This document shows positions 1-59,993 of a stretch of 59,993 nucleotides of DNA, one piece after another. The position numbers were made by a program, and so were the translations under genes. Positions within the stretch are counted from its first letter, which is position 1; every line of letters begins with the position of its first letter. The stretch covers positions 1-59,993 of the forward strand of contig NZ_CP061097.1 of NCBI RefSeq assembly GCF_017654485.1, written 5' to 3'. The DNA is from Roseomonas marmotae. GTDB lineage: Bacteria > Pseudomonadota > Alphaproteobacteria > Acetobacterales > Acetobacteraceae. The notes under the pieces are model-generated. The model was not told the origin of the DNA, ran no database searches, and saw nothing but the letters and a program-made list of their open reading frames with translations.

Positions 1-149
1 AGCTCTGTAAATCAACCTTTAGGCGAAACACACCAGATTAAATTACATTTTTGCAATTTATTGGCTGCCTGAACCACCTGCGGGATTGCGTGCTGCAGTG
101 GTTTCCCTTTGGCTATGGCACTGCCACGTTAACATCAGGGGCGCTCACT

Positions 150-386
150 ATGCTCTCCCTCCTCACCGCAGAGCTGCGCCAGGCGCTGAGAACCGCCATT
201 CAAGAGGCTCTGCGTGAGACGCCAGACGATGCGGAGCGCCTGGAGACATTGCGGGCGTCCTTCATCAAGGTGCTGGAGACGACTGCTCCGCCTCCAGGCC
301 ATGGCGTCTCGGACCTGCGTCAGCGCGCCATGATTGCGGCGCAAATCGATGCGGTGATTGTGGAAGTCCGCAAAGCACATTCCTGA
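150..386 (+). CDS. Small hypothetical protein, 78 aa
   Basis: Unrecognised small soluble protein, predicted largely helical and rich in Ala, Glu and Arg (begins MLSLLTAELRQALRTAI). I chose the ATG at 150 because an AGGGG stretch lies about 9 nt upstream. The frame is open to an ATG at 51, but the extra 33 residues are Cys/Trp-rich and unlike the rest. No signal peptide or membrane segment is visible. It stands alone ahead of a nuclease fragment, so context gives no hint of function. Confidence 0.5.
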   Translation: MLSLLTAELRQALRTAIQEALRETPDDAERLETLRASFIKVLETTAPPPGHGVSDLRQRAMIAAQIDAVIVEVRKAHS

Positions 387-611
387 GCGGCACTCCCCCA
401 ATGCTCAAAGATTTTTCTGACCACCTGCTTCGGCCATCGGGGTCAGCATATGTCAGCTTTTCAGAAGGCAGGCTGCGTTCTTGAACATCTTAGAAGGGCG
501 CACAGCTGCCGGGTGCGGCAATTGCTAGGTCACCAACCTGATGAGCACGCGGCCCCGGGCTTATCGTGTAACCGGAGTCGTCAGTCCGGGTAGCCCGCCC
601 AAGGCGCCTGG

Positions 612-725
612 GCGCAGCAGGAACTCTCGGCGCTCGCTTTCCGCAAGCCGGTGCGCGTGGTGGTGGAAGATACCGGCCGCTATGGCCGCACCCTTGGTGC
701 CGTCTGGGTGGGCCGCCTTAACGAG
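612..725 (+). pseudogene. Fragment of a thermonuclease (SNase) gene
   Basis: Translation from 612 reads AQQELSALAFRKPVRVVVED and continues TGRYGRTLGAVWVG. It is nearly identical to the middle of the intact SNase gene at 13079-13756 (same order of the AQQELSALAFRK, VRVVVEDT and RYGR blocks). The start, the first catalytic segment and the C-terminal Excalibur domain are absent, so this is a relic of a second copy. A C-terminal relic of the same family lies at 20380-20484. Confidence 0.75.
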
Positions 726-884
726 CCGGTCAGGCCTTTGACACGCTCCCGTCCTCATCCATCAGCTCACCGTTGTGTGTAACCGTGGCTAACCTCCCGC
801 TGTCCCCGGGCTGTCGACCTTGGCGCAGACTCCAGCCATGCTCTTCAGAGCGCCGACCGGAACAGGCGGGATGGGAGAAAACGC

Positions 885-1880
885 ATGCACCTGACACACT
901 CTCGCCGTGCCCTGCTGGCCGGCGCCGGATTGGCGGCCATGGGGTCAACATGGCCGAGCACTCCCGCCGGCGCCCAGTCCACTGCGTCAGCGCCCGGCAT
1001 GGTGCGGGGCACGGCAGGACCTGTGAAGTTCTCCGCCGGCACGGAGCCCCCCCGCACGCCGGCGCCGCCGCTGGCCACGGATTGCCACCACCACGTCTAC
1101 GATGCCCGTTTTCCAGCCGATCCACGCACCCAGCTGCGGCCGCCAGATGCCTCGCCGGAGGACTACCGGGCGCTGGCACGCAGGCTCGGCACCCAGCGCT
1201 CCGTGCTGGTCACGCCCTCCACCTACGGCACCGACAACCGCCTTCACCTGCAGGCCATGCGGGAGCTGGGCCCGGAGCGGGCGCGCATGGTCGCGGTGGT
1301 GGATCCCAGCGTGACGGACGCGCAGCTGCGCGAGATGCATGAGGCCGGGGTGCGCGGCATCCGCTTCAACCTAGTTCAGGCCGGGGTGACGACCGTCGAC
1401 ATGCTGGAGCCGCTTTCGGCACGCGTGCAGGCCTTGGGGTGGCACACGCAGATCCATATGCTGGGCGACCAGATCGCCGAGCACGAGGCGCTGTTCCTGC
1501 GCTTGCCGGCGCCGATCGTCTTTGACCACCTGGGCCGCATCCCGATGGACGAGGGGGTGGAGCATGCCGGTTACAAGACGGTCCGCCGGCTGTTGGATCG
1601 CGGCAAAACCTGGGTGAAGCTCTCCGGCGCCTACATGGACACCAAGGTTGGGCCAGCCGGTCGCTGGTCTGATACGGTCCCCGTTGCGCAGGGCTATGCG
1701 ACGGGCGTGCCGGAGCGGTGCGTCTGGGCGAGTGACTGGCCGCATGTCACCGAGCCGGCCGAGAAGCCCGATGACGCGGCGCTGTTCGACCTGCTGACCG
1801 AGTGGGTGCCGGACGAGGCCGCGCGCAAGCAGGTGCTCGTCGACAATCCGGCGGCCTTGTACGGCTTCCCGAAAGGTTGA
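885..1880 (+). CDS. Tat-exported amidohydrolase (LigI / PDC-hydrolase-like)
   Basis: Predicted metal-dependent hydrolase of the amidohydrolase_2 family, closest in motifs to 2-pyrone-4,6-dicarboxylate hydrolases, which open lactone rings. The 331 residues begin with a twin-arginine signal (HSRRALLAGAGLAAMG), so it is probably periplasmic, which is unusual for LigI itself. The TIM-barrel motifs are visible: ATDCHHHVYDARFP (first strand HxH), IHMLGDQ, FDHLGRIP, VKLSGAYM and WASDWPHV (late-strand Asp). A good ribosome site (GGGAGAA) precedes the ATG at 885. It stands alone, with a degenerate transposase immediately downstream. The substrate is not determinable; lactones or ring-cleavage products are inference from the family. 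Confidence 0.85.
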   Translation: MHLTHSRRALLAGAGLAAMGSTWPSTPAGAQSTASAPGMVRGTAGPVKFSAGTEPPRTPAPPLATDCHHHVYDARFPADPRTQLRPPDASPEDYRALARRLGTQRSVLVTPSTYGTDNRLHLQAMRELGPERARMVAVVDPSVTDAQLREMHEAGVRGIRFNLVQAGVTTVDMLEPLSARVQALGWHTQIHMLGDQIAEHEALFLRLPAPIVFDHLGRIPMDEGVEHAGYKTVRRLLDRGKTWVKLSGAYMDTKVGPAGRWSDTVPVAQGYATGVPERCVWASDWPHVTEPAEKPDDAALFDLLTEWVPDEAARKQVLVDNPAALYGFPKG

Positions 1881-1902
1881 GCAGACTTGCCCTGTGGTCT
1901 CG

Positions 1903-2324
1903 GCAGCACGGGCCAGTTCCGCATCCTGGCGCTACAGGCGCTCTACAGCCTCTCCGACGAGCAGACGGAATTCCATGGCTGGACAGGCTTTCCTTCATGC
2001 ACTTCGTGGATCCCGGCCTGTACCAGCCAGTGCCGGATGCCAAGACGACCTGGCTCTACCGCGAGCAGCTCAAGCGGGCGGATGCCATCGACGGGCTGTT
2101 CCGCCGCTGGGCGGTCACGGATGCCGCTCAGCATGACAGCCGCAAGTTTCCAGATCTGCTGGATCCGAGAACACGGCCAGCCGCGTCTGCGGCGGACACC
2201 GCTTACCGCATCAAGCGCAACCTGGAAGTTCTGGAGCGGCGCGATCTGAGCGAGCACATCCAGTTCCTTAGGGCGCCGCAGCGTGGGCTCTCCGAGCAGC
2301 AGGCGAAAGCTTATGATATTATTC
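1903..2324 (+). pseudogene. Degenerate IS5-family transposase remnant
   Basis: Two blocks match the intact transposase at 26928-28004. Block one (about 1920-2110, with a short deletion after EQTEF) corresponds to the LQALYSLSDEQ and PDAKTIWLYREQLK region. Block two (about 2117-2320) corresponds to TDAAQHDSRSFP and YRTRRNLEVLERR. The catalytic middle is deleted (FRRWAVTDAAQHDS is a junction), and both the first ~85 residues and the C-terminus are missing. No terminal repeats remain. The frame runs to a TAG at 2345 that overlaps the GTG of the next gene by one base. Confidence 0.8.
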
Positions 2325-2346
2325 TCGTGCTTGAGGAGCCTTTGTA

Positions 2347-5148
2347 GTGGACTGGATTAGCCGGCACGACATTGAACTGCTGCGCCAGAGCCGGGCGACA
2401 GCGCGCTACAAAGATCTCTCTCCAGAGGAACTTCAAGCTTACCACCGCATCCACGCGGCCCTGCAGCATCTGGCTGGGGTGGCAGTGGAGGCGCTAGGAG
2501 GCTCCCAGCAGTTCGACGCCAAGCTGACCAGTGGCTACTCGGTTTCAGGCGGTGTGCGGGGCAGCCTGCCCAAAGACCTTTGGTTCGGTGCTTATAACCG
2601 CCGCAACCTGGGCGCCTTCGTCGGCATGCCGCAGGTCTTTACGATCGTCTCCTCCACGGGGATCGAAGTCGGGTTCGCCGCCACCATCCACCCGAGCGAC
2701 TTCTCGACCAAGGCAATCAAGGATGCCGTCCGTGCCGCCGCGCCGCAGATCTTCCAGGCCCTGCCGCCCCCCGGATCTCCCGCGGCGGCCGAACTGGCCG
2801 CCCGCCTCAACGCCGCCCCGGGCACCTGGTATTTCCGGCGCAAGACCCGGCTGCCGCCGCGTATCGCCGACTTCCCTTCACTTGATGCCTGGCTGACCTT
2901 CCTAGGCTCGGCCGAGGGGCGCCAATGGGCCAGCGGCGCTATCAGCCGCTATATCAGCGCAGAGGAACTGGATGCCCTGGGCGAGGCCGGGCTCGAGCAC
3001 ATCGTCCGGGAGACCGCCGCGCTGTTTGCTCCGCTCATGGCCGCCATTGTGCCGAGCGAGCCCGACGTGAGTACCCCTCTGGCGCTGTCGACTGAGGATC
3101 CGTCTGAGACGGCTCTCGAGCCGGAGGAGGTTATCCGGCCGGCGCTGGAGACCTTCTTGCAGCGTTTTGCCATCGTGCGCGTCGCACCTTTCGCGCGGAA
3201 CCCGGAACTCTGGGACCTGATGGAGCGCCTCAAGGAGGCCCTGGCGGCGCTGCCAGCGCTGCAAGCCCATCCCCAGGTCCAGGTCACCTGGAGCCTTGGC
3301 AAAGGCAACTGGGCAGCGGTGCCCTGGATCGCCCTGCTAGACCGGCAGCAGATCCCCTCGACCCAAAGTGGGATCTACGGCGTCTTCCTTTTCCCGCAGG
3401 ACCTCTCCGGGGTGTACCTTGCCCTCAACCAAGGGGTCACGGATCTCATCCGGACCCTGGGCCAAGCGGCTGGCCGGCGAGAGCTACAGCAACGGGCTCA
3501 GCAGGCGCGGCAACTGGTGCCGGAGCTGAGCAGCGCTGGCTTCGTGTTCGAGGGGGCCCCGGCGCTGCGCACCACGGCTGGGCTCGCCGCCGATTACGAG
3601 AGCAGCCTCATTGCCCATAAATTCTATCCAGCCGGCGCTGTGCCCTCCGATAGTGAGATCGCCTCGGATCTGAGCGCAGTGCTCGAGGCTTCGGCCAAGC
3701 TGCTGCAGGTCATGACCCCTGTTACGGAGGACGAAGAAGCCTTGTCAGCCGTAGAGACCGCGCAGAACGCCTGGCTCTGGTCGCCGGGACAGGGCGCGTC
3801 ACATTGGGACGAGCTCTATGAGCAGGGCCTGATAGCAATCGGTTGGGATGAGATGGGCGACCTCAGCCGCTACACCAGCTTCGAGCAGATGGCCGAAGCG
3901 CTCAAACACACTTATGCCCGTGCGGACAATCCTTTCAACGACATCCGTGCTTGCTACGACTTTGCTCATGAGATGCGCCCAGACGACCTGGTCTTTGCCA
4001 AGCGCGGCCGCAGCACCATCGTCGGCCACGGCATCGTCACGGGAGGTTATGTGTTTGACCCCTCACGTCCCAGCATGCAGAGCGTGCGGACGGTGCGCTG
4101 GCTGCAGCGCGGTGAATGGACCGCGCCTTACGCCCTGCCAATGAAGACCCTCACTCGCCTAAGCCCGGCCTCTGAGGAGCTTGCGGCTCTACAGGCCTGT
4201 CTCGGCGCAGTGGATCCCAAACGGCCCGTGCCGGTGGAGGAGCGAAAGCCCTTCACAGTGGATGACGCGCTACAGGGTCTCTTTATGCCGCGTGCAACCT
4301 TTACGCATGCACTCGAAGTCTGGCGCCACAAGCGCAACCTTATCCTGCAAGGCGCGCCAGGAGTTGGCAAAAGCTTTGTTGCGCGGCGCATGGCTTATGC
4401 GCTGATGGGCTATGAAGATCCGAGCCGCGTCCGCACCGTCCAGTTTCACCAGGCCTATGCTTATGAGGATTTCGTGCAGGGTTTCCGCCCAAACGGCGGT
4501 GGCTTTGTTCTGAAAGAGGGTGTTTTTCTGGAATTCTGCCGACGCGCACTGACCGACCCCGATCAGACCTATGTCTTCATCATCGACGAGATCAACCGCG
4601 GCAATCTGTCAAAGATCCTGGGCGAGTTGATGTTGCTGATCGAGCCGGATAAGCGCGCCCCCGAATGGGCGGTCAAGCTAGCCTATGCCGAGAAGGCCGA
4701 TGAACGCTTTTACGTGCCCCCCAACGTCTTTCTGCTGGGCATGATGAACACGGCCGACCGCAGCCTGGCGGTGGTCGATTATGCCCTGCGCCGCCGCTTT
4801 GCTTTTGTCACCCTGGAGCCTGGCTTTGGCGAAGGCAGCTTCCGGACGCATCTGACCGAGCGAGGGGTCTCCACCGCCCTGCAGGAGCGGATTTGTAGCC
4901 GGATGGGCACGCTGAATGCGGCCATTCGGGACGACCGCACCAATCTCGGTCCTGGCTTTTGCATCGGCCACAGCTTCTTCTCCAGCCCGCCGCGACTACC
5001 GGAGGGGGAGGGAGGGAGCCTGAGCCCTGACGCCGAAGCCGCTTGGTATCAGCGGGTGATCGAGACCGAGGTCGCACCTCTGCTGGAAGAATACTGGTTC
5101 GACGATCCCGCTCAGGCGGAGGCCTGGCGCAGCAAGCTGCTGGCCTGA
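2347..5148 (+). CDS. McrB-like AAA+ NTPase of a type IV restriction system
   Basis: Motor and specificity subunit of a modification-dependent restriction complex, expected to assemble with the McrC-like protein encoded next. The 933 residues contain an N-terminal region of unclear family (about 1-230), an MrcB_N/DUF3578-like domain (about 310-420; GKGNWAAVPWIALLD, LSGVYLALNQG), an EVE-like domain (about 475-605; WLWSPGQGASHWDEL to VGHGIVTGGY) and the AAA+ module. The AAA+ part has Walker A GAPGVGKS at about 669-676, Walker B FIIDEINRGN at about 744 and the MNTADRS segment at about 799. EVE and related readers bind modified bases, so two candidate recognition domains precede the motor, more than E. 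coli McrB carries. GTG start at 2347; the gene begins inside an IS remnant, so an upstream part or promoter may have been altered. Confidence 0.9.
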   Translation: MDWISRHDIELLRQSRATARYKDLSPEELQAYHRIHAALQHLAGVAVEALGGSQQFDAKLTSGYSVSGGVRGSLPKDLWFGAYNRRNLGAFVGMPQVFTIVSSTGIEVGFAATIHPSDFSTKAIKDAVRAAAPQIFQALPPPGSPAAAELAARLNAAPGTWYFRRKTRLPPRIADFPSLDAWLTFLGSAEGRQWASGAISRYISAEELDALGEAGLEHIVRETAALFAPLMAAIVPSEPDVSTPLALSTEDPSETALEPEEVIRPALETFLQRFAIVRVAPFARNPELWDLMERLKEALAALPALQAHPQVQVTWSLGKGNWAAVPWIALLDRQQIPSTQSGIYGVFLFPQDLSGVYLALNQGVTDLIRTLGQAAGRRELQQRAQQARQLVPELSSAGFVFEGAPALRTTAGLAADYESSLIAHKFYPAGAVPSDSEIASDLSAVLEASAKLLQVMTPVTEDEEALSAVETAQNAWLWSPGQGASHWDELYEQGLIAIGWDEMGDLSRYTSFEQMAEALKHTYARADNPFNDIRACYDFAHEMRPDDLVFAKRGRSTIVGHGIVTGGYVFDPSRPSMQSVRTVRWLQRGEWTAPYALPMKTLTRLSPASEELAALQACLGAVDPKRPVPVEERKPFTVDDALQGLFMPRATFTHALEVWRHKRNLILQGAPGVGKSFVARRMAYALMGYEDPSRVRTVQFHQAYAYEDFVQGFRPNGGGFVLKEGVFLEFCRRALTDPDQTYVFIIDEINRGNLSKILGELMLLIEPDKRAPEWAVKLAYAEKADERFYVPPNVFLLGMMNTADRSLAVVDYALRRRFAFVTLEPGFGEGSFRTHLTERGVSTALQERICSRMGTLNAAIRDDRTNLGPGFCIGHSFFSSPPRLPEGEGGSLSPDAEAAWYQRVIETEVAPLLEEYWFDDPAQAEAWRSKLLA

Positions 5149-5161
5149 CGGGCGTCCTGCG

Positions 5162-6262
5162 ATGGCCAGCGCCATCCCGATCCGCAACCTCTACTACCTG
5201 TTCCTCTATGCCTGGGACCGCTTTCCGGAGGGGAAGGCGGTCGAAGTCGCGGCTACGGACAGTCCGGATCTCATGAACCTGCTGGCACAGGTGCTGATCA
5301 ATGGTGTCCGGCGCCTCCTCCGGCGTGGGCCTGACCGCGGCTACCGGCTGGAGACGGACGAGACCGCAGCGCCGCGCGGACGTTTTCTCCTGGCGGAGAC
5401 CATCAAGCGGGCCACAATGCTGCGCGGGCGGGCCGTGTGCGCCTATGACGAACTCAGCGCCGATGTGCCACACAACCAAGTCCTGAAGGCTACGCTGCGG
5501 ACCCTGGCCGCCGCGGAAAGCCTGCAGGATGGTTTGGCACATGAGCTGCGGCTCCTGCATCGGCGGCTTGCCGAGGTGTCAGACCGGCCGCTTTCGAGAG
5601 CACTGTTCCGGCCGGTGCAGTTGTCGCGCAACAACCGCCATTATGACCTGCTGCTGCAGATCTGCCGGCTGGTATACGACAACCTCCTGCCTGGAGAGGG
5701 TGCAGGCCGAACTCGCTTTGCTGATATCCTGCAGGATGAGGTGAAGATGTCGGCGGTGTTCGAGGCCTTCATCCGCAACTTCTATCGCGCCGAGCAAAGC
5801 GTCTTTCACGTCGGCGCGGAGCATCTCGATTGGAATGCTCTATGCGACGATCCTGCCCATGCCAGATACCTGCCGCTCATGCGTACCGACGTCACCTTAC
5901 GGTCGCCTACACGAACCATTGTCATTGATGCCAAGTTCTATCAGCAGACTCTAGTGCGCCACTGGGGTGGGCCCGAACGGGTGCGCTCCGGACACCTCTA
6001 TCAGCTACTGACCTATCTCCGGCATATCGATATCGCAGCGCAGCCTGCTCGCATGGCAGAAGGCATGCTGCTCTATCCGCGGATCAGCGGTCCGGATCTG
6101 CGGCTCCACTACACGCTGGACGGGCACTCAGTACGGATCCAGACCGTCGATTTGAACCGAGACTGGACCGAGATCCAGCAGGAGTTGCTGGCGCTGCTAG
6201 AATTGCCCGCTGCAGCATCAAAGCTGACGGAGGAACCTGTTAGCCTCAGCACCTCTTCGTAG
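5162..6262 (+). CDS. McrC-like nuclease subunit of a type IV restriction system
   Basis: Partner of the McrB-like NTPase, from which it is separated by 13 nt. The 366-residue protein starts with the family-typical segment IPIRNLYYLFLYAWDRF. It carries a PD-(D/E)xK nuclease signature near the middle: an Asp in MRTDVTL (about residue 241) and the D-x-K of VIDAKFYQ (about 256-258). In the known McrBC mechanism McrC docks on the McrB ring, stimulates its GTPase and cuts DNA near methylated sites. The catalytic residues look intact, so the system is probably active unless expression is lost. Nothing co-oriented follows within 200 nt. Confidence 0.88.
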   Translation: MASAIPIRNLYYLFLYAWDRFPEGKAVEVAATDSPDLMNLLAQVLINGVRRLLRRGPDRGYRLETDETAAPRGRFLLAETIKRATMLRGRAVCAYDELSADVPHNQVLKATLRTLAAAESLQDGLAHELRLLHRRLAEVSDRPLSRALFRPVQLSRNNRHYDLLLQICRLVYDNLLPGEGAGRTRFADILQDEVKMSAVFEAFIRNFYRAEQSVFHVGAEHLDWNALCDDPAHARYLPLMRTDVTLRSPTRTIVIDAKFYQQTLVRHWGGPERVRSGHLYQLLTYLRHIDIAAQPARMAEGMLLYPRISGPDLRLHYTLDGHSVRIQTVDLNRDWTEIQQELLALLELPAAASKLTEEPVSLSTSS

Positions 6263-6478
6263 CCGATCCATGCTCGGAACCAAAGCTTATAGGTCGTGAC
6301 CCTAGCTGCGCCGACAGCTCAGCATAAACCTTCGCAGGCCTTCCCATCCCAGAATCTCCCAGATCACCGCCGGCAACCCAGGCGGTCATGGCAGCACGCC
6401 CTTTGTCGAGCTCCGCTGGGAACTCCCCCCCGCGGGTCGCACTGATTGGCCTGCAATTCCTGCTTTGCCGGAGCCGCG

Positions 6479-7444
6479 TTAGCCGGCCCGCAACACGCCA
6501 GCGGCACGCAGCAACCGCTCGTATTCCTTGCCCTCTTGCCTGATCGTGGCGTCCACTTCCTCCGGCGTCCGCGCGTCGGGCTCGATCCCAAGATCGGCGA
6601 GGCGGCGAAGCACCTCCGGCTCCCTGGAGATGGTCAGCATGTGGCCCGACAGCAGGGAGACGACCTGCGGCGGCGTGCCGGCCGGGGCGAACATGCCGTT
6701 CCAGGTGGTGAAGATGGCGCCGGGAAAGGTCTCGGCGATGGTCGGCACGTCCGGAAGCTGTGGAACCCGATGCGCGCCGGTGAGCGCTATCGCCTTCACC
6801 GCGCCGGACTGAACAAGCTGCAGCATGTCCGCCGGCGAACCGAAATGCGCATGCACTCGGCCACTCACTAAGTCAGCAACGATTTGCGGTACGCCAGGAT
6901 AGGGAACGATCGTCAGCTCGATCCCCGCAGCTGTCGCCAGGGTAAATGGCGCCAGGTGGCTGGAGGTGCCGAGGCTGGAGGATGCCGTGTTCAACCGCCC
7001 AGGATTGGCCCGTGCCCATGCCACCAGCTCCGGCAGCGTGGAGGGTGGGAACTCCTTGTTGACCACCAGCAGGATGCCGTTGCTGCCGACGATATTGACA
7101 CCCATGAAGTCGCGCAGGGGATCGTAGGAGACGGATTGCATCTTCGGCGTGGCAGAGAACACGCCCGGTCCGGCAAAGAGCATCGTGTGCCCGTCACGCG
7201 CGCGGAGGACCGCCTCCGCGCCCAGCACGGCGTTTCCGCCCGGCCGGTTTTCCACCGGGAAGGGCTGGCTCAGAACGGCCGAGAGGCGGGCGCAGAACAG
7301 GCGGCAGAGCGTGTCCGTCGCTCCCCCCGCGCCATAGGGAACGATGACGCGGACCGGTCTCGACGGCCAGCCGCCCGTCTGCGCAAACGCTGGCGATGCC
7401 GCAGCCACGGCGGCCGCGAAGCCCAGAGCCCTTCGTGTGATCAT
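6479..7444 (-). CDS. Bug/TctC-family tripartite tricarboxylate receptor
   Basis: Periplasmic solute-binding protein of the Bug family, which delivers carboxylates and other small organic anions to TctAB-type carriers or acts as an orphan sensor. The 321 residues begin with a Sec/Tat-like leader (MITRRALGFAAAVAAASPAFAQ), then show WPSRPVRVIVPYGAGGATD, the ENRPGGNAVLGAE ligand loop, SSSLGTSSH and GVPQIVADLVSGRVHA. The ATG at 7444 is preferred over 7459 because GGAGAA sits about 8 nt upstream of it. No tctA or tctB gene is present, as is common for this family. The adjacent IclR relic suggests a lost local regulator. Confidence 0.88.
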   Translation of the reverse strand: MITRRALGFAAAVAAASPAFAQTGGWPSRPVRVIVPYGAGGATDTLCRLFCARLSAVLSQPFPVENRPGGNAVLGAEAVLRARDGHTMLFAGPGVFSATPKMQSVSYDPLRDFMGVNIVGSNGILLVVNKEFPPSTLPELVAWARANPGRLNTASSSLGTSSHLAPFTLATAAGIELTIVPYPGVPQIVADLVSGRVHAHFGSPADMLQLVQSGAVKAIALTGAHRVPQLPDVPTIAETFPGAIFTTWNGMFAPAGTPPQVVSLLSGHMLTISREPEVLRRLADLGIEPDARTPEEVDATIRQEGKEYERLLRAAGVLRAG

Positions 7445-7699
7445 TCTCTCGTTCTCCATCGAGCAGCAGACACAGAACCGCCACCGCGGCAGGGCGCCGA
7501 GGGCGTCAGACAAGGCCGCACTGCGCGATCGGCCACCCGCATCCCGTGCCGCCGCGTACTGAAGTCGCTCGTCTCCTCCACCCTCGCGCGGCCAGTTCCC
7601 GCCCGGGATGCACGGCGTCCGTCTGCCGAAGGCCCTGGCCTCAGCCTGCCTGGATGACGTTCTCGCCGCTCTTACTGAGAGAGGCCGCGCGCGGCCTCT

Positions 7700-8387
7700 G
7701 TGGTAAGCGGCGATATGGATCACCGCTATCGGCCTACGCTGCCGGTCATGTACGACGGCGGCAAGCACGATTTCGTCCAGCAGCCCTTCTTCCAGTGCCA
7801 GCGCGCAGCCATCCTGCCGCGCTGTGGCCTCTTTTGCCCGCAAGGTCGGCAGGTCGGTGATTGTCTTCGGCGTCGGCGGCCGGGGCCCGCTCCGCGCGAG
7901 AATGCTCTCCACCTCCTCGTCGGGCATGAGCGCCATCATGGCCCGCCCTCCGACGAACTGGCCAATAAAATGCGCCGGCCGACGAGGGTAGCGAAGAAGC
8001 TCTCCCGTTCACTCTGCAACCGGATGGCATAGATGATCGACAGGTTGTCCAGCAGGCTGAGGTCAACGCGCTCCTGTACCGTGTGGCACAGTCCGATGCG
8101 TGGACGTGGCGCAGTCCGCCAACGGATTGATGCGCAGGAAGTCGAAGTGCCGGTCCAGAAATTAATTTGCAGGAATGAAATAGCGGACGCCATCATCCCG
8201 CTCGATACAGCCCAGGCGGGTCAGCGTATAGCTGACCCCCTGGGCGCTGCTCTTATCCAGTCCAGGGACCTCTGCACGTTGGGACAGTGACATGGGATGC
8301 GGCTGGCGCCCGAATGCCTCCAGCACGCGGAAGGCGCGTTCCAGGCCCTGATGTCGAGGCGCGGATCGACATCTGCATCGACCATGG
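7700..8387 (-). pseudogene. Frameshifted IclR-family transcriptional regulator
   Basis: Reading the minus strand through three frames recovers an IclR protein. The N-terminal helix-turn-helix (GLERAFRVLEAFGRQPHPMS, DKSSAQGVSYTLTRLGCIER) is interrupted by a stop around 8160. The effector domain follows in a second frame (ERVDLSLLDNLSIIYAIRLQ) and then a third (DEEVESILARSGPRPPTPKT, DGCALALEEGLLDEIVLAAV). At least two frameshifts and one stop are needed, so the gene is dead. It lies between the Bug receptor and the MBL-fold pair and may once have controlled either. Confidence 0.8.
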
Positions 8388-8605
8388 GAGCTTCCCCCTT
8401 ACTTCCTATTTGGCTTTGACATGTCTTCTCTTCAAAAAGTATTGTCAATTTCAGATAATTTGTATCGACCGTCAATACGATAGGTGCTTCGCCCATTTCA
8501 TGCGGCACAGTTTCGGGTCCTGCAACGAGAACCGGAACGTGTCCGGGCACCATCGCGCCGCGGTCTGACGACGGAGCGGAGTGCCCATGTCCCCGATGCC
8601 AGAGG

Positions 8606-9400
8606 ATGTCCAAAACGATGCGCCCGGTTACTTCTAAACCCAGCGGATCCCTGCCCCGCGCTTTGCGAGGCAACTTGCTTTGGACAGGAGGATCGCTGAG
8701 CTTCATCTACAAAGATCGGGAAGTGCGGAGCCATATCTCGGTCTATGCCCTCAAGGGTTCCGAGAAGATCATCATGGTCGATACCGGCCATCCCTCCCAC
8801 TGGGATGACTTGGAGCGTGACATCGACAGGTTTCTCGACGGCAGAAGCCTCGACTTTATCTTCCTGACGCACATCGAGTTCCCGCATATCGGGCTCCTCC
8901 CAAACTGGATGCGCAAATTCCCCGACGTGCAGGTCTACGGTATGGTCAGCGACCTGTTTCACTACTTCCCGGACGAGGCGCACCGCTTCCATACGGTCGC
9001 CCCCGGAGACTTCCTGGACCTGGGCGACACGAAATTCGTCTTTGTGCCAGCCGTCTGGAGAGACATGAACAACACACTCTGGGGATTCGAGACGCGGGAC
9101 CGCACGCTTTTCGTCGCCGACGCCTATGGGTATATGCACTACCACGACAAGGGCGAGACGGATGTCCTTAGCAGCGAACGGCCCGTCCCTGACCTTGAGG
9201 CGTTGCAGTTCCTGAACGAGCGGGCGCTGTACTGGACGAAGTACGCCGATACGCGGGAGACCTTCGGCAGCATGGACAGCCTGCTGGATGTCCTGCGGCC
9301 GCATCTCATCGCGCCCGCGCATGGCGGCGTGGTCGATACGCTCCCGGCTATGAACCCGCTGATCAAGCAGGGCATGATGATGATGAAGCTGCCGGTTTAA
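8606..9400 (+). CDS. MBL-fold protein, flavodiiron (ODP) type with altered metal site
   Basis: 264-residue metallo-beta-lactamase-fold protein resembling the diiron domain of flavodiiron proteins and oxygen-sensing ODPs rather than hydrolytic MBLs. The signature is LTHIEFPHIG: His89, Glu91 and His94 match the HxExDH motif, but Pro93 replaces the Asp. The strand that normally carries the next His reads FVPAVWRDMNN without it. The bridging Asp is present in FVADAYG (Asp172), as is the late His in APAHGG. The metal site is therefore incomplete or rearranged. It lacks flavodoxin and rubredoxin domains. An AT-rich stretch (about 8395-8480) precedes it and is the likely promoter. It is followed after 27 nt by a divergent homologue. 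ATG at 8618 is an alternative start. Confidence 0.75.
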   Translation: MSKTMRPVTSKPSGSLPRALRGNLLWTGGSLSFIYKDREVRSHISVYALKGSEKIIMVDTGHPSHWDDLERDIDRFLDGRSLDFIFLTHIEFPHIGLLPNWMRKFPDVQVYGMVSDLFHYFPDEAHRFHTVAPGDFLDLGDTKFVFVPAVWRDMNNTLWGFETRDRTLFVADAYGYMHYHDKGETDVLSSERPVPDLEALQFLNERALYWTKYADTRETFGSMDSLLDVLRPHLIAPAHGGVVDTLPAMNPLIKQGMMMMKLPV

Positions 9401-9427
9401 CCCCGGGTGAGCACGGAGACTCGGCAT

Positions 9428-10360
9428 ATGGACAGCAAGTTGGCCAGTTCAGCTACCCTTTCCTGCACCTTTGATCCATCCTCCGGCGCGGAGCTGGTGC
9501 CGGGTCTGCTTTACGCGCTTGGCAGTTCGATCAGCCTTGATCGCCGGCCAGGCTGGATGCCGGCCGATTCGAAGGGCTGGCTGCCGATGCAGTGCTATGT
9601 GCTGCGCGACCTGGAGACGAAGTCCCTGGTGCTGATCGACACCGCCAGCACCGGGCAGATCGATGCGATTCGGGCCGGCCTCTCCACACTCGCCGAGGGA
9701 ACCATGGACCGGCAGCTCCTGCTCGCCCGTCGCGAGCATGACTGCACGCTGAACCTGCCGCTACTGACGCGCGAATTTGCTGTCGACCGCGTCGCCACGG
9801 CCGGGGACCTGAATCCGCTCGATTACTTCTCCTCCATGGAGGAATCCTATTCGACGGCGCTGGTCACCTCGCAGATCCAGTCACGGTTCTTCTTCCTCCG
9901 ACCTGGCAACATCATCGAAGCGGGTCGGTTCCGCATCGAGGTTCTGCGCGCGCCCCTGCGCGTACTGTCTACGAGCTGGTTCTATGAACATCATACAAAG
10001 ACTCTCTTTACTTCCGATTCCTGGGGCCTGCTGACCAGCCCTACCGACGGCCCGCCGCGCGCAGTGACTCCCTCCCCGGCGGAGATCACCCCCGAGAGCA
10101 TCGCCAACTTCATAGGAACGAAGTTCGATTGGGTGAAAGGCATTGATACCGTACCAGTGATCCGCGAACTGGAGGATCTGCTCGGTGGGCTTGAGATCGA
10201 TCGGCTCTGCCCAAGCTATGGCTTGATCATCGAGGGTTGCGATGCCGTACGGCAGTGCATTGCGAACGCCGCTGAGGCGCTGGCGCTCCTGGCGCGGTTG
10301 CCGCGCCCCGATGCGCTGGATACCGTCAACCTCGAACAATTGCGGCGGATCTGCAGCTAG
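9428..10360 (+). CDS. MBL-fold-like pseudoenzyme paired with the preceding gene
   Basis: 310-residue protein that follows the same fold pattern as its neighbour but has lost most metal ligands. The HxExDH position reads RREHDC (Glu and Asp kept, both His lost). The bridging Asp remains in FTSDSWG. The final His is Tyr in LCPSYGLIIEG. VLIDTAS matches the neighbour's IMVDTGH. The pair probably forms an operon and perhaps a heteromer (inference). I chose ATG 9428 because GGAG lies about 9 nt upstream; a GTG at 9407 is the alternative. A binding or sensing role is as likely as catalysis. Confidence 0.6.
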   Translation: MDSKLASSATLSCTFDPSSGAELVPGLLYALGSSISLDRRPGWMPADSKGWLPMQCYVLRDLETKSLVLIDTASTGQIDAIRAGLSTLAEGTMDRQLLLARREHDCTLNLPLLTREFAVDRVATAGDLNPLDYFSSMEESYSTALVTSQIQSRFFFLRPGNIIEAGRFRIEVLRAPLRVLSTSWFYEHHTKTLFTSDSWGLLTSPTDGPPRAVTPSPAEITPESIANFIGTKFDWVKGIDTVPVIRELEDLLGGLEIDRLCPSYGLIIEGCDAVRQCIANAAEALALLARLPRPDALDTVNLEQLRRICS

Positions 10361-10402
10361 ATGTTTTAAGCCATCAGTGTCATGTTGCGAGTTGGATCTA
10401 AG

Positions 10403-11853
10403 CTTGACTTTGGCCATCAGGCGGCGTGACAAAGGACGTAAGCCCAGGCGTGCTGGAGCGCTCGCCGGGGTTTTGCGCCGTGGCCGCTGTGCCGGGATGT
10501 GAGGAAACCTTGCTCGCACCAGATGTGACGTCGCACGGCGGCGAGGGTATCGCTGAAGGTCGGACGTTCCTTGTGATACCAAGCGCTGCTTGCCGCGGCA
10601 TTGCGTTCTGAGGCTCTGAGCTGGGCAGCCAGGAGGGTGACGAGCGAGAATAGCCCAAGCAGGCATGGCGTCGTGCGGGCGATGGCGAGCTCCGACCACT
10701 GCCGCTGGGTCTCGACACCGAGATGCACCCTGGTTTCCTGAAAGGTCACCTCCAGCTGCCAGCGCTGGATGAACCAACACAGGATCTGCTCGGGCGTCCG
10801 ATCAGGATCAGTGCACAGCAGGGCCTGCGGCTGGAACCGGCGATGAGGATCGCGGACCAGGATCCAGCGGATCGGCAGGATCGGCATTCCGCTATGACGC
10901 CATACGGCAGTGGCCGAGCAGATCTCGACGTTGCGTTCGCCCTCACCATACCAGCCTGGGATCACGACACGCTGCCAACGCGTATCGGCACCGACCAGCA
11001 CCTCCGACAGGTTGGGCCGCCGCGCCCCTTTCGTGCGGGGCCGACCATTGGTTCCAGGTCGCCGTGGCGGCGCCGGATCATAGAGCGCGGCATCGAGCCG
11101 CAGGCGCGTGATCCCGATGATCCTGTGCCGGGTCAGGGCAGCCAGCAGTTCCAGGGCCGCAAAGCCGCTGTCGCCGACCACCACGATGTCGCGCCTTGGA
11201 AGCCAGCGACGGGCCTGCAGGATCAGTTGGCGAGCCCAGTCGGTGAGCTTCTTGTGCCGCCGGCCCCGCTCGCGACAGTACCGCTCGGAGGGCGCGAGCG
11301 TGGACAGGAAAGGCAGCGCCCAAACCCGGCCGGCCCAGGGAACAGGTGCCAAGAGCATCAGGCTGATCCAACGCAGGCCGGAAGCTTTCACGAAATGGCC
11401 GTGGCTGGAGCGCACCGGGTCGCGGTAGATGCCCATCGCTGCAATCCGCTTGCCGCGGCGGCGCTCAATCGTGTCGTCGATGCCCAGGACGACCGGCCCG
11501 TCCGGTGCGAAGGTCGTGATCAGGTGCGCCAGCAGGAGGCGTGACGCTGCCCGGGGGCTCCAGACCGCCCGGTTCAGCACCCGATGATAGTTCACGAAGC
11601 GCCGCTCCTGCGCGAGGCCGCTGATCTGCAACAGGCTGGTCACCGTACGTTTGCCTGGCGCCAGGATAGCCCCGATCAGCAGCACCTCGGCGTGTTGCCA
11701 GCTACGCTGGAAAAACAGCGGCGCAAAGCTCAGGATCACCGCGGCGAAGCGGGATGGTAGGTGAAGCATGGCGGCGTCTCTTGGCGGGGACACGCCAGCC
11801 TAGCCAGTCACCCGCCTCGCCGCCTACGCCTCCCTCAGATGGCCAAAGTCGAG
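10403..11853 (-). mobile_element. IS701-like insertion sequence, copy 1 (1,451 bp)
   Basis: Complete element whose transposase is on the minus strand. The terminal inverted repeats read CTTGACTTTGGCCATC (left) and CTCGACTTTGGCCATC (right, reverse complement). Both sides are flanked by CTAAG (10398-10402 and 11854-11858); comparison with copy 2 shows that only TAA or CTAA need be target duplication, compatible with the YTAR preference of the IS701 group. Copy 2 at 45376-46826 has the same length and the same encoded protein but the opposite orientation. Confidence 0.85.
10417..11769 (-). CDS. IS701-like (DDE_5) transposase
   Basis: About 450 residues from the ATG at 11769; a GTG at 11793 would add eight. 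It is a DDE transposase with the first Asp in VLGIDDTIERRRGKR, the second in VVVGDSGFAALELL and the late Glu in WQLEVTFQETR, the arrangement of the DDE_5 superfamily. The protein is identical to the one at 45460-46812, so the copies are recent. Family naming (IS701-like) is from motifs only. Confidence 0.85.
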   Translation of the reverse strand: MLHLPSRFAAVILSFAPLFFQRSWQHAEVLLIGAILAPGKRTVTSLLQISGLAQERRFVNYHRVLNRAVWSPRAASRLLLAHLITTFAPDGPVVLGIDDTIERRRGKRIAAMGIYRDPVRSSHGHFVKASGLRWISLMLLAPVPWAGRVWALPFLSTLAPSERYCRERGRRHKKLTDWARQLILQARRWLPRRDIVVVGDSGFAALELLAALTRHRIIGITRLRLDAALYDPAPPRRPGTNGRPRTKGARRPNLSEVLVGADTRWQRVVIPGWYGEGERNVEICSATAVWRHSGMPILPIRWILVRDPHRRFQPQALLCTDPDRTPEQILCWFIQRWQLEVTFQETRVHLGVETQRQWSELAIARTTPCLLGLFSLVTLLAAQLRASERNAAASSAWYHKERPTFSDTLAAVRRHIWCEQGFLTSRHSGHGAKPRRALQHAWAYVLCHAA

Positions 11854-11863
11854 CTAAGAACCC

Positions 11864-12044
11864 CTAACGATTTGCTGCCTTGGGTAGCGGTGTACCAGCA
11901 GACACAGCGCTGGCTGAAAGCGGGGTGCTTTGAGGCACCGGCGGAGGATCTGTGCGATGCTGCGCGACGAAAGGCGCAGCCGAGCGCTGCCATCCTAGAT
12001 AGCCACACCTTGCAGCGGCCCTATCCCGGTACCAGTCCATCTCG
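11864..12044 (+). pseudogene. IS5-family (IS1031-type) transposase fragment
   Basis: About 60 codons matching the N-terminal third of IS1031-like transposases: NDLLPWVAVYQQTQRWLKAG followed by AAILDSHTLQ. Neither end of an element is visible. The fragment abuts the target-site copy of IS701-like copy 1, so that element landed at or in this relic. It then runs into the 3' end of the RadC-like gene. Confidence 0.65.
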
Positions 12045-12056
12045 CTCCACGACCCC

Positions 12057-12956
12057 CTATAGCAGGCCTTCCCGCCGGAAGGAGAGCCGCCGCCGGGAGC
12101 CGAGGATGAGATGGTCATGCACGACGACCGACAGCACGGCGCCGGCTGCCTTGATCTGCCGCGTCCTCTCGATCTCGGCGCGTGAGGGTGCCGGCGCCGC
12201 GTTGGGCTGGTGGTGCACCAGGATCAGCGCCGTCGCATGCAGCTCCAGCGCCCGCCGGATCACCGCGCGCGGAGAAACCGGGGTGGTGCTGTCAGGCGCC
12301 TGCGTCTCGTCCGCGATCAGCCGGTTCCTGCTGTCGAGGAAGAGCATGCGGTGCTGCTCGCCCGTCTCCCGCACCAGCGCTGTGTCCAGGTAGCCCATCA
12401 ACCGGTCCCAGCTGTTCAGCACCGGCCGTTCCACCACCTCGGCCTGTGCCAGGCGGAGCGCCGTGTCCTGCACCAGCTTCAGGGCGGCGACGCTCTGCGC
12501 GCCCAGATCCGCCTGCGCCAGCAGCTCTTCGGACGGCGCGGCCAGCACCGCGGCGAAGGAGCCATGGCGGTTGATCAGCCGTTTGGCCAGTGGCTTGGTA
12601 TCGCTCTGCGGGAAGGCGAAGAACAGCAGCATCTCCAGGATCTCGTAATCCGCCAGCGCACCGGGACCACGGGTCAGTAGCTTCTCGCGCATCCGGCGAC
12701 GATGGCCGTGCGGTCCGGTGCCGTCTGGGAAGGGGAGGGAGGCCCCCTCCGGCTGCTCAGCGCCGCGGCCGATCCGGCTCTTCGAACTCCGGGAGCGTGG
12801 CTGGCCGGAGGCCAGCAGGTCCGGGGGGTGCGGCAAAGCACGGGCACCCTCGGCAAAGCCGCGCCGGGCCTGCGCCTGCATGATGGCGCGATAGGTGGGA
12901 TTGGCGGGCCTTGGCTCGATGGGCCGGCCGATCAGCATGCCCAGTCTCGACCACAT
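12057..12956 (-). CDS. radC: RadC-family (JAB/MPN) protein with degenerate metal motif
   Basis: 299-residue RadC-like protein with an N-terminal disordered, Arg/Pro-rich extension, a UPF0758 helix-hairpin-helix region (about 95-150; LADYEILEMLLFFAFP) and a C-terminal JAB/MPN domain (about 185-299). RadC proteins are frequent on mobile elements; their activity is unsettled. The metal-binding motif, normally HNHPSGDPxPSxxD, here reads HHQPNAAPAPSRAE, so the second His and the final Asp are changed and canonical metallopeptidase activity is doubtful. The start at 12956 has GGAGAGG about 7 nt upstream; the frame is open further to 13202. It is divergent from the nuclease gene. Confidence 0.82.
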   Translation of the reverse strand: MWSRLGMLIGRPIEPRPANPTYRAIMQAQARRGFAEGARALPHPPDLLASGQPRSRSSKSRIGRGAEQPEGASLPFPDGTGPHGHRRRMREKLLTRGPGALADYEILEMLLFFAFPQSDTKPLAKRLINRHGSFAAVLAAPSEELLAQADLGAQSVAALKLVQDTALRLAQAEVVERPVLNSWDRLMGYLDTALVRETGEQHRMLFLDSRNRLIADETQAPDSTTPVSPRAVIRRALELHATALILVHHQPNAAPAPSRAEIERTRQIKAAGAVLSVVVHDHLILGSRRRLSFRREGLL

Positions 12957-13078
12957 GACCGTGCCTCTCCCTGGCGCTCCTGGCGCCATTCTTCGCTGGT
13001 CGGAAGGCCACATCAACGAAAATTTCACGGCTCCGTGAGGTTCCATACAAGCCGCCACGCCGGCGCTATGCAGCGCCG

Positions 13079-13756
13079 ATGTCCTGCCTCTCCCGCCTGC
13101 TGCTGCTCGCCAGCCTGCTGCTCTCCCAGCCCACGCTCGCCGCCGAGCTCTTTGGCCGCGTTGTCGGCATCGCCGATGGCGACACCCTGACCCTGCTGAC
13201 ACCGGAGCGGCAGCAGGTGAAGGTCCGCCTCTACGGCATCGATGCCCCTGAAAGCCGCCAGCCCTATGGCACCCGCGCCCAGCAGGAGCTCTCGGCGCTC
13301 GCCTTCCGCAAAGAGGTGCGCGTGGTGGTGGAGGACACCGACCGCTATGGCCGCAAGGTCGGCCGGGTCTGGGCGGGGCCGGTGGACGTCAATGCCGAAC
13401 TGGTGCGCCGCGGCGCCGCCTGGGTCTACCGGCAATACAACCGCGACCCTGCCCTGCCACGGCTGGAGGCGGAGGCCCGGCAGGCCAAGCGCGGCCTCTG
13501 GAGCCTGCCGCCGCAGGAGCAGGTACCGCCCTGGGATTGGCGCCGGCAGGGCAGCCCGCGCACCGCGGCACCCACCAACAACCGGGGAGGGAGCGCGGCC
13601 CCAGCACAAAGCAGCGCCGGCCTCAGCTGTGGCGCCAAGCGCTATTGCGGTGAGATGCGTGACTGTGCCGAGGCGCGGTTTTATCTGCAGCAGTGCGGGC
13701 TGCGGCGGCTGGACGGCGATGGCGACGGGGTGCCCTGTGAGCGGCTCTGCCGCTAA
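13079..13756 (+). CDS. Secreted thermonuclease (SNase) with Excalibur domain
   Basis: 225-residue calcium-dependent nuclease of the staphylococcal nuclease family. Residues 1-22 form a Sec signal peptide ending TLAAE. The OB-fold carries GRVVGIADGDTLTLL, VKVRLYGIDAPESRQPYG (catalytic Arg and the conserved IDAPE), ELSALAFRKEVRV and DRYGRKVGRV (second catalytic Arg). A low-complexity linker leads to a C-terminal Excalibur calcium-binding motif, DGDGDGVPCE. It acts outside the cytoplasm, cutting DNA or RNA. Relics of a second copy lie at 612-725 and 20380-20484. Confidence 0.92.
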   Translation: MSCLSRLLLLASLLLSQPTLAAELFGRVVGIADGDTLTLLTPERQQVKVRLYGIDAPESRQPYGTRAQQELSALAFRKEVRVVVEDTDRYGRKVGRVWAGPVDVNAELVRRGAAWVYRQYNRDPALPRLEAEARQAKRGLWSLPPQEQVPPWDWRRQGSPRTAAPTNNRGGSAAPAQSSAGLSCGAKRYCGEMRDCAEARFYLQQCGLRRLDGDGDGVPCERLCR

Positions 13757-13811
13757 GTCTGTGCTCCAGCAGGAGGATCCTCAGGATGCGGCGGGTGTGG
13801 CGTTGAGCGTC

Positions 13812-13952
13812 ATGGCAGCGGCGTGGTGCGGTCTGGCCTGGAGCGCCTGGGTGCCGCTGGAACGCACGGCGATCCGCACCACCGCCCCGGCTCCTGTCGC
13901 GCAGTATGGCGTCCACCCGGCTGCAACGTTGACCCCGGAGGCCTCCGCGTGA
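13812..13952 (+). CDS. Possible 46-aa leader protein coupled to the HNH gene
   Basis: Short frame MAAAWCGLAWSAWVPLERTA onward, with a hydrophobic N-terminus. Its TGA overlaps the GTG start of the next gene as GTGA, a translational-coupling arrangement, which is the main reason to believe it. In-frame GTG codons upstream (for example 13761) could lengthen it. No homology recognised; it could be fortuitous. Confidence 0.3.
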   Translation: MAAAWCGLAWSAWVPLERTAIRTTAPAPVAQYGVHPAATLTPEASA

Positions 13953-14968
13953 CGGATTTCCTGGCCACCGCGCCGACCCTGGATGCCAACTGGCGCGCGG
14001 TGGTGCTCTTCGGGCGGAATGTCGCCTCTTACAAGTTCGCCCTGGCCAAGACGCTGCTGGATCTGGCGGAGCGCGCCGATGAGCGTGTGCCCCTGGAGGA
14101 GCTGGCGGTGCCCTTTGCCCGTCATCTCTGCGAGCATCTGGCCCGGGTGGACCGACAGACCACCTCCCGCTCCAGCCAGTTTCTGGAGGCCTGCCGCGCG
14201 TTCAACCGGGGCGAGCTGCCTGAGGACAGGCTGATCGGCACCACGGCCCGGCTCGGCTTTACCAATGTGCTGGATGCATTCCATGTGGTGGGCCGCGGGC
14301 CGGTTCCGCTGCGCTTCTTCGTGGATGAGCGAAACGGCAGCCGGGGCGCGGGTGCCATCCGCCTGACCGATGATCTGCGGCGCCTGGCCGGCTCGCTACA
14401 AGGTGGCAGTCTCGCCGAGGAAGCGGAGGCGCGCTGGCGGCTGGTGGAAACCGCCTGGCAGCTGGAGCTGCCGCGCGCCGGCATCGAGGTGCAGGCCGAT
14501 GCTGCCCGCGATCTGCTCTTCGTCGAGCAGGGCCAGCGGATCCGGCGCACCAGTCTGACCCGGGTGCGCGCCGCGCTGAACGGCTATCAGCGCGGTCATT
14601 GCTTCTACTGCCGGGCGGAGACGCCGCTGGCCGAGGCCGATGTCGACCATTTCTTTCCCTGGGTGCTGAAGGAGCGCGGCGCCATGCCGGATGCCGACAG
14701 CGTCTGGAACCTCGTCCTGGCCTGCCGCCGCTGCAATCGCGGCGAAGGCGGCAAGTTCGCGGCCGTGCCGGTGCCTGCCCTGGTGCAGCGCCTGCATCAG
14801 CGCAACAACTGGCTGGTCGACAGCCATCATCCGCTGCGCGAGACCATCCTGCTGCAGACCGGGCTGGATGCCGAGGCTCGCGCGGGCTTTCTGCGCGGCC
14901 GGCTGCAGATGGCGTTGGAGGCGCTGATCCATCACTGGCAGCCACGGGAGCAGTATGGGGATGCCTGA
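13949..14968 (+). CDS. HNH endonuclease-domain protein
   Basis: 339-residue protein whose C-terminal third carries an HNH zinc-type nuclease motif: GHCFYCRAET, then DVDHFFPW (catalytic His), then WNLVLACRRCNRGEGGK (Asn plus second Cys pair), at about residues 215-268. The N-terminal 200 residues (VTDFLATAPTLDANWRAVVL) are not recognised and may be the recognition domain. It starts at a GTG coupled to the preceding short frame, and its end overlaps the following methyltransferase gene by 14 nt, so the two are co-translated. The nuclease-methyltransferase pairing resembles a restriction-modification or other defence arrangement, but the methyltransferase is not an obvious DNA methylase. Confidence 0.75.
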   Translation: MTDFLATAPTLDANWRAVVLFGRNVASYKFALAKTLLDLAERADERVPLEELAVPFARHLCEHLARVDRQTTSRSSQFLEACRAFNRGELPEDRLIGTTARLGFTNVLDAFHVVGRGPVPLRFFVDERNGSRGAGAIRLTDDLRRLAGSLQGGSLAEEAEARWRLVETAWQLELPRAGIEVQADAARDLLFVEQGQRIRRTSLTRVRAALNGYQRGHCFYCRAETPLAEADVDHFFPWVLKERGAMPDADSVWNLVLACRRCNRGEGGKFAAVPVPALVQRLHQRNNWLVDSHHPLRETILLQTGLDAEARAGFLRGRLQMALEALIHHWQPREQYGDA

Positions 14969-15605
14969 TCCGGTCACGGCAACGCTGGCCTATTATGACC
15001 AGCACGCGGCCGCTTTTGCGGCGCAGAATGCTGCGCTCGACCTGACGCCGCTCTATGAGCGCTTTCTGCGGCATCTGCCGCCGGGCGGGCGCATCCTGGA
15101 TGCCGGCTGCGGCACTGGCCGCGACTGTCTGGCCTTTGCTGAGCGGGGCTATGCGGTGGTGGGTTTTGATGCCTCGGCGGCGATGGTCCAGCTAAGCCGG
15201 GCGCGGGTTGGCCGTCGCGCCACCCTCCACCACATGCCCTTTGAGGCGGTCGCCTGGCAGGCAGCCTTCGACGGCCTCTGGTGCTGTGCCTCGCTGCTGC
15301 ATGTGCCGGCCGCGGCCTTTGCCGATGTGGCGGCCCGGCTGGTGGCGGCCCTGCGGCCAGGGGGCGCGTGGTATCTATCCTTCAAGCAGGGTGCGGGCGA
15401 GCACTGGCGCGACGGGCGCCTGTTTGTCGACCACAGTGAGGCGAGCCTCCGCGCCACACTGCAGCCGCTGCCGGTGCGGATTGCGGATCTCTGGACCTCG
15501 CCCGATCTGCGGCCGGGCCGGGAGCGCGAGAACTGGCTGAACCTGGTGGCGATCCGGACTGAGACAGAGAGCATCGCGCAAGGCCGGTCAGAGGCAGGCC
15601 CGTGA
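14955..15605 (+). CDS. Class I SAM-dependent methyltransferase
   Basis: 216-residue Rossmann-fold methyltransferase. Motif I is LDAGCGTGRD at about residues 48-57, followed by AVVGFDASAAMVQLSRAR (post I acidic residue) and FDGLWCCASLLHVP (motif IV region), then LRPGGAWYLSFKQG. This is a small-molecule type profile: no (D/N)PPY motif of N6-adenine or N4-cytosine DNA methylases and no PC motif of C5 methylases is seen. It overlaps the HNH gene by 14 nt. ATG 14961 is an alternative start. The target is unknown. Confidence 0.82.
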   Translation: MGMPDPVTATLAYYDQHAAAFAAQNAALDLTPLYERFLRHLPPGGRILDAGCGTGRDCLAFAERGYAVVGFDASAAMVQLSRARVGRRATLHHMPFEAVAWQAAFDGLWCCASLLHVPAAAFADVAARLVAALRPGGAWYLSFKQGAGEHWRDGRLFVDHSEASLRATLQPLPVRIADLWTSPDLRPGRERENWLNLVAIRTETESIAQGRSEAGP

Positions 15606-15709
15606 GCCAGTCAGGCCACGCCGCCGGCGTGCACCTCGCTATGGAGGGCAGACCGACGATCTCATAGCTCATCCCGCTTGCAGAGCGACCGATCTGCGTG
15701 TGCAACCGC

Positions 15710-15937
15710 GACATTGATTAAGCAAAACCACTATGGTTGGGCATCGATCAAGAATAGGCCCAGAAAAAAACTTGCAAAATAAAATGGGGACATCTATATA
15801 GGTTTTGTCAGTTTCGTTGTTCCGGTGTGCTTCTCCTGCCCATTTATTTGGGCTCTGAGCTTGTTTCCGTTTCAAATTGAAGATGATCCGCCGCGCAATA
15901 TCGCTCGGCGGCATTCCGTTTTGATCGGAATACTCTC
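15710..15937 (+). promoter_or_regulatory. Long AT-rich leader of the cold-shock gene
   Basis: The 332 nt between the methyltransferase and the cold-shock gene contain no gene. The part from about 15710 is markedly AT-richer than its surroundings, with runs such as AGAAAAAAACTTGCAAAATA. cspA-type genes characteristically have long structured 5' untranslated regions that act as temperature-dependent translational switches, so a promoter and such a leader are probable here. The exact promoter and any fold are not resolved by eye. Confidence 0.45.
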
Positions 15938-16141
15938 ATGGCTATCGGCACCGTTAAGTGGTTCAACACGACCAAGGGCTTCGGCTTCATCCAGCCCGAG
16001 GACGGCTCCAAGGACGTCTTCCTGCACATCTCCGACGTGCAGCGCGCCGGCATGGACGTGCGTGAGGGCGACAAGCTCTCCTACGACGTCCAGAGCGGCC
16101 AGCAGGGCAAGCTCTCGGCCGGCAATCTGCGCCAGGCCTAA
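15938..16141 (+). CDS. cspA: CspA-family cold-shock protein
   Basis: 67-residue single cold-shock domain, the usual family length. Both RNA-binding motifs are intact: KGFGFIQPEDG (RNP1) and VFLHISDVQ (RNP2), with the typical start MAIGTVKWFNTTKGFG. It is a single-stranded nucleic-acid chaperone that melts RNA structure during cold or other stress. It has its own leader and is followed by two stem-loops, so it is monocistronic. Confidence 0.95.
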   Translation: MAIGTVKWFNTTKGFGFIQPEDGSKDVFLHISDVQRAGMDVREGDKLSYDVQSGQQGKLSAGNLRQA

Positions 16142-16147
16142 AGGCGG

Positions 16148-16170
16148 GGCGGCCATCTGGCCGCCTTTCC
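16148..16170 (+). terminator. Stem-loop after the cold-shock gene
   Basis: GGCGGCCA and TGGCCGCC form an 8-bp perfect stem with a two-base loop just after the cspA stop, followed by TTTCCT. The U-tract is short, so this is a moderate terminator call; the stronger hairpin 40 nt further on backs it up. Confidence 0.55.
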
Positions 16171-16207
16171 TATAGCCATCGCAGCGCCTGCGCTGTTATG
16201 GGCCTCG

Positions 16208-16239
16208 AGCCTCGGCTGGATCTCCAGCCGAGGCTTTTT
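16208..16239 (+). terminator. Strong rho-independent terminator
   Basis: AGCCTCGGCTGGA pairs perfectly with TCCAGCCGAGGCT (13 bp, minimal loop) and is followed directly by TTTT, a textbook intrinsic terminator. It closes the cspA transcript and separates it from the convergent GTPase gene. Confidence 0.8.
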
Positions 16240-16413
16240 GCGCGTGCTGGCCGGACAAGTTGGCGGCTCGATGTAGCTGCCCACCGTCGAAATCAAACTC
16301 AGCGTCAGAGGCCTGATATTCGGATCGTTCCGTCAACTATAGAAGAGCGTCATTGTCATGGTTGCATCTTCAAGACGTCTGCGCGCCCCATTGCCGGAGC
16401 GCTGCACTCCCGG

Positions 16414-18609
16414 TCAGGCGGTCCGCCGAAACTCAACAACGTTCTCCAGCATTGCGACCTCAGGCTCCGGTGTGGTTTCGTCGGCGAGGCGCATGAGGGG
16501 AGCCAACACTGTTCTCTCCCACAGGCTGTTCACCATCTCCTCAAGCTGCTCCTTGAGGTCAGCCCGGCTCTCGAACCACTTCTCCAATTCACCGGCTACA
16601 CGGCCCTTGAAGCCCGGACCCATACCCCACTGCTCCGCACACTTCTGCCAGACGTCCGAATCCTTGAGAGGGCCGTGGTACACCTCTGTGCCGGCGCGCT
16701 GGACAGCTTCCAGAAATGCCTTGCGGGAGGTCGCTGCACGCTGGCCGATCTGATCGATGGTGCGGGTCGCAATGACGAGGTCCTTGTCCTGCTTCAACGC
16801 CGCAAGCGTATCTTCCAGTGATGCAAACCAGCGGTTGCTGCGCAGAACCGCGTCACGGGCGGCCCCCATACCCACCTGATGCATGATGTTCAGGCCTGTG
16901 TAGGTGCCGCTCCGTCGCGTGGCGGCCCAGAGGGTGGAGGCATGTCGCACACCCTGCACCGTCGTCAGGACATCCCGGTAGGCGAGCCTTTCCCGTGCTC
17001 CCAGCTTTGAGTGGGCACCAAGAAAGTCACGCATGCGCTTCGCAACCTCCTCGACCGCGAAGATCATCGTCTGCGCTTCGTGATTCTCCAGAATCTCATT
17101 CACTGCGGCGCAGAGATCAGACAGGCGCTCGGCTGCCGCCTCGCGCATCTGGTTCAACTGTCCAAGGAGACTCTTGCGGATGCTCTCTGCAGGATCGGAC
17201 TGGGCGTTGAAGAACAGCACCGGAATCTCCGGCAGGTCGGAGGCTTGCAGATCACTCTGCACCTGCATCTCTTTGAAGGCATAACCTTCCTCGTCCGACA
17301 TGGCCGTTTCGCCCATGTCGTCCTTCATGGCCAGTGCCTCATCCGGGCGAGGCAGGGCCATGACCGCAACCTTGCCGGCGCTTAGAGGCTCAGAGAAGGT
17401 CTGGCGCATGTGCTGGAGGAGCGTCTTGCTGCTGACGCCGGGCGCGTCGTTGAACTTGGAGCAGAAGACCACCGCCGTTCGCGGGTCCCGCAGCCGCAGA
17501 TCAAGGTCTTCCCGGACAGCGACATCGTCCACACCTTTGGTATCGATGACGGTGATGTCCAGTTCGCCGAAATCCTTGCCGAAGGCTGGAATAACGAGGT
17601 CGATAGATTTGGGCAGGCTTACGTCCGGCAGACGCCCGTTGTTCACCTCCCTGAATGTTTTGGCAAGCCACTCCATCGGCTGGAGCAGTGACGAGGATTC
17701 ATACCAGAGGTCGCGACGCGTCCGTTCACCAAGGCGCATCAGCTCCAGCACGCGGGTGCGAAGCTCATCCTCGGTAGCACAGGCCTCCACGAGGTCCTGA
17801 ACAGGGTCCTGATAGGTGATCTTGCCATCCTCGCGGATGGTCTTCCGGGTCAGGCCGGCCATGTTGCGAATGGCGCGCTCGGTCTCACGGCTGACCGCCG
17901 CCGCTTCGCGCAGAGCCCTATCATCGCTTTTCAGGGCAATCTGCTTGGCGGCGCAGAAGTCGGCCACAAGGCTGCGGAGTTCCGCATCGGAGAGCGGGAG
18001 GACTGACAAGCCGAATTCCGGGCCACGACGGATATGGACTTCACAAATGGTGGTTCCGCCGGCGCCGGTTTCCAGCACTGTCCGGTCCATCGCTTTGGTG
18101 GAAGGCGAGGTCGGCACCAGCAGGTCAAATGCAAAGGCGAGCGCAGTGGACTTGCCGACGCCGATGTCGCCAATGAAGGCAAGGTTATGCTTGAGCTTGA
18201 GGAGGTAGGCGGCGCCGCGCAGAAGCGTGGCCTTATGTCCTTCAATCGCGCGGCGCAGCGGCCATGGCCGATCCTCGTCGCTCAGAAAATCCTCAACTGC
18301 GCACAGCATGTCCTCGGTTTCTTCGAGAACAACACGTTGCGGATTCCAGAAGGTCGGCGGCTCGATGTGCAGCCACTCCCGCGAGGCAAAATCCCGGTAA
18401 GCCGCAACGTCCGTCGAGCCAAGCTTTTGGAGAGCATCGAGGACCCGGTCAGTGTCGACCGCATTGGAGATGTCGCCCTTCTCGATGCGCGAGACGCGGC
18501 TCTGATCAAGGCCTGCGGCCTTGGCGACCTCGGCCTGTGTCACCCCGAGATCACTACGGAGGCGGCCGATCACGGCCGACAGTCGCTTAACGGGCGCATC
18601 TTCAAGCAT
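16414..18609 (-). CDS. HTH-dynamin-like large GTPase
   Basis: 731-residue protein joining an N-terminal XRE-type helix-turn-helix (about residues 8-60; LGVTQAEVAKAAGLDQSRVS) to a dynamin-like GTPase. G1 is GDIGVGKST at 147-155, a Thr-rich switch (GAGGTTICEV) follows at about 182-191, G3 is VIDTKGVDD at 355-362 and a possible G4 is SKFND at about 384-388. The 200-residue spacing between G1 and G3 and the long helical C-terminal half fit dynamin-like proteins rather than small GTPases. No transmembrane segment is obvious. ATG 18609 is chosen because AGGAG lies 8 nt upstream; an in-frame ATG exists at 18648. Fusion of a phage-repressor-like DNA reader to a large GTPase suggests a sensor/effector role, possibly phage defence (inference). 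Transcribed alone, next to an integrase relic. Confidence 0.8.
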   Translation of the reverse strand: MLEDAPVKRLSAVIGRLRSDLGVTQAEVAKAAGLDQSRVSRIEKGDISNAVDTDRVLDALQKLGSTDVAAYRDFASREWLHIEPPTFWNPQRVVLEETEDMLCAVEDFLSDEDRPWPLRRAIEGHKATLLRGAAYLLKLKHNLAFIGDIGVGKSTALAFAFDLLVPTSPSTKAMDRTVLETGAGGTTICEVHIRRGPEFGLSVLPLSDAELRSLVADFCAAKQIALKSDDRALREAAAVSRETERAIRNMAGLTRKTIREDGKITYQDPVQDLVEACATEDELRTRVLELMRLGERTRRDLWYESSSLLQPMEWLAKTFREVNNGRLPDVSLPKSIDLVIPAFGKDFGELDITVIDTKGVDDVAVREDLDLRLRDPRTAVVFCSKFNDAPGVSSKTLLQHMRQTFSEPLSAGKVAVMALPRPDEALAMKDDMGETAMSDEEGYAFKEMQVQSDLQASDLPEIPVLFFNAQSDPAESIRKSLLGQLNQMREAAAERLSDLCAAVNEILENHEAQTMIFAVEEVAKRMRDFLGAHSKLGARERLAYRDVLTTVQGVRHASTLWAATRRSGTYTGLNIMHQVGMGAARDAVLRSNRWFASLEDTLAALKQDKDLVIATRTIDQIGQRAATSRKAFLEAVQRAGTEVYHGPLKDSDVWQKCAEQWGMGPGFKGRVAGELEKWFESRADLKEQLEEMVNSLWERTVLAPLMRLADETTPEPEVAMLENVVEFRRTA

Positions 18610-18744
18610 GTCATAATCTCCTGCTAGAAAGCTGATTATATGTAGCATGTATGCGCGTCAACCCCGAAACGGGTTTGCATTCTTGCAGGGGACAGAAAAT
18701 CTAGTCGCCAGGATTCGAACGCTTTCCGCTACTCAGACTGCACC

Positions 18745-19160
18745 ATGGCCTCGCCCGATGCCCTTGCTGGTCCTGCCGGCCCCGCTCCCCGAGGCTCGCT
18801 GGCAGGGCGCGCGGCGGACTTCGCCCGTCCCAGGACCGCCTCGAGCACCCGGCGCGCCTATGACCGGGACTGGGCCGGCTTCACCGCATGGTGCAAAGGG
18901 CATGGTGCCGTGCCGCTACCCGCGCGGCCGCAGGTGGTCGGCCTCTGGCTGACGCATGCGCCGAGCGGCTGGCGGTCGCCACCCTCGGCCGCCGCCTTAC
19001 CGCGATCTCCACCCTGCACCGCCTGCACGGCCATCACCTCGACACCTAGCATCCGGCGATCAGTGACGTGCCGCGCGGCATCCGCCGCACGTGGGGCACG
19101 GCCCAGCGCCGCGTCACCGCCGCCACCATACCGCCCAGCACGGGGTTGAGGAGCGGCTAA
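18745..19160 (+). pseudogene. Truncated, frameshifted tyrosine recombinase (integrase)
   Basis: The N-terminal core-binding (SAM-like) domain is readable: RTASSTRRAYDRDWAGFTAW followed by VGLWLT. It then shifts frame to ERLAVATLGRRLTAISTLHR and DVPRGIRRTWGTAQRR with a stop in between. The catalytic domain (Arg...His-x-x-Arg...Tyr) is absent. The sequence just upstream (about 18699-18718, minus strand GTTCGAATCCTGGCGACTA) resembles a tRNA T-arm/3' end, the usual attachment site of such integrases, but does not fold as a tRNA. Confidence 0.75.
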
Positions 19161-19451
19161 TCATGCGCACCATCCGGCACCGCTCGCTACCGGTGCTGCG
19201 CACCCATGTGTGCGACGGCGAGATATTCCTCGATAACGCCTCGGGGCGCGTTGGCGCTATAATTCAGCCCAGCCCAGCCCTGAGCGGATAGCGGACGCGC
19301 GATGCAGAGCAGGTTTTGCTGCACTTCCCTTTGGGAGCTTTCCAATGAGACTTTCTCCCTACGCGCTGGAACGTCTGATGCGGCACGGCCACGCCGTGGT
19401 CCGTTTTTAAGGGCGCAGGTCACAGGGTAACACACCATCGCTGGAGGTAGC

Positions 19452-20285
19452 TTACGATGATCCTTCTATGGTTTTGATACGCCCCATCAGAAAAGCATTC
19501 CGCGTCACCGCCTGCTGGCCATAATGCATCTCACGGTGGCAGTTCGGGCAGATGGCGGCGACGGCGTCGAGCTTGTCCGGCCCACCATCGGATAACCGAT
19601 GGAGGTGGTGCACTTCCAGAAACGGTTCTCCGGAGGCAGAGGTGAATGGAGCCGGTTGGTCGCAGCATTCACACACGCCATTGGCGCGTGCGCGAGCATA
19701 GTCTCGAACGGCAGCAGCACGACGAAAATACGTCGCAATGGCCTGGCCAACATGCTGTCGCGGCGCCTCTGTTCCGGCTTGCTGGGCTGCTTTGCGAAGC
19801 GCTGACAACTGTGTTGCAGATGCCCCTGTGTTCAGAGGCACCGGCGTTGCGGCCGGCACGAGGTGGAAGACGATGCCGCGCCGCATCGCACCGTTTCGAT
19901 CTGGCGCCTGCCGATACTCCCAACTCGCGGCAAAGAATGGCCCGACATATTCCACCTGAGACCGTGGCGATGTGAGGATCTTGAACAGGTGCAGATCGCG
20001 GCCTTGGTCGATGTGATCACGAATGGCAACATTGCCGCGCAACCAGGGCATATCGCCGACCTGGCCCTCACCGAAGTAGCAGAAGACGCCGTCCGACCAG
20101 CCATCTTCATAGCCATGCTGCACACCTGTCGCTCCGGTAAAGAGCAGGATGACCGGGTGCTGCGACGGCGTTGAGATGCCACCTTGCTGCTGGCCGCCGA
20201 AGTGCTTGTGCAGTGTGGTGCGGCGGTAGATCTGCCCTGGCACAAGATCCAGATCGCCAGCCGGCGCGGTGACTTTCTTTGCCAT
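19452..20285 (-). CDS. SRA-HNH type IV restriction endonuclease (ScoMcrA-like SRA)
   Basis: 277-residue predicted modification-dependent nuclease. The N-terminal half (about 14-150) has the pattern of the SRA domain of ScoMcrA-like enzymes: PGQIYRRTTLHKHFGGQQQG, STPSQHPVILLFTG, DGVFCYFGEGQVGDM and GRDLHLFKIL. SRA domains flip and read modified cytosines. The C-terminal HNH module (about 205-262) has CECCDQ, EVHHLHRLSDGG and AICPNCHREMH with intact His, Asn and Cys ligands. It probably cuts DNA carrying modified bases, complementing the McrBC-like pair at 2.3-6.3 kb. It is a single gene convergent with no close partner. Confidence 0.85.
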   Translation of the reverse strand: MAKKVTAPAGDLDLVPGQIYRRTTLHKHFGGQQQGGISTPSQHPVILLFTGATGVQHGYEDGWSDGVFCYFGEGQVGDMPWLRGNVAIRDHIDQGRDLHLFKILTSPRSQVEYVGPFFAASWEYRQAPDRNGAMRRGIVFHLVPAATPVPLNTGASATQLSALRKAAQQAGTEAPRQHVGQAIATYFRRAAAVRDYARARANGVCECCDQPAPFTSASGEPFLEVHHLHRLSDGGPDKLDAVAAICPNCHREMHYGQQAVTRNAFLMGRIKTIEGSS

Positions 20286-20379
20286 CAGCGTGCCATCTGG
20301 CAGGTTGATGGAAGAGCCGCGTCGACATCGAAGGGTGAGGTCATCATGACGTCAGCGTAGCGGAACTCATGCCGTGGGC

Positions 20380-20484
20380 AATGATGCGTAGCTGTGCCAA
20401 GACGCGCTTCTATCTGCAGCAGTGCGGGCTGCGGCGGCTGGATGGCGATGGCGACGGCGTGCCCTGCGAGCGGCTCTGCTGCTA
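20380..20484 (+). pseudogene. Excalibur-domain relic of a nuclease gene
   Basis: Translation reads CAKTRFYLQQCGLRRLDGDG and continues DGVPCERLCC to a stop. It is almost identical to the last 34 residues of the SNase at 13079-13756, including the calcium-binding DGDGDG. No nuclease domain precedes it, so only the 3' end of a second gene copy survives. Confidence 0.7.
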
Positions 20485-20544
20485 AGCTCGCGTTCTCGCT
20501 TTGGTCTTCTGGCGCCGGAGCACCGAGGGCGCCATGGAAGCGGC

Positions 20545-21459
20545 ATGCTAACCCGTGCCGCAGATCCGCCCGACCTCACCCAACTGGAGGCGATGGCGGC
20601 GCAACTGGCGGCCAGCGGCCACTATCGCGTGCTGCGGCGGATCGCGCCGCGGCCAGCGGTGACGCCGCCTCTGGGCACGCCCACCCGGCTCGGTCTGCTG
20701 CTCGATCTGGAGACCACCGGGCTCGATGCTGCGCAGGACGAGATCATCGAGATGGCGATGCTGCCCTTCACCTATGGGCTGGACGGCACCGTCTATGCAG
20801 TGGGGGAGCCCTTCAGCCGGCTGCGCCAGCCCACCCGCCCCATCCCGCCGGCGGTCACGGCCCTGACAGGGCTGACGGATGAGCAGGTCGCGGGGCAGCA
20901 GATCGACCCCGCGGAGGTGGCTGCCTTCATCGCGCCCGCGGCGCTGATCATCGCCCACAATGCCGGCTTCGACCGCCGCTTTGCCGAGGCCTTCTGCCCG
21001 GCTTTTGCCGAAAAACCCTGGGCCTGCTCGCAGCGGGGGATCGACTGGGCGGCGGAGGGGTTCGAGGGCAGCAAACTGAGTTACCTCGCCATGCGGCACG
21101 GGCTGTTCTTTGAGGGGCACCGGGCGCGGCATGACTGCGAGGCGACGCTGGAGATCCTGGCCCGCCCCTTGCCCGCCTCGGGCGTGCCTGGCTTGGCGCG
21201 GCTGCTGGAGGGGGCGCGGCAGCCGCGCTGGCGGATCTGGGCCACGGATGCGCCCTTCCACCACAAGGACCGTCTGAAGGCCCGCGGCTACCGCTGGAAT
21301 GGCGAGGGGACGGGCGCGACGCGCGCCTGGTTCATCGAGGTGGCGGAGGCCGAGCGCGCGGCGGAATGCGCCTTCCTTTGCCAGGAAATCTTTGGCCGGG
21401 AGCTGGAGCCACTGATGCAGCGGATCACCGCCCTCGAACGCTACTCGGTCCGCGGCTGA
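20545..21459 (+). CDS. DEDDh 3'-5' exonuclease (DnaQ-like)
   Basis: 304-residue exonuclease of the DNA polymerase III epsilon superfamily. Exo I is LLDLETTGLD (Asp54, Glu56), Exo II is IIAHNAGFDRRF and Exo III is HRARHDCEATLEIL with the catalytic His and Asp, so all DEDDh residues are present. A C-terminal region of about 85 residues (RWRIWATDAPFHHKDRLKAR and following) is not part of the core fold and recurs in plasmid- and island-borne relatives. ATG 20545 is the first plausible start; the upstream frame is an overlapping nuclease relic. A role in DNA repair or processing for the element is likely; polymerase proofreading is less so because the chromosome supplies dnaQ. Confidence 0.85.
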   Translation: MLTRAADPPDLTQLEAMAAQLAASGHYRVLRRIAPRPAVTPPLGTPTRLGLLLDLETTGLDAAQDEIIEMAMLPFTYGLDGTVYAVGEPFSRLRQPTRPIPPAVTALTGLTDEQVAGQQIDPAEVAAFIAPAALIIAHNAGFDRRFAEAFCPAFAEKPWACSQRGIDWAAEGFEGSKLSYLAMRHGLFFEGHRARHDCEATLEILARPLPASGVPGLARLLEGARQPRWRIWATDAPFHHKDRLKARGYRWNGEGTGATRAWFIEVAEAERAAECAFLCQEIFGRELEPLMQRITALERYSVRG

Positions 21460-21529
21460 GGAATACCAGACGGGGTCGTGCCGCGCGGGCCTCAGGACGA
21501 GTGCCGGATGGGGTCAGTCCTTGTCTTGG

Positions 21530-21546
21530 GTAAGGAAAATCCTTAC
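21530..21546 (+). promoter_or_regulatory. Palindromic operator of the toxin-antitoxin operon
   Basis: GTAAGGA-AAA-TCCTTAC, a perfect 7-bp inverted repeat with a 3-base spacer, ends 9 nt before the antitoxin ATG. AbrB/MazE-type antitoxins repress their own promoter through such palindromes, so autoregulation is inferred. Confidence 0.65.
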
Positions 21547-21555
21547 TTTGGGCCC

Positions 21556-21774
21556 ATGATCACCAGCCGGCTCACCAGCAAAGCCCAGACGACGATCCCC
21601 CAGCCGGTCCGGGCGGCCTTGCGTCTGCGGGAGGGGGATGAGATCGCCTATACGATCGAGCAGGGGCGGGTCGTGCTGACCCGCGTCCAGCCGGAGCGCG
21701 CCGCCGACGATCCGTTCCGCACCTTTGCCGAATGGGAAAGCCCGGCCGACGCCAAGGCCTATGCCGGGCTTTGA
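21556..21774 (+). CDS. AbrB/MazE-family antitoxin
   Basis: 72-residue swapped-hairpin DNA-binding protein: MITSRLTSKAQTTIPQPVRA, then LRLREGDEIAYTIEQGRVVL. A disordered acidic C-terminus (FAEWESPADAKAYAG) is expected to wrap the toxin. It overlaps the toxin gene by 14 nt. A palindrome immediately upstream is the probable operator. I chose the ATG at 21556 because it begins the domain exactly; an in-frame ORF start at 21478 would run through the operator. Confidence 0.88.
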   Translation: MITSRLTSKAQTTIPQPVRAALRLREGDEIAYTIEQGRVVLTRVQPERAADDPFRTFAEWESPADAKAYAGL

Positions 21775-22111
21775 GGTCTGGGACCTGGTGAAGGTCCCCT
21801 TTCCCTACACCAACCGCCCCGTGCAGCAGCGCCGCCCGGCCCTGGTGATCGCGGCGCCAGAAGCCTCCGGCACGCCAGCGCTGCTCTGGGTGCTGATGGT
21901 GACCAGTGCCGAGAACCGTGGCTGGCCCGGGGATGTGATGGTCTCGGACCTGACCGAGGCTGGGCTGCCGGCTCCTTCTGTCGTGCGCCCCGCCAAGATC
22001 GCCACCATCGAAGCTGGCGATGCGGAGCGGATCGGGCGTCTGCCGGAGCCAGACCAGCGGCAGGTCGCCCAGGCACTCCGCGCCAGCCTCGGCGGGGTAT
22101 TGGCGCAGTAA
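21761..22111 (+). CDS. PemK/MazF-family mRNA interferase toxin
   Basis: 116-residue toxin of the CcdB/PemK fold: FEVWDLVKVPFPYTNRPVQQ, RRPALVIAA, VLMVTSAENRGWPGDV and SVVRPAKIATIEAGD (the S-x-x-R-x-x-K segment lines the active site in MazF relatives). It is expected to cleave mRNA when released from the antitoxin encoded just upstream. The 14-nt overlap indicates coupled translation. Confidence 0.88.
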   Translation: MPGFEVWDLVKVPFPYTNRPVQQRRPALVIAAPEASGTPALLWVLMVTSAENRGWPGDVMVSDLTEAGLPAPSVVRPAKIATIEAGDAERIGRLPEPDQRQVAQALRASLGGVLAQ

Positions 22112-23146
22112 TCACCACTGTGCTGGCTGCAACGGGGTAAGCGGCCGGCCATGCCCAACGCCTGTCGGTCCACGATCAGGCGCTCACAGGCCGTGGCCGC
22201 ACCAGCAGGAGGCGAGTTGCGAAGTGACTTCCGAGGTGCCGCTGAGGCGCCGCTGAGAAGGATCCTCTGACACAGGCAGCCCGTCAGCTGCCGCTCCTGA
22301 GTATGGTGAGCGCGGGCCGGCCGTTGCCGCGGCTCAGAAATCATTTCCGAGCGGGCCGCGTCCAGATGGTCTTGTAGCGCCGTGATATGATGCCCGCCCG
22401 GCACGCAGTTTGGCTTCACGACGAAGGCGTTGCAGCATTTCCGGGCATTGTCAGGGGGATAATGCTGGAGGAACCGGGCAGCCTCTCCACGTGGCAGGAA
22501 GACCGCTCGGAAGTGAGTTCGGCGTTCCGCCGCGACAGTGCCGGCGCCCCACGTCCATCTCAGGCATCATGATCGCCGACATTCCAAGTCTGGCCATTGC
22601 TATGGCGCGGCGCTGGTCTATCCAGCTGAGCGGGAGGCGGGAGGGATCCCGGCCGCGACCGGCTCTACCTGGTTGGCTGTATTGCCAGAGCAGCGCGGCA
22701 CCTTTTCTCAGCCATCCGCCAGGCGGCGTCTGGATCCCAGCCTGCCTGCCCTCCTCGCTGCGAAGAGCGCAAGTTCTGCAAGGACACGCGCCTGTGCCTC
22801 ACGAACGCGCTCGCTACCGGGCATCCCAGCGGATTCTTTTCACCGAAACGCCGCAGCACGTCCCGCATGTCATCTTCTCAACAGAGGGCGGTGACATTGC
22901 ACGATCTGTTGTCGGCGCGCCGGTGGTGGCAGCCATCTCAGGAAAATATCTGCTGGATGCATGATGTGCGCGGGCCTCTTGCCCATGCTGCTCTCCAACG
23001 CGCCACGCGTTTGATGAATTCTTCTCTGTTAGGATCAGAGGATTTACCAGAATCAGGCGGCACTTTCTCATCATGCTGGAAGAATCGGGCAACTGTTGTT
23101 CTAATGCCACATCACCTGCTCCTTCATCTGCCAATAAGGGAATTGC
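22112..23146 (+). other. No recognisable gene (about 1 kb)
   Basis: Between the toxin and the VapE-type gene I find only short frames without ribosome sites or family motifs. A minus-strand frame (about 22665-22868, beginning MRDVLRRFGEKNPLGCPVAS) and a longer minus-strand frame are readable but unconvincing. The last 150 nt before 23147 are AT-richer and probably hold the promoter of the primase-helicase gene. Decayed accessory DNA is the best description. Confidence 0.4.
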
Positions 23147-25927
23147 ATGACTGTGCATCAATTCATTTCTGCACGCCATAGTCAGCTGCTGATCTCTCCA
23201 CAACAGTCCACGCCGGTTGCCAGGATGTCGGATCAGCGAACCTACTGCTTCACTCTCGGCAAGAGCGCGACGGAGAGCAAGTGGCCGAAGTCTAACCGCA
23301 GGGAGATGGCCTGGGAGCAACTGACCGAGTTCCTGACGACCCACAAGGTCGGCAAGAAGGAGGGCAGTTGCATTGTCCCTGCCATCTTCCGTGGCGAGCG
23401 TCGCAAGAAGGACGAAACCGAGCAGATCGACTTCATGATGCTCGACAGCGATACCGGCGTCCCGCTGGAGGAGATTGTCGCGCAGATCCAGGCGCGCGGC
23501 CTGCGGGCCGTGATCTCGTCCTCCTATTCGCACAAGACGGAATACAGCAGCGTCAAGGAATCGACCTGGAAGAAGTGGGCCGAGGAGAACGGCGGGGAAG
23601 ATCCGAAGAGATACCTGCGGGAGCATGGCGTGGTGCCGGCGGTGGCCGATACCGGGTTCCTGCTGCATGTCGAGGACGGCCGGCAGGTCATCCACCACGA
23701 CCAGATGCCGAAGTTCCGCGTGGTCCTGCCCCTGCGGAAGCCCTGGCGCGCCGCCGACTACCCCTCCCAGGAGGCCGCGAATGCCGCCTGGAAGGCAGGA
23801 GTGGAACTCACTTCGGCCGCGCTGGGGTTCCGGCACGACGCCTCCACCACGGACACCAGCCGCCTGTTCTACGCGCCCAGGTGCCCGGCTGACGGGCCTG
23901 CGCCGCAGACGGCGATCCTCGACGGCGAGCCGCTGGACCTGGATGCGCTGGAGGAGGAGGAGGGCATCTCGGCCGACGATCTGGTGGTCAAGGCCGTCCG
24001 CAAGGGCGAGAAGGTGTTCTATGGCGATTTCGACCTGACGCTCTGGTCGAAGAAGTATGGCGCCCGGTTCGAGATCGTCGATGCGCTCCGGCATCGCGGC
24101 AAAGCGAGCTTCATTCATGCGAAAAACGAGGGTAGGCAGCACCTCGTCTGCGTGGACGACGGCGACCATTCCTCGGCGAAGAAGGATACCGCGACCTTCG
24201 TCTCCAATGCGTCGGAGGCGCGTGGCGGCGTCAAGGGCTTCACCTATCACTGCCTGCACGCTCATTGCAAAGACAAGGACCGCCTCCACTGGATCACGCG
24301 GCTTGTCGAAGAAGAGTGGCTGCTGCTGGAGGATCTGAAAGACCCCGATTTCCTCGTCGAAGCGGACGAGGATGACGAGGAGGCCAAGCATCTAGAGACG
24401 ATCGGCGATTCTCTCGATGTTGACAGGCTGAAAGCCGGTTTCGAGAAGGCCACGACCAAGGGCGAGATGGCCGCGCTGGTCGCGGAGATCCGTGAGAAGC
24501 GGTTCTCTCTCCTCGATCAGACTGACCTGATCGGCGCCTATAGCAGCGCGGTAAAGCGCATCACGGGGATGCGGCCCACGCCTGCCAAGGCCGAGAAGGC
24601 GCTGCGGCCGTCCACATCCGGCGACGGGTGGCTCGGGCAACTGGAGGTCGACCAGGACGGCCGCATCTCCGCCGTCGTGACGAATGCAGTTGTCGTGCTC
24701 TCGGAAGATCCGGTCTGGCGTGGTGTCCTCGCCTATGACGAGTTAGCGCGCTCGATTGTTCTGATGCGGCCGATTCCCATCCACGGTGAAGGCAGCCTGG
24801 AGGATGATTTCGATGAGCCGCAGCCCTGGTCCGATGACGACACGACGCGAGCACGCATCTATCTCCAGCGGGTGAAGATTCTGGTGTCGCAGGAGGACAC
24901 TTTCCGGGCCGTCCGGCTGGCGGCCCTGAAAAACCACTTCAACCCGCTGGTCAAATACCTCAAAGGGCTCGTCTGGGACGGTAAGTGGCGCCTCGACACA
25001 TGGCTGATCGACTACTGCAAGGCGGAGGACACGCAGTTCGTCCGCGACGTGGGGCGCATGACGCTCCTGGGGGCCGTGGCGCGGGCTTTCAACCCCGGCT
25101 GCAAGCTCGACAACATGCTGGTGCTGGAAGGCGACCAGGGCGCCAGGAAGTCGACCGCCATCGCCATCCTGGGCGGCCGGTGGTTCTCTGACAGCGTGCC
25201 GCCGCTGGAGAAGGATGAGGTCCGCCTGTCCATGTCGCTGCATGGAAAGTGGATCATCGAGCACGCCGAGATGGCCTCGATCCGCAAGCCGCAGGTCGAG
25301 GAGGTCAAGTCGTTCCTGACGCGGCAGACCGAGGAGTATGTCCCGAAGTATGGTCGCGTCCGCGTCCGCGAGCCGCGCTCCTGCATCTTCATCGGAAGCT
25401 GTAACCCGGACGGCGCCGGCTACCTCCGCGATCCCACGGGCGCCCGCCGCTTCTGGCCTGTCAAGGTAGGAGACGAGATCGACACTGACGCGCTGCGCCG
25501 GGACCGCGACCAGCTTTTCGCGGAGGCCGAGTTCCGCCTTAACTTTGAAAAAGAGCCCTATTGGCCGAGCAGCGAGTGGCAGCGGATCTACGCCAAGCCG
25601 GAGCAGGAGAAGCGGGAGGAGGAGGATGACGGGTGGATCGACCTGATCCGCGACTGGCTGGAAGGGTCGGCCGGAACGCTGATCGACGAGCACGGCAATG
25701 AGGTGCGGAAAGACCCGATCACGCGGACCACCACTCAGGAGGTGCTGTCAAAGGCCGTCGGCATGGCGCCAGCGGCAATCGACCCCCGCTCGCAGTCGAG
25801 GGCGGCCAGGGCGATGACGAAGCTAGGGTGGGTGCGGAAGAAAGTCAGGAACAGCCAACGTTATTGGGTCTGCCATGATTACGACGTGGTGCTGCCGCCA
25901 TCGCCGGAGGATCTGGAGGGCCTATAG
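23147..25927 (+). CDS. VapE-family primase-helicase
   Basis: 926-residue replication-type protein. The N-terminal part (about 95-290) looks like a prim-pol domain: QIDFMMLDSDTG (metal-binding DxD), RAVISSSYSHKTEYSS, KFRVVLPLRKPW and DTSRLFYAPRCP. The C-terminal part is the VapE superfamily-3-like helicase: LVLEGDQGARKSTAIAIL (Walker A, about 656-673), HGKWIIEHAEMASI (Walker B-like), KSFLTRQTEEYVPKYGR and CIFIGSCNPDGAGYLRDPTG (sensor). Such proteins replicate phages, satellites and plasmids. Start 23147 has AAGGGA about 6 nt upstream; ATG 23225 (MSDQRTYC) is an alternative. It is followed by 0.9 kb of repeat-rich noncoding DNA that may be its origin. Confidence 0.85.
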   Translation: MTVHQFISARHSQLLISPQQSTPVARMSDQRTYCFTLGKSATESKWPKSNRREMAWEQLTEFLTTHKVGKKEGSCIVPAIFRGERRKKDETEQIDFMMLDSDTGVPLEEIVAQIQARGLRAVISSSYSHKTEYSSVKESTWKKWAEENGGEDPKRYLREHGVVPAVADTGFLLHVEDGRQVIHHDQMPKFRVVLPLRKPWRAADYPSQEAANAAWKAGVELTSAALGFRHDASTTDTSRLFYAPRCPADGPAPQTAILDGEPLDLDALEEEEGISADDLVVKAVRKGEKVFYGDFDLTLWSKKYGARFEIVDALRHRGKASFIHAKNEGRQHLVCVDDGDHSSAKKDTATFVSNASEARGGVKGFTYHCLHAHCKDKDRLHWITRLVEEEWLLLEDLKDPDFLVEADEDDEEAKHLETIGDSLDVDRLKAGFEKATTKGEMAALVAEIREKRFSLLDQTDLIGAYSSAVKRITGMRPTPAKAEKALRPSTSGDGWLGQLEVDQDGRISAVVTNAVVVLSEDPVWRGVLAYDELARSIVLMRPIPIHGEGSLEDDFDEPQPWSDDDTTRARIYLQRVKILVSQEDTFRAVRLAALKNHFNPLVKYLKGLVWDGKWRLDTWLIDYCKAEDTQFVRDVGRMTLLGAVARAFNPGCKLDNMLVLEGDQGARKSTAIAILGGRWFSDSVPPLEKDEVRLSMSLHGKWIIEHAEMASIRKPQVEEVKSFLTRQTEEYVPKYGRVRVREPRSCIFIGSCNPDGAGYLRDPTGARRFWPVKVGDEIDTDALRRDRDQLFAEAEFRLNFEKEPYWPSSEWQRIYAKPEQEKREEEDDGWIDLIRDWLEGSAGTLIDEHGNEVRKDPITRTTTQEVLSKAVGMAPAAIDPRSQSRAARAMTKLGWVRKKVRNSQRYWVCHDYDVVLPPSPEDLEGL

Positions 25928-26855
25928 CCTGCCCGCCTCCTCGTTGTTTCTACTGGCTACCGCAGCCCTCGGAACTCACTTCCGGGGGCTTCTCATTTGC
26001 CCTCCTCCGGTGCCCACTCAGGAGGCCGCGTGCCCACTGAGATTAGCGGCCAGTGGGCACCTGTAAGTCGATGTTTTGACTATGTGGCGCCCACTGACCC
26101 ACTGTCCCCATTAGATTGTATATGACACATAGGAAAAACTCGATGGGTAGGCATTACTGTCATATCGTGTTTTTCCCATAGCCCTCTTTAGATTCATCGT
26201 ATTTCGATGGGCACAGTGGGCACAGCCTGGGTCCGAAGCGGCGGGAAACCCCGAAATAGCGGCCTAAAATCGTCCGTTCAGCTTTAATCCCGAAATAAGG
26301 GCCTAAAATCGACCCTTAACGGCTATCAGGCCGCGCACCTGCCCAAAAGTCAGTGGGCACCGCCTTTAGCCCCGATTTTAGGCCCTCTGACGGGAGTTGA
26401 GATCCGGCGGTCGCCCGAAGTCCCGTTAATCGCGCTCACAGGCCGTTTTTCAGGGGTCAAAGGTCTCCTGGGAGGTCGGGAGGGCCTTATCTCCGCTCAC
26501 AGGCCGAAAAATCGCCCTATAGGGCAAAATCCGGCATAGTTTTCCACCGGGGCTCTGCGCCGCCCCCGGTTCCAACCTACCAATGGTAGGGACCCAATGT
26601 CTAACCCGCATTCCCGTGTGATATCAAATGGTTAAACCAAAATACGGTTAAAGAACCCCGCGCCACAGGCCACCACAGGCGAGGAGAGGCCGGGCCAGCC
26701 GGAACCCCGGATCCCAGGCCACCACAGCCAAGTTGAGTCCGGCCATCCCGCTAACCCTCGTCACAGGCCACCGCAGGGTCGGCTAGCCAGCCGTCAGGAG
26801 AGAGGCCCTAGAACCGGCCGCCAGGGACGGCGGGAAGGGCAGGCAGGAGCAGACT
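25928..26855. repeat. Repeat-rich, origin-like noncoding region
   Basis: No gene in 0.9 kb, but several repeat families. CAGTGGGCAC or its complement occurs at about 26009, 26030, 26051, 26207-26227 and 26351, with a variant near 26088. CCCGAAATA plus GGCCTAAAATCG occurs at 26250-26272 and 26289-26312, and inverted as CCCGATTTTAGGCCC at 26371-26385. CGCTCACAGGCCG occurs at 26432 and 26493. CAGGCCACCACAG-type motifs occur at about 26665, 26714 and 26764. CCTACCAATGGTAGG (26576-26590) is a palindrome. ATATGACA/TGTCATAT is an inverted repeat (26120-26166). Local AT-rich patches lie between. Iteron-like spacing next to a primase-helicase suggests a replication origin (inference). Confidence 0.6.
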
Positions 26856-28139
26856 GGACACTTCGAAAAACCTCGCGGCTGAGGCGCGAAGCTGATTCAC
26901 TGAGGTCAATCAGCGGGGGCAGTGGCGATGGCGAGTCAGCCGGAGTTCTTCGATGTCGATGAGCGGTATGCGGCGCTCTCCGCAGCCGGCGACCCGCTGG
27001 AGCGCCTTGCAGCCGTGGTCGACTTCGAGATCTTCCGCCCGGTGCTGGATGCGGCGCTGGCGCGGGCGGACCGCAGCCGCGGTGGGCGCCCGCCCTATGA
27101 CGCCGTGCTGATGTTCCGCATCCTGGTGCTGCAGGCGCTCTACAGCCTCTCTGACGAACAGGCTGAATTCCAATTGCGGGACCGGCTGTCCTTCATGCGC
27201 TTTGCGGGCCTTGCTCTGCACCAGGCGGTGCCGGACGCCAAGACGATCTGGCTCTATCGCGAACAGCTCAAGCAGGCCGGTGCCATCGAGGGGCTGTTCC
27301 GCCGCTTTGATGAGGTGCTGGCGGCCAAGGGATTTCTCGCCATGGGTGGGCAGATCATCGATGCCACCCTGATCGCGGCACCGCGCCAGAAGCTCACGGT
27401 GGAGGAGAAAGCCACCATCCGCGAGGGCGGCACGCCGGAGCATTGGTCGAAGACCAAGCGGGCACAGAAGGATCGGGATGCCCGGTGGACGCTCAAGCGC
27501 GGCAGAGCCAGGCCCAAATCAGAAGGCGCACCGCGCCGGGCCATTCAGATCGCGGTGCCGGTCTTCGGCTACAAGAGCCATATCGGCATCGACCGGCGTC
27601 ACGGGCTGATCCGCCGCTGGATGCTCACCGATGCCGCTCAGCATGACAGCCGCAGCTTTCCAACCCTTCTGGATACCGAGAATACCGCCAGTCGCGTCTG
27701 GGCCGACACCGCCTACCGCACCAGGCGCAACCTGGAAGTGCTGGAGCGACGCGGACTGTCTGAGAGGATCCAGTTCCGCAGACCACCACGACGCCAACTC
27801 TCCGAACAACAAGCGAAGGCCAATGCATCACGCGCCCGGATCCGCTCCGGCATCGAGCATGTTTTCGCCGCGCAGAAGCATCGCATGGCGCTGTTCGTCC
27901 GCACCATTGGCCTGGCCCGCGCGCAGGTGAAGATCGGCATGGCCAATCTCGCCTATAACTTCACCCGCCTCGCCTGGCTCAGCACCCGAGCTGTGCCCGC
28001 ATAACCCCACAGCGCCCACGAAGAGCAGCACCCGCCGCCCAAAGCCGGTGACCCAGCCGGGTCAGCAGGGGAACGTCACAGCCTGAGGCGGCGATCCTGC
28101 TCGCGGAGGCTGCACCGCACCGGGTACTTCGAGGTGTCC
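26856..28139 (+). mobile_element. Complete IS5-family insertion sequence (about 1.28 kb)
   Basis: Ends are GGACACTTCGAA on the left and GGACACCTCGAAGT on the right (reverse complement). I see no matching direct repeat outside them, so either the exact ends are off by a few bases or flanking DNA has been rearranged. It carries one transposase. A decayed relative lies at 1903-2324. Confidence 0.7.
26928..28004 (+). CDS. IS5-family transposase
   Basis: 358-residue DDE transposase: LQALYSLSDEQAEFQLRDRL, then GGQIIDATLI (first Asp), GYKSHIGIDRRHGLI, VWADTAYRTRRN (second Asp) and SRARIRSGIEHVFAAQKHRM (Glu in the Y/R-E-K-like helix). Full length for the group, so probably active. ATG 26928 is chosen; a GTG at 26922 would add two residues. 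Confidence 0.9.
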   Translation: MASQPEFFDVDERYAALSAAGDPLERLAAVVDFEIFRPVLDAALARADRSRGGRPPYDAVLMFRILVLQALYSLSDEQAEFQLRDRLSFMRFAGLALHQAVPDAKTIWLYREQLKQAGAIEGLFRRFDEVLAAKGFLAMGGQIIDATLIAAPRQKLTVEEKATIREGGTPEHWSKTKRAQKDRDARWTLKRGRARPKSEGAPRRAIQIAVPVFGYKSHIGIDRRHGLIRRWMLTDAAQHDSRSFPTLLDTENTASRVWADTAYRTRRNLEVLERRGLSERIQFRRPPRRQLSEQQAKANASRARIRSGIEHVFAAQKHRMALFVRTIGLARAQVKIGMANLAYNFTRLAWLSTRAVPA

Positions 28140-28289
28140 CGTCGCCAACCCAGCGCAGGGCGCCGAACTCAAACAGCGGGTTGGCACCGTCAGCACCTTG
28201 CTGAGGATTGCGATCTCTGACGACCGCTTCGCCCGGACAAACTCTCGAGCGATGACGCTACGCATTCCTTTCTTTTCCCGGTTGCGCCT

Positions 28290-28889
28290 TCAATACATCG
28301 CTGGTGCAACCACCCAGATCAGCTCTGTCGGCTCATCTCCGATGCACCAGAAGCGCAGTGCGGCCGAGGCCGAAAAGGCGAAGGAATCGCCCGGATCCAG
28401 CGCATACTCGCGACCGTCAATCTCAATGCCGAGCCGCCCGGCAAGTACGGTGCCGCATTTCGCTCCGGCCTGAAGCGTTGCCTCATTCTTGCCGGAGGTG
28501 CCCTTCGGCTCGATGACGATCCGCATCATCTGCAGCGCCGAAACCGCGTCCGGAGACAACAGCTCCTTTGTCAGGCCGCCGGGTCCGAGTTCCATCCGTC
28601 GCCGGTTGTCCTTTCGGACCACGACGCCTTCTTCAACGCCTCCGGTCCCTTCGAACAGCCAGCCCACAGGCATCTCCAGCGCACCGCATATGGCGCGTAG
28701 GGACCGGAGTGTCGGCGTAGCAAGGCCGCGCTCAACCTCGCTCAGGAAGCCGATGGAGACTCCGGCAGCGTCTGCCACCTCCTGCAGCGAAATCCTGCGG
28801 ATGTTGCGCCGCATGCGCAACTTGGGACCGATGCCAGGGCCGAGATCCTGCTTGCTCTCCGCGGCATGCTGAGGCTGCGTCTTCGCCAA
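28290..28889 (-). CDS. XRE-family regulator with C-terminal cupin
   Basis: 199-residue repressor-type protein: an N-terminal helix-turn-helix (RMRRNIRRISLQEVADAAGV and FLSEVERGLATPTLRSL) and a C-terminal cupin (GAKCGTVLAGRLGIEIDGRE, YALDPGDSFAF). This is the PuuR-like architecture common among regulators of polyamine and amino-acid catabolism. I prefer the TTG at 28889, which has GAGGAG about 8 nt upstream and gives the usual family length; the frame is open to an ATG at 28955. It is divergent from the FAD oxidase gene, with 129 nt between starts, and is its likely regulator. Confidence 0.85.
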   Translation of the reverse strand: MAKTQPQHAAESKQDLGPGIGPKLRMRRNIRRISLQEVADAAGVSIGFLSEVERGLATPTLRSLRAICGALEMPVGWLFEGTGGVEEGVVVRKDNRRRMELGPGGLTKELLSPDAVSALQMMRIVIEPKGTSGKNEATLQAGAKCGTVLAGRLGIEIDGREYALDPGDSFAFSASAALRFWCIGDEPTELIWVVAPAMY

Positions 28890-29018
28890 AGTCTTGCTCC
28901 TCTCGCGCCTCACGGAACCGACGCGGTCCAGCCAACATTGCATCCGGCGCGGCATTGGCGATAGTGAAAAAACTGCGGTACATTTTCGCCATCAGCTGTG
29001 GCAGGAGAGTTAGGGCAA

Positions 29019-30326
29019 ATGCAACGTGAGACCACCGCGCGTCAGGTACCCCGCACGCTGCCGCGCAGCCTCTACGCCGCTACCGCTCGCCCCACTGTAG
29101 CAGCGCCGCCTCTGGAAGGCGATCGGAAGGCCTCTGTCGCGGTGATCGGCGGCGGCTTCACCGGGCTGTCCGCCGCGCTCCACCTGGCTGAAGGGGGCGC
29201 CGATGTGGTGCTGATCGAAGCCAACGAGCCCGGCTGGGGTGCCTCGGGTCGCAATGGCGGGCAGGTCAATCCGGGCCTGAAATACGATCCGGACCAAGTG
29301 GAGCAGGACTTCGGAGCGGATCTCGGGAAGCGCATGGTCGCATTCTCCTCCAATGCGCCGAACGTCGTCTTCGATCTGGTGCGCCGGCACCAGATACGCT
29401 GCGAGGCCCGTCAGGGCGGTACGCTGCGGGCAGCCTATGCGGAAAAGAACGCCGCTGTCGTGCGCAGCACCGCCGAGCAGTGCCTGCGTCGCGGAATGCC
29501 GGTGGAACTGCTGGAACGTAACGCGATGCGCGCCGTGACCGGCACCGACCGGTACATTTGCGCCGTCCGCGACCATCGTGGCGGCTCCGTCAACCCGCTC
29601 GGCTATGCGCGGGGCCTGGCGGAGGCCGCTCAGCGAGCGGGCGCCACCATCCATGCCGGAACCGCGGCCTTGTCGATACAGCGTCAGGCCAGCGAGTGGG
29701 CCGTGCGCACGCCAGGTGGCACACTGCGCGCGGAGAAGCTGGTCATTGCCACCAATGCCTACACGGACGACATCTGGCCGCGGCTGCGCCGCAGCGTCGT
29801 GCCGGTGTTCAGCGCCATCGTCGCGACCGAGCCGCTCCCGCCCGACCTAGCTGCCAGCATCCTGCCGAATGGCGCGAGCCTGTATGAGAACGGGCAGATC
29901 ACCGTCTATTATCGGATCGACGAGAACGGTCGCCTCCTGATGGGCGGCCGCAGCCCCATGCGCGACATTTCGGACCCGGGCGAGCTCAGCTGGCTGGTGC
30001 GCTACACGGAGCGCCTTTGGCCCGCACTGAAGGGTGTTCGCTGGGAATTCACCTGGAACGGCCAGCTCGCCGTGACGACGGACCACTATCCGCATCTGCA
30101 TGAGCCGGCCGAGAACGTGCTGATCTGCCTGGGCTACAATGGACGTGGGGTTGCGATGGCCAGTGCGATGGGCGGCGAGCTTGCGCGGCGCTGCTTCGGC
30201 GCATCGGTCGCCGAACTGAACATGCCCGTCACCGACCTGAAGGAGATACCCTTCCACGGCCTGTGGCGCAGCGCGGCCGCGGCGCGGATCCTCTATGGCC
30301 GGATCCGGGACTCGCTCGGCCTGTGA
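29019..30326 (+). CDS. FAD-dependent oxidoreductase (DAO/PuuB-like)
   Basis: 435-residue D-amino-acid-oxidase-fold enzyme resembling gamma-glutamylputrescine oxidases (PuuB/OrdL). The dinucleotide motif is VAVIGGGFTGLSAALHLAEG, followed by EANEPGWGASGRNGGQVNPG, which matches the FAD loop of PuuB-type enzymes. The C-terminus has WEFTWNGQLAVTTDHYPHLH and CLGYNGRGVAMA, the late FAD-contact motif. It oxidises an amine or N-substituted amino acid; the actual substrate is not known. ATG 29019 follows GGAG and AGGG; an in-frame GTG lies at 28998. The divergent XRE-cupin regulator and the convergent amide/ABC operon point to nitrogen-compound catabolism. Confidence 0.87.
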   Translation: MQRETTARQVPRTLPRSLYAATARPTVAAPPLEGDRKASVAVIGGGFTGLSAALHLAEGGADVVLIEANEPGWGASGRNGGQVNPGLKYDPDQVEQDFGADLGKRMVAFSSNAPNVVFDLVRRHQIRCEARQGGTLRAAYAEKNAAVVRSTAEQCLRRGMPVELLERNAMRAVTGTDRYICAVRDHRGGSVNPLGYARGLAEAAQRAGATIHAGTAALSIQRQASEWAVRTPGGTLRAEKLVIATNAYTDDIWPRLRRSVVPVFSAIVATEPLPPDLAASILPNGASLYENGQITVYYRIDENGRLLMGGRSPMRDISDPGELSWLVRYTERLWPALKGVRWEFTWNGQLAVTTDHYPHLHEPAENVLICLGYNGRGVAMASAMGGELARRCFGASVAELNMPVTDLKEIPFHGLWRSAAAARILYGRIRDSLGL

Positions 30327-30446
30327 CGACCATGCCCCTGCCGCCATCCGGCGGGGCATGATGCCGCTGGAGCATGCTCCGATCGGCTGGAATCAGTCCA
30401 TCGGAACGTGCCCCGGAAAATATGTGAGCTGGAGTAGATCATGCTC

Positions 30447-30481
30447 GATCGGATGGAGCCACTCCGCGATTCCATCCGATC
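30447..30481. terminator. Bidirectional stem-loop between convergent genes
   Basis: GATCGGATGGA and TCCATCCGATC are perfect 11-bp arms separated by 13 nt, lying between the ends of the oxidase gene and the convergent dimethylformamidase-like gene. A related GATCGGCTGGAATC copy lies at about 30391. There is no U-tract, but position and stem strength suggest a shared terminator. Confidence 0.5.
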
Positions 30482-30490
30482 GGCGCGGCC

Positions 30491-32743
30491 CTAAGGCGCT
30501 GGTGGCATGGGGAAGGGCGTCGGATCCGCGAAGCGCAGCACGACGTTCCGTGTAATCTGCGCGACGTCGTTGTCGTGCCCATTCGTCGGCAAGGAATGCG
30601 CCCAGGCGATCGAACCGACGGCGAAGACCGCCCCGCCGGCCGGCCCCTCATGGAACACCAGTTCGGCCCGCACCTCAGGGTTCTCCTCGCCACTATGGTT
30701 GGCGATCGAGGACGTCATCGCCTCCGGCGCCAGCAGCATGTAGCGTGTGTGGCCTTCGCTGCGCCCGACCACGAGCGCATGCGGCGGCGTTCCGAGCTTC
30801 ACATCGGCGCAGTCGATTTCCTCTCCCGCCGCGCCACCGCCGATGAGGCCGTGATTGCCGACAATCTCCCCCTCCACGCCCTCAAAGATCCAGGCGGCGC
30901 GCGGATCGCGCGCTTCCGGTGTCAGGCGATAGTAGCTCGAGAAATCGAATCCTGTGGCAATCGTGCCGGCAGCCGCCACTCGCTGCGGCGCCCGCCCGAG
31001 CCGGCGCCACAAGCCGCCATATTCGCCGGTAAAGGAGTGATAGGCCTCGCCAGGCTCGGTTTCCCAATAGCGCGCCCCGCTCTCGGCGCGGCGCACCTCG
31101 ATCAGCCACGGCTTCTCCGGGTGGTAGGCCACGCGCCAGTAGAAGCCATTGCCGCCGAGATAGATCAGCCGCCCCCCTTTCGCCTGCCAGGCCTCGAGCG
31201 AGTCCAGCATGCGGGTGGTCCAGTATTCCGGATGGGTGCCGGTGAGCACGCAGCGATACGGCGCGAGCACGCTCGGCCCTTCCGCGTGAAGGTGGTCATC
31301 GGTGATCAGGTCGTAGCCGATGCCTTCGGCGTGCAGCCATTCCAGAATGTGCGTGTCCGCGTTGAACGCCCACAGGCGCTGGCGGATTCGCATGGCGAAG
31401 AGGGGCCGCAGCCGCGAGGAGTAGCAGACGCCGGAACCGTCCGAATGGGTATCGTAGGGGGAGAGTCCCAACTCGCGGCGCTCATGCACGAAGACTTCCG
31501 GCGCACCGATCGTCATCCAGGTTCCGCGCTTGGGCTCCATCTCGGCCATGTCGGTGCTGTAGTGCGGCGTCGCATAGGCCATGTAGGTCGCGGTCGAGGC
31601 AAGAAAGGCGACCGGGTTGCGCCCCTCGCCACGCGGCGGGGCGACGAAGAACACCACATGTTCCACCGGCCCCTTGCCCTCCGGCGTCAGCCGCGCGGCG
31701 TAGGCGCCGCTCGGCAGGTCATCCGGGATCCGGATCTCGAAGTCGGGCTCCCAGCGCGCATCCTCGAAATCGTCATCATGGAAATGCACCGCCGCGAAAT
31801 GCGCCGGGCGCACCGTCCAGGCCTGTACGGTGCCGTCGAAATCGGCCGAGGTCACGCCGCGGGTCGGCAGGTTGACCAGAACACCATGTAGGGCATGCGG
31901 ACCGGTATCGATGACACGGCTGCCGGAGATGTCCTCCGCCAGATCCCAGGCGCCGAGCAGGCTCGACTCATCGCGCGGCGGCAGGCCGGTCGCGAACAAC
32001 CTGGCACGCGCGTCCGGCGCCAGCTCGCCAGTGAAGAGGCAAGGCGCTTCAATCTTGCCGTTGTAGTGGCTGGTGGCGACGCCGCGCGGCAGCGCAGCGG
32101 CGTCTTCCGACGCCTCGGCCGCCAGGGTCAGCGGAAGGCCTGCCACCGCAGGCGCCGCCGCCGCGGCATTCCAGTCGCCGTCACACTGCCCCGCGGGGAA
32201 ACGCTGGAGAGCGCGCAGCGTCAGCCGCGCCTTGCCGCCCGACCAGGACAGCGTCGCCTGGAACCAGTAGCGGGCGAGCAGCCTTGTCGGGCTGCGCAGT
32301 GTCGTCTGGCCCACACGTCCTTCCAACCGCCCCTCAGCGTCAATGGCCAGCGACCAGCCATCCTGTCCCGCGCCGCGTGCCATCAGCACCTGCCGCCGGC
32401 CGAGTTCCGGCGTGGTCGGAAAGAAGCGGCAGGACGCGGTGAACTCGGCCGTCTCGGCAGCAGCGGGCGGCGTTGGCAGCAGCGAGTAGGAGCCGATGTG
32501 CAGCGACTTGCGCCGCCCCTGGTGCAAGGTGCCGAGCACACCCGGCACCAGTTCCTCCTTCAGCCCGACGCCACCCGGCGTCTCATCGCCGCAGATCACC
32601 CGCACCAGGTCGGCCCGATAGCGCGTTCCACCGTCTTCTGAGGAAACGTGGATGCGCACGGTTTCGCCCGCCCGAACACAGAGCGGATCGGGGTAGCCCA
32701 GGAGATCGTAGTCGCAGATCACTGGGCTAGCGTATCCATTCAT
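30491..32743 (-). CDS. N,N-dimethylformamidase large-subunit-like hydrolase
   Basis: 750-residue homologue of the large subunit of N,N-dimethylformamidase, an iron amidohydrolase. A LamG-like beta-sandwich spans roughly residues 100-300. The residues forming the 2-Tyr-1-carboxylate iron site of the Paracoccus enzyme appear conserved in order and spacing: Tyr390 (TYMAYATPHY), Tyr430 (LSPYDTHSDG) and Glu506 with His504 (LTGTHPEYW). GGNGFYWRVAYH follows as in the family. The gene starts at an ATG overlapping the stop of the small-subunit gene (TGATG). It is the last gene of a six-gene operon with an ABC transporter. The enzyme hydrolyses a formamide or other amide; the specific substrate is unknown. 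Confidence 0.85.
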   Translation of the reverse strand: MNGYASPVICDYDLLGYPDPLCVRAGETVRIHVSSEDGGTRYRADLVRVICGDETPGGVGLKEELVPGVLGTLHQGRRKSLHIGSYSLLPTPPAAAETAEFTASCRFFPTTPELGRRQVLMARGAGQDGWSLAIDAEGRLEGRVGQTTLRSPTRLLARYWFQATLSWSGGKARLTLRALQRFPAGQCDGDWNAAAAAPAVAGLPLTLAAEASEDAAALPRGVATSHYNGKIEAPCLFTGELAPDARARLFATGLPPRDESSLLGAWDLAEDISGSRVIDTGPHALHGVLVNLPTRGVTSADFDGTVQAWTVRPAHFAAVHFHDDDFEDARWEPDFEIRIPDDLPSGAYAARLTPEGKGPVEHVVFFVAPPRGEGRNPVAFLASTATYMAYATPHYSTDMAEMEPKRGTWMTIGAPEVFVHERRELGLSPYDTHSDGSGVCYSSRLRPLFAMRIRQRLWAFNADTHILEWLHAEGIGYDLITDDHLHAEGPSVLAPYRCVLTGTHPEYWTTRMLDSLEAWQAKGGRLIYLGGNGFYWRVAYHPEKPWLIEVRRAESGARYWETEPGEAYHSFTGEYGGLWRRLGRAPQRVAAAGTIATGFDFSSYYRLTPEARDPRAAWIFEGVEGEIVGNHGLIGGGAAGEEIDCADVKLGTPPHALVVGRSEGHTRYMLLAPEAMTSSIANHSGEENPEVRAELVFHEGPAGGAVFAVGSIAWAHSLPTNGHDNDVAQITRNVVLRFADPTPFPMPPAP

Positions 32744-33054
32744 CAGTCAAGGTCCTCCGGCCAGGGAATGCCCGCATGCTTCTCCCACCGCAGCCGCAGA
32801 AGCGCCCACTGGGCTGCCTTGAAGGTGTCGAAGCGGCGCTCGTCATGGAAGGTGATGGGATCGTCGCGCCGATTGCCGAGCTGGCCGATCGCCCATTCTT
32901 TGCCCGGCTGGACAGTGAGAATGAAGGTCTTGCCCTCAAGGCCCTCCGTGCGCAGGCGCGTCAGCAGCCTATGCAGCGGCAGCGAATGATGACGCGATGG
33001 TACGTCGCGATATTCGCGCAGCAGGGGGATGTCGCGTTCGGTAATCTGGTACAT
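32743..33054 (-). CDS. N,N-dimethylformamidase small-subunit-like protein
   Basis: 103-residue basic protein encoded directly upstream of the large subunit and overlapping it by one base. It resembles the small subunit of dimethylformamidase in pattern: a helical N-terminus, GKTFILTVQPGKEWAIGQLG (compare the GKYYIYSEREW segment of the known subunit), and HDERRFDTFKAAQWALLRLR near the end. Sequence identity is low, and the call depends on gene order as much as on motifs. It would stabilise the large subunit in an alpha-beta complex. Confidence 0.65.
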   Translation of the reverse strand: MYQITERDIPLLREYRDVPSRHHSLPLHRLLTRLRTEGLEGKTFILTVQPGKEWAIGQLGNRRDDPITFHDERRFDTFKAAQWALLRLRWEKHAGIPWPEDLD

Positions 33055-33055
33055 G

Positions 33056-34114
33056 TCAGCGAGCCCGGTCTACGATCTGCTCGGCGAGGCGGACACGTTC
33101 GTCGAGATTGGCGGCGATCGTGTACCAGTTCGGCGCATAGTTTCGCCGCCTGACTTCCGCCATGGTCAGGCCAAGCTCCTGCTCCAGCTCGGCTGGGATG
33201 ACGACTTCCGGATTCAGCGGCAGCGAACCGGCTTCCCGGAAAACACCGATGGCGGCCTGATGATCCGTAGCGCGGTTGAGGAACCGTCGCGCTGCTTCCT
33301 GGTCGGGAGCGTTCTTCGGAATGGCGAACACGTAAGAAAGGTTCAGCCCGCCTTCCTCCGGCAGGATGATATCGACCTGGCGCTCACCCGCACGCCTCAG
33401 GAGCTGGACCTGCGAGGAATAGAACGGTGCCGCCGCCACCTCGCCGCGCGAGAGCTGGGTCTGCAGCGACGCCATCGAGGTGTAGACCGCGCCGGCATTG
33501 CGCGCGATTGCCTCCAGCATCGGCACGCCTGGACGGATGTCGTTCTCGTCGCTGCCGTTCAGCTTAGCGAAGAGCGTCAGGTCATAAGGGCCCAGGAAGA
33601 CCGGGCGGGTGATGGAAAGCTGCCCACGCCACTTGCGGTCCTTGAGCGCGTGCCAGGACTGCAAGTCGGAGGCGCGTGCCAGCTCCTTGTTGTAGGCAAT
33701 GCCGTAGTAGAGGAAGCTCGTTGGCATCCCGATCAGCTTGCCCTGCCGGTCTCGCACCCAATACTCCTCGGGAATGTGGCGGACATTCGGGATGTCGTCC
33801 GGCGTCAATTCCTGGATGAGACCGCGGTTCGCCAGGTTGGCAGCCTGGTAGGACGCCGCGACGATGACGTTGTGCTGGGGCCGGCCCTGCGCCGCGGCGA
33901 CAGCGGCCGCAGGATCGGAAACTTCGGCCACCGTCACGGGAATGCCAGTCTCCCGGGTGAAAGGCGCACCATAGACGTCGCGGTATGTCTGTGCGCCGCG
34001 GCCACCCCAGGAGGCCATGATGACCCTCCCGGCGGCCTGCGCCGTCGCGAGATGCGGCATGGCCAGGGTGGCCGGCAAGGCGAGAATGGCGCGGCGTCCG
34101 ATCGGGACAGACAT
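33056..34114 (-). CDS. Spermidine/putrescine-type ABC substrate-binding protein
   Basis: 352-residue extracytoplasmic binding protein of the PotD/polyamine-type family with a signal peptide (GRRAILALPATLAMPHLATA). Typical segments are GRVIMASWGGRGAQTYRD, IGMPTSFLYYGIAYNKE and SYVFAIPKNAPDQEAARRFL. It delivers the substrate to the two permeases encoded upstream. One base separates its stop from the small-subunit gene, tying uptake to hydrolysis. Members of this family also bind amino-acid-like and opine-like compounds, so polyamine specificity should not be assumed. Confidence 0.9.
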   Translation of the reverse strand: MSVPIGRRAILALPATLAMPHLATAQAAGRVIMASWGGRGAQTYRDVYGAPFTRETGIPVTVAEVSDPAAAVAAAQGRPQHNVIVAASYQAANLANRGLIQELTPDDIPNVRHIPEEYWVRDRQGKLIGMPTSFLYYGIAYNKELARASDLQSWHALKDRKWRGQLSITRPVFLGPYDLTLFAKLNGSDENDIRPGVPMLEAIARNAGAVYTSMASLQTQLSRGEVAAAPFYSSQVQLLRRAGERQVDIILPEEGGLNLSYVFAIPKNAPDQEAARRFLNRATDHQAAIGVFREAGSLPLNPEVVIPAELEQELGLTMAEVRRRNYAPNWYTIAANLDERVRLAEQIVDRAR

Positions 34115-34170
34115 TGATGATCCTCCTTAGCTGGCGTGGGCGCAGAGAGCAGGCAGCGGACTTCGCAGCG

Positions 34171-34980
34171 TCATGCGCGGCGCGAGTCCTCTTCCACGTC
34201 CACGAAGATCTTCAATCCGAAGCTCCGCTGCGCAAGCAGCACGAGGGCGGACGTGAACACGATGAGCAGGCTTGAGATGGCAGCCACCACCGGGTCGGCG
34301 CTGTCGTGCAGGTGGCCGTAGATGGCCACCGGGAGCGTCGTCACCTCCGGCCCGATGAGGAACATCGTGACCGTTACCTCGTCGAAGGAGACGATGAAGG
34401 AGAACAGCAGGGAGGCGGAAAGTCCCGGCCGCAGCAGGGGAAGCCTCACGCGACTGAACGCCGCGCGCTCATCGGCCCCAAGCACGCGCGCCGCCTCCGC
34501 CAGTGAGGGGTCAATCTGGCGCAGTGCCACCGCGATGGGCCGGTAGGCGAAGGGGGCGCACAGCATGAGATGCGCGATCAGGATGCCGGCGCCGGTGCCG
34601 TTCATCTGGACGGCGATCAGCCAGCCCAGGAAGGCGATGCCGATCGCGGCATGCGGAAACAGCAATGGCAGCAGGATCATCGTCTCGGCCACACTGCGCA
34701 GGCGCTCCGGCGCGCGTTCCAGCGCCAGCGCCGCGCCGAGCGCCGCCAGCGTGGTGAGGATCGCGGCAGCAACGGCGATGAGAGCCGAGATGCCGAGTGC
34801 CCGTATCCAGATCGCCGAGCCAAGAAACTCTTCATACCACCGCAGCGAGAAGCCATCGGGCGGAAAGCGCAGCACCGCCGTGGGATGAAAGGATGCGCCG
34901 ATGACCACCACCAGCGGTGCCGGCAGCAGGATCAGCAGCAGCACGCCAAGGACGCTCACCGGCGCCGGAGTATTTGTCAC
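34171..34980 (-). CDS. ABC transporter permease (PotC-like)
   Basis: 269-residue inner-membrane permease with about six membrane segments (SVLGVLLLILLPAPLVVVIG first; IRALGISALIAVAAAILTTL second). The EAA loop that docks the ATPase reads LAEAARVLGADERAAFSRVR. I place the start at the GTG 34980, which overlaps the previous gene's stop as GTGA. The last segments read SLLFSFIVSFDEVTVTMFL, typical of PotC. It pairs with the next permease. Confidence 0.88.
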   Translation of the reverse strand: MTNTPAPVSVLGVLLLILLPAPLVVVIGASFHPTAVLRFPPDGFSLRWYEEFLGSAIWIRALGISALIAVAAAILTTLAALGAALALERAPERLRSVAETMILLPLLFPHAAIGIAFLGWLIAVQMNGTGAGILIAHLMLCAPFAYRPIAVALRQIDPSLAEAARVLGADERAAFSRVRLPLLRPGLSASLLFSFIVSFDEVTVTMFLIGPEVTTLPVAIYGHLHDSADPVVAAISSLLIVFTSALVLLAQRSFGLKIFVDVEEDSRRA

Positions 34981-35789
34981 AGGCTCCCCCGGCGGCGAAG
35001 CCGCCCCTCCCACATCTGCAGCGGCATCACCAGCAGCAGGGAGACGACGAGCAGAATAGTCGCCATCGCCGACGCACGGGCGAAATCGAAGATCTGGAAG
35101 ATCTCGGTGTAGATCTGCGTACCGAGCATGCGGTCACGCAACCCGCCAAGCAGCAGCGGCGTCACGATCGCACCGGTCGAGATCAGCAATACCAGCGAGC
35201 AGCCGCCGAGCACGCCGGGCAACGACAATGGCAAGGTCACGCGCCGGAAGGATTGCCAGCCGGTCGCGCCGAGCACCCGCGCCGCCTCCTCCAGCCGAAT
35301 GTCCTGGCGCAGCAGGGAGGAGAGCAGCGCGATGACCATGAAAGGCAGCAGCACATGTGTCAGGCCAATCAGAACCGCGGTCGGCGTGAACAGGATGCGG
35401 ATCGGCATGTCGATCAGGCCGAGGTTGCGCAGCGCCTCGTTGAGTACGCCGCGGTTGCCCAGCAGCACCATCCAGCCAAAGGTCCGCACCACGATGCTTA
35501 CCAGCCAGGGCGAGATGACCAGCATCAGCCAGAGGTCGCGGCGAGGCGAGCGTGCAAGGAACAATGCAAGCGGGTAGCCGAGAAGCAGGCACAGCAGCGT
35601 CGTCGCCACGGCGATCCAGACCGTCCGCCAGAGGATGCGCTGCATCATGGGATCGGCGAGCTGGGCGACGATGAGCGTCATGCCATCGGCGGCAAGGCTG
35701 GACCAGAGCAGCGCCGCGATGCTGGCAGCGAAGGCGATGACGAGCAGCGCCATCGGCAGGCCAAGCAGGATGCGCGTGCCCCTGCTCAC
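34977..35789 (-). CDS. ABC transporter permease (PotB-like)
   Basis: 270-residue permease: membrane segments begin ILLGLPMALLVIAFAASIAA and continue TVWIAVATTLLCLLLGYPLA and LWLMLVISPWLVSIVVRTFG (PotB-typical WLVS..VRT). The EAA loop is LEEAARVLGATGWQSFRRVT. The GTG at 35789 overlaps the ATPase gene's stop as GTGA, the same coupling as at its own end. Confidence 0.88.
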   Translation of the reverse strand: MSRGTRILLGLPMALLVIAFAASIAALLWSSLAADGMTLIVAQLADPMMQRILWRTVWIAVATTLLCLLLGYPLALFLARSPRRDLWLMLVISPWLVSIVVRTFGWMVLLGNRGVLNEALRNLGLIDMPIRILFTPTAVLIGLTHVLLPFMVIALLSSLLRQDIRLEEAARVLGATGWQSFRRVTLPLSLPGVLGGCSLVLLISTGAIVTPLLLGGLRDRMLGTQIYTEIFQIFDFARASAMATILLVVSLLLVMPLQMWEGRLRRRGSL

Positions 35790-36805
35790 GCCGCCACCGT
35801 GGCGCATGTCGCCGGATCAAATCCCAATGTCGCCTTGCTGCCGAGCCCCAGATTGCCAGCGGCGGAACCAGGCAGCACGGCGATCAAGGCCGGACCGCCG
35901 CCGTGCGGGGCAACGCGGAAGCGCGCATGGGGCCCGATGAAATCCATCGCGTCGATGCTGCCCTCCAAGCGCACCGGGCGCTCCAGCGCTGCAGCGCCGA
36001 CACTGACCTCCTCTGGCCGCACGACGAGCAATCGGTTGGCGGGCAGCGACACGCCAAGCCGTGCGAGTTCGTCCGGGCCGAGCATGTTGGCCTCCCCCAC
36101 GAACTCGGCGACGAAGCGGTTGGCGGGACGCTGATAGACCTCCTGCGGTGTGCCGACCTGCGCCAATTGACCACTTTGGAACACGGCGACGCGATCCGCC
36201 ATGGAAAGTGCCTCCTCCTGGTCGTGAGTAACGAAGATGAAGGTGGTCCCCGTGCGCCGCTGCACGCTCTTCAGTTCGCCCTGCAACTGCCGGCGCAACT
36301 TCAGGTCCAGGGCCGACAGCGGCTCGTCGAGCAGCAGCAATCCCGGGCGCAATACCAGCGCACGCGCCAATGCGACGCGTTGCCGCTGCCCACCCGAAAG
36401 CTGCTGGATCCGGCGCGCTCCGTAGTCGGGCAGATCCACGAGTTCTAGCGCTGACCGCACCTCGCGCTCGATCTCGGCAGCCGGGCGTCGGCGCAGCGAA
36501 AGGCCAAAGCCGATGTTTTCAGCGACCGAGAGATGAGGGAAGAGCGCGAGGTTCTGGAAGACGAGGCCAATGTCGCGATGGTTTGGCGGCAAGCCCTGAA
36601 GCGGCCGTCCGTCGAGCGCGATGCCGCCGACATCTGGCGTTTCGAAGCCGGCAATCAGCCGCAACAGGGTGGTCTTGCCGCAGCCGGATGGCCCAAGGAA
36701 GGAGATGAACTCGCCGGGCTGGATGTCGAGCGAGACACCGGCCAACGCCCGGACAGCACCGAAGGACTTACCGACTTCTCTGACCTGGAGGTGACCCTTG
36801 TCCAA
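35786..36805 (-). CDS. ABC transporter ATP-binding protein (PotA-like)
   Basis: 339-residue ATPase: Walker A FLGPSGCGKTTLLRL, Q-loop VFQNLALFPHLSVAENIGFG, signature LSGGQRQRVALARAL, Walker B LLLLDEPLSALD and H-loop FVTHDQEEALSMADR. A C-terminal TOBE-type domain (about 250-339; VVRPEEVSVGA) follows as in PotA. The start is a TTG at 36805 with AGGG upstream; it is the first gene of the six-gene operon that runs down to 30491, so the operon promoter should lie in 36806-36860, where the DNA is AT-rich. Confidence 0.9.
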   Translation of the reverse strand: MDKGHLQVREVGKSFGAVRALAGVSLDIQPGEFISFLGPSGCGKTTLLRLIAGFETPDVGGIALDGRPLQGLPPNHRDIGLVFQNLALFPHLSVAENIGFGLSLRRRPAAEIEREVRSALELVDLPDYGARRIQQLSGGQRQRVALARALVLRPGLLLLDEPLSALDLKLRRQLQGELKSVQRRTGTTFIFVTHDQEEALSMADRVAVFQSGQLAQVGTPQEVYQRPANRFVAEFVGEANMLGPDELARLGVSLPANRLLVVRPEEVSVGAAALERPVRLEGSIDAMDFIGPHARFRVAPHGGGPALIAVLPGSAAGNLGLGSKATLGFDPATCATVAA

Positions 36806-37229
36806 TCGCGCACCCTACCGCCGAAATTGCACGAGTGAGCCTAACCCACGATCTGTGAAAATTAATAGCCTATTTTTTCACTAAACCCGCTCGGGCGTGC
36901 CTGATTGTGCCACCCCACCGGGCGTCCCGGCTCGCAGCGATGGCGGCCTGCAGGAGATCGTCCGGGCGTCCTCCGGCAGTCCGTTGATCCGTGCTGCTTG
37001 CGGTTTAGTCGACGCGTCCAGGACAGGTCGTTTCCGCGGTCAGTGCCACGCCTTGGCCACGCATGCCCGCCCTCAAGCTGGTGGATGGCCGGACGGCTGT
37101 GGCGTAGCGCCAACATGGTGGGGCACAGTCCCGGCCATTGAGATGGGGATCCGGAGCCGAAAGCGCGGGGACCGCCCGAGACGCCGCACGGTGGGGCGGA
37201 TCGAAGGCGGTGGTGGGGATGGCGGCGAA

Positions 37230-37496
37230 CCTGCTGGTACCCGCCAGGCCGACGGCCACGTCCTTCAGCGCGTGGCCGATCCCGAAGATGCGCAGCAGCC
37301 GCCCGTCGAAATCTGCGCCCTCGTCCTTCGGCGCATTCACGAACTCGAACTGCAGCGCGCGTTCGCAGACGTGGCCCAGGCGGGAGCCGCCGAGATAGTT
37401 GCGCGGCGGCGCTGCCTGGTTCGCCGTTACCAGCGCGGCGTCGATCGCGGTGTTCACGTGCGCGGAGGTCTGGCTGCGGCTGTTGAAGTCGAGCAT
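37230..37496 (-). pseudogene. Fragment of a phage-type (RecB/Cas4-like) exonuclease gene
   Basis: Starts cleanly at 37496 (MLDFNSRSQTSAHVNTAIDA) and reads YLGGSRLGHVCERALQFEFV then DGRLLRIFGIGHALKD, the N-terminal pattern of PD-(D/E)xK exonucleases encoded by phages and plasmids. After about residue 88 the frame is lost and no nuclease motif follows. Just before it, the minus strand reads MQAIARQDAAAEVPF to a stop overlapping this start (TGATG), the tail of an upstream gene cut off by the IS at 37554. The 420 nt on its other side (36806-37229) show only decayed sequence. Confidence 0.6.
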
Positions 37497-37553
37497 CAGA
37501 AGGGCACCTCCGCCGCCGCGTCCTGCCGGGCGATCGCCTGCATCGCCTCCTAG

Positions 37554-38730
37554 GAGACCTGTGCGCGGGTAGTGGTTGAAGGTAGCCGTGCTTCGTGATT
37601 CGCTGGTTTCTCCGTTCAGCCCGGAGATCGGTAGATGGCGCAGCGCCAGATCGGCCAGGAAGGCTTCGGTTTTATCCCTTTACGTGGCAGTCACTCGTCA
37701 CTGGATGAGTTGGAAAGCCTGATTGACTGGCATCCCATTGCGACGGTGCTCGGTGAGATCCATGCCGCGGCTAAAGGCGAACCCGCTTGGCCGCCGCTCG
37801 CCCTGTTCAAGGCGATGCTGATCGCGGTCTGGTATGATCTATCGGACGTGAAGCTGGCCGAGGCGCTGGATGACCTTGCCTCCTTCCGCCGCTTCTGCGG
37901 CTTTGCTGCGCAAGAGCCGACACCGGAGCGCACCGCCTTTGTCCGGCTTCGGAGGCAGTTGGTGGCTTGTGAACTGGACCAGGTGCTATTCGCTGAGGTG
38001 ACGGAGCAGCTCAAGGCCAAGGCCGTGAAGGTAAAGACGGGCACGCTGGTCGATGCCACGGTGATCACCTCCGCCAGTGAGCAAGATGAGGAAGCCCGTT
38101 GGTCCGGTCATCAGCGACGCCGCGCGATCCATGGCTACAAGGCGCATGTTGGTGCGGACGGCGATACCGCCATCGTGGAGCGGGTCTCGGTCACACCTGG
38201 AAATGCCCATGATGGGCGCTCCGGCGAAGGAGCGCTTCCGGACAAGCCCGGCACTGTCTTTGCCGACAGCGCCTATCGGGGCCAGCTCTTCGCCGCGGCA
38301 GTCCGCATCAGGGGCGGAGTGCCGCATGTGGCGCAGAGCAGCATTTGGGCCCACGAGGATGACCGGACGGCAGTGCGCAGGCTACGGGACTGGAACAACA
38401 GCATCCATCGCGTCCGCTGCCGCATTGAGAAGGTCTTCGGTACCTGGAAGCGCAGCTATGGGTTACGCCGCATGCGCTGGCGAGGATTGGCCAAAGCGGC
38501 TCTGCAGGTCTGCCTCACCGCCATGGCCTACAACCTGAAACGAACTGCCACCATCATGAGGCCGGCAAGCAGTTGAGCAGCGAGTGCGCCTGGCGGCTTG
38601 AACGGGGCTTCCTGAGGAACCTGCCTGCGACAGAGCGTAGCAAGCGCAGAGGGAAGCAGCTCGAGTGATGGCCCATTAGCCAAACTCAGCCCGTCTGGGC
38701 ACCTTCAACCACTACCCGCGCACAGGTCTC
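37554..38730 (+). mobile_element. Complete IS5-family insertion sequence (1,177 bp)
   Basis: Near-perfect inverted ends of about 30 bp: GAGACCTGTGCGCGGGTAGT on the left and its complement on the right, ending at 38730. The flanks (CTAG on the left, ATGA on the right) do not form a target duplication, indicating deletion or recombination next to it. A 3' fragment of a related element carrying the same end lies at 40031-40240 in inverted orientation. Confidence 0.85.
37635..38576 (+). CDS. IS5-family transposase
   Basis: 313-residue transposase with DDE motifs: GTLVDATVI (first Asp), GYKAHVGADGDTAIV, VFADSAYRGQLF (second Asp) and RVRCRIEKVFGTWKRSYGLR (Glu helix). The C-terminus, KAALQVCLTAMAYNLKRTA, is family-typical. 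Complete, so probably functional. Confidence 0.9.
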   Translation: MAQRQIGQEGFGFIPLRGSHSSLDELESLIDWHPIATVLGEIHAAAKGEPAWPPLALFKAMLIAVWYDLSDVKLAEALDDLASFRRFCGFAAQEPTPERTAFVRLRRQLVACELDQVLFAEVTEQLKAKAVKVKTGTLVDATVITSASEQDEEARWSGHQRRRAIHGYKAHVGADGDTAIVERVSVTPGNAHDGRSGEGALPDKPGTVFADSAYRGQLFAAAVRIRGGVPHVAQSSIWAHEDDRTAVRRLRDWNNSIHRVRCRIEKVFGTWKRSYGLRRMRWRGLAKAALQVCLTAMAYNLKRTATIMRPASS

Positions 38731-38881
38731 ATGACTCGTTGATTGTGCCGGCCAGTGCCAAGGCAGCGGCTCGTCGCGCCATCATGGAGAGTTACGTTGC
38801 CGTCTGTGGCCTGGCGCCAAGGCTCAAGCGTAAGAGAGGAGTTTCGAACCTGCCACCCTCCTGAGGAGAGCATCTGGATAA

Positions 38882-38927
38882 GACGTCAGTTTTGGCAAGC
38901 CAATTTTGGCTTGCCAAAACTGACGTC
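38882..38927. repeat. Perfect 46-bp palindrome (22-bp arms)
   Basis: GACGTCAGTTTTGGCAAGCC-AA and its exact complement flank a 2-base TT spacer. There is no gene around it for about 120 nt on either side. Perfect arms of this length suggest abutted terminal repeats of a lost mobile element, a recombination or resolution site, or a very strong operator. Confidence 0.8.
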
Positions 38928-39003
38928 CAATATATGCTGCGTGTGGGCATTGTCACGTCGTTGAGCGCTAGCCGGAATGAGGGGGCTGAGCCAGGCTGGC
39001 CGG

Positions 39004-39648
39004 ATGTCAACCGAGCCCGCCACCTACCCCGGCTACCGCTTCCCCGCCGCGGTCATCCACCATGCCGTCTGGCTCTACCACGTGTTCAGCCTGAGCCTGC
39101 GCGATATCGAGCTTATTCTGGCCGAGCGGGGCGTGGTGGTCAGCTACGAGAGCATCAGGCGCTGGTGCCTCCGCTTCGGCACGAAGTTCGCGGCAAGGCT
39201 GCGCAAGCGGCGGCCGAGGCCGGGCGACACCTGGCACATGGATGAGGTGTACCTGAGGATCAATGGCGAGTTGTTCTACCTCTGGCGCGCGGTGGACCAG
39301 CACGGTGTCGTGCTCGACATCCTGGTCCAGGAGCGGCGGAACGCCACGGCCGCCAAGCGCTTCTTCAAGCGCCTGCTGGTCGGCCTCAAATACAAGCCGC
39401 GCAAGATCATCACGGATGGGCTCCGCAGCTACGGCGTCGCGCAGCGTGAGGTCCTGCCCGGTGTGCCGCATCGGACCAGCCGCTACCTCAACAATCGTGC
39501 CGAGAACTCCCACAGGCCGACGCGACGGCGAGAACGCCAGATGCAGCGCTTCAAGTCACCTGGGCAAGCCCAGCGGTTCCTCTCGGCACACGCGATGATC
39601 TATGGCCACTTCCGTCCACGGCGACACCTGATGACCGCCGAACAGTAG
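39004..39648 (+). CDS. IS6-family (IS26-like) transposase
   Basis: 214-residue DDE transposase: YPGYRFPAAVIHHAVWLYHV, GVVVSYESIRRWCLRFG, TWHMDEVYLRINGELFYLWR (first Asp), IITDGLRSYG (second Asp) and NNRAENSHRPTRRRERQMQR (Glu), all standard for IS6. I start at ATG 39004. I could not find convincing short terminal repeats, so the element's limits are left open. Confidence 0.9.
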   Translation: MSTEPATYPGYRFPAAVIHHAVWLYHVFSLSLRDIELILAERGVVVSYESIRRWCLRFGTKFAARLRKRRPRPGDTWHMDEVYLRINGELFYLWRAVDQHGVVLDILVQERRNATAAKRFFKRLLVGLKYKPRKIITDGLRSYGVAQREVLPGVPHRTSRYLNNRAENSHRPTRRRERQMQRFKSPGQAQRFLSAHAMIYGHFRPRRHLMTAEQ

Positions 39649-39770
39649 CACCGTTCGCGCGAGAGGGCCTTCCGGATCTGGCGGCAGGAAACGTGTGTCC
39701 AGATGGCGGCGTGACGTCGCGCAAGCTCCGCCCTGCGGTCAAACTCGTCTGGCCATCAAACAACGTGACA

Positions 39771-40022
39771 ATGCCGCAGGGCTGGACCTCGGGCACCGAG
39801 AAGGGCGCGGCCAACTACATCGACAACCTGGTGAGCCAGAGGAACGGGAGGTTCATCGAGCCTTGGGAAGCTGATTTTCTCAAGCTGTTCTTCAGGCACG
39901 TGCGGAACCCGCTTGGTCACGGAGCGGGCAGCCAAGCACCACCGGAATTTACTGAGCATCAAATCGCCTGGGCGATTGAGACGGCGATGAGCTGGATCAA
40001 GAGCCTGATTCGCCGCCTCTGA
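39771..40022 (+). pseudogene. C-terminal fragment of a HEPN-like (Abi-type) protein
   Basis: About 80 residues ending at a stop: NYIDNLVSQRNGRFIEPWEA, FFRHVRNPLGHGAG and IAWAIETAMSWIKSLIRRL. RNPLGH fits the R-x4-H signature of HEPN ribonucleases, and similar tails occur in abortive-infection-type proteins. The N-terminal part is missing next to the IS6 element. It may be a dead piece of a defence gene. Confidence 0.45.
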
Positions 40023-40030
40023 GAGCTAAT

Positions 40031-40240
40031 GAGACCTGTGCGCGGAAGGGTCGTTCACCGTCGATTGGCTGAACGTGCGGCTGCTACTTCTTCCCGCCGG
40101 AAAGGGGTGGCTGTTTGGTCTGATGATGAGCCCTACATGGTCATCTCAGGCCGCAGCCGTTCCGAGCATGCTCGCTGTTCGCTTGAGATTGTAGGCGATG
40201 GCGGTGAGGCAGACTTGGAGACTGGCCTTACCCAAGCCCC
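40031..40240 (-). pseudogene. 3' remnant of an IS5-family element
   Basis: The minus strand reads GLGKASLQVCLTAIAYNLKR, matching the C-terminus of the transposase at 37635-38576. The piece ends at 40031 with the terminal repeat GAGACCTGTGCGCGG of that element. The rest is replaced by an IS1182 fragment. Confidence 0.7.
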
Positions 40241-40243
40241 GCC

Positions 40244-40951
40244 CGCTTCGCGGCGGAGGTCGATGCGGGCCGGACGATGCTTGCGCGGGCCGACGATCGG
40301 TTCGGCTATCGTCCCAAGCGCGTCGCGGCCGACACCGCCTATGGCAGCGCCGCGTTCTTGGCGTTCGTCACCGATCGCGGCACTATCCTGCATATCCCGG
40401 TGCTGGAACGCTCCGAGCAGACCAAAGGCAAGTTCCCCCGCGAAGCCTTCCGCTACGAGCGGGAGCAGGATCGCTATGTATGCCCTGCTGGCAAAACACT
40501 GCCCTTTCGCGGTGCCGATCGCCGGGCTGGCTTCCTCCGGTATAGCGCCAGCCCTGCCGATTGCCGCGACTGTCACCTCAAACGGAAATGCACCGCAGGT
40601 AGCAATCGGTCGGTCACGCACAGCGAATATGAGGACGTGTGCGAGCTGGTGCGCGTCGAGATGCAGACGCCGCTATTCAAGCGGTCGATGCGGCTGCGTC
40701 GGAGCGCCGAGCGTGTGTTCGCAGATGCCAAGGCTAAGCGGGGTCTGACCCGCCTGCACTTACGCGGCCTGCGCGGTGCCGAGGAAGAGTTCCTGTTGGG
40801 CGCGGCCATCGCTAACCTTGTGCTGTTGGCCCGCCCCGACGCACGACCGTCCCGAACACGCCGCCCGCCCACAGTGTTGGCGGGGGTCGACCACATGGCC
40901 CGGATCAGCCGAGGGCGGTTCGAGCAAGCCTATTACGCGACGATATTCTGA
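40244..40951 (+). pseudogene. C-terminal half of an IS1182-family transposase
   Basis: Reads RFAAEVDAGRTMLARADDRF, YRPKRVAADTAYGSAAFLAF (catalytic Asp), RYVCPAGKTLPFRG, ADCRDCHLKRKCTAG (Cys cluster) and RSAERVFADAKAKRGLTRLH (Glu region). The N-terminal half and first catalytic Asp are missing, so it is inactive. Confidence 0.75.
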
Positions 40952-40958
40952 TGCGGGG

Positions 40959-41190
40959 TCAGCCGGGTTCACGTTCAGCCGCAGGAAAGTGGCGGTAGAA
41001 GGTCGACCGGCCGACTTGCAGCAGCTTCGCGACCTTGGCGGGCTTGTCGCCGGCTTTTAGCAGCTTGCGTGCGGTGTCGAGCATGTCGGGCGTCATGACC
41101 GACTTGCGGCCCCCTCCCGTGCTGCCCTTCGCCCGTGCTGCCGCCAGACCAGCTATCGTTCGCTCCTTTATCAACTCGCGTTCCATCTCC
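40959..41190 (-). pseudogene. C-terminus of a serine recombinase cut by IS66
   Basis: Reads MERELIKERTIAGLAAARAK, then a DNA-binding helix-turn-helix (VAKLLQVGRSTFYRHFPAAE), the C-terminal part of Tn3-type resolvases/invertases. The catalytic serine domain is absent because the IS66 element begins at 41191. The missing part is not found on the far side of the IS66 copy. Confidence 0.75.
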
Positions 41191-41311
41191 GTAAGCGTCG
41201 TCTGACCCCCATGGTTGAGGTGCACAGCTCTGGGGAGGAGGATTGAGCCTTCTGGAGAGAGGGCAGGCAGTGGACGGGGATCTGGTCGGGAGCACGGAGG
41301 CGAGCACTCCT

Positions 41312-41725
41312 ATGAGTGATCGTATGAGTGCCCGTACGGAATTCGTGGAAGTGGTGACCCGCGGTGAACGGCGCCGCCGCTGGAGCCCCGAGCAAAAGCT
41401 GCGGATCGTCGCCGAGGCGATGGACCCCACAGTCACCGCGGTCGATGTGGCACGGCGCTGGGGGATCGGCACGGGACTGCTTTATACATGGCGACGCGAG
41501 CTGCTGATGGCGGTCACCCCGGCGCCGATCACGCCAGGGCTCCCTGCGATCGCAGCGGAGGAAGCCCCCTGCGAGAATGCGCCTGCCGTCATTGCTGAGG
41601 CCGCCTCGCTGCCTGGTGACGGACGGATCGAGATCGCGCTTCCAGGTGGTGTCGTCGTCCGTGTTGATGCCGGGGTAGACGAGGCGGCGCTTCGGCGCGT
41701 CCTTGCGGCACTGGAGAGGCGATGA
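41312..41725 (+). CDS. tnpA: IS66 TnpA accessory protein
   Basis: 137-residue IS66 orfA product with a helix-turn-helix: RRRRWSPEQKLRIVAEAMDP, VDVARRWGIGTGLLYTWRRE. The C-terminus (IEIALPGGVVVRVDAGVDEA) is typical. It overlaps the TnpB start by 4 nt. The frame is open upstream to 41243, but ATG 41312 with GGAGG about 11 nt before it is the better start. Confidence 0.85.
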   Translation: MSDRMSARTEFVEVVTRGERRRRWSPEQKLRIVAEAMDPTVTAVDVARRWGIGTGLLYTWRRELLMAVTPAPITPGLPAIAAEEAPCENAPAVIAEAASLPGDGRIEIALPGGVVVRVDAGVDEAALRRVLAALERR

Positions 41726-43644
41726 TCGGTCCCGCGCCGGGCACACGCATCTTCCTCGCCTGCGGGGTGACGGACATGCGGCGTGGCATGGACGGGCTTG
41801 CCGCTCTCGTGCAGACCACCTTCGGCGAGGATCCGTTCTCGGGTGCGGTCTATCTCTTCCGTGGGCGCCGGGGCCATCTGGTGAAATGCCTCTGGCATGA
41901 CGGTCAAGGCCTGTGCCTTTTCCAGAAGCGCTTGGAACGGAGCCGCTTCCAGTGGCCGGTGACGAACACCGGCAGGATTGCGTTGTCGGTGGCGCAGACT
42001 TCGATGCTGCTCGAGGGCCTGGACTGGCGCAACCCACAGCGGGTGTGCGGCCGAGCGCGACGTAGCAGCTTTCGCTTGCACCGACGCGGCGCGGCCTGCG
42101 ACGATTCCTGCGTGACAGCAGCCGATGACACGAACGGGGCGGACGCGGAGGTGGTTCTCCTGCGCGCTGCGCTGGCTGCCGCCGAGGCGAGGATCGCGGC
42201 ACTCGAGGGCATGCTCCACGCGCTCAACCGCGCACGCTTCGGCCAGAGTGCCGAGCGCATCGATCCCGGCCAGCTTGTCCTTGCACTTGGCCGCGACGTG
42301 CCACCCCCGCCGCCCGCGAACGATGCGCCGGGGGAGGATGGCCCTCGCGGACGCCCATCGGCGCGCCGGAACCGCGGCGCCTTGCCGCCGCACCTCGAGA
42401 GAGTGGAGCGCGTGCTGGAACCCGCCAGCCGGACCTGTTCTTGCTGCGGCAGCGACATGCGCGTCATCGGCGAGGACCGGTCAGAGCGGCTCGACGTCGT
42501 GCCCGCGAGGCTGCGGGTGCTGGTGACCGTCCGCCCGCGCCTGGCCTGTCGTGGCTGCGTGGGCGGTGTTCATCAGGCGCCTGCCCCGGAGCACGCGGTG
42601 ACGCGCGGTCTGCCGACCGAGGCGCTGCTGGCGCATGTGCTCGTCTCGAAATACGGCGACGGCCTGCCGCTGTACCGCCAGGTGGCAATCCTCCGCCGCA
42701 GCGGGGTGAGGCTCGACCGCTCGACCCTCTGCGACTGGGTCGGGGCAGCTTGTTGGTGGCTCCGGCCTCTCTACGAGCGGGTCCTGGAGCATGTCAGGAA
42801 ACAGGGACGGGTGTTCGCCGACGACACGCCACTTCCCACCCTGGAGCGCGGTCGCGGGCGAACCCGCAAGGGGGCCCTCTGGGCCTATGCCGTCGACGAC
42901 CGCCCCTGGCTGGGGCGGGCTCCTCCTGCGGTCGCTTATGCCTACGCGCCGGACCGCAAGGGAGCGCGACCCGCTGCTCATCTCGGCCGGTTCCGAGGCG
43001 TGCTGCAGGTCGACGGCTATGACGGGTTCAAGGCCATGCGGCGGGAGCGCCGCGACGGCTCGGTGACGCTGGCCTTCTGTTGGGCGCACCTGCGCCGACG
43101 GTTCTTTGAGGTCCATGCGGGCACGAAGTCGCCCATCGCCGCCGAGGCCTTGCTGCGTATCGGGGAGCTCTACCGGATCGAGCGCGAGATCCGGGGCCGC
43201 TCGGCGGAGCAGCGCCGCGCCATCCGTCGCGAGAGGAGCGCGCCGCTGGTCGCCGCCCTCGAGATCTGGCTGCGGGCGCAGCTGGATCGCCTCAGCCAGG
43301 GCTCCAAGCTCGCCGGGGACATCCGCTACGGCCTGCGCCACTGGGGCGGTCTCGTGCGGTTCCTTGAGGACGGCAGGCTGGAGATGGATACAAACACGGT
43401 GGAGCGGCAGATCAGGCCCGTGGCCGTCACCCGCAAGGCGGCGCTGTTCGCAGGCAGTGAGGCAGGCGGCGCGAACTGGGCCATCGCGACGACGCTGATC
43501 CGGACGGCCCTGATGAATGACGTTGAGCCCGAGGCCTGGCTGACCGACGTGCTGCAGCGGATGGTCCGCGGCGACGTGCGCTCGAACGGGCTTGATGCCC
43601 TTCTCCCCTGGACCTGGGGCCGGGACACCGCCGCAGCGGCGTAG
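41722..43644 (+). CDS. IS66 TnpB-TnpC fused by loss of a stop codon
   Basis: One 640-codon frame covers two normally separate proteins. Residues 1-113 are TnpB (FLACGVTDMRRGMDGLAALV, LWHDGQGLCLFQKRLER). From about residue 131 it is the TnpC transposase: a coiled-coil start, a Cys-rich zinc motif (TCSCCGSDM), VFADDTPLPTL, LQVDGYDGFKAM, FCWAHLRRRFFEVH and DTNTVERQIRPVAVTRKAAL. At about 42050 a one-base deletion relative to a frame reading RVWRPSAT-stop removes the TnpB terminator. TnpC could still start at the GTG 42112. Whether the fusion is functional or a sequencing error cannot be told here. Confidence 0.85.
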   Translation: MIGPAPGTRIFLACGVTDMRRGMDGLAALVQTTFGEDPFSGAVYLFRGRRGHLVKCLWHDGQGLCLFQKRLERSRFQWPVTNTGRIALSVAQTSMLLEGLDWRNPQRVCGRARRSSFRLHRRGAACDDSCVTAADDTNGADAEVVLLRAALAAAEARIAALEGMLHALNRARFGQSAERIDPGQLVLALGRDVPPPPPANDAPGEDGPRGRPSARRNRGALPPHLERVERVLEPASRTCSCCGSDMRVIGEDRSERLDVVPARLRVLVTVRPRLACRGCVGGVHQAPAPEHAVTRGLPTEALLAHVLVSKYGDGLPLYRQVAILRRSGVRLDRSTLCDWVGAACWWLRPLYERVLEHVRKQGRVFADDTPLPTLERGRGRTRKGALWAYAVDDRPWLGRAPPAVAYAYAPDRKGARPAAHLGRFRGVLQVDGYDGFKAMRRERRDGSVTLAFCWAHLRRRFFEVHAGTKSPIAAEALLRIGELYRIEREIRGRSAEQRRAIRRERSAPLVAALEIWLRAQLDRLSQGSKLAGDIRYGLRHWGGLVRFLEDGRLEMDTNTVERQIRPVAVTRKAALFAGSEAGGANWAIATTLIRTALMNDVEPEAWLTDVLQRMVRGDVRSNGLDALLPWTWGRDTAAAA

Positions 43645-43673
43645 CCATCAGAGCCCGGCAAGGCGGGGTTTAC

Positions 43674-43958
43674 CTCCTCCGCGTCGCTGGTATCGGCATG
43701 GACCGCGTCGTGGATGATGCGCGTGGTCACGCCCTGCAGATGCGCCCGCAGCGCCCGCTCCAGTTCCAGAAACTCGGGCCAGAGGACCGTATCGAGGAAG
43801 CCCTTGGGCGCGCGCAGCATTACCGTCGTGCGCTTCTGGCGAGGGTAGCGATAGGGCCTCAGCCCGTAGCGGCGGCAGAGGGCGACGAAGAGCTGCCGGG
43901 ACCAGCTGTCCGGCATTGAGAACTGCTGCTCCACGGCCGGGTCACGGCGGGCTTGCTC
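43674..43958 (-). pseudogene. Internal fragment of an unknown conserved protein
   Basis: Reads MPDSWSRQLFVALCRRYGLR, TTVMLRAPKGFLDTVLWPEF and IIHDAVHADTSDAEEV. It is similar in style to hypothetical proteins of alphaproteobacterial plasmids, function unknown. It is cut at its N-terminal side by the IS256 fragment (43959) and at its C-terminal side by IS66 (43673). Confidence 0.5.
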
Positions 43959-44250
43959 GGGACTGTCAGGAATGTGTGTGGCGGGGCATAGTAGGGAAGA
44001 AGGAGACCCCCTATGGCCCGACGGAAAGAGCCGCGGATCCCGGATGCGATCCTGGACCAGTTGCTGGCCGGTGCGGACGCCAGAACGGCCTTCGAGCAGG
44101 GCGGCCTGCTGGATGAGCTGAAGAAGGCGTTCACCGAGCGGGCGCTGAACGCCGAGATGGACCACCACTTGGCCGGAGAGGGTGGTGAAGGCAACAGCCG
44201 CAACGGCTATGGCCGGAAGTCGGTGGTCACTGACAGTGGCAAGCTGGCGC
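43959..44250 (+). mobile_element. 5' fragment of an IS256-family element
   Basis: Matches the first ~295 bp of the complete element at 53651-54972, including the terminal GGGACTGTCAGGAAT and the first ~79 codons of the transposase (from ATG 44013). It lacks three bases (TTC) inside the terminal repeat and stops abruptly at AAGCTGGCGC, where unrelated DNA leading to the GST gene begins. Confidence 0.85.
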
Positions 44251-44385
44251 GTGGATGGCGGCGTCGTCCGCTTTGTGGCCTGACGTTGAAGCTCCGGCGA
44301 CGAGTACCGGTCACGTCTGCCGACATCCACACATGCACGCACGGAACGGTGCAGAGCTACAACTATGAGCGTGGAAGGCCGAACG

Positions 44386-45051
44386 ATGGATCACGAACTC
44401 TTCTGGATAAGCGGCAGCCCCTACGCGTGGCGGGTGCAGTTGGCGCTCGAATACAAAGGCGTGCCGTATGTCTCGCGCCGGCTGGATGCGGGCAAGCAGG
44501 AACATCGCGCGCCGGCATTCCTCGCGCTGAACCCGCGCGGGAAGGTTCCGGTCCTGAAGACTGGCGACACGGCGCTGTACGAATCCGTGGCGATCATCGC
44601 TTTCCTGGATCGCGCGTATCCCGCCGTGCCGCTGCTCGGACAGACAGCACAGGAGCACGGCCGAGTCTGGCAGCGCGTGAGCGAGTTCGAGAATTACACG
44701 CGCGATCTGTTTGATGTGGAGATCGTCCGCCCGCTGTTGCGCGGCTATGCGAAGGACGATCCCGAAGCGATGCGCGCGTCAGCCGCTCGCGTCTATGATG
44801 CGCTTGGCTGGATGGAGCAGGCACTGTCGATCACGCCTTATCTGGCGGGCGACGACATCACCGCAACGGACATCGTCGCACTGCCGAACATCCAGATGCT
44901 GCGTCGGGTCGCAGTGCGTTCGGAAGCCATCGAAATGGAGCTTGGCCTCGAAGACCTCGGCGCGCGTCTGCCAGCATTGGGCGCCTGGCTGTCGCGCATG
45001 GAGACAATGCGGGGCTATGACGCTGCTTACCCACCGCACTGGCGGACTTGA
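44386..45051 (+). CDS. Glutathione S-transferase family protein
   Basis: 221-residue two-domain GST. The thioredoxin-like half shows FWISGSPYAWRVQLALEYKG (Ser in the catalytic position), NPRGKVPVLKTGD (cis-Pro) and LYESVAIIAFLD (the E-S glutathione-contact motif). The helical half has PYLAGDDITATDIVALPN, the N-capping box of the family. It conjugates or reduces small electrophiles in the cytosol. ATG 44386 is favoured over 44365 because GGAAGG lies 7 nt upstream. Its codon use is less GC-extreme than the neighbours', suggesting recent acquisition. Confidence 0.9.
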   Translation: MDHELFWISGSPYAWRVQLALEYKGVPYVSRRLDAGKQEHRAPAFLALNPRGKVPVLKTGDTALYESVAIIAFLDRAYPAVPLLGQTAQEHGRVWQRVSEFENYTRDLFDVEIVRPLLRGYAKDDPEAMRASAARVYDALGWMEQALSITPYLAGDDITATDIVALPNIQMLRRVAVRSEAIEMELGLEDLGARLPALGAWLSRMETMRGYDAAYPPHWRT

Positions 45052-45255
45052 TCGAGAAGGAAGGCAGCGCGCATGCCATGTGTGTCTGCCTGCCAGCATT
45101 TCTCAAATCCAGTCCATTCCCGATTGACCATCCCAATGGGACGGGACCACGAATACTTGGGTGTCATTCCGCCCTCAAACGCACCCGGCCAACGATGGGG
45201 CATGTTTCAACAGCCCCGGTCGTCTTAGGCGCTTCCATACTTTTTAAGTGAATCG

Positions 45256-45375
45256 CACCGGCACGATAATCGTTGGTTATCGTGTTCAATCTCTTGTAGC
45301 GGCGTGCGCCGCCACAGTTGGAGCAAAGCTGCCACGCAGGCATCCTCTTGCGGCTCTGATTGCGGCGTTTCTAAG
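45256..45375 (+). other. Displaced leader of a small secreted-protein gene
   Basis: The stretch GCGCCGCCACAGTTGGAGC-AAAGCTGCC matches the leader at about 49690-49725 (GCCTCGCCACAGCTGGGGC-AAAGCTGCC). Together with 47734-47766 it reconstitutes the upstream region of the small gene at 47767, split by IS701-like copy 2 and the IS1031-type element. The preceding 200 nt (45052-45255) hold nothing I recognise. Confidence 0.55.
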
Positions 45376-46826
45376 CTCGACTTTGGCCATCTGAGGGAGG
45401 CGTAGGCGGCGAGGCGGGTGACTGGCTAGGCTGGCGTGTCCCCGCCAAGAGACGCCGCCATGCTTCACCTACCATCCCGCTTCGCCGCGGTGATCCTGAG
45501 CTTTGCGCCGCTGTTTTTCCAGCGTAGCTGGCAACACGCCGAGGTGCTGCTGATCGGGGCTATCCTGGCGCCAGGCAAACGTACGGTGACCAGCCTGTTG
45601 CAGATCAGCGGCCTCGCGCAGGAGCGGCGCTTCGTGAACTATCATCGGGTGCTGAACCGGGCGGTCTGGAGCCCCCGGGCAGCGTCACGCCTCCTGCTGG
45701 CGCACCTGATCACGACCTTCGCACCGGACGGGCCGGTCGTCCTGGGCATCGACGACACGATTGAGCGCCGCCGCGGCAAGCGGATTGCAGCGATGGGCAT
45801 CTACCGCGACCCGGTGCGCTCCAGCCACGGCCATTTCGTGAAAGCTTCCGGCCTGCGTTGGATCAGCCTGATGCTCTTGGCACCTGTTCCCTGGGCCGGC
45901 CGGGTTTGGGCGCTGCCTTTCCTGTCCACGCTCGCGCCCTCCGAGCGGTACTGTCGCGAGCGGGGCCGGCGGCACAAGAAGCTCACCGACTGGGCTCGCC
46001 AACTGATCCTGCAGGCCCGTCGCTGGCTTCCAAGGCGCGACATCGTGGTGGTCGGCGACAGCGGCTTTGCGGCCCTGGAACTGCTGGCTGCCCTGACCCG
46101 GCACAGGATCATCGGGATCACGCGCCTGCGGCTCGATGCCGCGCTCTATGATCCGGCGCCGCCACGGCGACCTGGAACCAATGGTCGGCCCCGCACGAAA
46201 GGGGCGCGGCGGCCCAACCTGTCGGAGGTGCTGGTCGGTGCCGATACGCGTTGGCAGCGTGTCGTGATCCCAGGCTGGTATGGTGAGGGCGAACGCAACG
46301 TCGAGATCTGCTCGGCCACTGCCGTATGGCGTCATAGCGGAATGCCGATCCTGCCGATCCGCTGGATCCTGGTCCGCGATCCTCATCGCCGGTTCCAGCC
46401 GCAGGCCCTGCTGTGCACTGATCCTGATCGGACGCCCGAGCAGATCCTGTGTTGGTTCATCCAGCGCTGGCAGCTGGAGGTGACCTTTCAGGAAACCAGG
46501 GTGCATCTCGGTGTCGAGACCCAGCGGCAGTGGTCGGAGCTCGCCATCGCCCGCACGACGCCATGCCTGCTTGGGCTATTCTCGCTCGTCACCCTCCTGG
46601 CTGCCCAGCTCAGAGCCTCAGAACGCAATGCCGCGGCAAGCAGCGCTTGGTATCACAAGGAACGTCCGACCTTCAGCGATACCCTCGCCGCCGTGCGACG
46701 TCACATCTGGTGCGAGCAAGGTTTCCTCACATCCCGGCACAGCGGCCACGGCGCAAAACCCCGGCGAGCGCTCCAGCACGCCTGGGCTTACGTCCTTTGT
46801 CACGCCGCCTGATGGCCAAAGTCAAG
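45376..46826 (+). mobile_element. IS701-like insertion sequence, copy 2 (1,451 bp)
   Basis: Same length, ends and encoded protein as copy 1 (10403-11853) but on the plus strand. Left flank CTAAG; right flank CTAA followed directly by another IS, which inserted at the same TAA. The pair is inverted around 33.5 kb. Confidence 0.85.
45460..46812 (+). CDS. IS701-like (DDE_5) transposase
   Basis: Identical in sequence to the product of 10417-11769, with GIDDTIERRRGKR and VVVGDSGFAAL holding the first two catalytic Asp residues and WQLEVTFQETR the Glu. Intact, so either copy could mobilise the other. A GTG at 45436 is an alternative start. Confidence 0.85.
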   Translation: MLHLPSRFAAVILSFAPLFFQRSWQHAEVLLIGAILAPGKRTVTSLLQISGLAQERRFVNYHRVLNRAVWSPRAASRLLLAHLITTFAPDGPVVLGIDDTIERRRGKRIAAMGIYRDPVRSSHGHFVKASGLRWISLMLLAPVPWAGRVWALPFLSTLAPSERYCRERGRRHKKLTDWARQLILQARRWLPRRDIVVVGDSGFAALELLAALTRHRIIGITRLRLDAALYDPAPPRRPGTNGRPRTKGARRPNLSEVLVGADTRWQRVVIPGWYGEGERNVEICSATAVWRHSGMPILPIRWILVRDPHRRFQPQALLCTDPDRTPEQILCWFIQRWQLEVTFQETRVHLGVETQRQWSELAIARTTPCLLGLFSLVTLLAAQLRASERNAAASSAWYHKERPTFSDTLAAVRRHIWCEQGFLTSRHSGHGAKPRRALQHAWAYVLCHAA

Positions 46827-46830
46827 CTAA

Positions 46831-47733
46831 GAGCCCGTTTGAGAATGGTCATGGGTGAGCGATGCGCCGGACGAGGAGCGCGCCCATGCTGACGTGGATC
46901 ATGGCTTCGGAGACGTCGCAGCGGCGTTCATAGTCGCGGACCAGGCGGCGCCAGCGGGTCATCCAGCCAAAGGTTCTCTCCACCACCCAGCGGCGTGGCA
47001 GCACCTGGAAGCCTTGCTGGTCCGTCAGCTTGCGCACCACCTCGATGACGAAGTCATGGAAGGCGGCAGCGCTCATCAGCTTGCCGCGGTCATAGGCGCC
47101 GTCGGCAAAGAGGTGCTTCAACCAGGGCCAGCGCTTGCGGATCGCCTTGACGATCTGCTCCGCCCCGGAAGCATCCTGCACGTCGGCCGTCGTTAGGTTG
47201 ACCATCAGCAGGCGGCCATCAGTGTCGACCGCAATGTGGCGCTTGCGGCCCTTGAGGCGCTTGGCGGCATCAAAGCCGCCGCCGCCCAGTGCTTGGGGCG
47301 ACTTGACCGTCTGGCTGTCCAGAACCCCGGCGGAAGGGCTGGCCTCGCGCCCCACCCGCTCACGATCCAGCATCAGCGCGATGTTGTGCAGAGTGGCGAA
47401 CAGGAACCGTCGTGCGAGCCGCCGGAACCACCAATAGATCGTCTGCCATGGTCCGAAATGGACCGGCAGCATGCGCCAGCCACACCCGGCCCGTGCCAGG
47501 TAGCGGATCGCGTTCAGCACCTCGCGCAGGTCAACGCCTGGCCGCCTGCCGCGGGTGCTGCTGGGCGGCAGCAGAGGCCGAATAACCCGCCATTCCTGAT
47601 CCGTCAGATCGGTCGGGTAGCGGCGCCGCTCAAAGCCAGCCTGCCGTGCGCGATGTTCCTTGGTCCACATCCAGCCCATCTGGGCACGCGAGGACGCCTG
47701 AACACCTCACCCGCAGCATTCTCAAACGGGCTC
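46831..47733 (-). mobile_element. IS5-family IS1031-type element (903 bp)
   Basis: Perfect inverted ends GAGCCCGTTTGAGAATG and complement, flanked by TAA on both sides (46828-46830 and 47734-47736), as expected for the 3-bp TNA targets of the IS1031 group. It is inserted immediately beside the end of IS701-like copy 2. Confidence 0.85.
46849..47679 (-). CDS. IS5-family (IS1031-type) transposase
   Basis: 276-residue transposase: RRYPTDLTDQEWRVIRPLLP, GCGWRMLPVHFGPWQTIYWW, GVLDSQTVKSPQ (first Asp), GRKRHIAVDTDGRLL, LFADGAYDRGKL (second Asp) and RRWVVERTFGWMTRWRRLVR (Glu). Complete and probably active. ATG 47670 (MWTKEHRAR) is an alternative start. Confidence 0.9.
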   Translation of the reverse strand: MGWMWTKEHRARQAGFERRRYPTDLTDQEWRVIRPLLPPSSTRGRRPGVDLREVLNAIRYLARAGCGWRMLPVHFGPWQTIYWWFRRLARRFLFATLHNIALMLDRERVGREASPSAGVLDSQTVKSPQALGGGGFDAAKRLKGRKRHIAVDTDGRLLMVNLTTADVQDASGAEQIVKAIRKRWPWLKHLFADGAYDRGKLMSAAAFHDFVIEVVRKLTDQQGFQVLPRRWVVERTFGWMTRWRRLVRDYERRCDVSEAMIHVSMGALLVRRIAHP

Positions 47734-47766
47734 TAAAGGGAACGCTAACCGACTGGCAGACCCACC

Positions 47767-47925
47767 ATGCGGCCCACCAGGCTTCTTCTGCTGGCTGTCA
47801 CCAGCGCCTTTCTGGCCGCCCCACGGGGTCGGTGCCAAGCTTATAAGCAGGGCCCCACCGATGGCTATCAGCCAGGTGCCCAGCAGAACCCGCTTGCGGT
47901 CCTCGGCCAGCTGCTCGGCCGCTAA
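47767..47925 (+). CDS. Shortened paralogue of the small secreted protein at 49793
   Basis: 52 residues: a signal-like start MRPTRLLLLAVTSAFLAAP and an end AYKQGPTDGYQPGAQQNPLA-VLGQLLGR. These match the first ~19 and last ~30 residues of the protein at 49793-50083, with the charged middle (about 45 residues) missing. The leader is also homologous but has been split by two insertion sequences. It may be a decaying copy or a genuinely short variant. Confidence 0.5.
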   Translation: MRPTRLLLLAVTSAFLAAPRGRCQAYKQGPTDGYQPGAQQNPLAVLGQLLGR

Positions 47926-48155
47926 GCCGCCCATGGCGACTTGCGGGTCAGTTTGGCCCGCGGGTTCTTTGCCTCGCACCCAGTGCGCGTCATCCGCCAG
48001 GAGGTCTGGTGAAAATGATGGCAGGGCAGGCCGGACCTCTATAGCGTCCTGCACACCCGTGCCGCCGCTGGTCGGCGCCACCGGCCAATCGGAGCCCTGC
48101 ACGGGACCGACCACGGCCTCGTCCTGCTCGGGTTCCCGAACATGAGGAAGGCGCC

Positions 48156-48815
48156 ATGCACCCGACCACCGCGATCGCGTTTGCCGCCGCCGTGCTTCTC
48201 GCCGCTCCAGCCGCCCATGGTCAGCAGGCGAGCGAGATGACCTTCTTTGTCACTTCCAGCAATCCGGGGCAGGGCGCCAACCTGGGTGGCCTCGCCGGGG
48301 CGGACGCGTATTGCCGGTCACTCGCGCAGGCGGCCGGCGCTGGCAACCACACCTGGCACGCCTATCTCAGCACCTCCGCTGCCGGTGGTGCTCCGGCCGT
48401 GAATGCACGGGACCGCATCGGGCGCGGCCCCTGGCGCAACGCGAAGGGCGAGGTGATCGCGCAGGACGTGGCCTCGCTGCACAGCGACGGCAACCGCCTG
48501 TCGAAGCAGACGGCGCTGACGGAGAAGGGCGAGGTGGTCAATGGCCGCGGCGACAATCCGAACAACCACGATATCCTCACGGGGTCTCAACCTGATGGCA
48601 ACGCCTTCGCCGGGGAGCAGGACCGGACCTGCGGCAATTGGACGCTCGGCGGGGCGGAGGGTTCGGCCATCGTCGGGCACCATGACCGGCTGGGACTGCA
48701 GGACGATGCGCCGGCGAAGTCCTGGAATTCCTCCCACGCGACCCGCGGCTGCAATCTGCCGGGACTACGCAGCACCGGTGGTGCCGGGCTGTTCTACTGC
48801 TTCGCGGCAGACTGA
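48156..48815 (+). CDS. Exported lectin-like (endostatin-like fold) protein
   Basis: 219 residues with a Sec signal peptide (AIAFAAAVLLAAPAAHGQ). The mature part shows MTFFVTSSNPGQGANLGGLA, GADAYCRSLAQAAGAGNHTW, AYLSTSAAGGAPAVNARDRI, WRNAKGEVIA and a final CNLPGLRSTGGAGLFYCFA, the pattern of bacterial secreted proteins with a C-type-lectin/endostatin-like fold. Conserved Cys residues likely form disulfides in the periplasm. GAGGAAGG precedes the ATG. Ligand unknown. Confidence 0.75.
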   Translation: MHPTTAIAFAAAVLLAAPAAHGQQASEMTFFVTSSNPGQGANLGGLAGADAYCRSLAQAAGAGNHTWHAYLSTSAAGGAPAVNARDRIGRGPWRNAKGEVIAQDVASLHSDGNRLSKQTALTEKGEVVNGRGDNPNNHDILTGSQPDGNAFAGEQDRTCGNWTLGGAEGSAIVGHHDRLGLQDDAPAKSWNSSHATRGCNLPGLRSTGGAGLFYCFAAD

Positions 48816-49103
48816 CGCGGGGTGATGCTGAGGCTGCGCCTGGGCCGCTACTGGCATGGTGTGGAGAGCTTCCGCCATTCCGAATCATTATCGTTCCTGA
48901 GCAACTGATTGCGACGTTTGCCGCATGTCGCATGGCTAGACGCGGAAAAACCGGCTTTCCCGATAGCTCTCCCGATAGGAGGCCAGCTCTTTATCGACTG
49001 ACGGTGTGGCCGGGTGGGTACAAGTGATGGAGGGTATTGGCACGGGACTGCCGCACGCCCACTCGGGGGTGGCTGAGGCGTTGCTTGCAAAGAAAGGCCG
49101 CCC

Positions 49104-49397
49104 TTAGTGTGGGCGCAACTCCCCCCAATCGGCGTCCCAAACTCCAAAGGGGTCAATGATGACCAGCGGCGCCATCAGCGCCTGAGATTTCCGGATTCCA
49201 TCATTGATCGCAAGCGCGGCGCTGCGCTGCACCGTACCGGCGCTGCTTGGCAGGTCGCCCGGCGTTGCGGGATTGGCCTTGGCCCCGGGCGGCAGCACCA
49301 CACCCACCAGGGTGCCGCTGTCATCCTCGGTGATATAGACGGCGACCTCGTTGGGCAGCGCCACCTCGCGGCTGCCGAAGATTCCTCTGCCTAGCAT
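49104..49397 (-). CDS. Hypothetical protein, 97 aa
   Basis: Unrecognised. Sequence MLGRGIFGSREVALPNEVAV, then YITEDDSGTLVGVVLPPGAK and a C-terminal VIIDPFGVWDADWGELRPH. No signal peptide or membrane segment. A clear ribosome site (AGGGAG about 9 nt before the ATG) supports it. The 390 nt between it and the gene at 49793 contain no other gene, only the divergent leaders. Confidence 0.6.
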   Translation of the reverse strand: MLGRGIFGSREVALPNEVAVYITEDDSGTLVGVVLPPGAKANPATPGDLPSSAGTVQRSAALAINDGIRKSQALMAPLVIIDPFGVWDADWGELRPH

Positions 49398-49792
49398 CCA
49401 CGTTTCTCCCTTTGCAGTCGTTGCTGCAGGAATGGTTTAGCACCACGCCCCGCGCACCCCGAGCAAACTTTGCTGAACGCTTGGGCTTCAGCACCGCTCC
49501 AACATGGCTGGCAGGCAGTTCGCAGATCTGGCCGGCCAGGCTGCCGCATCATCGGCAGAGCTGATTAGTGACGGGCGTAAATTTGGCCGACACGTGCGGC
49601 TATGCGCCTGACGATCAGCTAATTGCGGTAACTCTGTACTTCAAAGACCACAGGTACCCTCATCCGCCCTTATCGTGTCTTTCCTCCCGCAGTGGCGCCT
49701 CGCCACAGCTGGGGCAAAGCTGCCCTATCGGCGCCGCCTTCCCGCCCGGATCCCCGCGTTCTCAAGAACGCTGACCGACCGGGAGACCTCTC

Positions 49793-50083
49793 ATGACAGC
49801 CCCCCGACTGCTGCTGCTGGCCCTCACCGGAGCCTTCCTGTCTGCCCCGCTCTCCGCGGCTATGGCCGATCCCTGGAAGCATGAGCGGCGCTGGGAACGC
49901 CAGGAGGAACGCCGTTGGCGCGAGCGGGAACGGCGGGCGGAACGCGCCTGGCGGCAGGAGCAGCGCGAACGCCGCGCCGCTTCGGAGCGCCACCGGGCCT
50001 ATGAACAGGGCCGCGCCGATGGCTACCGCGAAGGCGCCCAGCAGAGTCCCATCGAGGCGATTGGCTGGCTCCTCGGGCAATAA
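49793..50083 (+). CDS. Small exported Arg/Glu-rich protein
   Basis: 96 residues: signal peptide (RLLLLALTGAFLSAPLSAAMA), a highly charged helical middle (RRWERQEERRWRERERRAER) and a conserved tail (GRADGYREGAQQSPIEAIGW-LLGQ). The alternating charge suggests a long single helix in the periplasm. A shortened paralogue is at 47767. A GC hairpin follows (about 50089-50118). Function unknown. Confidence 0.65.
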   Translation: MTAPRLLLLALTGAFLSAPLSAAMADPWKHERRWERQEERRWRERERRAERAWRQEQRERRAASERHRAYEQGRADGYREGAQQSPIEAIGWLLGQ

Positions 50084-50291
50084 CGACGGGCGGTGACCTG
50101 ACGGCTGCCAGGTCGCCGCGCCGCGCCACTGTCGCATGGTGTGATCCTGTCTGCAGGCCAGAACCGTCAGGCGATGGCCTCCCCTCACCCGGCCCTGCAG
50201 CTCCAGATAGCTGGCCAGCTGGCGCTTGCGCGGCACGGAGATCCACTCTGCCAGCATCACTGGGCTGGCCGCTGCCCTGCAGATCTGGTCA

Positions 50292-50858
50292 TCATGCGCT
50301 GTGAGCGGCCTCGGCTGGCGCCAGCAGCCCCCATTTGGCCGCCAGCGCCTGCCGCTCGGCTGCCGTCAGGGCGCTGCCCTCCCCTCCCCATCTCCCTTCC
50401 TGAGCTTTCTTTTTCACTGAAGAGACTTCGGCTGACCGGGCTTCGGTATCGCTGAGAGCCCACTGCGCCGGGCTGGCGAAGAGGTAGGCGCTGGTCCACT
50501 GGCACCAGCGGCCGGCGACCGTGATGCCGCGGCGGACATGGCCCATGATGCCGGCGGCCTCGATCCGCTGCAGGGCGAGCTGGACGGTGGAGCGGGCGCA
50601 GCCGGACCAGGCGGCGAGCTGGGCTAGGGAGGGGTCACAGACGCCATGGCGGGAGGGGCCGCGGTAGAGCAGCGTCCAGAGGACGAGGATACCGGTGCGG
50701 CGCAGCGCGCCGCCGTGCATCCCGGGCTGGTGGCTGTGCCGCTCCAGGCGACGCGCGGCCTCCATGATGCGGCGCCGGTCGGCATCACCCAGGCGCTGGC
50801 GTTGCCAGGCGGCAACGCGCACGGACCCGGTACGCGCTGGGCGTGGTGAGATAGGCAT
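50292..50858 (-). CDS. Winged-helix Rep-like DNA-binding protein
   Basis: 188 residues with a winged helix in the middle: GILVLWTLLYRGPSRHGVCD, LAQLAAWSGCARSTVQLALQ and RIEAAGIMGHVRRGI. The layout (assay-like opening helix, GntR/Rep-like HTH, disordered charged tail SSVKKKAQEGRWGGEG) is seen in small replication or regulatory proteins of plasmids. It is divergent from the parA block with 370 nt between, where an origin would be expected. ATG 50858 is better spaced from AGGAG than 50864. Replication initiation is inference. Confidence 0.55.
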   Translation of the reverse strand: MPISPRPARTGSVRVAAWQRQRLGDADRRRIMEAARRLERHSHQPGMHGGALRRTGILVLWTLLYRGPSRHGVCDPSLAQLAAWSGCARSTVQLALQRIEAAGIMGHVRRGITVAGRWCQWTSAYLFASPAQWALSDTEARSAEVSSVKKKAQEGRWGGEGSALTAAERQALAAKWGLLAPAEAAHSA

Positions 50859-51146
50859 GCCCATGCTCCTGGGCCGCCAACAGGACGCAGTTTCCCGTTC
50901 CGCGAATCTTGCGGTTGAAAGCGCAGGGGCCTATCTTCGGAGTAGCACTACACTCCAGTTCCGCCCGGCAAGGCGGGACAGGCCGTTTTCACGAAGAGGG
51001 GTTGTTCTGGCGGTTCTGCTGGGGCGGCCCCTTTCTCATTTTGGCCCCGGGGATTCGAGGCCACGTTTCAGCATGGCTTCAGGCGCGGTTAAGATCAACA
51101 TCTCCCGCAACAGCCTTCCCGCCTAAACCATTGAAGTTCATTAGTT

Positions 51147-51216
51147 CCGACCTCCCGAATTATCGGAATGTCGGTAATCCGACATATCGGTTGACCGGCA
51201 AGCCGGAATATCCGAC
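51147..51216. repeat. Palindromic repeat cluster upstream of parA
   Basis: A 70-bp run of short alternating inverted motifs (CCGACCTCCCGA, TCGGAATGTCGG, CCGACATATCGG, CCGGCAAGCCGG, CCGACC) ending 10 nt before the parA start. It is the same motif family as inside and after the par genes. A partition centromere or operator is likely. Confidence 0.65.
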
Positions 51217-51225
51217 CTTTGACCT

Positions 51226-51924
51226 ATGGCACCTCAAATCCTGGCTTTAGCCAGCACAAAGGGCGGCGTAGGCAAGACCACGCTCGCCTTTTGCCTCGCA
51301 ACAGAATTGGCACGGCGGTTGGCCGACATGTCGGATAGTCGGAATCCCGACATGCCGGATGGTCGGCTGGTTGAGTGTATCGACGCCGACCCGAACCAAA
51401 CACTTTACCAAGCGATTCGTCGGGGTAAGGCGAAAGGTGTTCGTGCAGAGGTGGCTAACGGCGAGACTCTGCTGGCGGCTGTCGGTGAGGCCAGTAAGCG
51501 AGCCGGATTGATCGTGATCGACTTGGAGGGCACCGCCAACCAAGCCATGCTCTATGCTTGCGGCAAGGCAAACCTAGTCCTGATTCCGGCCCAGCCATCG
51601 CTCTTCGATGTGGTTGAGGCGATGAAGACCCACGCCGTAGTGGAGCAGGCGGCAGACCTGACACGGCGGGAGATCACCACTCGGGTTGTTCTCTCCCGCA
51701 CGCCCGTGCTGCGGCAGCGAGTGGTCGAACATAGCCGGAAGCAATTCGCCGAGCGGGGGCTGCCGATGCTGTCCACGGAGCTGATGGAGCGGACCGCCTT
51801 CCGATTGATGACCTATACAGGCACTCCTCCATGGGAAGACGACCCGGAAGGTGGTGCGGCCGGCAATGTAACTGCGCTGGGTGATGAAGTGGCAGCGCTG
51901 CTGGGATGGACTGATAATGGCTAA
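51226..51924 (+). CDS. parA: ParA-family partition ATPase
   Basis: 232-residue Walker-type ATPase of the small (type Ib-like) ParA class. The deviant Walker A is STKGGVGKTTLAF (residues 10-22), A' is VECIDADPNQTLY, and GLIVIDLEGTANQAM is the Walker B region. It positions plasmid copies with the help of the small DNA-binding partner encoded next. Odd feature: residues about 31-49 (LADMSDSRNPDMPDGRLVE) form an insertion between the first helix and the A' strand, and the DNA encoding it is a cluster of the same CCGACAT-type repeats found on either side of the genes. An ATG directly after the upstream repeat cluster is the start. Confidence 0.88.
   Translation: MAPQILALASTKGGVGKTTLAFCLATELARRLADMSDSRNPDMPDGRLVECIDADPNQTLYQAIRRGKAKGVRAEVANGETLLAAVGEASKRAGLIVIDLEGTANQAMLYACGKANLVLIPAQPSLFDVVEAMKTHAVVEQAADLTRREITTRVVLSRTPVLRQRVVEHSRKQFAERGLPMLSTELMERTAFRLMTYTGTPPWEDDPEGGAAGNVTALGDEVAALLGWTDNG
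51323..51366. repeat. Repeat cluster inside the parA coding sequence
   Basis: CCGACATGTCGG (a perfect 12-bp palindrome) followed by ATAGTCGG, CCCGACATGCCGG and TGGTCGG. The 14-mer CCGACATGTCGGAT recurs exactly at 52250-52263. It is in frame with parA and adds about 17 residues. Confidence 0.75.
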
Positions 51925-52225
51925 GCGTCCCTCGACACCCATTCCTGACCTGAACGATGATGAACTGCGGCAGCGCCTACAGCCTCTCGCTGACCGCGTC
52001 CTGCCGAGTGTGCCAACGGTGCCGCCTGCACGGGCTACGAAGCCGAAGCGGCAGGGGATGGAATTCGCGCTGCCGGAAGCGGTTGCTCTGGAGCTTAAGA
52101 CCAGGGCCGCGCGGAGGAATACCTCCGCCACTACTATACTGCTGGAGATCTTGCGTGACGCTGGTTATCCGGTTGTGCCGGCTGACTTCGTGGACCTCCG
52201 GAAGGTGCCCCGGAAGGCCGTATAA
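51917..52225 (+). CDS. Ribbon-helix-helix partner of ParA
   Basis: 102 residues: a disordered Pro-rich N-terminus (PIPDLNDDELRQRLQPLADR) and a C-terminal ribbon-helix-helix (KRQGMEFALPEAVALELKTR, AARRNTSATTILLEILRDAG). This is the size and layout of centromere-binding proteins that pair with small ParAs. It overlaps parA by 8 nt. It should bind the flanking repeats and probably represses its own operon (inference). Confidence 0.75.
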   Translation: MAKRPSTPIPDLNDDELRQRLQPLADRVLPSVPTVPPARATKPKRQGMEFALPEAVALELKTRAARRNTSATTILLEILRDAGYPVVPADFVDLRKVPRKAV

Positions 52226-52228
52226 TCG

Positions 52229-52466
52229 GTAGACCGATATTCCGGAGTGCCGACATGTCGGATAACCGACATTTCGGCACTCCGACTTTCCGGCCTCCCG
52301 ACTGTTTTTGCACCTTATTTGCGGATCTTCGCGCCGGGCCGAGCCGTATCTAAAACGTTAACGCCATGCTAAAGCCGAATAGTCGGATGGCCGATATTCC
52401 GGATATCCAATATGTCGGGAAACCGGTCTGTCGGCATTCGCCCTTCCGGCCGTCTGACGGTTTAGT
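52229..52466. repeat. Palindromic repeat clusters downstream of the par genes
   Basis: Two clusters. At 52229-52305: GACCGATATTCCGG, CCGACATGTCGG, AACCGACATTTCGG, TCCGAC, TTCCGG, CCCGAC. At 52375-52466: GCCGAATAGTCGG, GGCCGATATTCCGG, ATATGTCGG, AACCGGTCTGTCGG, TTCCGG, GTCTGACGG. The spacing is irregular and motif orientation alternates. Short frames through them (MSDNRHFGT and MADIPDIQY) look fortuitous. The 350 nt beyond (52467-52815) contain nothing I recognise. Confidence 0.65.
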
Positions 52467-52815
52467 AAAGCAGAGCGTACCCCGAGGGTCCGGCATGCTG
52501 CGGTACGCGCATTCTGTCTCTGCTTCCGTTGCACCGCGTGCGCGTCAGGGCGCACCTTAGATCCACGCCGTGGAGGCTCACCGCTCCGCTGTCCACTCTG
52601 GCACTTGCTGATCATGCATGCATGGGTGGCCGCATCGGCGGCTTTATATTGCGGCACCACCGCGGCGGCATGGGCCTCATACCAGTCCCAGGACATCGAC
52701 GCCCACAACCCTCCTGCTCCTGGGTGCCAAGAGCCCACGCCCGTTCTCGCCGCCCATTCGCCGGGCTAGTCTCGCCGGAGTGGGTGCTCCAAACCAGCCC
52801 AGTAAAGGTAACGCG

Positions 52816-53352
52816 GTGCATCTGGCCTATGTCGACTGCAGCAACCTGTTCATCGAGGCGCAGAAGGTCAGCGCGGTGGCGCGAGGCTGGGCCCGCAGCC
52901 TGGCCGAGGTAAACCAGCAGAGCCGACCTCACTTCAGCTATCGCATCGACTTCCATCGCCTGATGGCGCTGCTGCGCGAGCTGGAGGATCCGGTGCAGGC
53001 CGCCGTGTTCGGATCGATCACTGACGGTAATGAGGGGCTGTGGCGCCATGCCGGGGCGGCCGGCTTTGCGGTGCAGGTGGTGGAGCGGAGCATCAGTGGT
53101 AAGGAAAAGCGGGTCGACACCGGCCTGGTCACCCGCATCTGCCGTGACGCCTACCGGCTGGGGCAGCCGGGCAGGGACCGCATCACCCTGGTGGCCGGCG
53201 ACGGCGACTACGAACCGATGGTACGGCAACTGGTGCAGGACGGCTTCGAGGTAACGCTGCTCTACTGGTCCCATGCCAGCCGTGAGCTGCAGGCCGTGGC
53301 CAGCCGCTTCTACCCGCTCGACGATGACCTGGAGGATCTGGCGCTGCGCTGA
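52816..53352 (+). CDS. NYN-domain (LabA/DUF88-like) putative RNase
   Basis: 178-residue PIN-like NYN protein: VHLAYVDCSNLFIEAQKV (first Asp, Asn), KEKRVDTGLVTRICRDA (second acidic) and LVAGDGDYEPMVRQLVQDGF (the GDGDY metal-binding motif), then VTLLYWSHASRELQAVA. Such proteins are predicted metal-dependent ribonucleases. GTG 52816 with AAAGG upstream starts exactly at the domain; an ATG at 52618 would add unstructured sequence. A small hairpin follows. Confidence 0.85.
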   Translation: MHLAYVDCSNLFIEAQKVSAVARGWARSLAEVNQQSRPHFSYRIDFHRLMALLRELEDPVQAAVFGSITDGNEGLWRHAGAAGFAVQVVERSISGKEKRVDTGLVTRICRDAYRLGQPGRDRITLVAGDGDYEPMVRQLVQDGFEVTLLYWSHASRELQAVASRFYPLDDDLEDLALR

Positions 53353-53384
53353 CAGCCTGCTGCCCGCCGGACCAGCCACGGACT

Positions 53385-53405
53385 TGTCCCCAGATTGCGG
53401 GGACA
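53385..53405 (+). terminator. Weak stem-loop after the NYN gene
   Basis: TGTCCCC and GGGGACA form a 7-bp stem with a 7-base loop 32 nt after the stop. There is no U-tract, so the terminator call is tentative. Confidence 0.35.
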
Positions 53406-53650
53406 GAGCTGTGGATCACCGGGTGGACAGGATGTGCAGGGCAGGGGAGGGGCCCGCTCCGACCCCGACGCTCCAAAGCGGTTGATCACGTCCGCATCTC
53501 GCGCGCACTGGCGTCCTGCTCTGTCACCAGGAGCTCAGCAGCTCAGGAGATGCCTTGATCTGCAGGATCCTGGCTGGTCTGCTGACCTGGACGTCCGCGC
53601 AAGGAGCAGCCTGTTGAGCGTTTCGGGTTTCTTCGCACAACTCGTGGCCC

Positions 53651-54972
53651 GGGACTGTCAGGAATTTCGTGTGTGGCGGGGCATAGTAGGGAAGAAGGAG
53701 ACCCCCTATGGCCCGACGGAAAGAGCCGCGGATCCCGGATGCGATCCTGGACCAGTTGCTGGCCGGTGCGGACGCCAGAACGGCCTTCGAGCAGGGCGGC
53801 CTGCTGGATGAGCTGAAGAAGGCGTTCACCGAGCGGGCGCTGAACGCCGAGATGGACCACCACTTGGCCGGAGAGGGTGGTGAAGGCAACAGCCGCAACG
53901 GCTATGGCCGGAAGTCGGTGGTCACTGACAGTGGCAAGCTGGCGCTGGAGATCCCACGCGACCGGCAGGCGAGCTTCGATCCGCAGCTGATCGCCAAGTA
54001 CCAGCGGCGCTTCCCTGGCTTCGATGACAAGGTCATCTCGATGTACGCCCGCGGCATGAGCGCGCGGGAGATCGTGGGCCACCTGCGCGAACTCTACGGC
54101 ATCGAGGTCTCGCCCGACCTGATCAGCGCTGTCACGGATGCCGTGCTCGACGAGATCAGCGCCTGGCAGAACCGGCCGCTGGAGCCCGTCTACCCGGTGG
54201 TGTTCTTCGATGCCCTGCGGGTGAAGATCCGGGATGAGGGCCTTGTCCGCAACAAGGCGGTGCACATCGCGCTGGGCGTCCGGGCCGACGGTGGCAAGGA
54301 GATCCTGGGCCTGTGGCTGGAGCAGAATGAGGGTGCGAAGTTCTGGCTGCGGGTGATGAACGAGCTGCGCGGCCGCGGTGTCGAGGACCTGCTGCTGGCG
54401 GTGGTAGACGGGCTGAAGGGCTTCCCTGAGGCCATCCTGGCAGTGTTCCCGGAGGCCGTGGTGCAGACTTGCATTGTTCACCTCCTGCGCCAGAGCCTGG
54501 ACTTCGTCGCCTACAAGGACCGCAAGCCCGTGGCCGCGGCGCTGAAGGCGATCTACCAGGCCGTGGATGCCGCCGCCGCCGAAGCGGCCCTGACTGCCTT
54601 TGAAGCAGAATTCTGGGGCCAGAAATATCCCGCCATTGGCCAGAGCTGGCGCCGCGCCTGGACCGAGGTCGTGCCGTTCTACGCATTCAGCGTCGAAATC
54701 AGACGGTTCCTCTACACCACCAATGCCATTGAGGCGCTGAACGCGAAGCTGCGCCGTGCAGTTCGAAGCCGAGGGCACTTCCCCACGGATGAGGCCGCCC
54801 TGAAGCTGCTGTTTCTGGTCTTGCACCGGGCGGAGAAGGAGTGGACCATGCCGCCGCGGGAATGGTCCATGGCTAAGGCGCAGTTCGCCGTTCTGTTCGG
54901 CGAGCGCTTCACTCGCGCCATGGCCTGAGCATGTTCAACCGCTCCGCCGCACACGAAATTCCTGACAGTCCC
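53651..54972 (+). mobile_element. Complete IS256-family element (1,322 bp)
   Basis: Ends GGGACTGTCAGGAATTTCGT and complement, flanked by a perfect 8-bp target duplication CGTGGCCC (53643-53650 and 54973-54980). The duplication proves a simple, fairly recent insertion into the sorbosone-dehydrogenase-family gene. A 5' fragment of the same element is at 43959. Confidence 0.95.
53708..54928 (+). CDS. IS256-family transposase
   Basis: 406-residue mutator-type transposase: MARRKEPRIPDAILDQLLAG, GRKSVVTDSGKLALEIPRDR, PVVFFDALRVKI (first Asp), LLAVVDGLKGFPEAI (second Asp), ALNAKLRRAVRSRGHFPTDE (Glu is in the preceding IEALNAK). Full family length, probably active. Confidence 0.95.
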   Translation: MARRKEPRIPDAILDQLLAGADARTAFEQGGLLDELKKAFTERALNAEMDHHLAGEGGEGNSRNGYGRKSVVTDSGKLALEIPRDRQASFDPQLIAKYQRRFPGFDDKVISMYARGMSAREIVGHLRELYGIEVSPDLISAVTDAVLDEISAWQNRPLEPVYPVVFFDALRVKIRDEGLVRNKAVHIALGVRADGGKEILGLWLEQNEGAKFWLRVMNELRGRGVEDLLLAVVDGLKGFPEAILAVFPEAVVQTCIVHLLRQSLDFVAYKDRKPVAAALKAIYQAVDAAAAEAALTAFEAEFWGQKYPAIGQSWRRAWTEVVPFYAFSVEIRRFLYTTNAIEALNAKLRRAVRSRGHFPTDEAALKLLFLVLHRAEKEWTMPPREWSMAKAQFAVLFGERFTRAMA

Positions 54973-54973
54973 C

Positions 54974-56245
54974 GTGGCCCTGGTCGGCAGCGGGACAGTG
55001 GCCATACGGCGCATGACCGATGGCACACCCATCCCGGCCTGGGGCAAGACGCCGGCCATTCCGGCAGCGAAGCCACAAGGCGCCATCCCCACCCTCAAGA
55101 TGCCGACTGCCAGGGGATGGCACGACGGCCGGGCGCCGATCGCAGCACCGGGGCTCAGGGTGAATGCCTTCGCCACGGGGTTGGACCATCCACGCTGGCT
55201 CTGCGTACTGCCCAACGGCGATGTCCTGGTCGCCGAGTCCAGCAGTGTCGCCCGGCCGGCCAGGTCCATCTGGGACTATGCGCAGATCAGCACCATGAAG
55301 CGTGCGGCCGCCATGGGTGTCAGCGCTAACCGCATCACCCTGCTGCGGGATGCCGATGGCGACGGCGTAGCCGAGATCCGCGAGACCTTCCTGGAGAACC
55401 TCAACCAACCCTTCGGCATGGCGCTGGTGGGCAACACCTTCTATGTCGGCAATACCGACGGCCTGGTCGCCTTTCCCTATGAGGCTGGCGCCACCAGCAT
55501 CCAGGCGCCGGGGCGCCAGATCTGCGACTTCAAGCCCGGCGGCCACTGGACCCGCAGCCTGCTGGTCAGTCCCGACCAGACGAAGCTCTATGTCGGTGTC
55601 GGCTCGATGACCAACATCGCTGACAACGGCCTGGAGGAGGAGGAAGGCCGGGCGGCCATCCATGAGGTTGATCTGGCCACCGGGCATCGCCGCATTTTTG
55701 CGACCGGCCTGCGCAATGCGGTGGGCATGGCCTGGGAGCCTCACACGGGCGCCCTCTGGACCGTGGTCAATGAACGTGACGGACTGGGAGACGAGACGCC
55801 GCCGGATTACCTGACCTCGGTGCGGGATGGCGGCTTCTACGGCTGGCCTTACTGCTACTGGGACCGTGTCATCGACCATCGGGTGCCGCAGGATGCGGCG
55901 CGGGTCGCCCGCGCCATCACCCCGGATTATGCGCTGGGCGGTCACACCGCCTCGCTAGGCCTGTGCTGGCTGCCGGCCGGCACGCTGCCGGGCTTCCCCG
56001 AAGGGATGGCGATCGGGCAGCACGGTTCGTGGAACCGCAGCATCCTCAGCGGCTACAAGCTGGTCTTCATTCCCTTCGCCAACGGACATCCGGACGGACC
56101 ACCGCGCGACATCCTCTCAGGCTTCCTGTCGCCGGATGAGAAAGAGTCTTATGGGCGCCCTGTCGGTGTTCACATAGGCCCGGATGGCGCGCTGCTGATG
56201 GCCGATGATGTCGGCGACAGCATCTGGCGTGTCACCGGAGACTGA
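54974..56245 (+). CDS. PQQ-type sorbosone dehydrogenase family protein, 5' end split by IS256
   Basis: 423 codons of a six-bladed beta-propeller sugar dehydrogenase: FATGLDHPRWLCVLPNGDVL, ESSSVARP, GNTDGLVAFPYEAGAT, VYVGVGSMTN-like KLYVGVGSMTNIADNG, VVNERDGLGDETPPDYLTSV, YGWPYCYWDRVIDHRV and AIGQHGSWNRSILSGYKLVF. The family oxidises aldoses or sorbosone in the periplasm with PQQ. Joining the flanks across the IS and its 8-bp repeat restores a frame that reads SVSGFFAQLVALVGSGTVAI, with a TTG at 53614 behind AAGGAG as the likely original start. The remaining frame starts at GTG 54974 or ATG 55012 and lacks a leader, so activity is probably lost unless the enzyme tolerates cytoplasmic expression. 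Confidence 0.82.
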   Translation: MALVGSGTVAIRRMTDGTPIPAWGKTPAIPAAKPQGAIPTLKMPTARGWHDGRAPIAAPGLRVNAFATGLDHPRWLCVLPNGDVLVAESSSVARPARSIWDYAQISTMKRAAAMGVSANRITLLRDADGDGVAEIRETFLENLNQPFGMALVGNTFYVGNTDGLVAFPYEAGATSIQAPGRQICDFKPGGHWTRSLLVSPDQTKLYVGVGSMTNIADNGLEEEEGRAAIHEVDLATGHRRIFATGLRNAVGMAWEPHTGALWTVVNERDGLGDETPPDYLTSVRDGGFYGWPYCYWDRVIDHRVPQDAARVARAITPDYALGGHTASLGLCWLPAGTLPGFPEGMAIGQHGSWNRSILSGYKLVFIPFANGHPDGPPRDILSGFLSPDEKESYGRPVGVHIGPDGALLMADDVGDSIWRVTGD

Positions 56246-56427
56246 AACCGCGAAGGAGTGCGGACCACGAATGGCCTCATCCTCCGCGGTAAAGCTCAAT
56301 GCGATATCATAAGGGATTACGGACCGGGACCCAGGCGCAGCAGCGGGTATGTCGACGTTTCCACCGCGATCCCCGCTGGGCTACCGGCTGCGTGGGCTTC
56401 TGACGCATGCCCATGGCAACACGGTGG

Positions 56428-56485
56428 TGTCCTGCCAAAAGACGCCACCCTGCTTCAGCTACCATCACGCTCAGCCGCGCGCGCC
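56428..56485 (+). pseudogene. Degenerate 5' relic of an IS701-like element
   Basis: GTGTCCTGCCAAAAGACGCC-ACCCTGCTTCAGCTACCATC aligns with the start region of the IS701-like transposase (GTGTCCCCGCCAAGAGACGC-CGCCATGCTTCACCTACCATC). The start ATG is mutated and the rest is absent. It is an old, divergent copy. Confidence 0.5.
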
Positions 56486-56533
56486 CCATCCGTCCCAGCG
56501 ACTGCACGGACCTGCTCGGATGGACGATAGTCC

Positions 56534-57625
56534 TCATACTGCGCCGTGTGACTCGACATACAGTGCGTAGAGAGAGTGACTCGACGTCATGTAAAGACGG
56601 TTGTTCTTCGGTCCACCAAAGGTCAGGTTGGCGCAGCGCTCCGGCAGGCGGATGAAGCCGATAGGCTTGCCCTGAGGATTGAAGACCATGACACCGTCCA
56701 GATCCTCCGGTTTGCCGCGCAGGCCAAAGACCTGCCGCCCGCCAACCACAGCAGGCTCTGGCTCCAATGCCCCATTGCTGCCCCATCCGCACCAGAGGTT
56801 GCCGTCCCGGTCGACCTTGAACCCGTCTAACGCGCCTTGGTCTGCAGCATCGATGAGCTTTGTTTTGTTGCTAAGGCTTCCATCCGGACTGACATCGAAG
56901 CTCCAGATGCTGCGGTTGGGCGTGCCCCGCCACTCAACTACGTAGAGTTTGCTTTCATCAGGGGAGAAGGCGAGGCCATTGGGATTGACCAAGTCGGTGA
57001 TCACGGCACTCAATGTCCCGTTACGATCGATCCGATACACGTTGGTCGTCGGCTGATCCGGCTTCGCGCGGCTGCCCTCCCATTCACCATTGATGCCGAA
57101 CAGCGGATCAGTAAACCAAATCGTGTCATCTGCACGAACAACGACATCATTCGGTGCATTGAGGCGCCTGCCTTCGAAGCTGTTCGCCAGCACGGTGATG
57201 CTGCCGTCCTGCTCCGTCCTTGTGACCTGCCGCGTCACGGAATGCTCACAGGTAATCAGGCGTCCCTGGCGGTCGCGTGCATTGCCGTTTGCGAAGTTGG
57301 CCGGACTGCGGAAGACCGTAAAACTCCCATCTTTCTCGTCATACTTCATGATCCGGTTGTTCGGGATGTCGCTGCAGAGGAGGTACCCCTTTTCGGGGAA
57401 ATAAGCCGGCCCCTCGGCCCAGCGCATTCCGGTGGCGACCTGCTCCAGCGTGCTGCTGTAGATCCGGTACTTGGCGAAGCTCGGATCAAGGATCTGCACT
57501 GCCGGATCGGGGTAGCGCTGGTTCGGGGTGAATGGGAAGGATTGCGCACCGGCTCCGGATGCGACGAGAGATCCGCAGGCCGCGCTCCCTGCGGCGCCCA
57601 GCATCCAGCGTCGTGTTGTCTTCAT
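56534..57625 (-). CDS. SMP-30/gluconolactonase-family exported lactonase
   Basis: 363-residue beta-propeller lactonase with a twin-arginine-like leader (MKTTRRWMLGAAGSAACGSL). Motifs: RWAEGPAYFPEKGYLLCSDI (Glu metal ligand), NARDRQGRLITCEH, LNAPNDVVVRADDTIWFTDP (Asn-Asp ligands), VNPNGLAFSPDESKLYVVEW and ALDGFKVDRDGNLWCGWG (Asp ligand). It hydrolyses sugar or other lactones in the periplasm. Its neighbour upstream, a sugar-dehydrogenase-family enzyme, could generate such lactones, although that gene is interrupted here. Confidence 0.9.
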   Translation of the reverse strand: MKTTRRWMLGAAGSAACGSLVASGAGAQSFPFTPNQRYPDPAVQILDPSFAKYRIYSSTLEQVATGMRWAEGPAYFPEKGYLLCSDIPNNRIMKYDEKDGSFTVFRSPANFANGNARDRQGRLITCEHSVTRQVTRTEQDGSITVLANSFEGRRLNAPNDVVVRADDTIWFTDPLFGINGEWEGSRAKPDQPTTNVYRIDRNGTLSAVITDLVNPNGLAFSPDESKLYVVEWRGTPNRSIWSFDVSPDGSLSNKTKLIDAADQGALDGFKVDRDGNLWCGWGSNGALEPEPAVVGGRQVFGLRGKPEDLDGVMVFNPQGKPIGFIRLPERCANLTFGGPKNNRLYMTSSHSLYALYVESHGAV

Positions 57626-58165
57626 GTCTTCCTCTCCTGTACAGCGGGCTTTGCCGCCTTTTCACGCGCCCCGACTGGGCGCCGCATCCTGTGGGAGAAC
57701 GGAGGATCCTAGCAACCTCGGCTCAGGGACACTCAAGGCGCTGCCTGAAATTCCACTTCCCCACCATACTGATTCCCCAACGCCAACATGCCGCGTCACC
57801 GGTTATGCAAACAGTCTCGACGGCCAGAACAGGTTGATGACATCGCAGATCTTCCGGGATGCGGAACGCATAGATGTTGCGGTAGATCTCTATGGGCAAA
57901 TTTCTAGACTATTTCTCCTTGGAGAAAGGCATGTTGCGGAGCGGGCCGTACTGCCTGGCTCAGCACTGATACGCATTATGCGATTGCAGCCGTGTACGGT
58001 GAGGCTACGGCGCTCAGGGCGGATTGAACTTAGCCGACCACGGCCGTTGGAGGCCATGCGTGAGGATCTCTGACTCAGCGGCCTGCCAGGCAGGCGACTG
58101 CCGGGACGGTGACAGGGTGGCCCGCCTTTCGCTGCATACAACAAAAAGTCGGAGGAAGATGATCC
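57626..58165. other. Divergent promoter region, no gene seen
   Basis: The 540 nt between the divergent lactonase and serine-hydrolase genes have no convincing frame. A plus-strand open frame reaching 58073 has no ribosome site or recognisable motif. An AT-richer part around 57880-57930 (CTATGGGCAAATTTCTAGAC) may contain a promoter. Confidence 0.4.
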
Positions 58166-59344
58166 ATGTCCATGAGTTACCGAGGCCCCCTCTGGGCCAG
58201 CCTCTGCCTGGCTTCCCTGTTTCTTGGCCCGGCCGCAGGGAGCGCCTGGGGGCAAGCGCCCGACCCTGCCCTGATCGAGGCGCGGCGTCAGCGCTCAAAC
58301 CCCTCAGTGGCGCTGTTGATGTATCGACATCTCGACGAGTTGCTGAACACCCGCCCCGTTGCGCCAGGCGAGGGAAGCTGGCGGCTAGAACGGTCGAACC
58401 TTGCCCTGCCAGACGATGCGCCCGTCACCATAGGCGGGAAGACGACCACCTTCGCCTCAGCTCTTCAAGAGTTGCGAGTCAACGCTGTCCTGGTCCTGCG
58501 AGATGGTCGGCTGGTGCGGGAGGTGCACCGCAACGGCGGTACTGAGGAGAGCCGCTACATCGGCTTCTCCATGTCGAAGTCCTGGATGTCCGTTCTGATC
58601 GGCATCGCAATTCAGCAGGGCCATATCGGCGGTGTAGATGATCGGGTCGTGAAATACCTGCCCGAACTGGCTGGCTCGGGCTACGACAACGTCACCCTGC
58701 GGGACTTGCTGACGATGCGTGCTGGCACCTCCTGGGTGGAGGACTACTCCCCTGGCACAGAACTGGACCGGGTGCGAGACGCTTCCGCCAATACAGAGAC
58801 GGCCTATTACGAGGACATCGCGGGAAGTCTCCGCGCAGTGGAGCCACCTGGCTCCCGGTTCAATTACTCCACCCTCGACACCGAACTGGCCGGCGTGATC
58901 CTGGCGCGAGCCACAGGGCGCTCCGTGGCCGAGTACATGAGCGAGGTTCTCTGGAAGCCGGCCGGCATGGAGGCGCCTGGTTACTGGCTCATGCAAGGCC
59001 CTACAGGGCGGCAGCACGAATGGTATGGCGTCGGCTTCGGCGCCAGGCTGCGTGATTATGCCAGGTTGGGCCAGATGATGCTCGACGGTGGCGTTGCTAA
59101 TGGCAAGCAGATCGTTTCCAAAGACTGGGTGGAAGCCTCTACGCGTTCGGAGGACGGGCGCTACTTCTACTTCTGGTGGGGGATCCCCGGCGTGGACGGC
59201 TTCTCCGCCAATGGCATCGGCGGTCAGCGTGTCTTCGTGGACCGCGCGACGCGCACGGTGATGGTGCTCGCCAGCTACGCGGCAGTCACCGGCGAGGCAC
59301 GCGGCGCGGACCTGTTCAAGTCAGTCATCTCTGCCCTGCGCTGA
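58166..59344 (+). CDS. Class C beta-lactamase-fold serine hydrolase
   Basis: 392 residues with a Sec signal peptide (LWASLCLASLFLGPAAGSAW). The catalytic S-x-x-K is in IGFSMSKSWMS (about residues 135-138), followed by LLTMRAGTSWVEDYSPGTEL and the Tyr motif FNYSTLDTEL (about 231). The C-terminus has FYFWWGIPGVDGFSANGIGG in place of KTG. The pattern resembles 6-aminohexanoate-dimer hydrolases and esterases rather than antibiotic-resistance enzymes. Periplasmic amidase or esterase is likely. GGAGGAAGAT precedes the ATG at 58166. Confidence 0.88.
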   Translation: MSMSYRGPLWASLCLASLFLGPAAGSAWGQAPDPALIEARRQRSNPSVALLMYRHLDELLNTRPVAPGEGSWRLERSNLALPDDAPVTIGGKTTTFASALQELRVNAVLVLRDGRLVREVHRNGGTEESRYIGFSMSKSWMSVLIGIAIQQGHIGGVDDRVVKYLPELAGSGYDNVTLRDLLTMRAGTSWVEDYSPGTELDRVRDASANTETAYYEDIAGSLRAVEPPGSRFNYSTLDTELAGVILARATGRSVAEYMSEVLWKPAGMEAPGYWLMQGPTGRQHEWYGVGFGARLRDYARLGQMMLDGGVANGKQIVSKDWVEASTRSEDGRYFYFWWGIPGVDGFSANGIGGQRVFVDRATRTVMVLASYAAVTGEARGADLFKSVISALR

Positions 59345-59657
59345 ACACGGTCAGTTCTCATCCTCTGAATCTGGGGAGAACCCACTACATCCTCTTATAC
59401 AAAGCTTGCGCGGTCATACGCCAAGGTTGCTGGCCGCCCGTTCGCGCGTCCGCTTGGCCGCGGTGACTTCGGCTTGGCAGACGGCCGTGGTTGCCTCAAC
59501 GCCGAATCGGCATCACCTCCGTAGCACGGCCGAATGCGGCAATTGCCGGCCGTCGGCTTCGTGAGCACGACCCCCAACGATTATCGGGCAAGCGGCGCCG
59601 CCAGCGGATGGCGCACGCATATGCCACCCATGATGGCGGTTGTTGCTGATAGCCGGT
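59345..59657. other. No recognisable gene
   Basis: The 313 nt after the serine hydrolase show only short frames without ribosome sites. I see no terminator with a U-tract. Confidence 0.35.
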
Positions 59658-59846
59658 TCAGCGCGTCACCACGGCGATGCGCAGCAACTCGGCGGTCCGG
59701 AACAGGATGGTGGCACAGGGCTCCCGGCTATGCGCTGCGCGTATCGCCAGATGCTCGATGGCGGTGACGGCAGCGTCGATGTCTTGCTGGAGATCTTTCC
59801 TGATAAGGGTCCGGAGCGCAGAGGAGGCGGGCTGCACAACGTTCAT
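59658..59846 (-). CDS. Small hypothetical protein, 62 aa
   Basis: MNVVQPASSALRTLIRKDLQ, then DIDAAVTAIEHLAIRAAHSR and ILFRTAELLRIAVVTR: an all-helical small protein with no family recognised. GAGGGA about 8 nt upstream of the ATG supports translation. Near the window edge, so its context is incomplete. Confidence 0.4.
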   Translation of the reverse strand: MNVVQPASSALRTLIRKDLQQDIDAAVTAIEHLAIRAAHSREPCATILFRTAELLRIAVVTR

Positions 59847-59993
59847 CGGCGTGGTCCCTCGGTGTGATAGCGCTCACTATTACGTGAGCGTAGCGATGCT
59901 ATCGTGAAGTGCCGGCACCACAATCAACGTAATTTGGATGATGCCTCTCATTTTGAGACATGGTTTGAATCTGAAATTCAAAGGTTCTTACAG

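Follow-up and report, generated by a model that had tools for sequence, protein, structure and literature searches.

A probable type Ib partition module of Roseomonas marmotae with a predicted centromere/operator that reaches into its own coding sequence

In par2 of plasmid pB171 the parC1 and parC2 arrays flank parAB on both sides, and we know of no intragenic array in that system. The sites of the type Ib module TP228 parFGH lie upstream. Elsewhere, the parS of B. subtilis lies in spo0J, the parS sites of HTH-ParB systems are single palindromes for clamp-type ParB, and Rickettsia palindromic elements are dispersed over many genes. According to excerpts of the source, the TP228 centromere is composed of degenerate tetramer boxes with AT-rich spacers (PMC7308502). 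For pSM19035 delta/omega, the excerpted account has one RHH dimer bound per short repeat, arrays of 7–10 repeats at several places and a requirement for at least four contiguous repeats for full ParA activation (PMC9499535). Coding sequence can harbour a partition site, as documented, again in excerpt, by the intragenic parS of HTH-ParB systems (repABC replicons; PMC9040568), and a Rickettsia palindromic element is described as one case of an in-frame DNA repeat in a coding sequence (excerpt of PMC5656822).

The window analysed here, a stretch of 59,993 bp, is an entire contig of the 4.83-Mb, 10-contig Roseomonas marmotae genome. It is probably a plasmid, because its par locus has named relatives in Pseudoroseomonas species and on plasmid p546-4 of Roseomonas haemaphysalidis; no exact overlap between the contig ends was seen. 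The locus (Table 1) combines two features of type Ib modules, a deviant Walker A motif in a short ParA and arrays of short repeats (four) beside the genes. We interpret it as a type Ib (TP228 ParF/ParG-like) partition module with a centromere/operator that reaches into its own coding sequence, and assign this reading a probability of about 0.7.

Table 1. Coordinates of the par module within the window.
Feature	Position	Strand	Description
Upstream array	51147..51206	none	8 YCGR boxes, 8-bp spacing; last box 19 bp before parA start
parA	51226..51924	+	232-aa deviant Walker ATPase, type Ib kind; nearest fold TP228 ParF
Extra-loop coding stretch	51319..51375	+	Residues 32–50, between helix 1 and strand 2
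Intragenic array	51323..51366	none	6 YCGR boxes, 8-bp spacing, within parA
RHH-like ORF	51917..52225	+	102 aa; ribbon-helix-helix (RHH)-like C-terminus; overlaps parA end by 8 bp
Downstream array 1	52210..52301	none	11 boxes in 12 slots; starts in last RHH codons
Downstream array 2	52375..52434	none	7 boxes in 8 slots

ParA has no N-terminal HTH domain, and its deviant Walker A motif (STKGGVGKTT) occupies residues 10–19. Pfam matched the protein to VirC1, CbiA and AAA_31; against the NCBIfam model ParA_partition (NF041546) it scored 115 bits, below the cut-off of 180. The AlphaFold2 model (mean pLDDT 88.7) has its nearest PDB folds in TP228 ParF/ParA (5u1g, 4dzz), and the sequence profile agrees. 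The resemblance to TP228 parFGH extends to the small partner, here predicted to be an RHH protein. A promoter/terminator scan found no promoter-like site 5′ of parA.

The 102-residue partner is a putative centromere-binding protein, and a relative of it adjoins parA in all 11 of the close loci described below. Its assignment as RHH draws on a weak match to the Mnt repressor (E = 0.0024, after the limit had been relaxed to 1), obtained with a 33-row profile built from the window protein and 32 of 33 homologues, and on a strand–helix–helix reading of the C-terminal sequence. That this is the basis of the assignment counts against our reading of the module, as does the monomer model, which contains no strand and returned nothing significant in a fold search. 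Pfam and NCBIfam gave no match.

Clusters of two motif pairs, CCGACAT/ATGTCGG and CCGGAAT/ATTCCGG, had been predicted before, inside and after the two genes. All three clusters are present in the window, but the motifs turn out to be surface forms of one rule, a tetramer YCGR (CCGA, TCGG or CCGG) repeated with a strict 8-bp spacing. The last cluster does not lie wholly after the genes, since its first array begins within the 3′ end of the RHH gene; the 14-mer said to be repeated exactly downstream is so repeated, within a common stretch of 16 bp. Between 51140 and 52470, YCGR boxes are separated by 8, 16, 24, 32 and 40 bp in 26, 24, 20, 17 and 14 pairs respectively, and by any other distance up to 40 bp in at most 5. 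Beyond the four arrays the 60-kb window has no further chain of at least four boxes. In 200 sequences of 60 kb simulated with a first-order Markov model, the longest chain was at most 3 boxes in 168, 4 in 31 and 5 in one; the mean number of chains of at least four was 0.19 per window, and none had 6 boxes. For the other periods between 5 and 15 bp the longest chain had 5 boxes (period 12), and periods of 4 and 16 bp partly catch the same sites.

The intragenic array had been predicted to encode an insertion between the Walker A helix and the A′ strand, and this is borne out: the GKT..DADP span measures 41 residues in the window ParA compared with 26–27 in 35 of 45 distant loci (those that could be parsed). 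The extra stretch, residues 32–50, reads LADMSDSRNPDMPDGRLVE. Loop residues 36–47 lie in the model between a helix (17–35) and a strand (48–53), and confidence there is low (ten-residue means of 67 and 65). A flexible surface loop of ParA between helix 1 and strand 2, as this low confidence suggests, would explain why the array is tolerated.

We compared 11 close loci, namely the window and loci with ParA identities of 97% (L003), 96% (L062), 95% (L061 and L012), 89% (L004), 88% (L063), 70% (L005), 66% (L006), 63% (L007) and 58% (L065). L010, L011, L013, L014 and L015 were left out as second copies, judged by identity and position, of the window, L003, L004, L005 and L007. A class-wide search with P0030 found no close relative (the own genome only, among 385). 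Viral contigs are the source of L061, L062, L063 and L065, and a further search gave 58 loci, those four contigs and 54 others (50 at no more than 36% identity and four short matches at 46–69%). The four IMG/VR ‘viral’ contigs that bear the par module are 38–56 kb long and may be plasmids rather than viruses.

An intragenic array occurs in all 11 loci, and in 10 of them its 5–8 boxes, in 8-bp register with single empty slots allowed, code for the loop that joins the Walker A helix to the A′ strand. In the six closest relatives it has 7–8 boxes and spans the equivalents of 51315–51374; the window's own array, with 6, has decayed furthest within the close set, which counts against our reading. 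In L007 the usual site is without an array and the boxes lie elsewhere, five in parA (relative positions +176 to +212, in the codons of another ParA loop) and seven in the linker-coding part of the RHH gene. In-register arrays upstream or downstream accompany the genes in 9 of the 11 loci. Two loci count against the reading: in L005 the boxes lie on both sides of the genes but depart from the strict 8-bp spacing, and in L065 no array adjoins parA, the 4-box arrays of this locus lying at −1074 and +2699. No chain of at least four YCGR boxes was found at 45 distant ParA loci (30–40% identity), scanned for boxes of this type only and mostly over 1.5 kb on each side; a search for arrays of any exact 4-mer found none in L016, L017, L040, L072 and L073, and L066 (ParA 26%) has no array. 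Since these 45 loci are without chains and the parseable ones have the shorter span, the extra ParA loop is, judged by sequence, a feature of this clade. The close homologues that share the insertion do so with strong repeat character in the DNA, and the original prediction survives this check.

In the mechanism that we propose, the binding site of the module would consist of 8-bp boxes distributed over ∼1.3 kb, on both sides of the parA–RHH gene pair and within parA. Cooperative binding of RHH dimers, one to each box, would cover every array. The upstream array is likely the operator, where binding would repress, as well as part of the centromere, and the arrays together would form the centromere that recruits and stimulates ParA, stimulation being exerted by at least four contiguous boxes. 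With 6 boxes, the intragenic array alone reaches the four-repeat minimum of pSM19035. It would be binding-site DNA kept in frame, such that the loop sequence follows from the boxes and not the boxes from the loop. RHH binding, and a centromere or operator function for each array, are proposed by analogy with known RHH partition systems. The regularity of the arrays, with the same 8-bp rule inside and outside the gene, the constraint at the DNA level, the matching of box type by lineage group (both described below) and the other positions in L007 are observed, and they support the first of two alternatives in the original prediction, namely that the centromere extends into the ATPase gene. We give even odds to a broader version, in which the centromere is woven through the operon as RHH-box arrays in flexible-loop codons of the motor (two ParA loops) and in the linker of the centromere-binding protein. 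If so, recombination could not part the segregation site from the segregation genes, and centromere evolution would write disordered protein segments.

The intragenic array could instead act mainly as an operator, with bound RHH protein tuning the expression of parA by blocking elongation or aiding looping with the upstream array, and have little role in partition. RHH partition proteins are known repressors, as is stated for ParG (excerpt of PMC7308502). The positions of two arrays suit such a role: the upstream array ends beside the parA start codon and the intragenic array begins ∼100 bp into the first gene of the operon. However, L007 has an array in its RHH linker, and so far downstream a promoter-proximal role fits less naturally. 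Because RHH partition sites often serve both partition and repression, the linker array does not separate the two functions; a predominantly regulatory role for the intragenic array nevertheless seems unlikely to us.

We think it very unlikely that the boxes, instead of serving partition, are oriV iterons to which a replication initiator binds. Plasmid iterons are short tandem arrays as well, and a divergent HTH protein (50292–50864) adjoins the locus, but the intragenic arrays stay with the ParA–RHH pair in all 11 loci and in L007 enter the coding sequence of both ParA and the RHH protein.

The constraint on the intragenic array acts on the DNA rather than on the peptide. Divergence was measured over 64 positions in the 21 pairs formed by 7 of the 11 loci, those with ungapped inserts (L005, L006, L007 and L065 were left out). 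Within the array the fraction of comparisons that differ is 0.110 for the YCGR core, 0.036 for CG alone and 0.368 for the 4-bp spacer; for the same registers elsewhere in parA it is 0.207 (core) and 0.200 (spacer). Shifting the register weakens or reverses the core/spacer effect, which is 0.257 at the true register and 0.126 at the next best. Codon position is nearly balanced across the register because 8 and 3 are coprime. At codon positions 1, 2 and 3 the array spacers differ in 0.361, 0.295 and 0.448 of comparisons and the rest of parA in 0.071, 0.032 and 0.505, and core third positions differ at only 0.242. Mean amino-acid identity among the seven loci is 0.63 in the insert vs 0.94 outside it.

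Box number was also compared with that expected from synonymous codons drawn at random (20,000 draws for each of the seven loci), which gave means of 2.4–2.7 boxes in the best register vs 6–8 observed (P = 0 to 0.014). The value for the window, 0.014, is the weakest of the close set and counts against our reading. With segment limits set by hand around the arrays, P was 0.0011 for L005, 0.014 for L006 and 0.0057 for L065, and for L007 it was 0.0031 at the ParA site and 0.00055 in the RHH linker; box number is above the synonymous-codon expectation in all 11 loci (P = 0 to 0.014).

Box type inside the gene agrees with that of the flanks at the level of lineage groups. CCGG accounts for 14/53 intragenic and 50/166 flanking boxes in the close clade and for 16/18 and 26/29 in L005, L006 and L065 combined, where the L005 flanks comprise every YCGR in two stretches, in any register, and the L065 flanks are its two distant arrays. 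L007 is intermediate (2/5 intragenic and 7/12 other boxes, the RHH-linker array included). The agreement is absent within the close clade, which counts against our reading (L061 has a CCGG share of 0.50 inside and 0.19 outside), and across the 11 loci the intragenic and flanking shares correlate with a Spearman coefficient of 0.63 (P = 0.038, relatedness uncorrected). Boxes of the CCGA type number 33 within the gene and 112 beyond it, and both sets have the extended consensus CCGACAT.

These data bear on the possibility that the peptide is selected, for example as a ParA loop contacting the RHH protein, and that the regularity of the DNA is a by-product of an 8-residue repeat. The loop is present in all six relatives at 88–97% ParA identity, and amino-acid repetition in the wider family is strong. 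We took the best 120 of 407 ParA homologues, of which 119 were parsed; in the 86 with a loop of at least 16 residues, lag-8 identity is 254/1104 (0.23), other lags from 3 to 13 give 0.034–0.080 and 300 shuffles gave at most 0.091. At least three lag-8 identities are found in the loop of 47 of the 119, at most 12 in 200 shuffles, and as many identities at lags 6, 7, 9 and 10 in 1–4. Such a repeat is also what the DNA would produce, because three boxes in 24 bp must write one. Against selection on the peptide, the amino acids vary most at the spacers and core third positions are conserved, synonymous codons are non-random, each lineage group has a similar box type inside the gene and in the flanks, the loop is modelled with low confidence, and the array of L007 lies elsewhere. 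We consider this explanation highly improbable.

The RHH linkers were treated in the same way. In 13 homologues chosen by eye as repetitive-looking (P0136 and P0141–P0152) there are 68 lag-8 identities vs at most 50 in 500 shuffles; the signal is weaker in a wider set of 18 linkers (0.143 at lag 8 vs a shuffled maximum of 0.114, with 0.136 at lag 3). Growth of the ParA loop by 8-residue steps only was rejected as a general rule, which also counts against our reading: among 414 pairs with 80–90% identity outside the loop, the loop lengths are equal in 287, differ by exactly 8 in 7 and differ otherwise in 120. After DADPN, many of the homologues P0034–P0120 have xGMPDI/GNPDI-like letters where the DNA of L007 has its box array, and across much of the clade this second ParA loop may hold another intragenic site.

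The second alternative in the original prediction, a mobile palindromic element inserted in frame in the style of the Rickettsia elements, can be dismissed almost outright because no dispersed copies were found and the array is open-ended: the structure tolerates the in-frame site and the palindromic 12-mer CCGACATGTCGG recurs downstream, but an exact search of the 4.83-Mb genome found this 12-mer only twice, at 51323 and 52250, both in this locus, BLAST of downstream array 1 against the genome returned only this locus at E below 1 (matches outside it are of 14–19 bp with E above 2), a scan of the 60-kb contig for degenerate arrays showed none beyond the four of this locus, there is no fixed element sequence but arrays of 4–15 boxes in mixed orientation across the loci compared, the orthologous site is kept in relatives down to ∼58% ParA identity, and the 45 distant ParA loci have no array.

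Set beside the described systems, the locus shares tetramer boxes with TP228, here YCGR with a 4-bp spacer. The TP228 box letters differ from YCGR, and unlike TP228 the present module has sites also in parA and downstream, and a box-coded extra loop in its ParA. Arrays on either side of two genes are common to this locus and pB171 par2. Likewise, pSM19035 has an RHH protein and short-repeat arrays at several places; its repeats are 7-bp WATCACW units that overlap promoters, and the excerpted text describes no array in coding sequence (PMC9499535). In contrast to intragenic parS, the sites here would form an in-frame array of putative RHH boxes encoding a loop of the motor, and in contrast to the Rickettsia elements they were detected at a single locus. 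Three features have precedents, each by itself: arrays that flank parAB, promoters overlapped by RHH boxes, and coding sequence that contains a partition site. What appears to be new is an RHH array within a partition ATPase gene that builds a protein loop; no report of one was found in the open-licence literature, where a search for MetJ boxes also found nothing.

If the centromere/operator does reach into parA as we propose, the locus would provide a clear case of a protein segment dictated by DNA-binding sites in its own gene, of a centromere colonising coding sequence, and a natural test of a partition complex acting through a transcribed gene. It would also account for variable ParA loops, which would otherwise pass for insertions of no evident cause, and reading 8-residue repeats as the trace of three boxes in 24 bp would offer a rule for finding hidden centromeres in protein alignments.

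The divergent protein encoded at 50292–50864, beside the upstream array, has a weak match to HTH_36 (PF13730, E = 8.8e-5, below the cut-off) and could have a replication or regulatory role. In L077 (NZ_CP061181.1, a R. haemaphysalidis plasmid; locus 7763–8002 and 8692–8997) an antisense hypothetical protein is annotated across the upstream array, and the gene table, which in PLSDB is incomplete, omits the RHH ORF. Downstream of the par module, a NYN-domain protein (PF01936) is encoded at 52816–53352 and is followed shortly by a Mutator-family transposase (PF00872) at 53708–54928.
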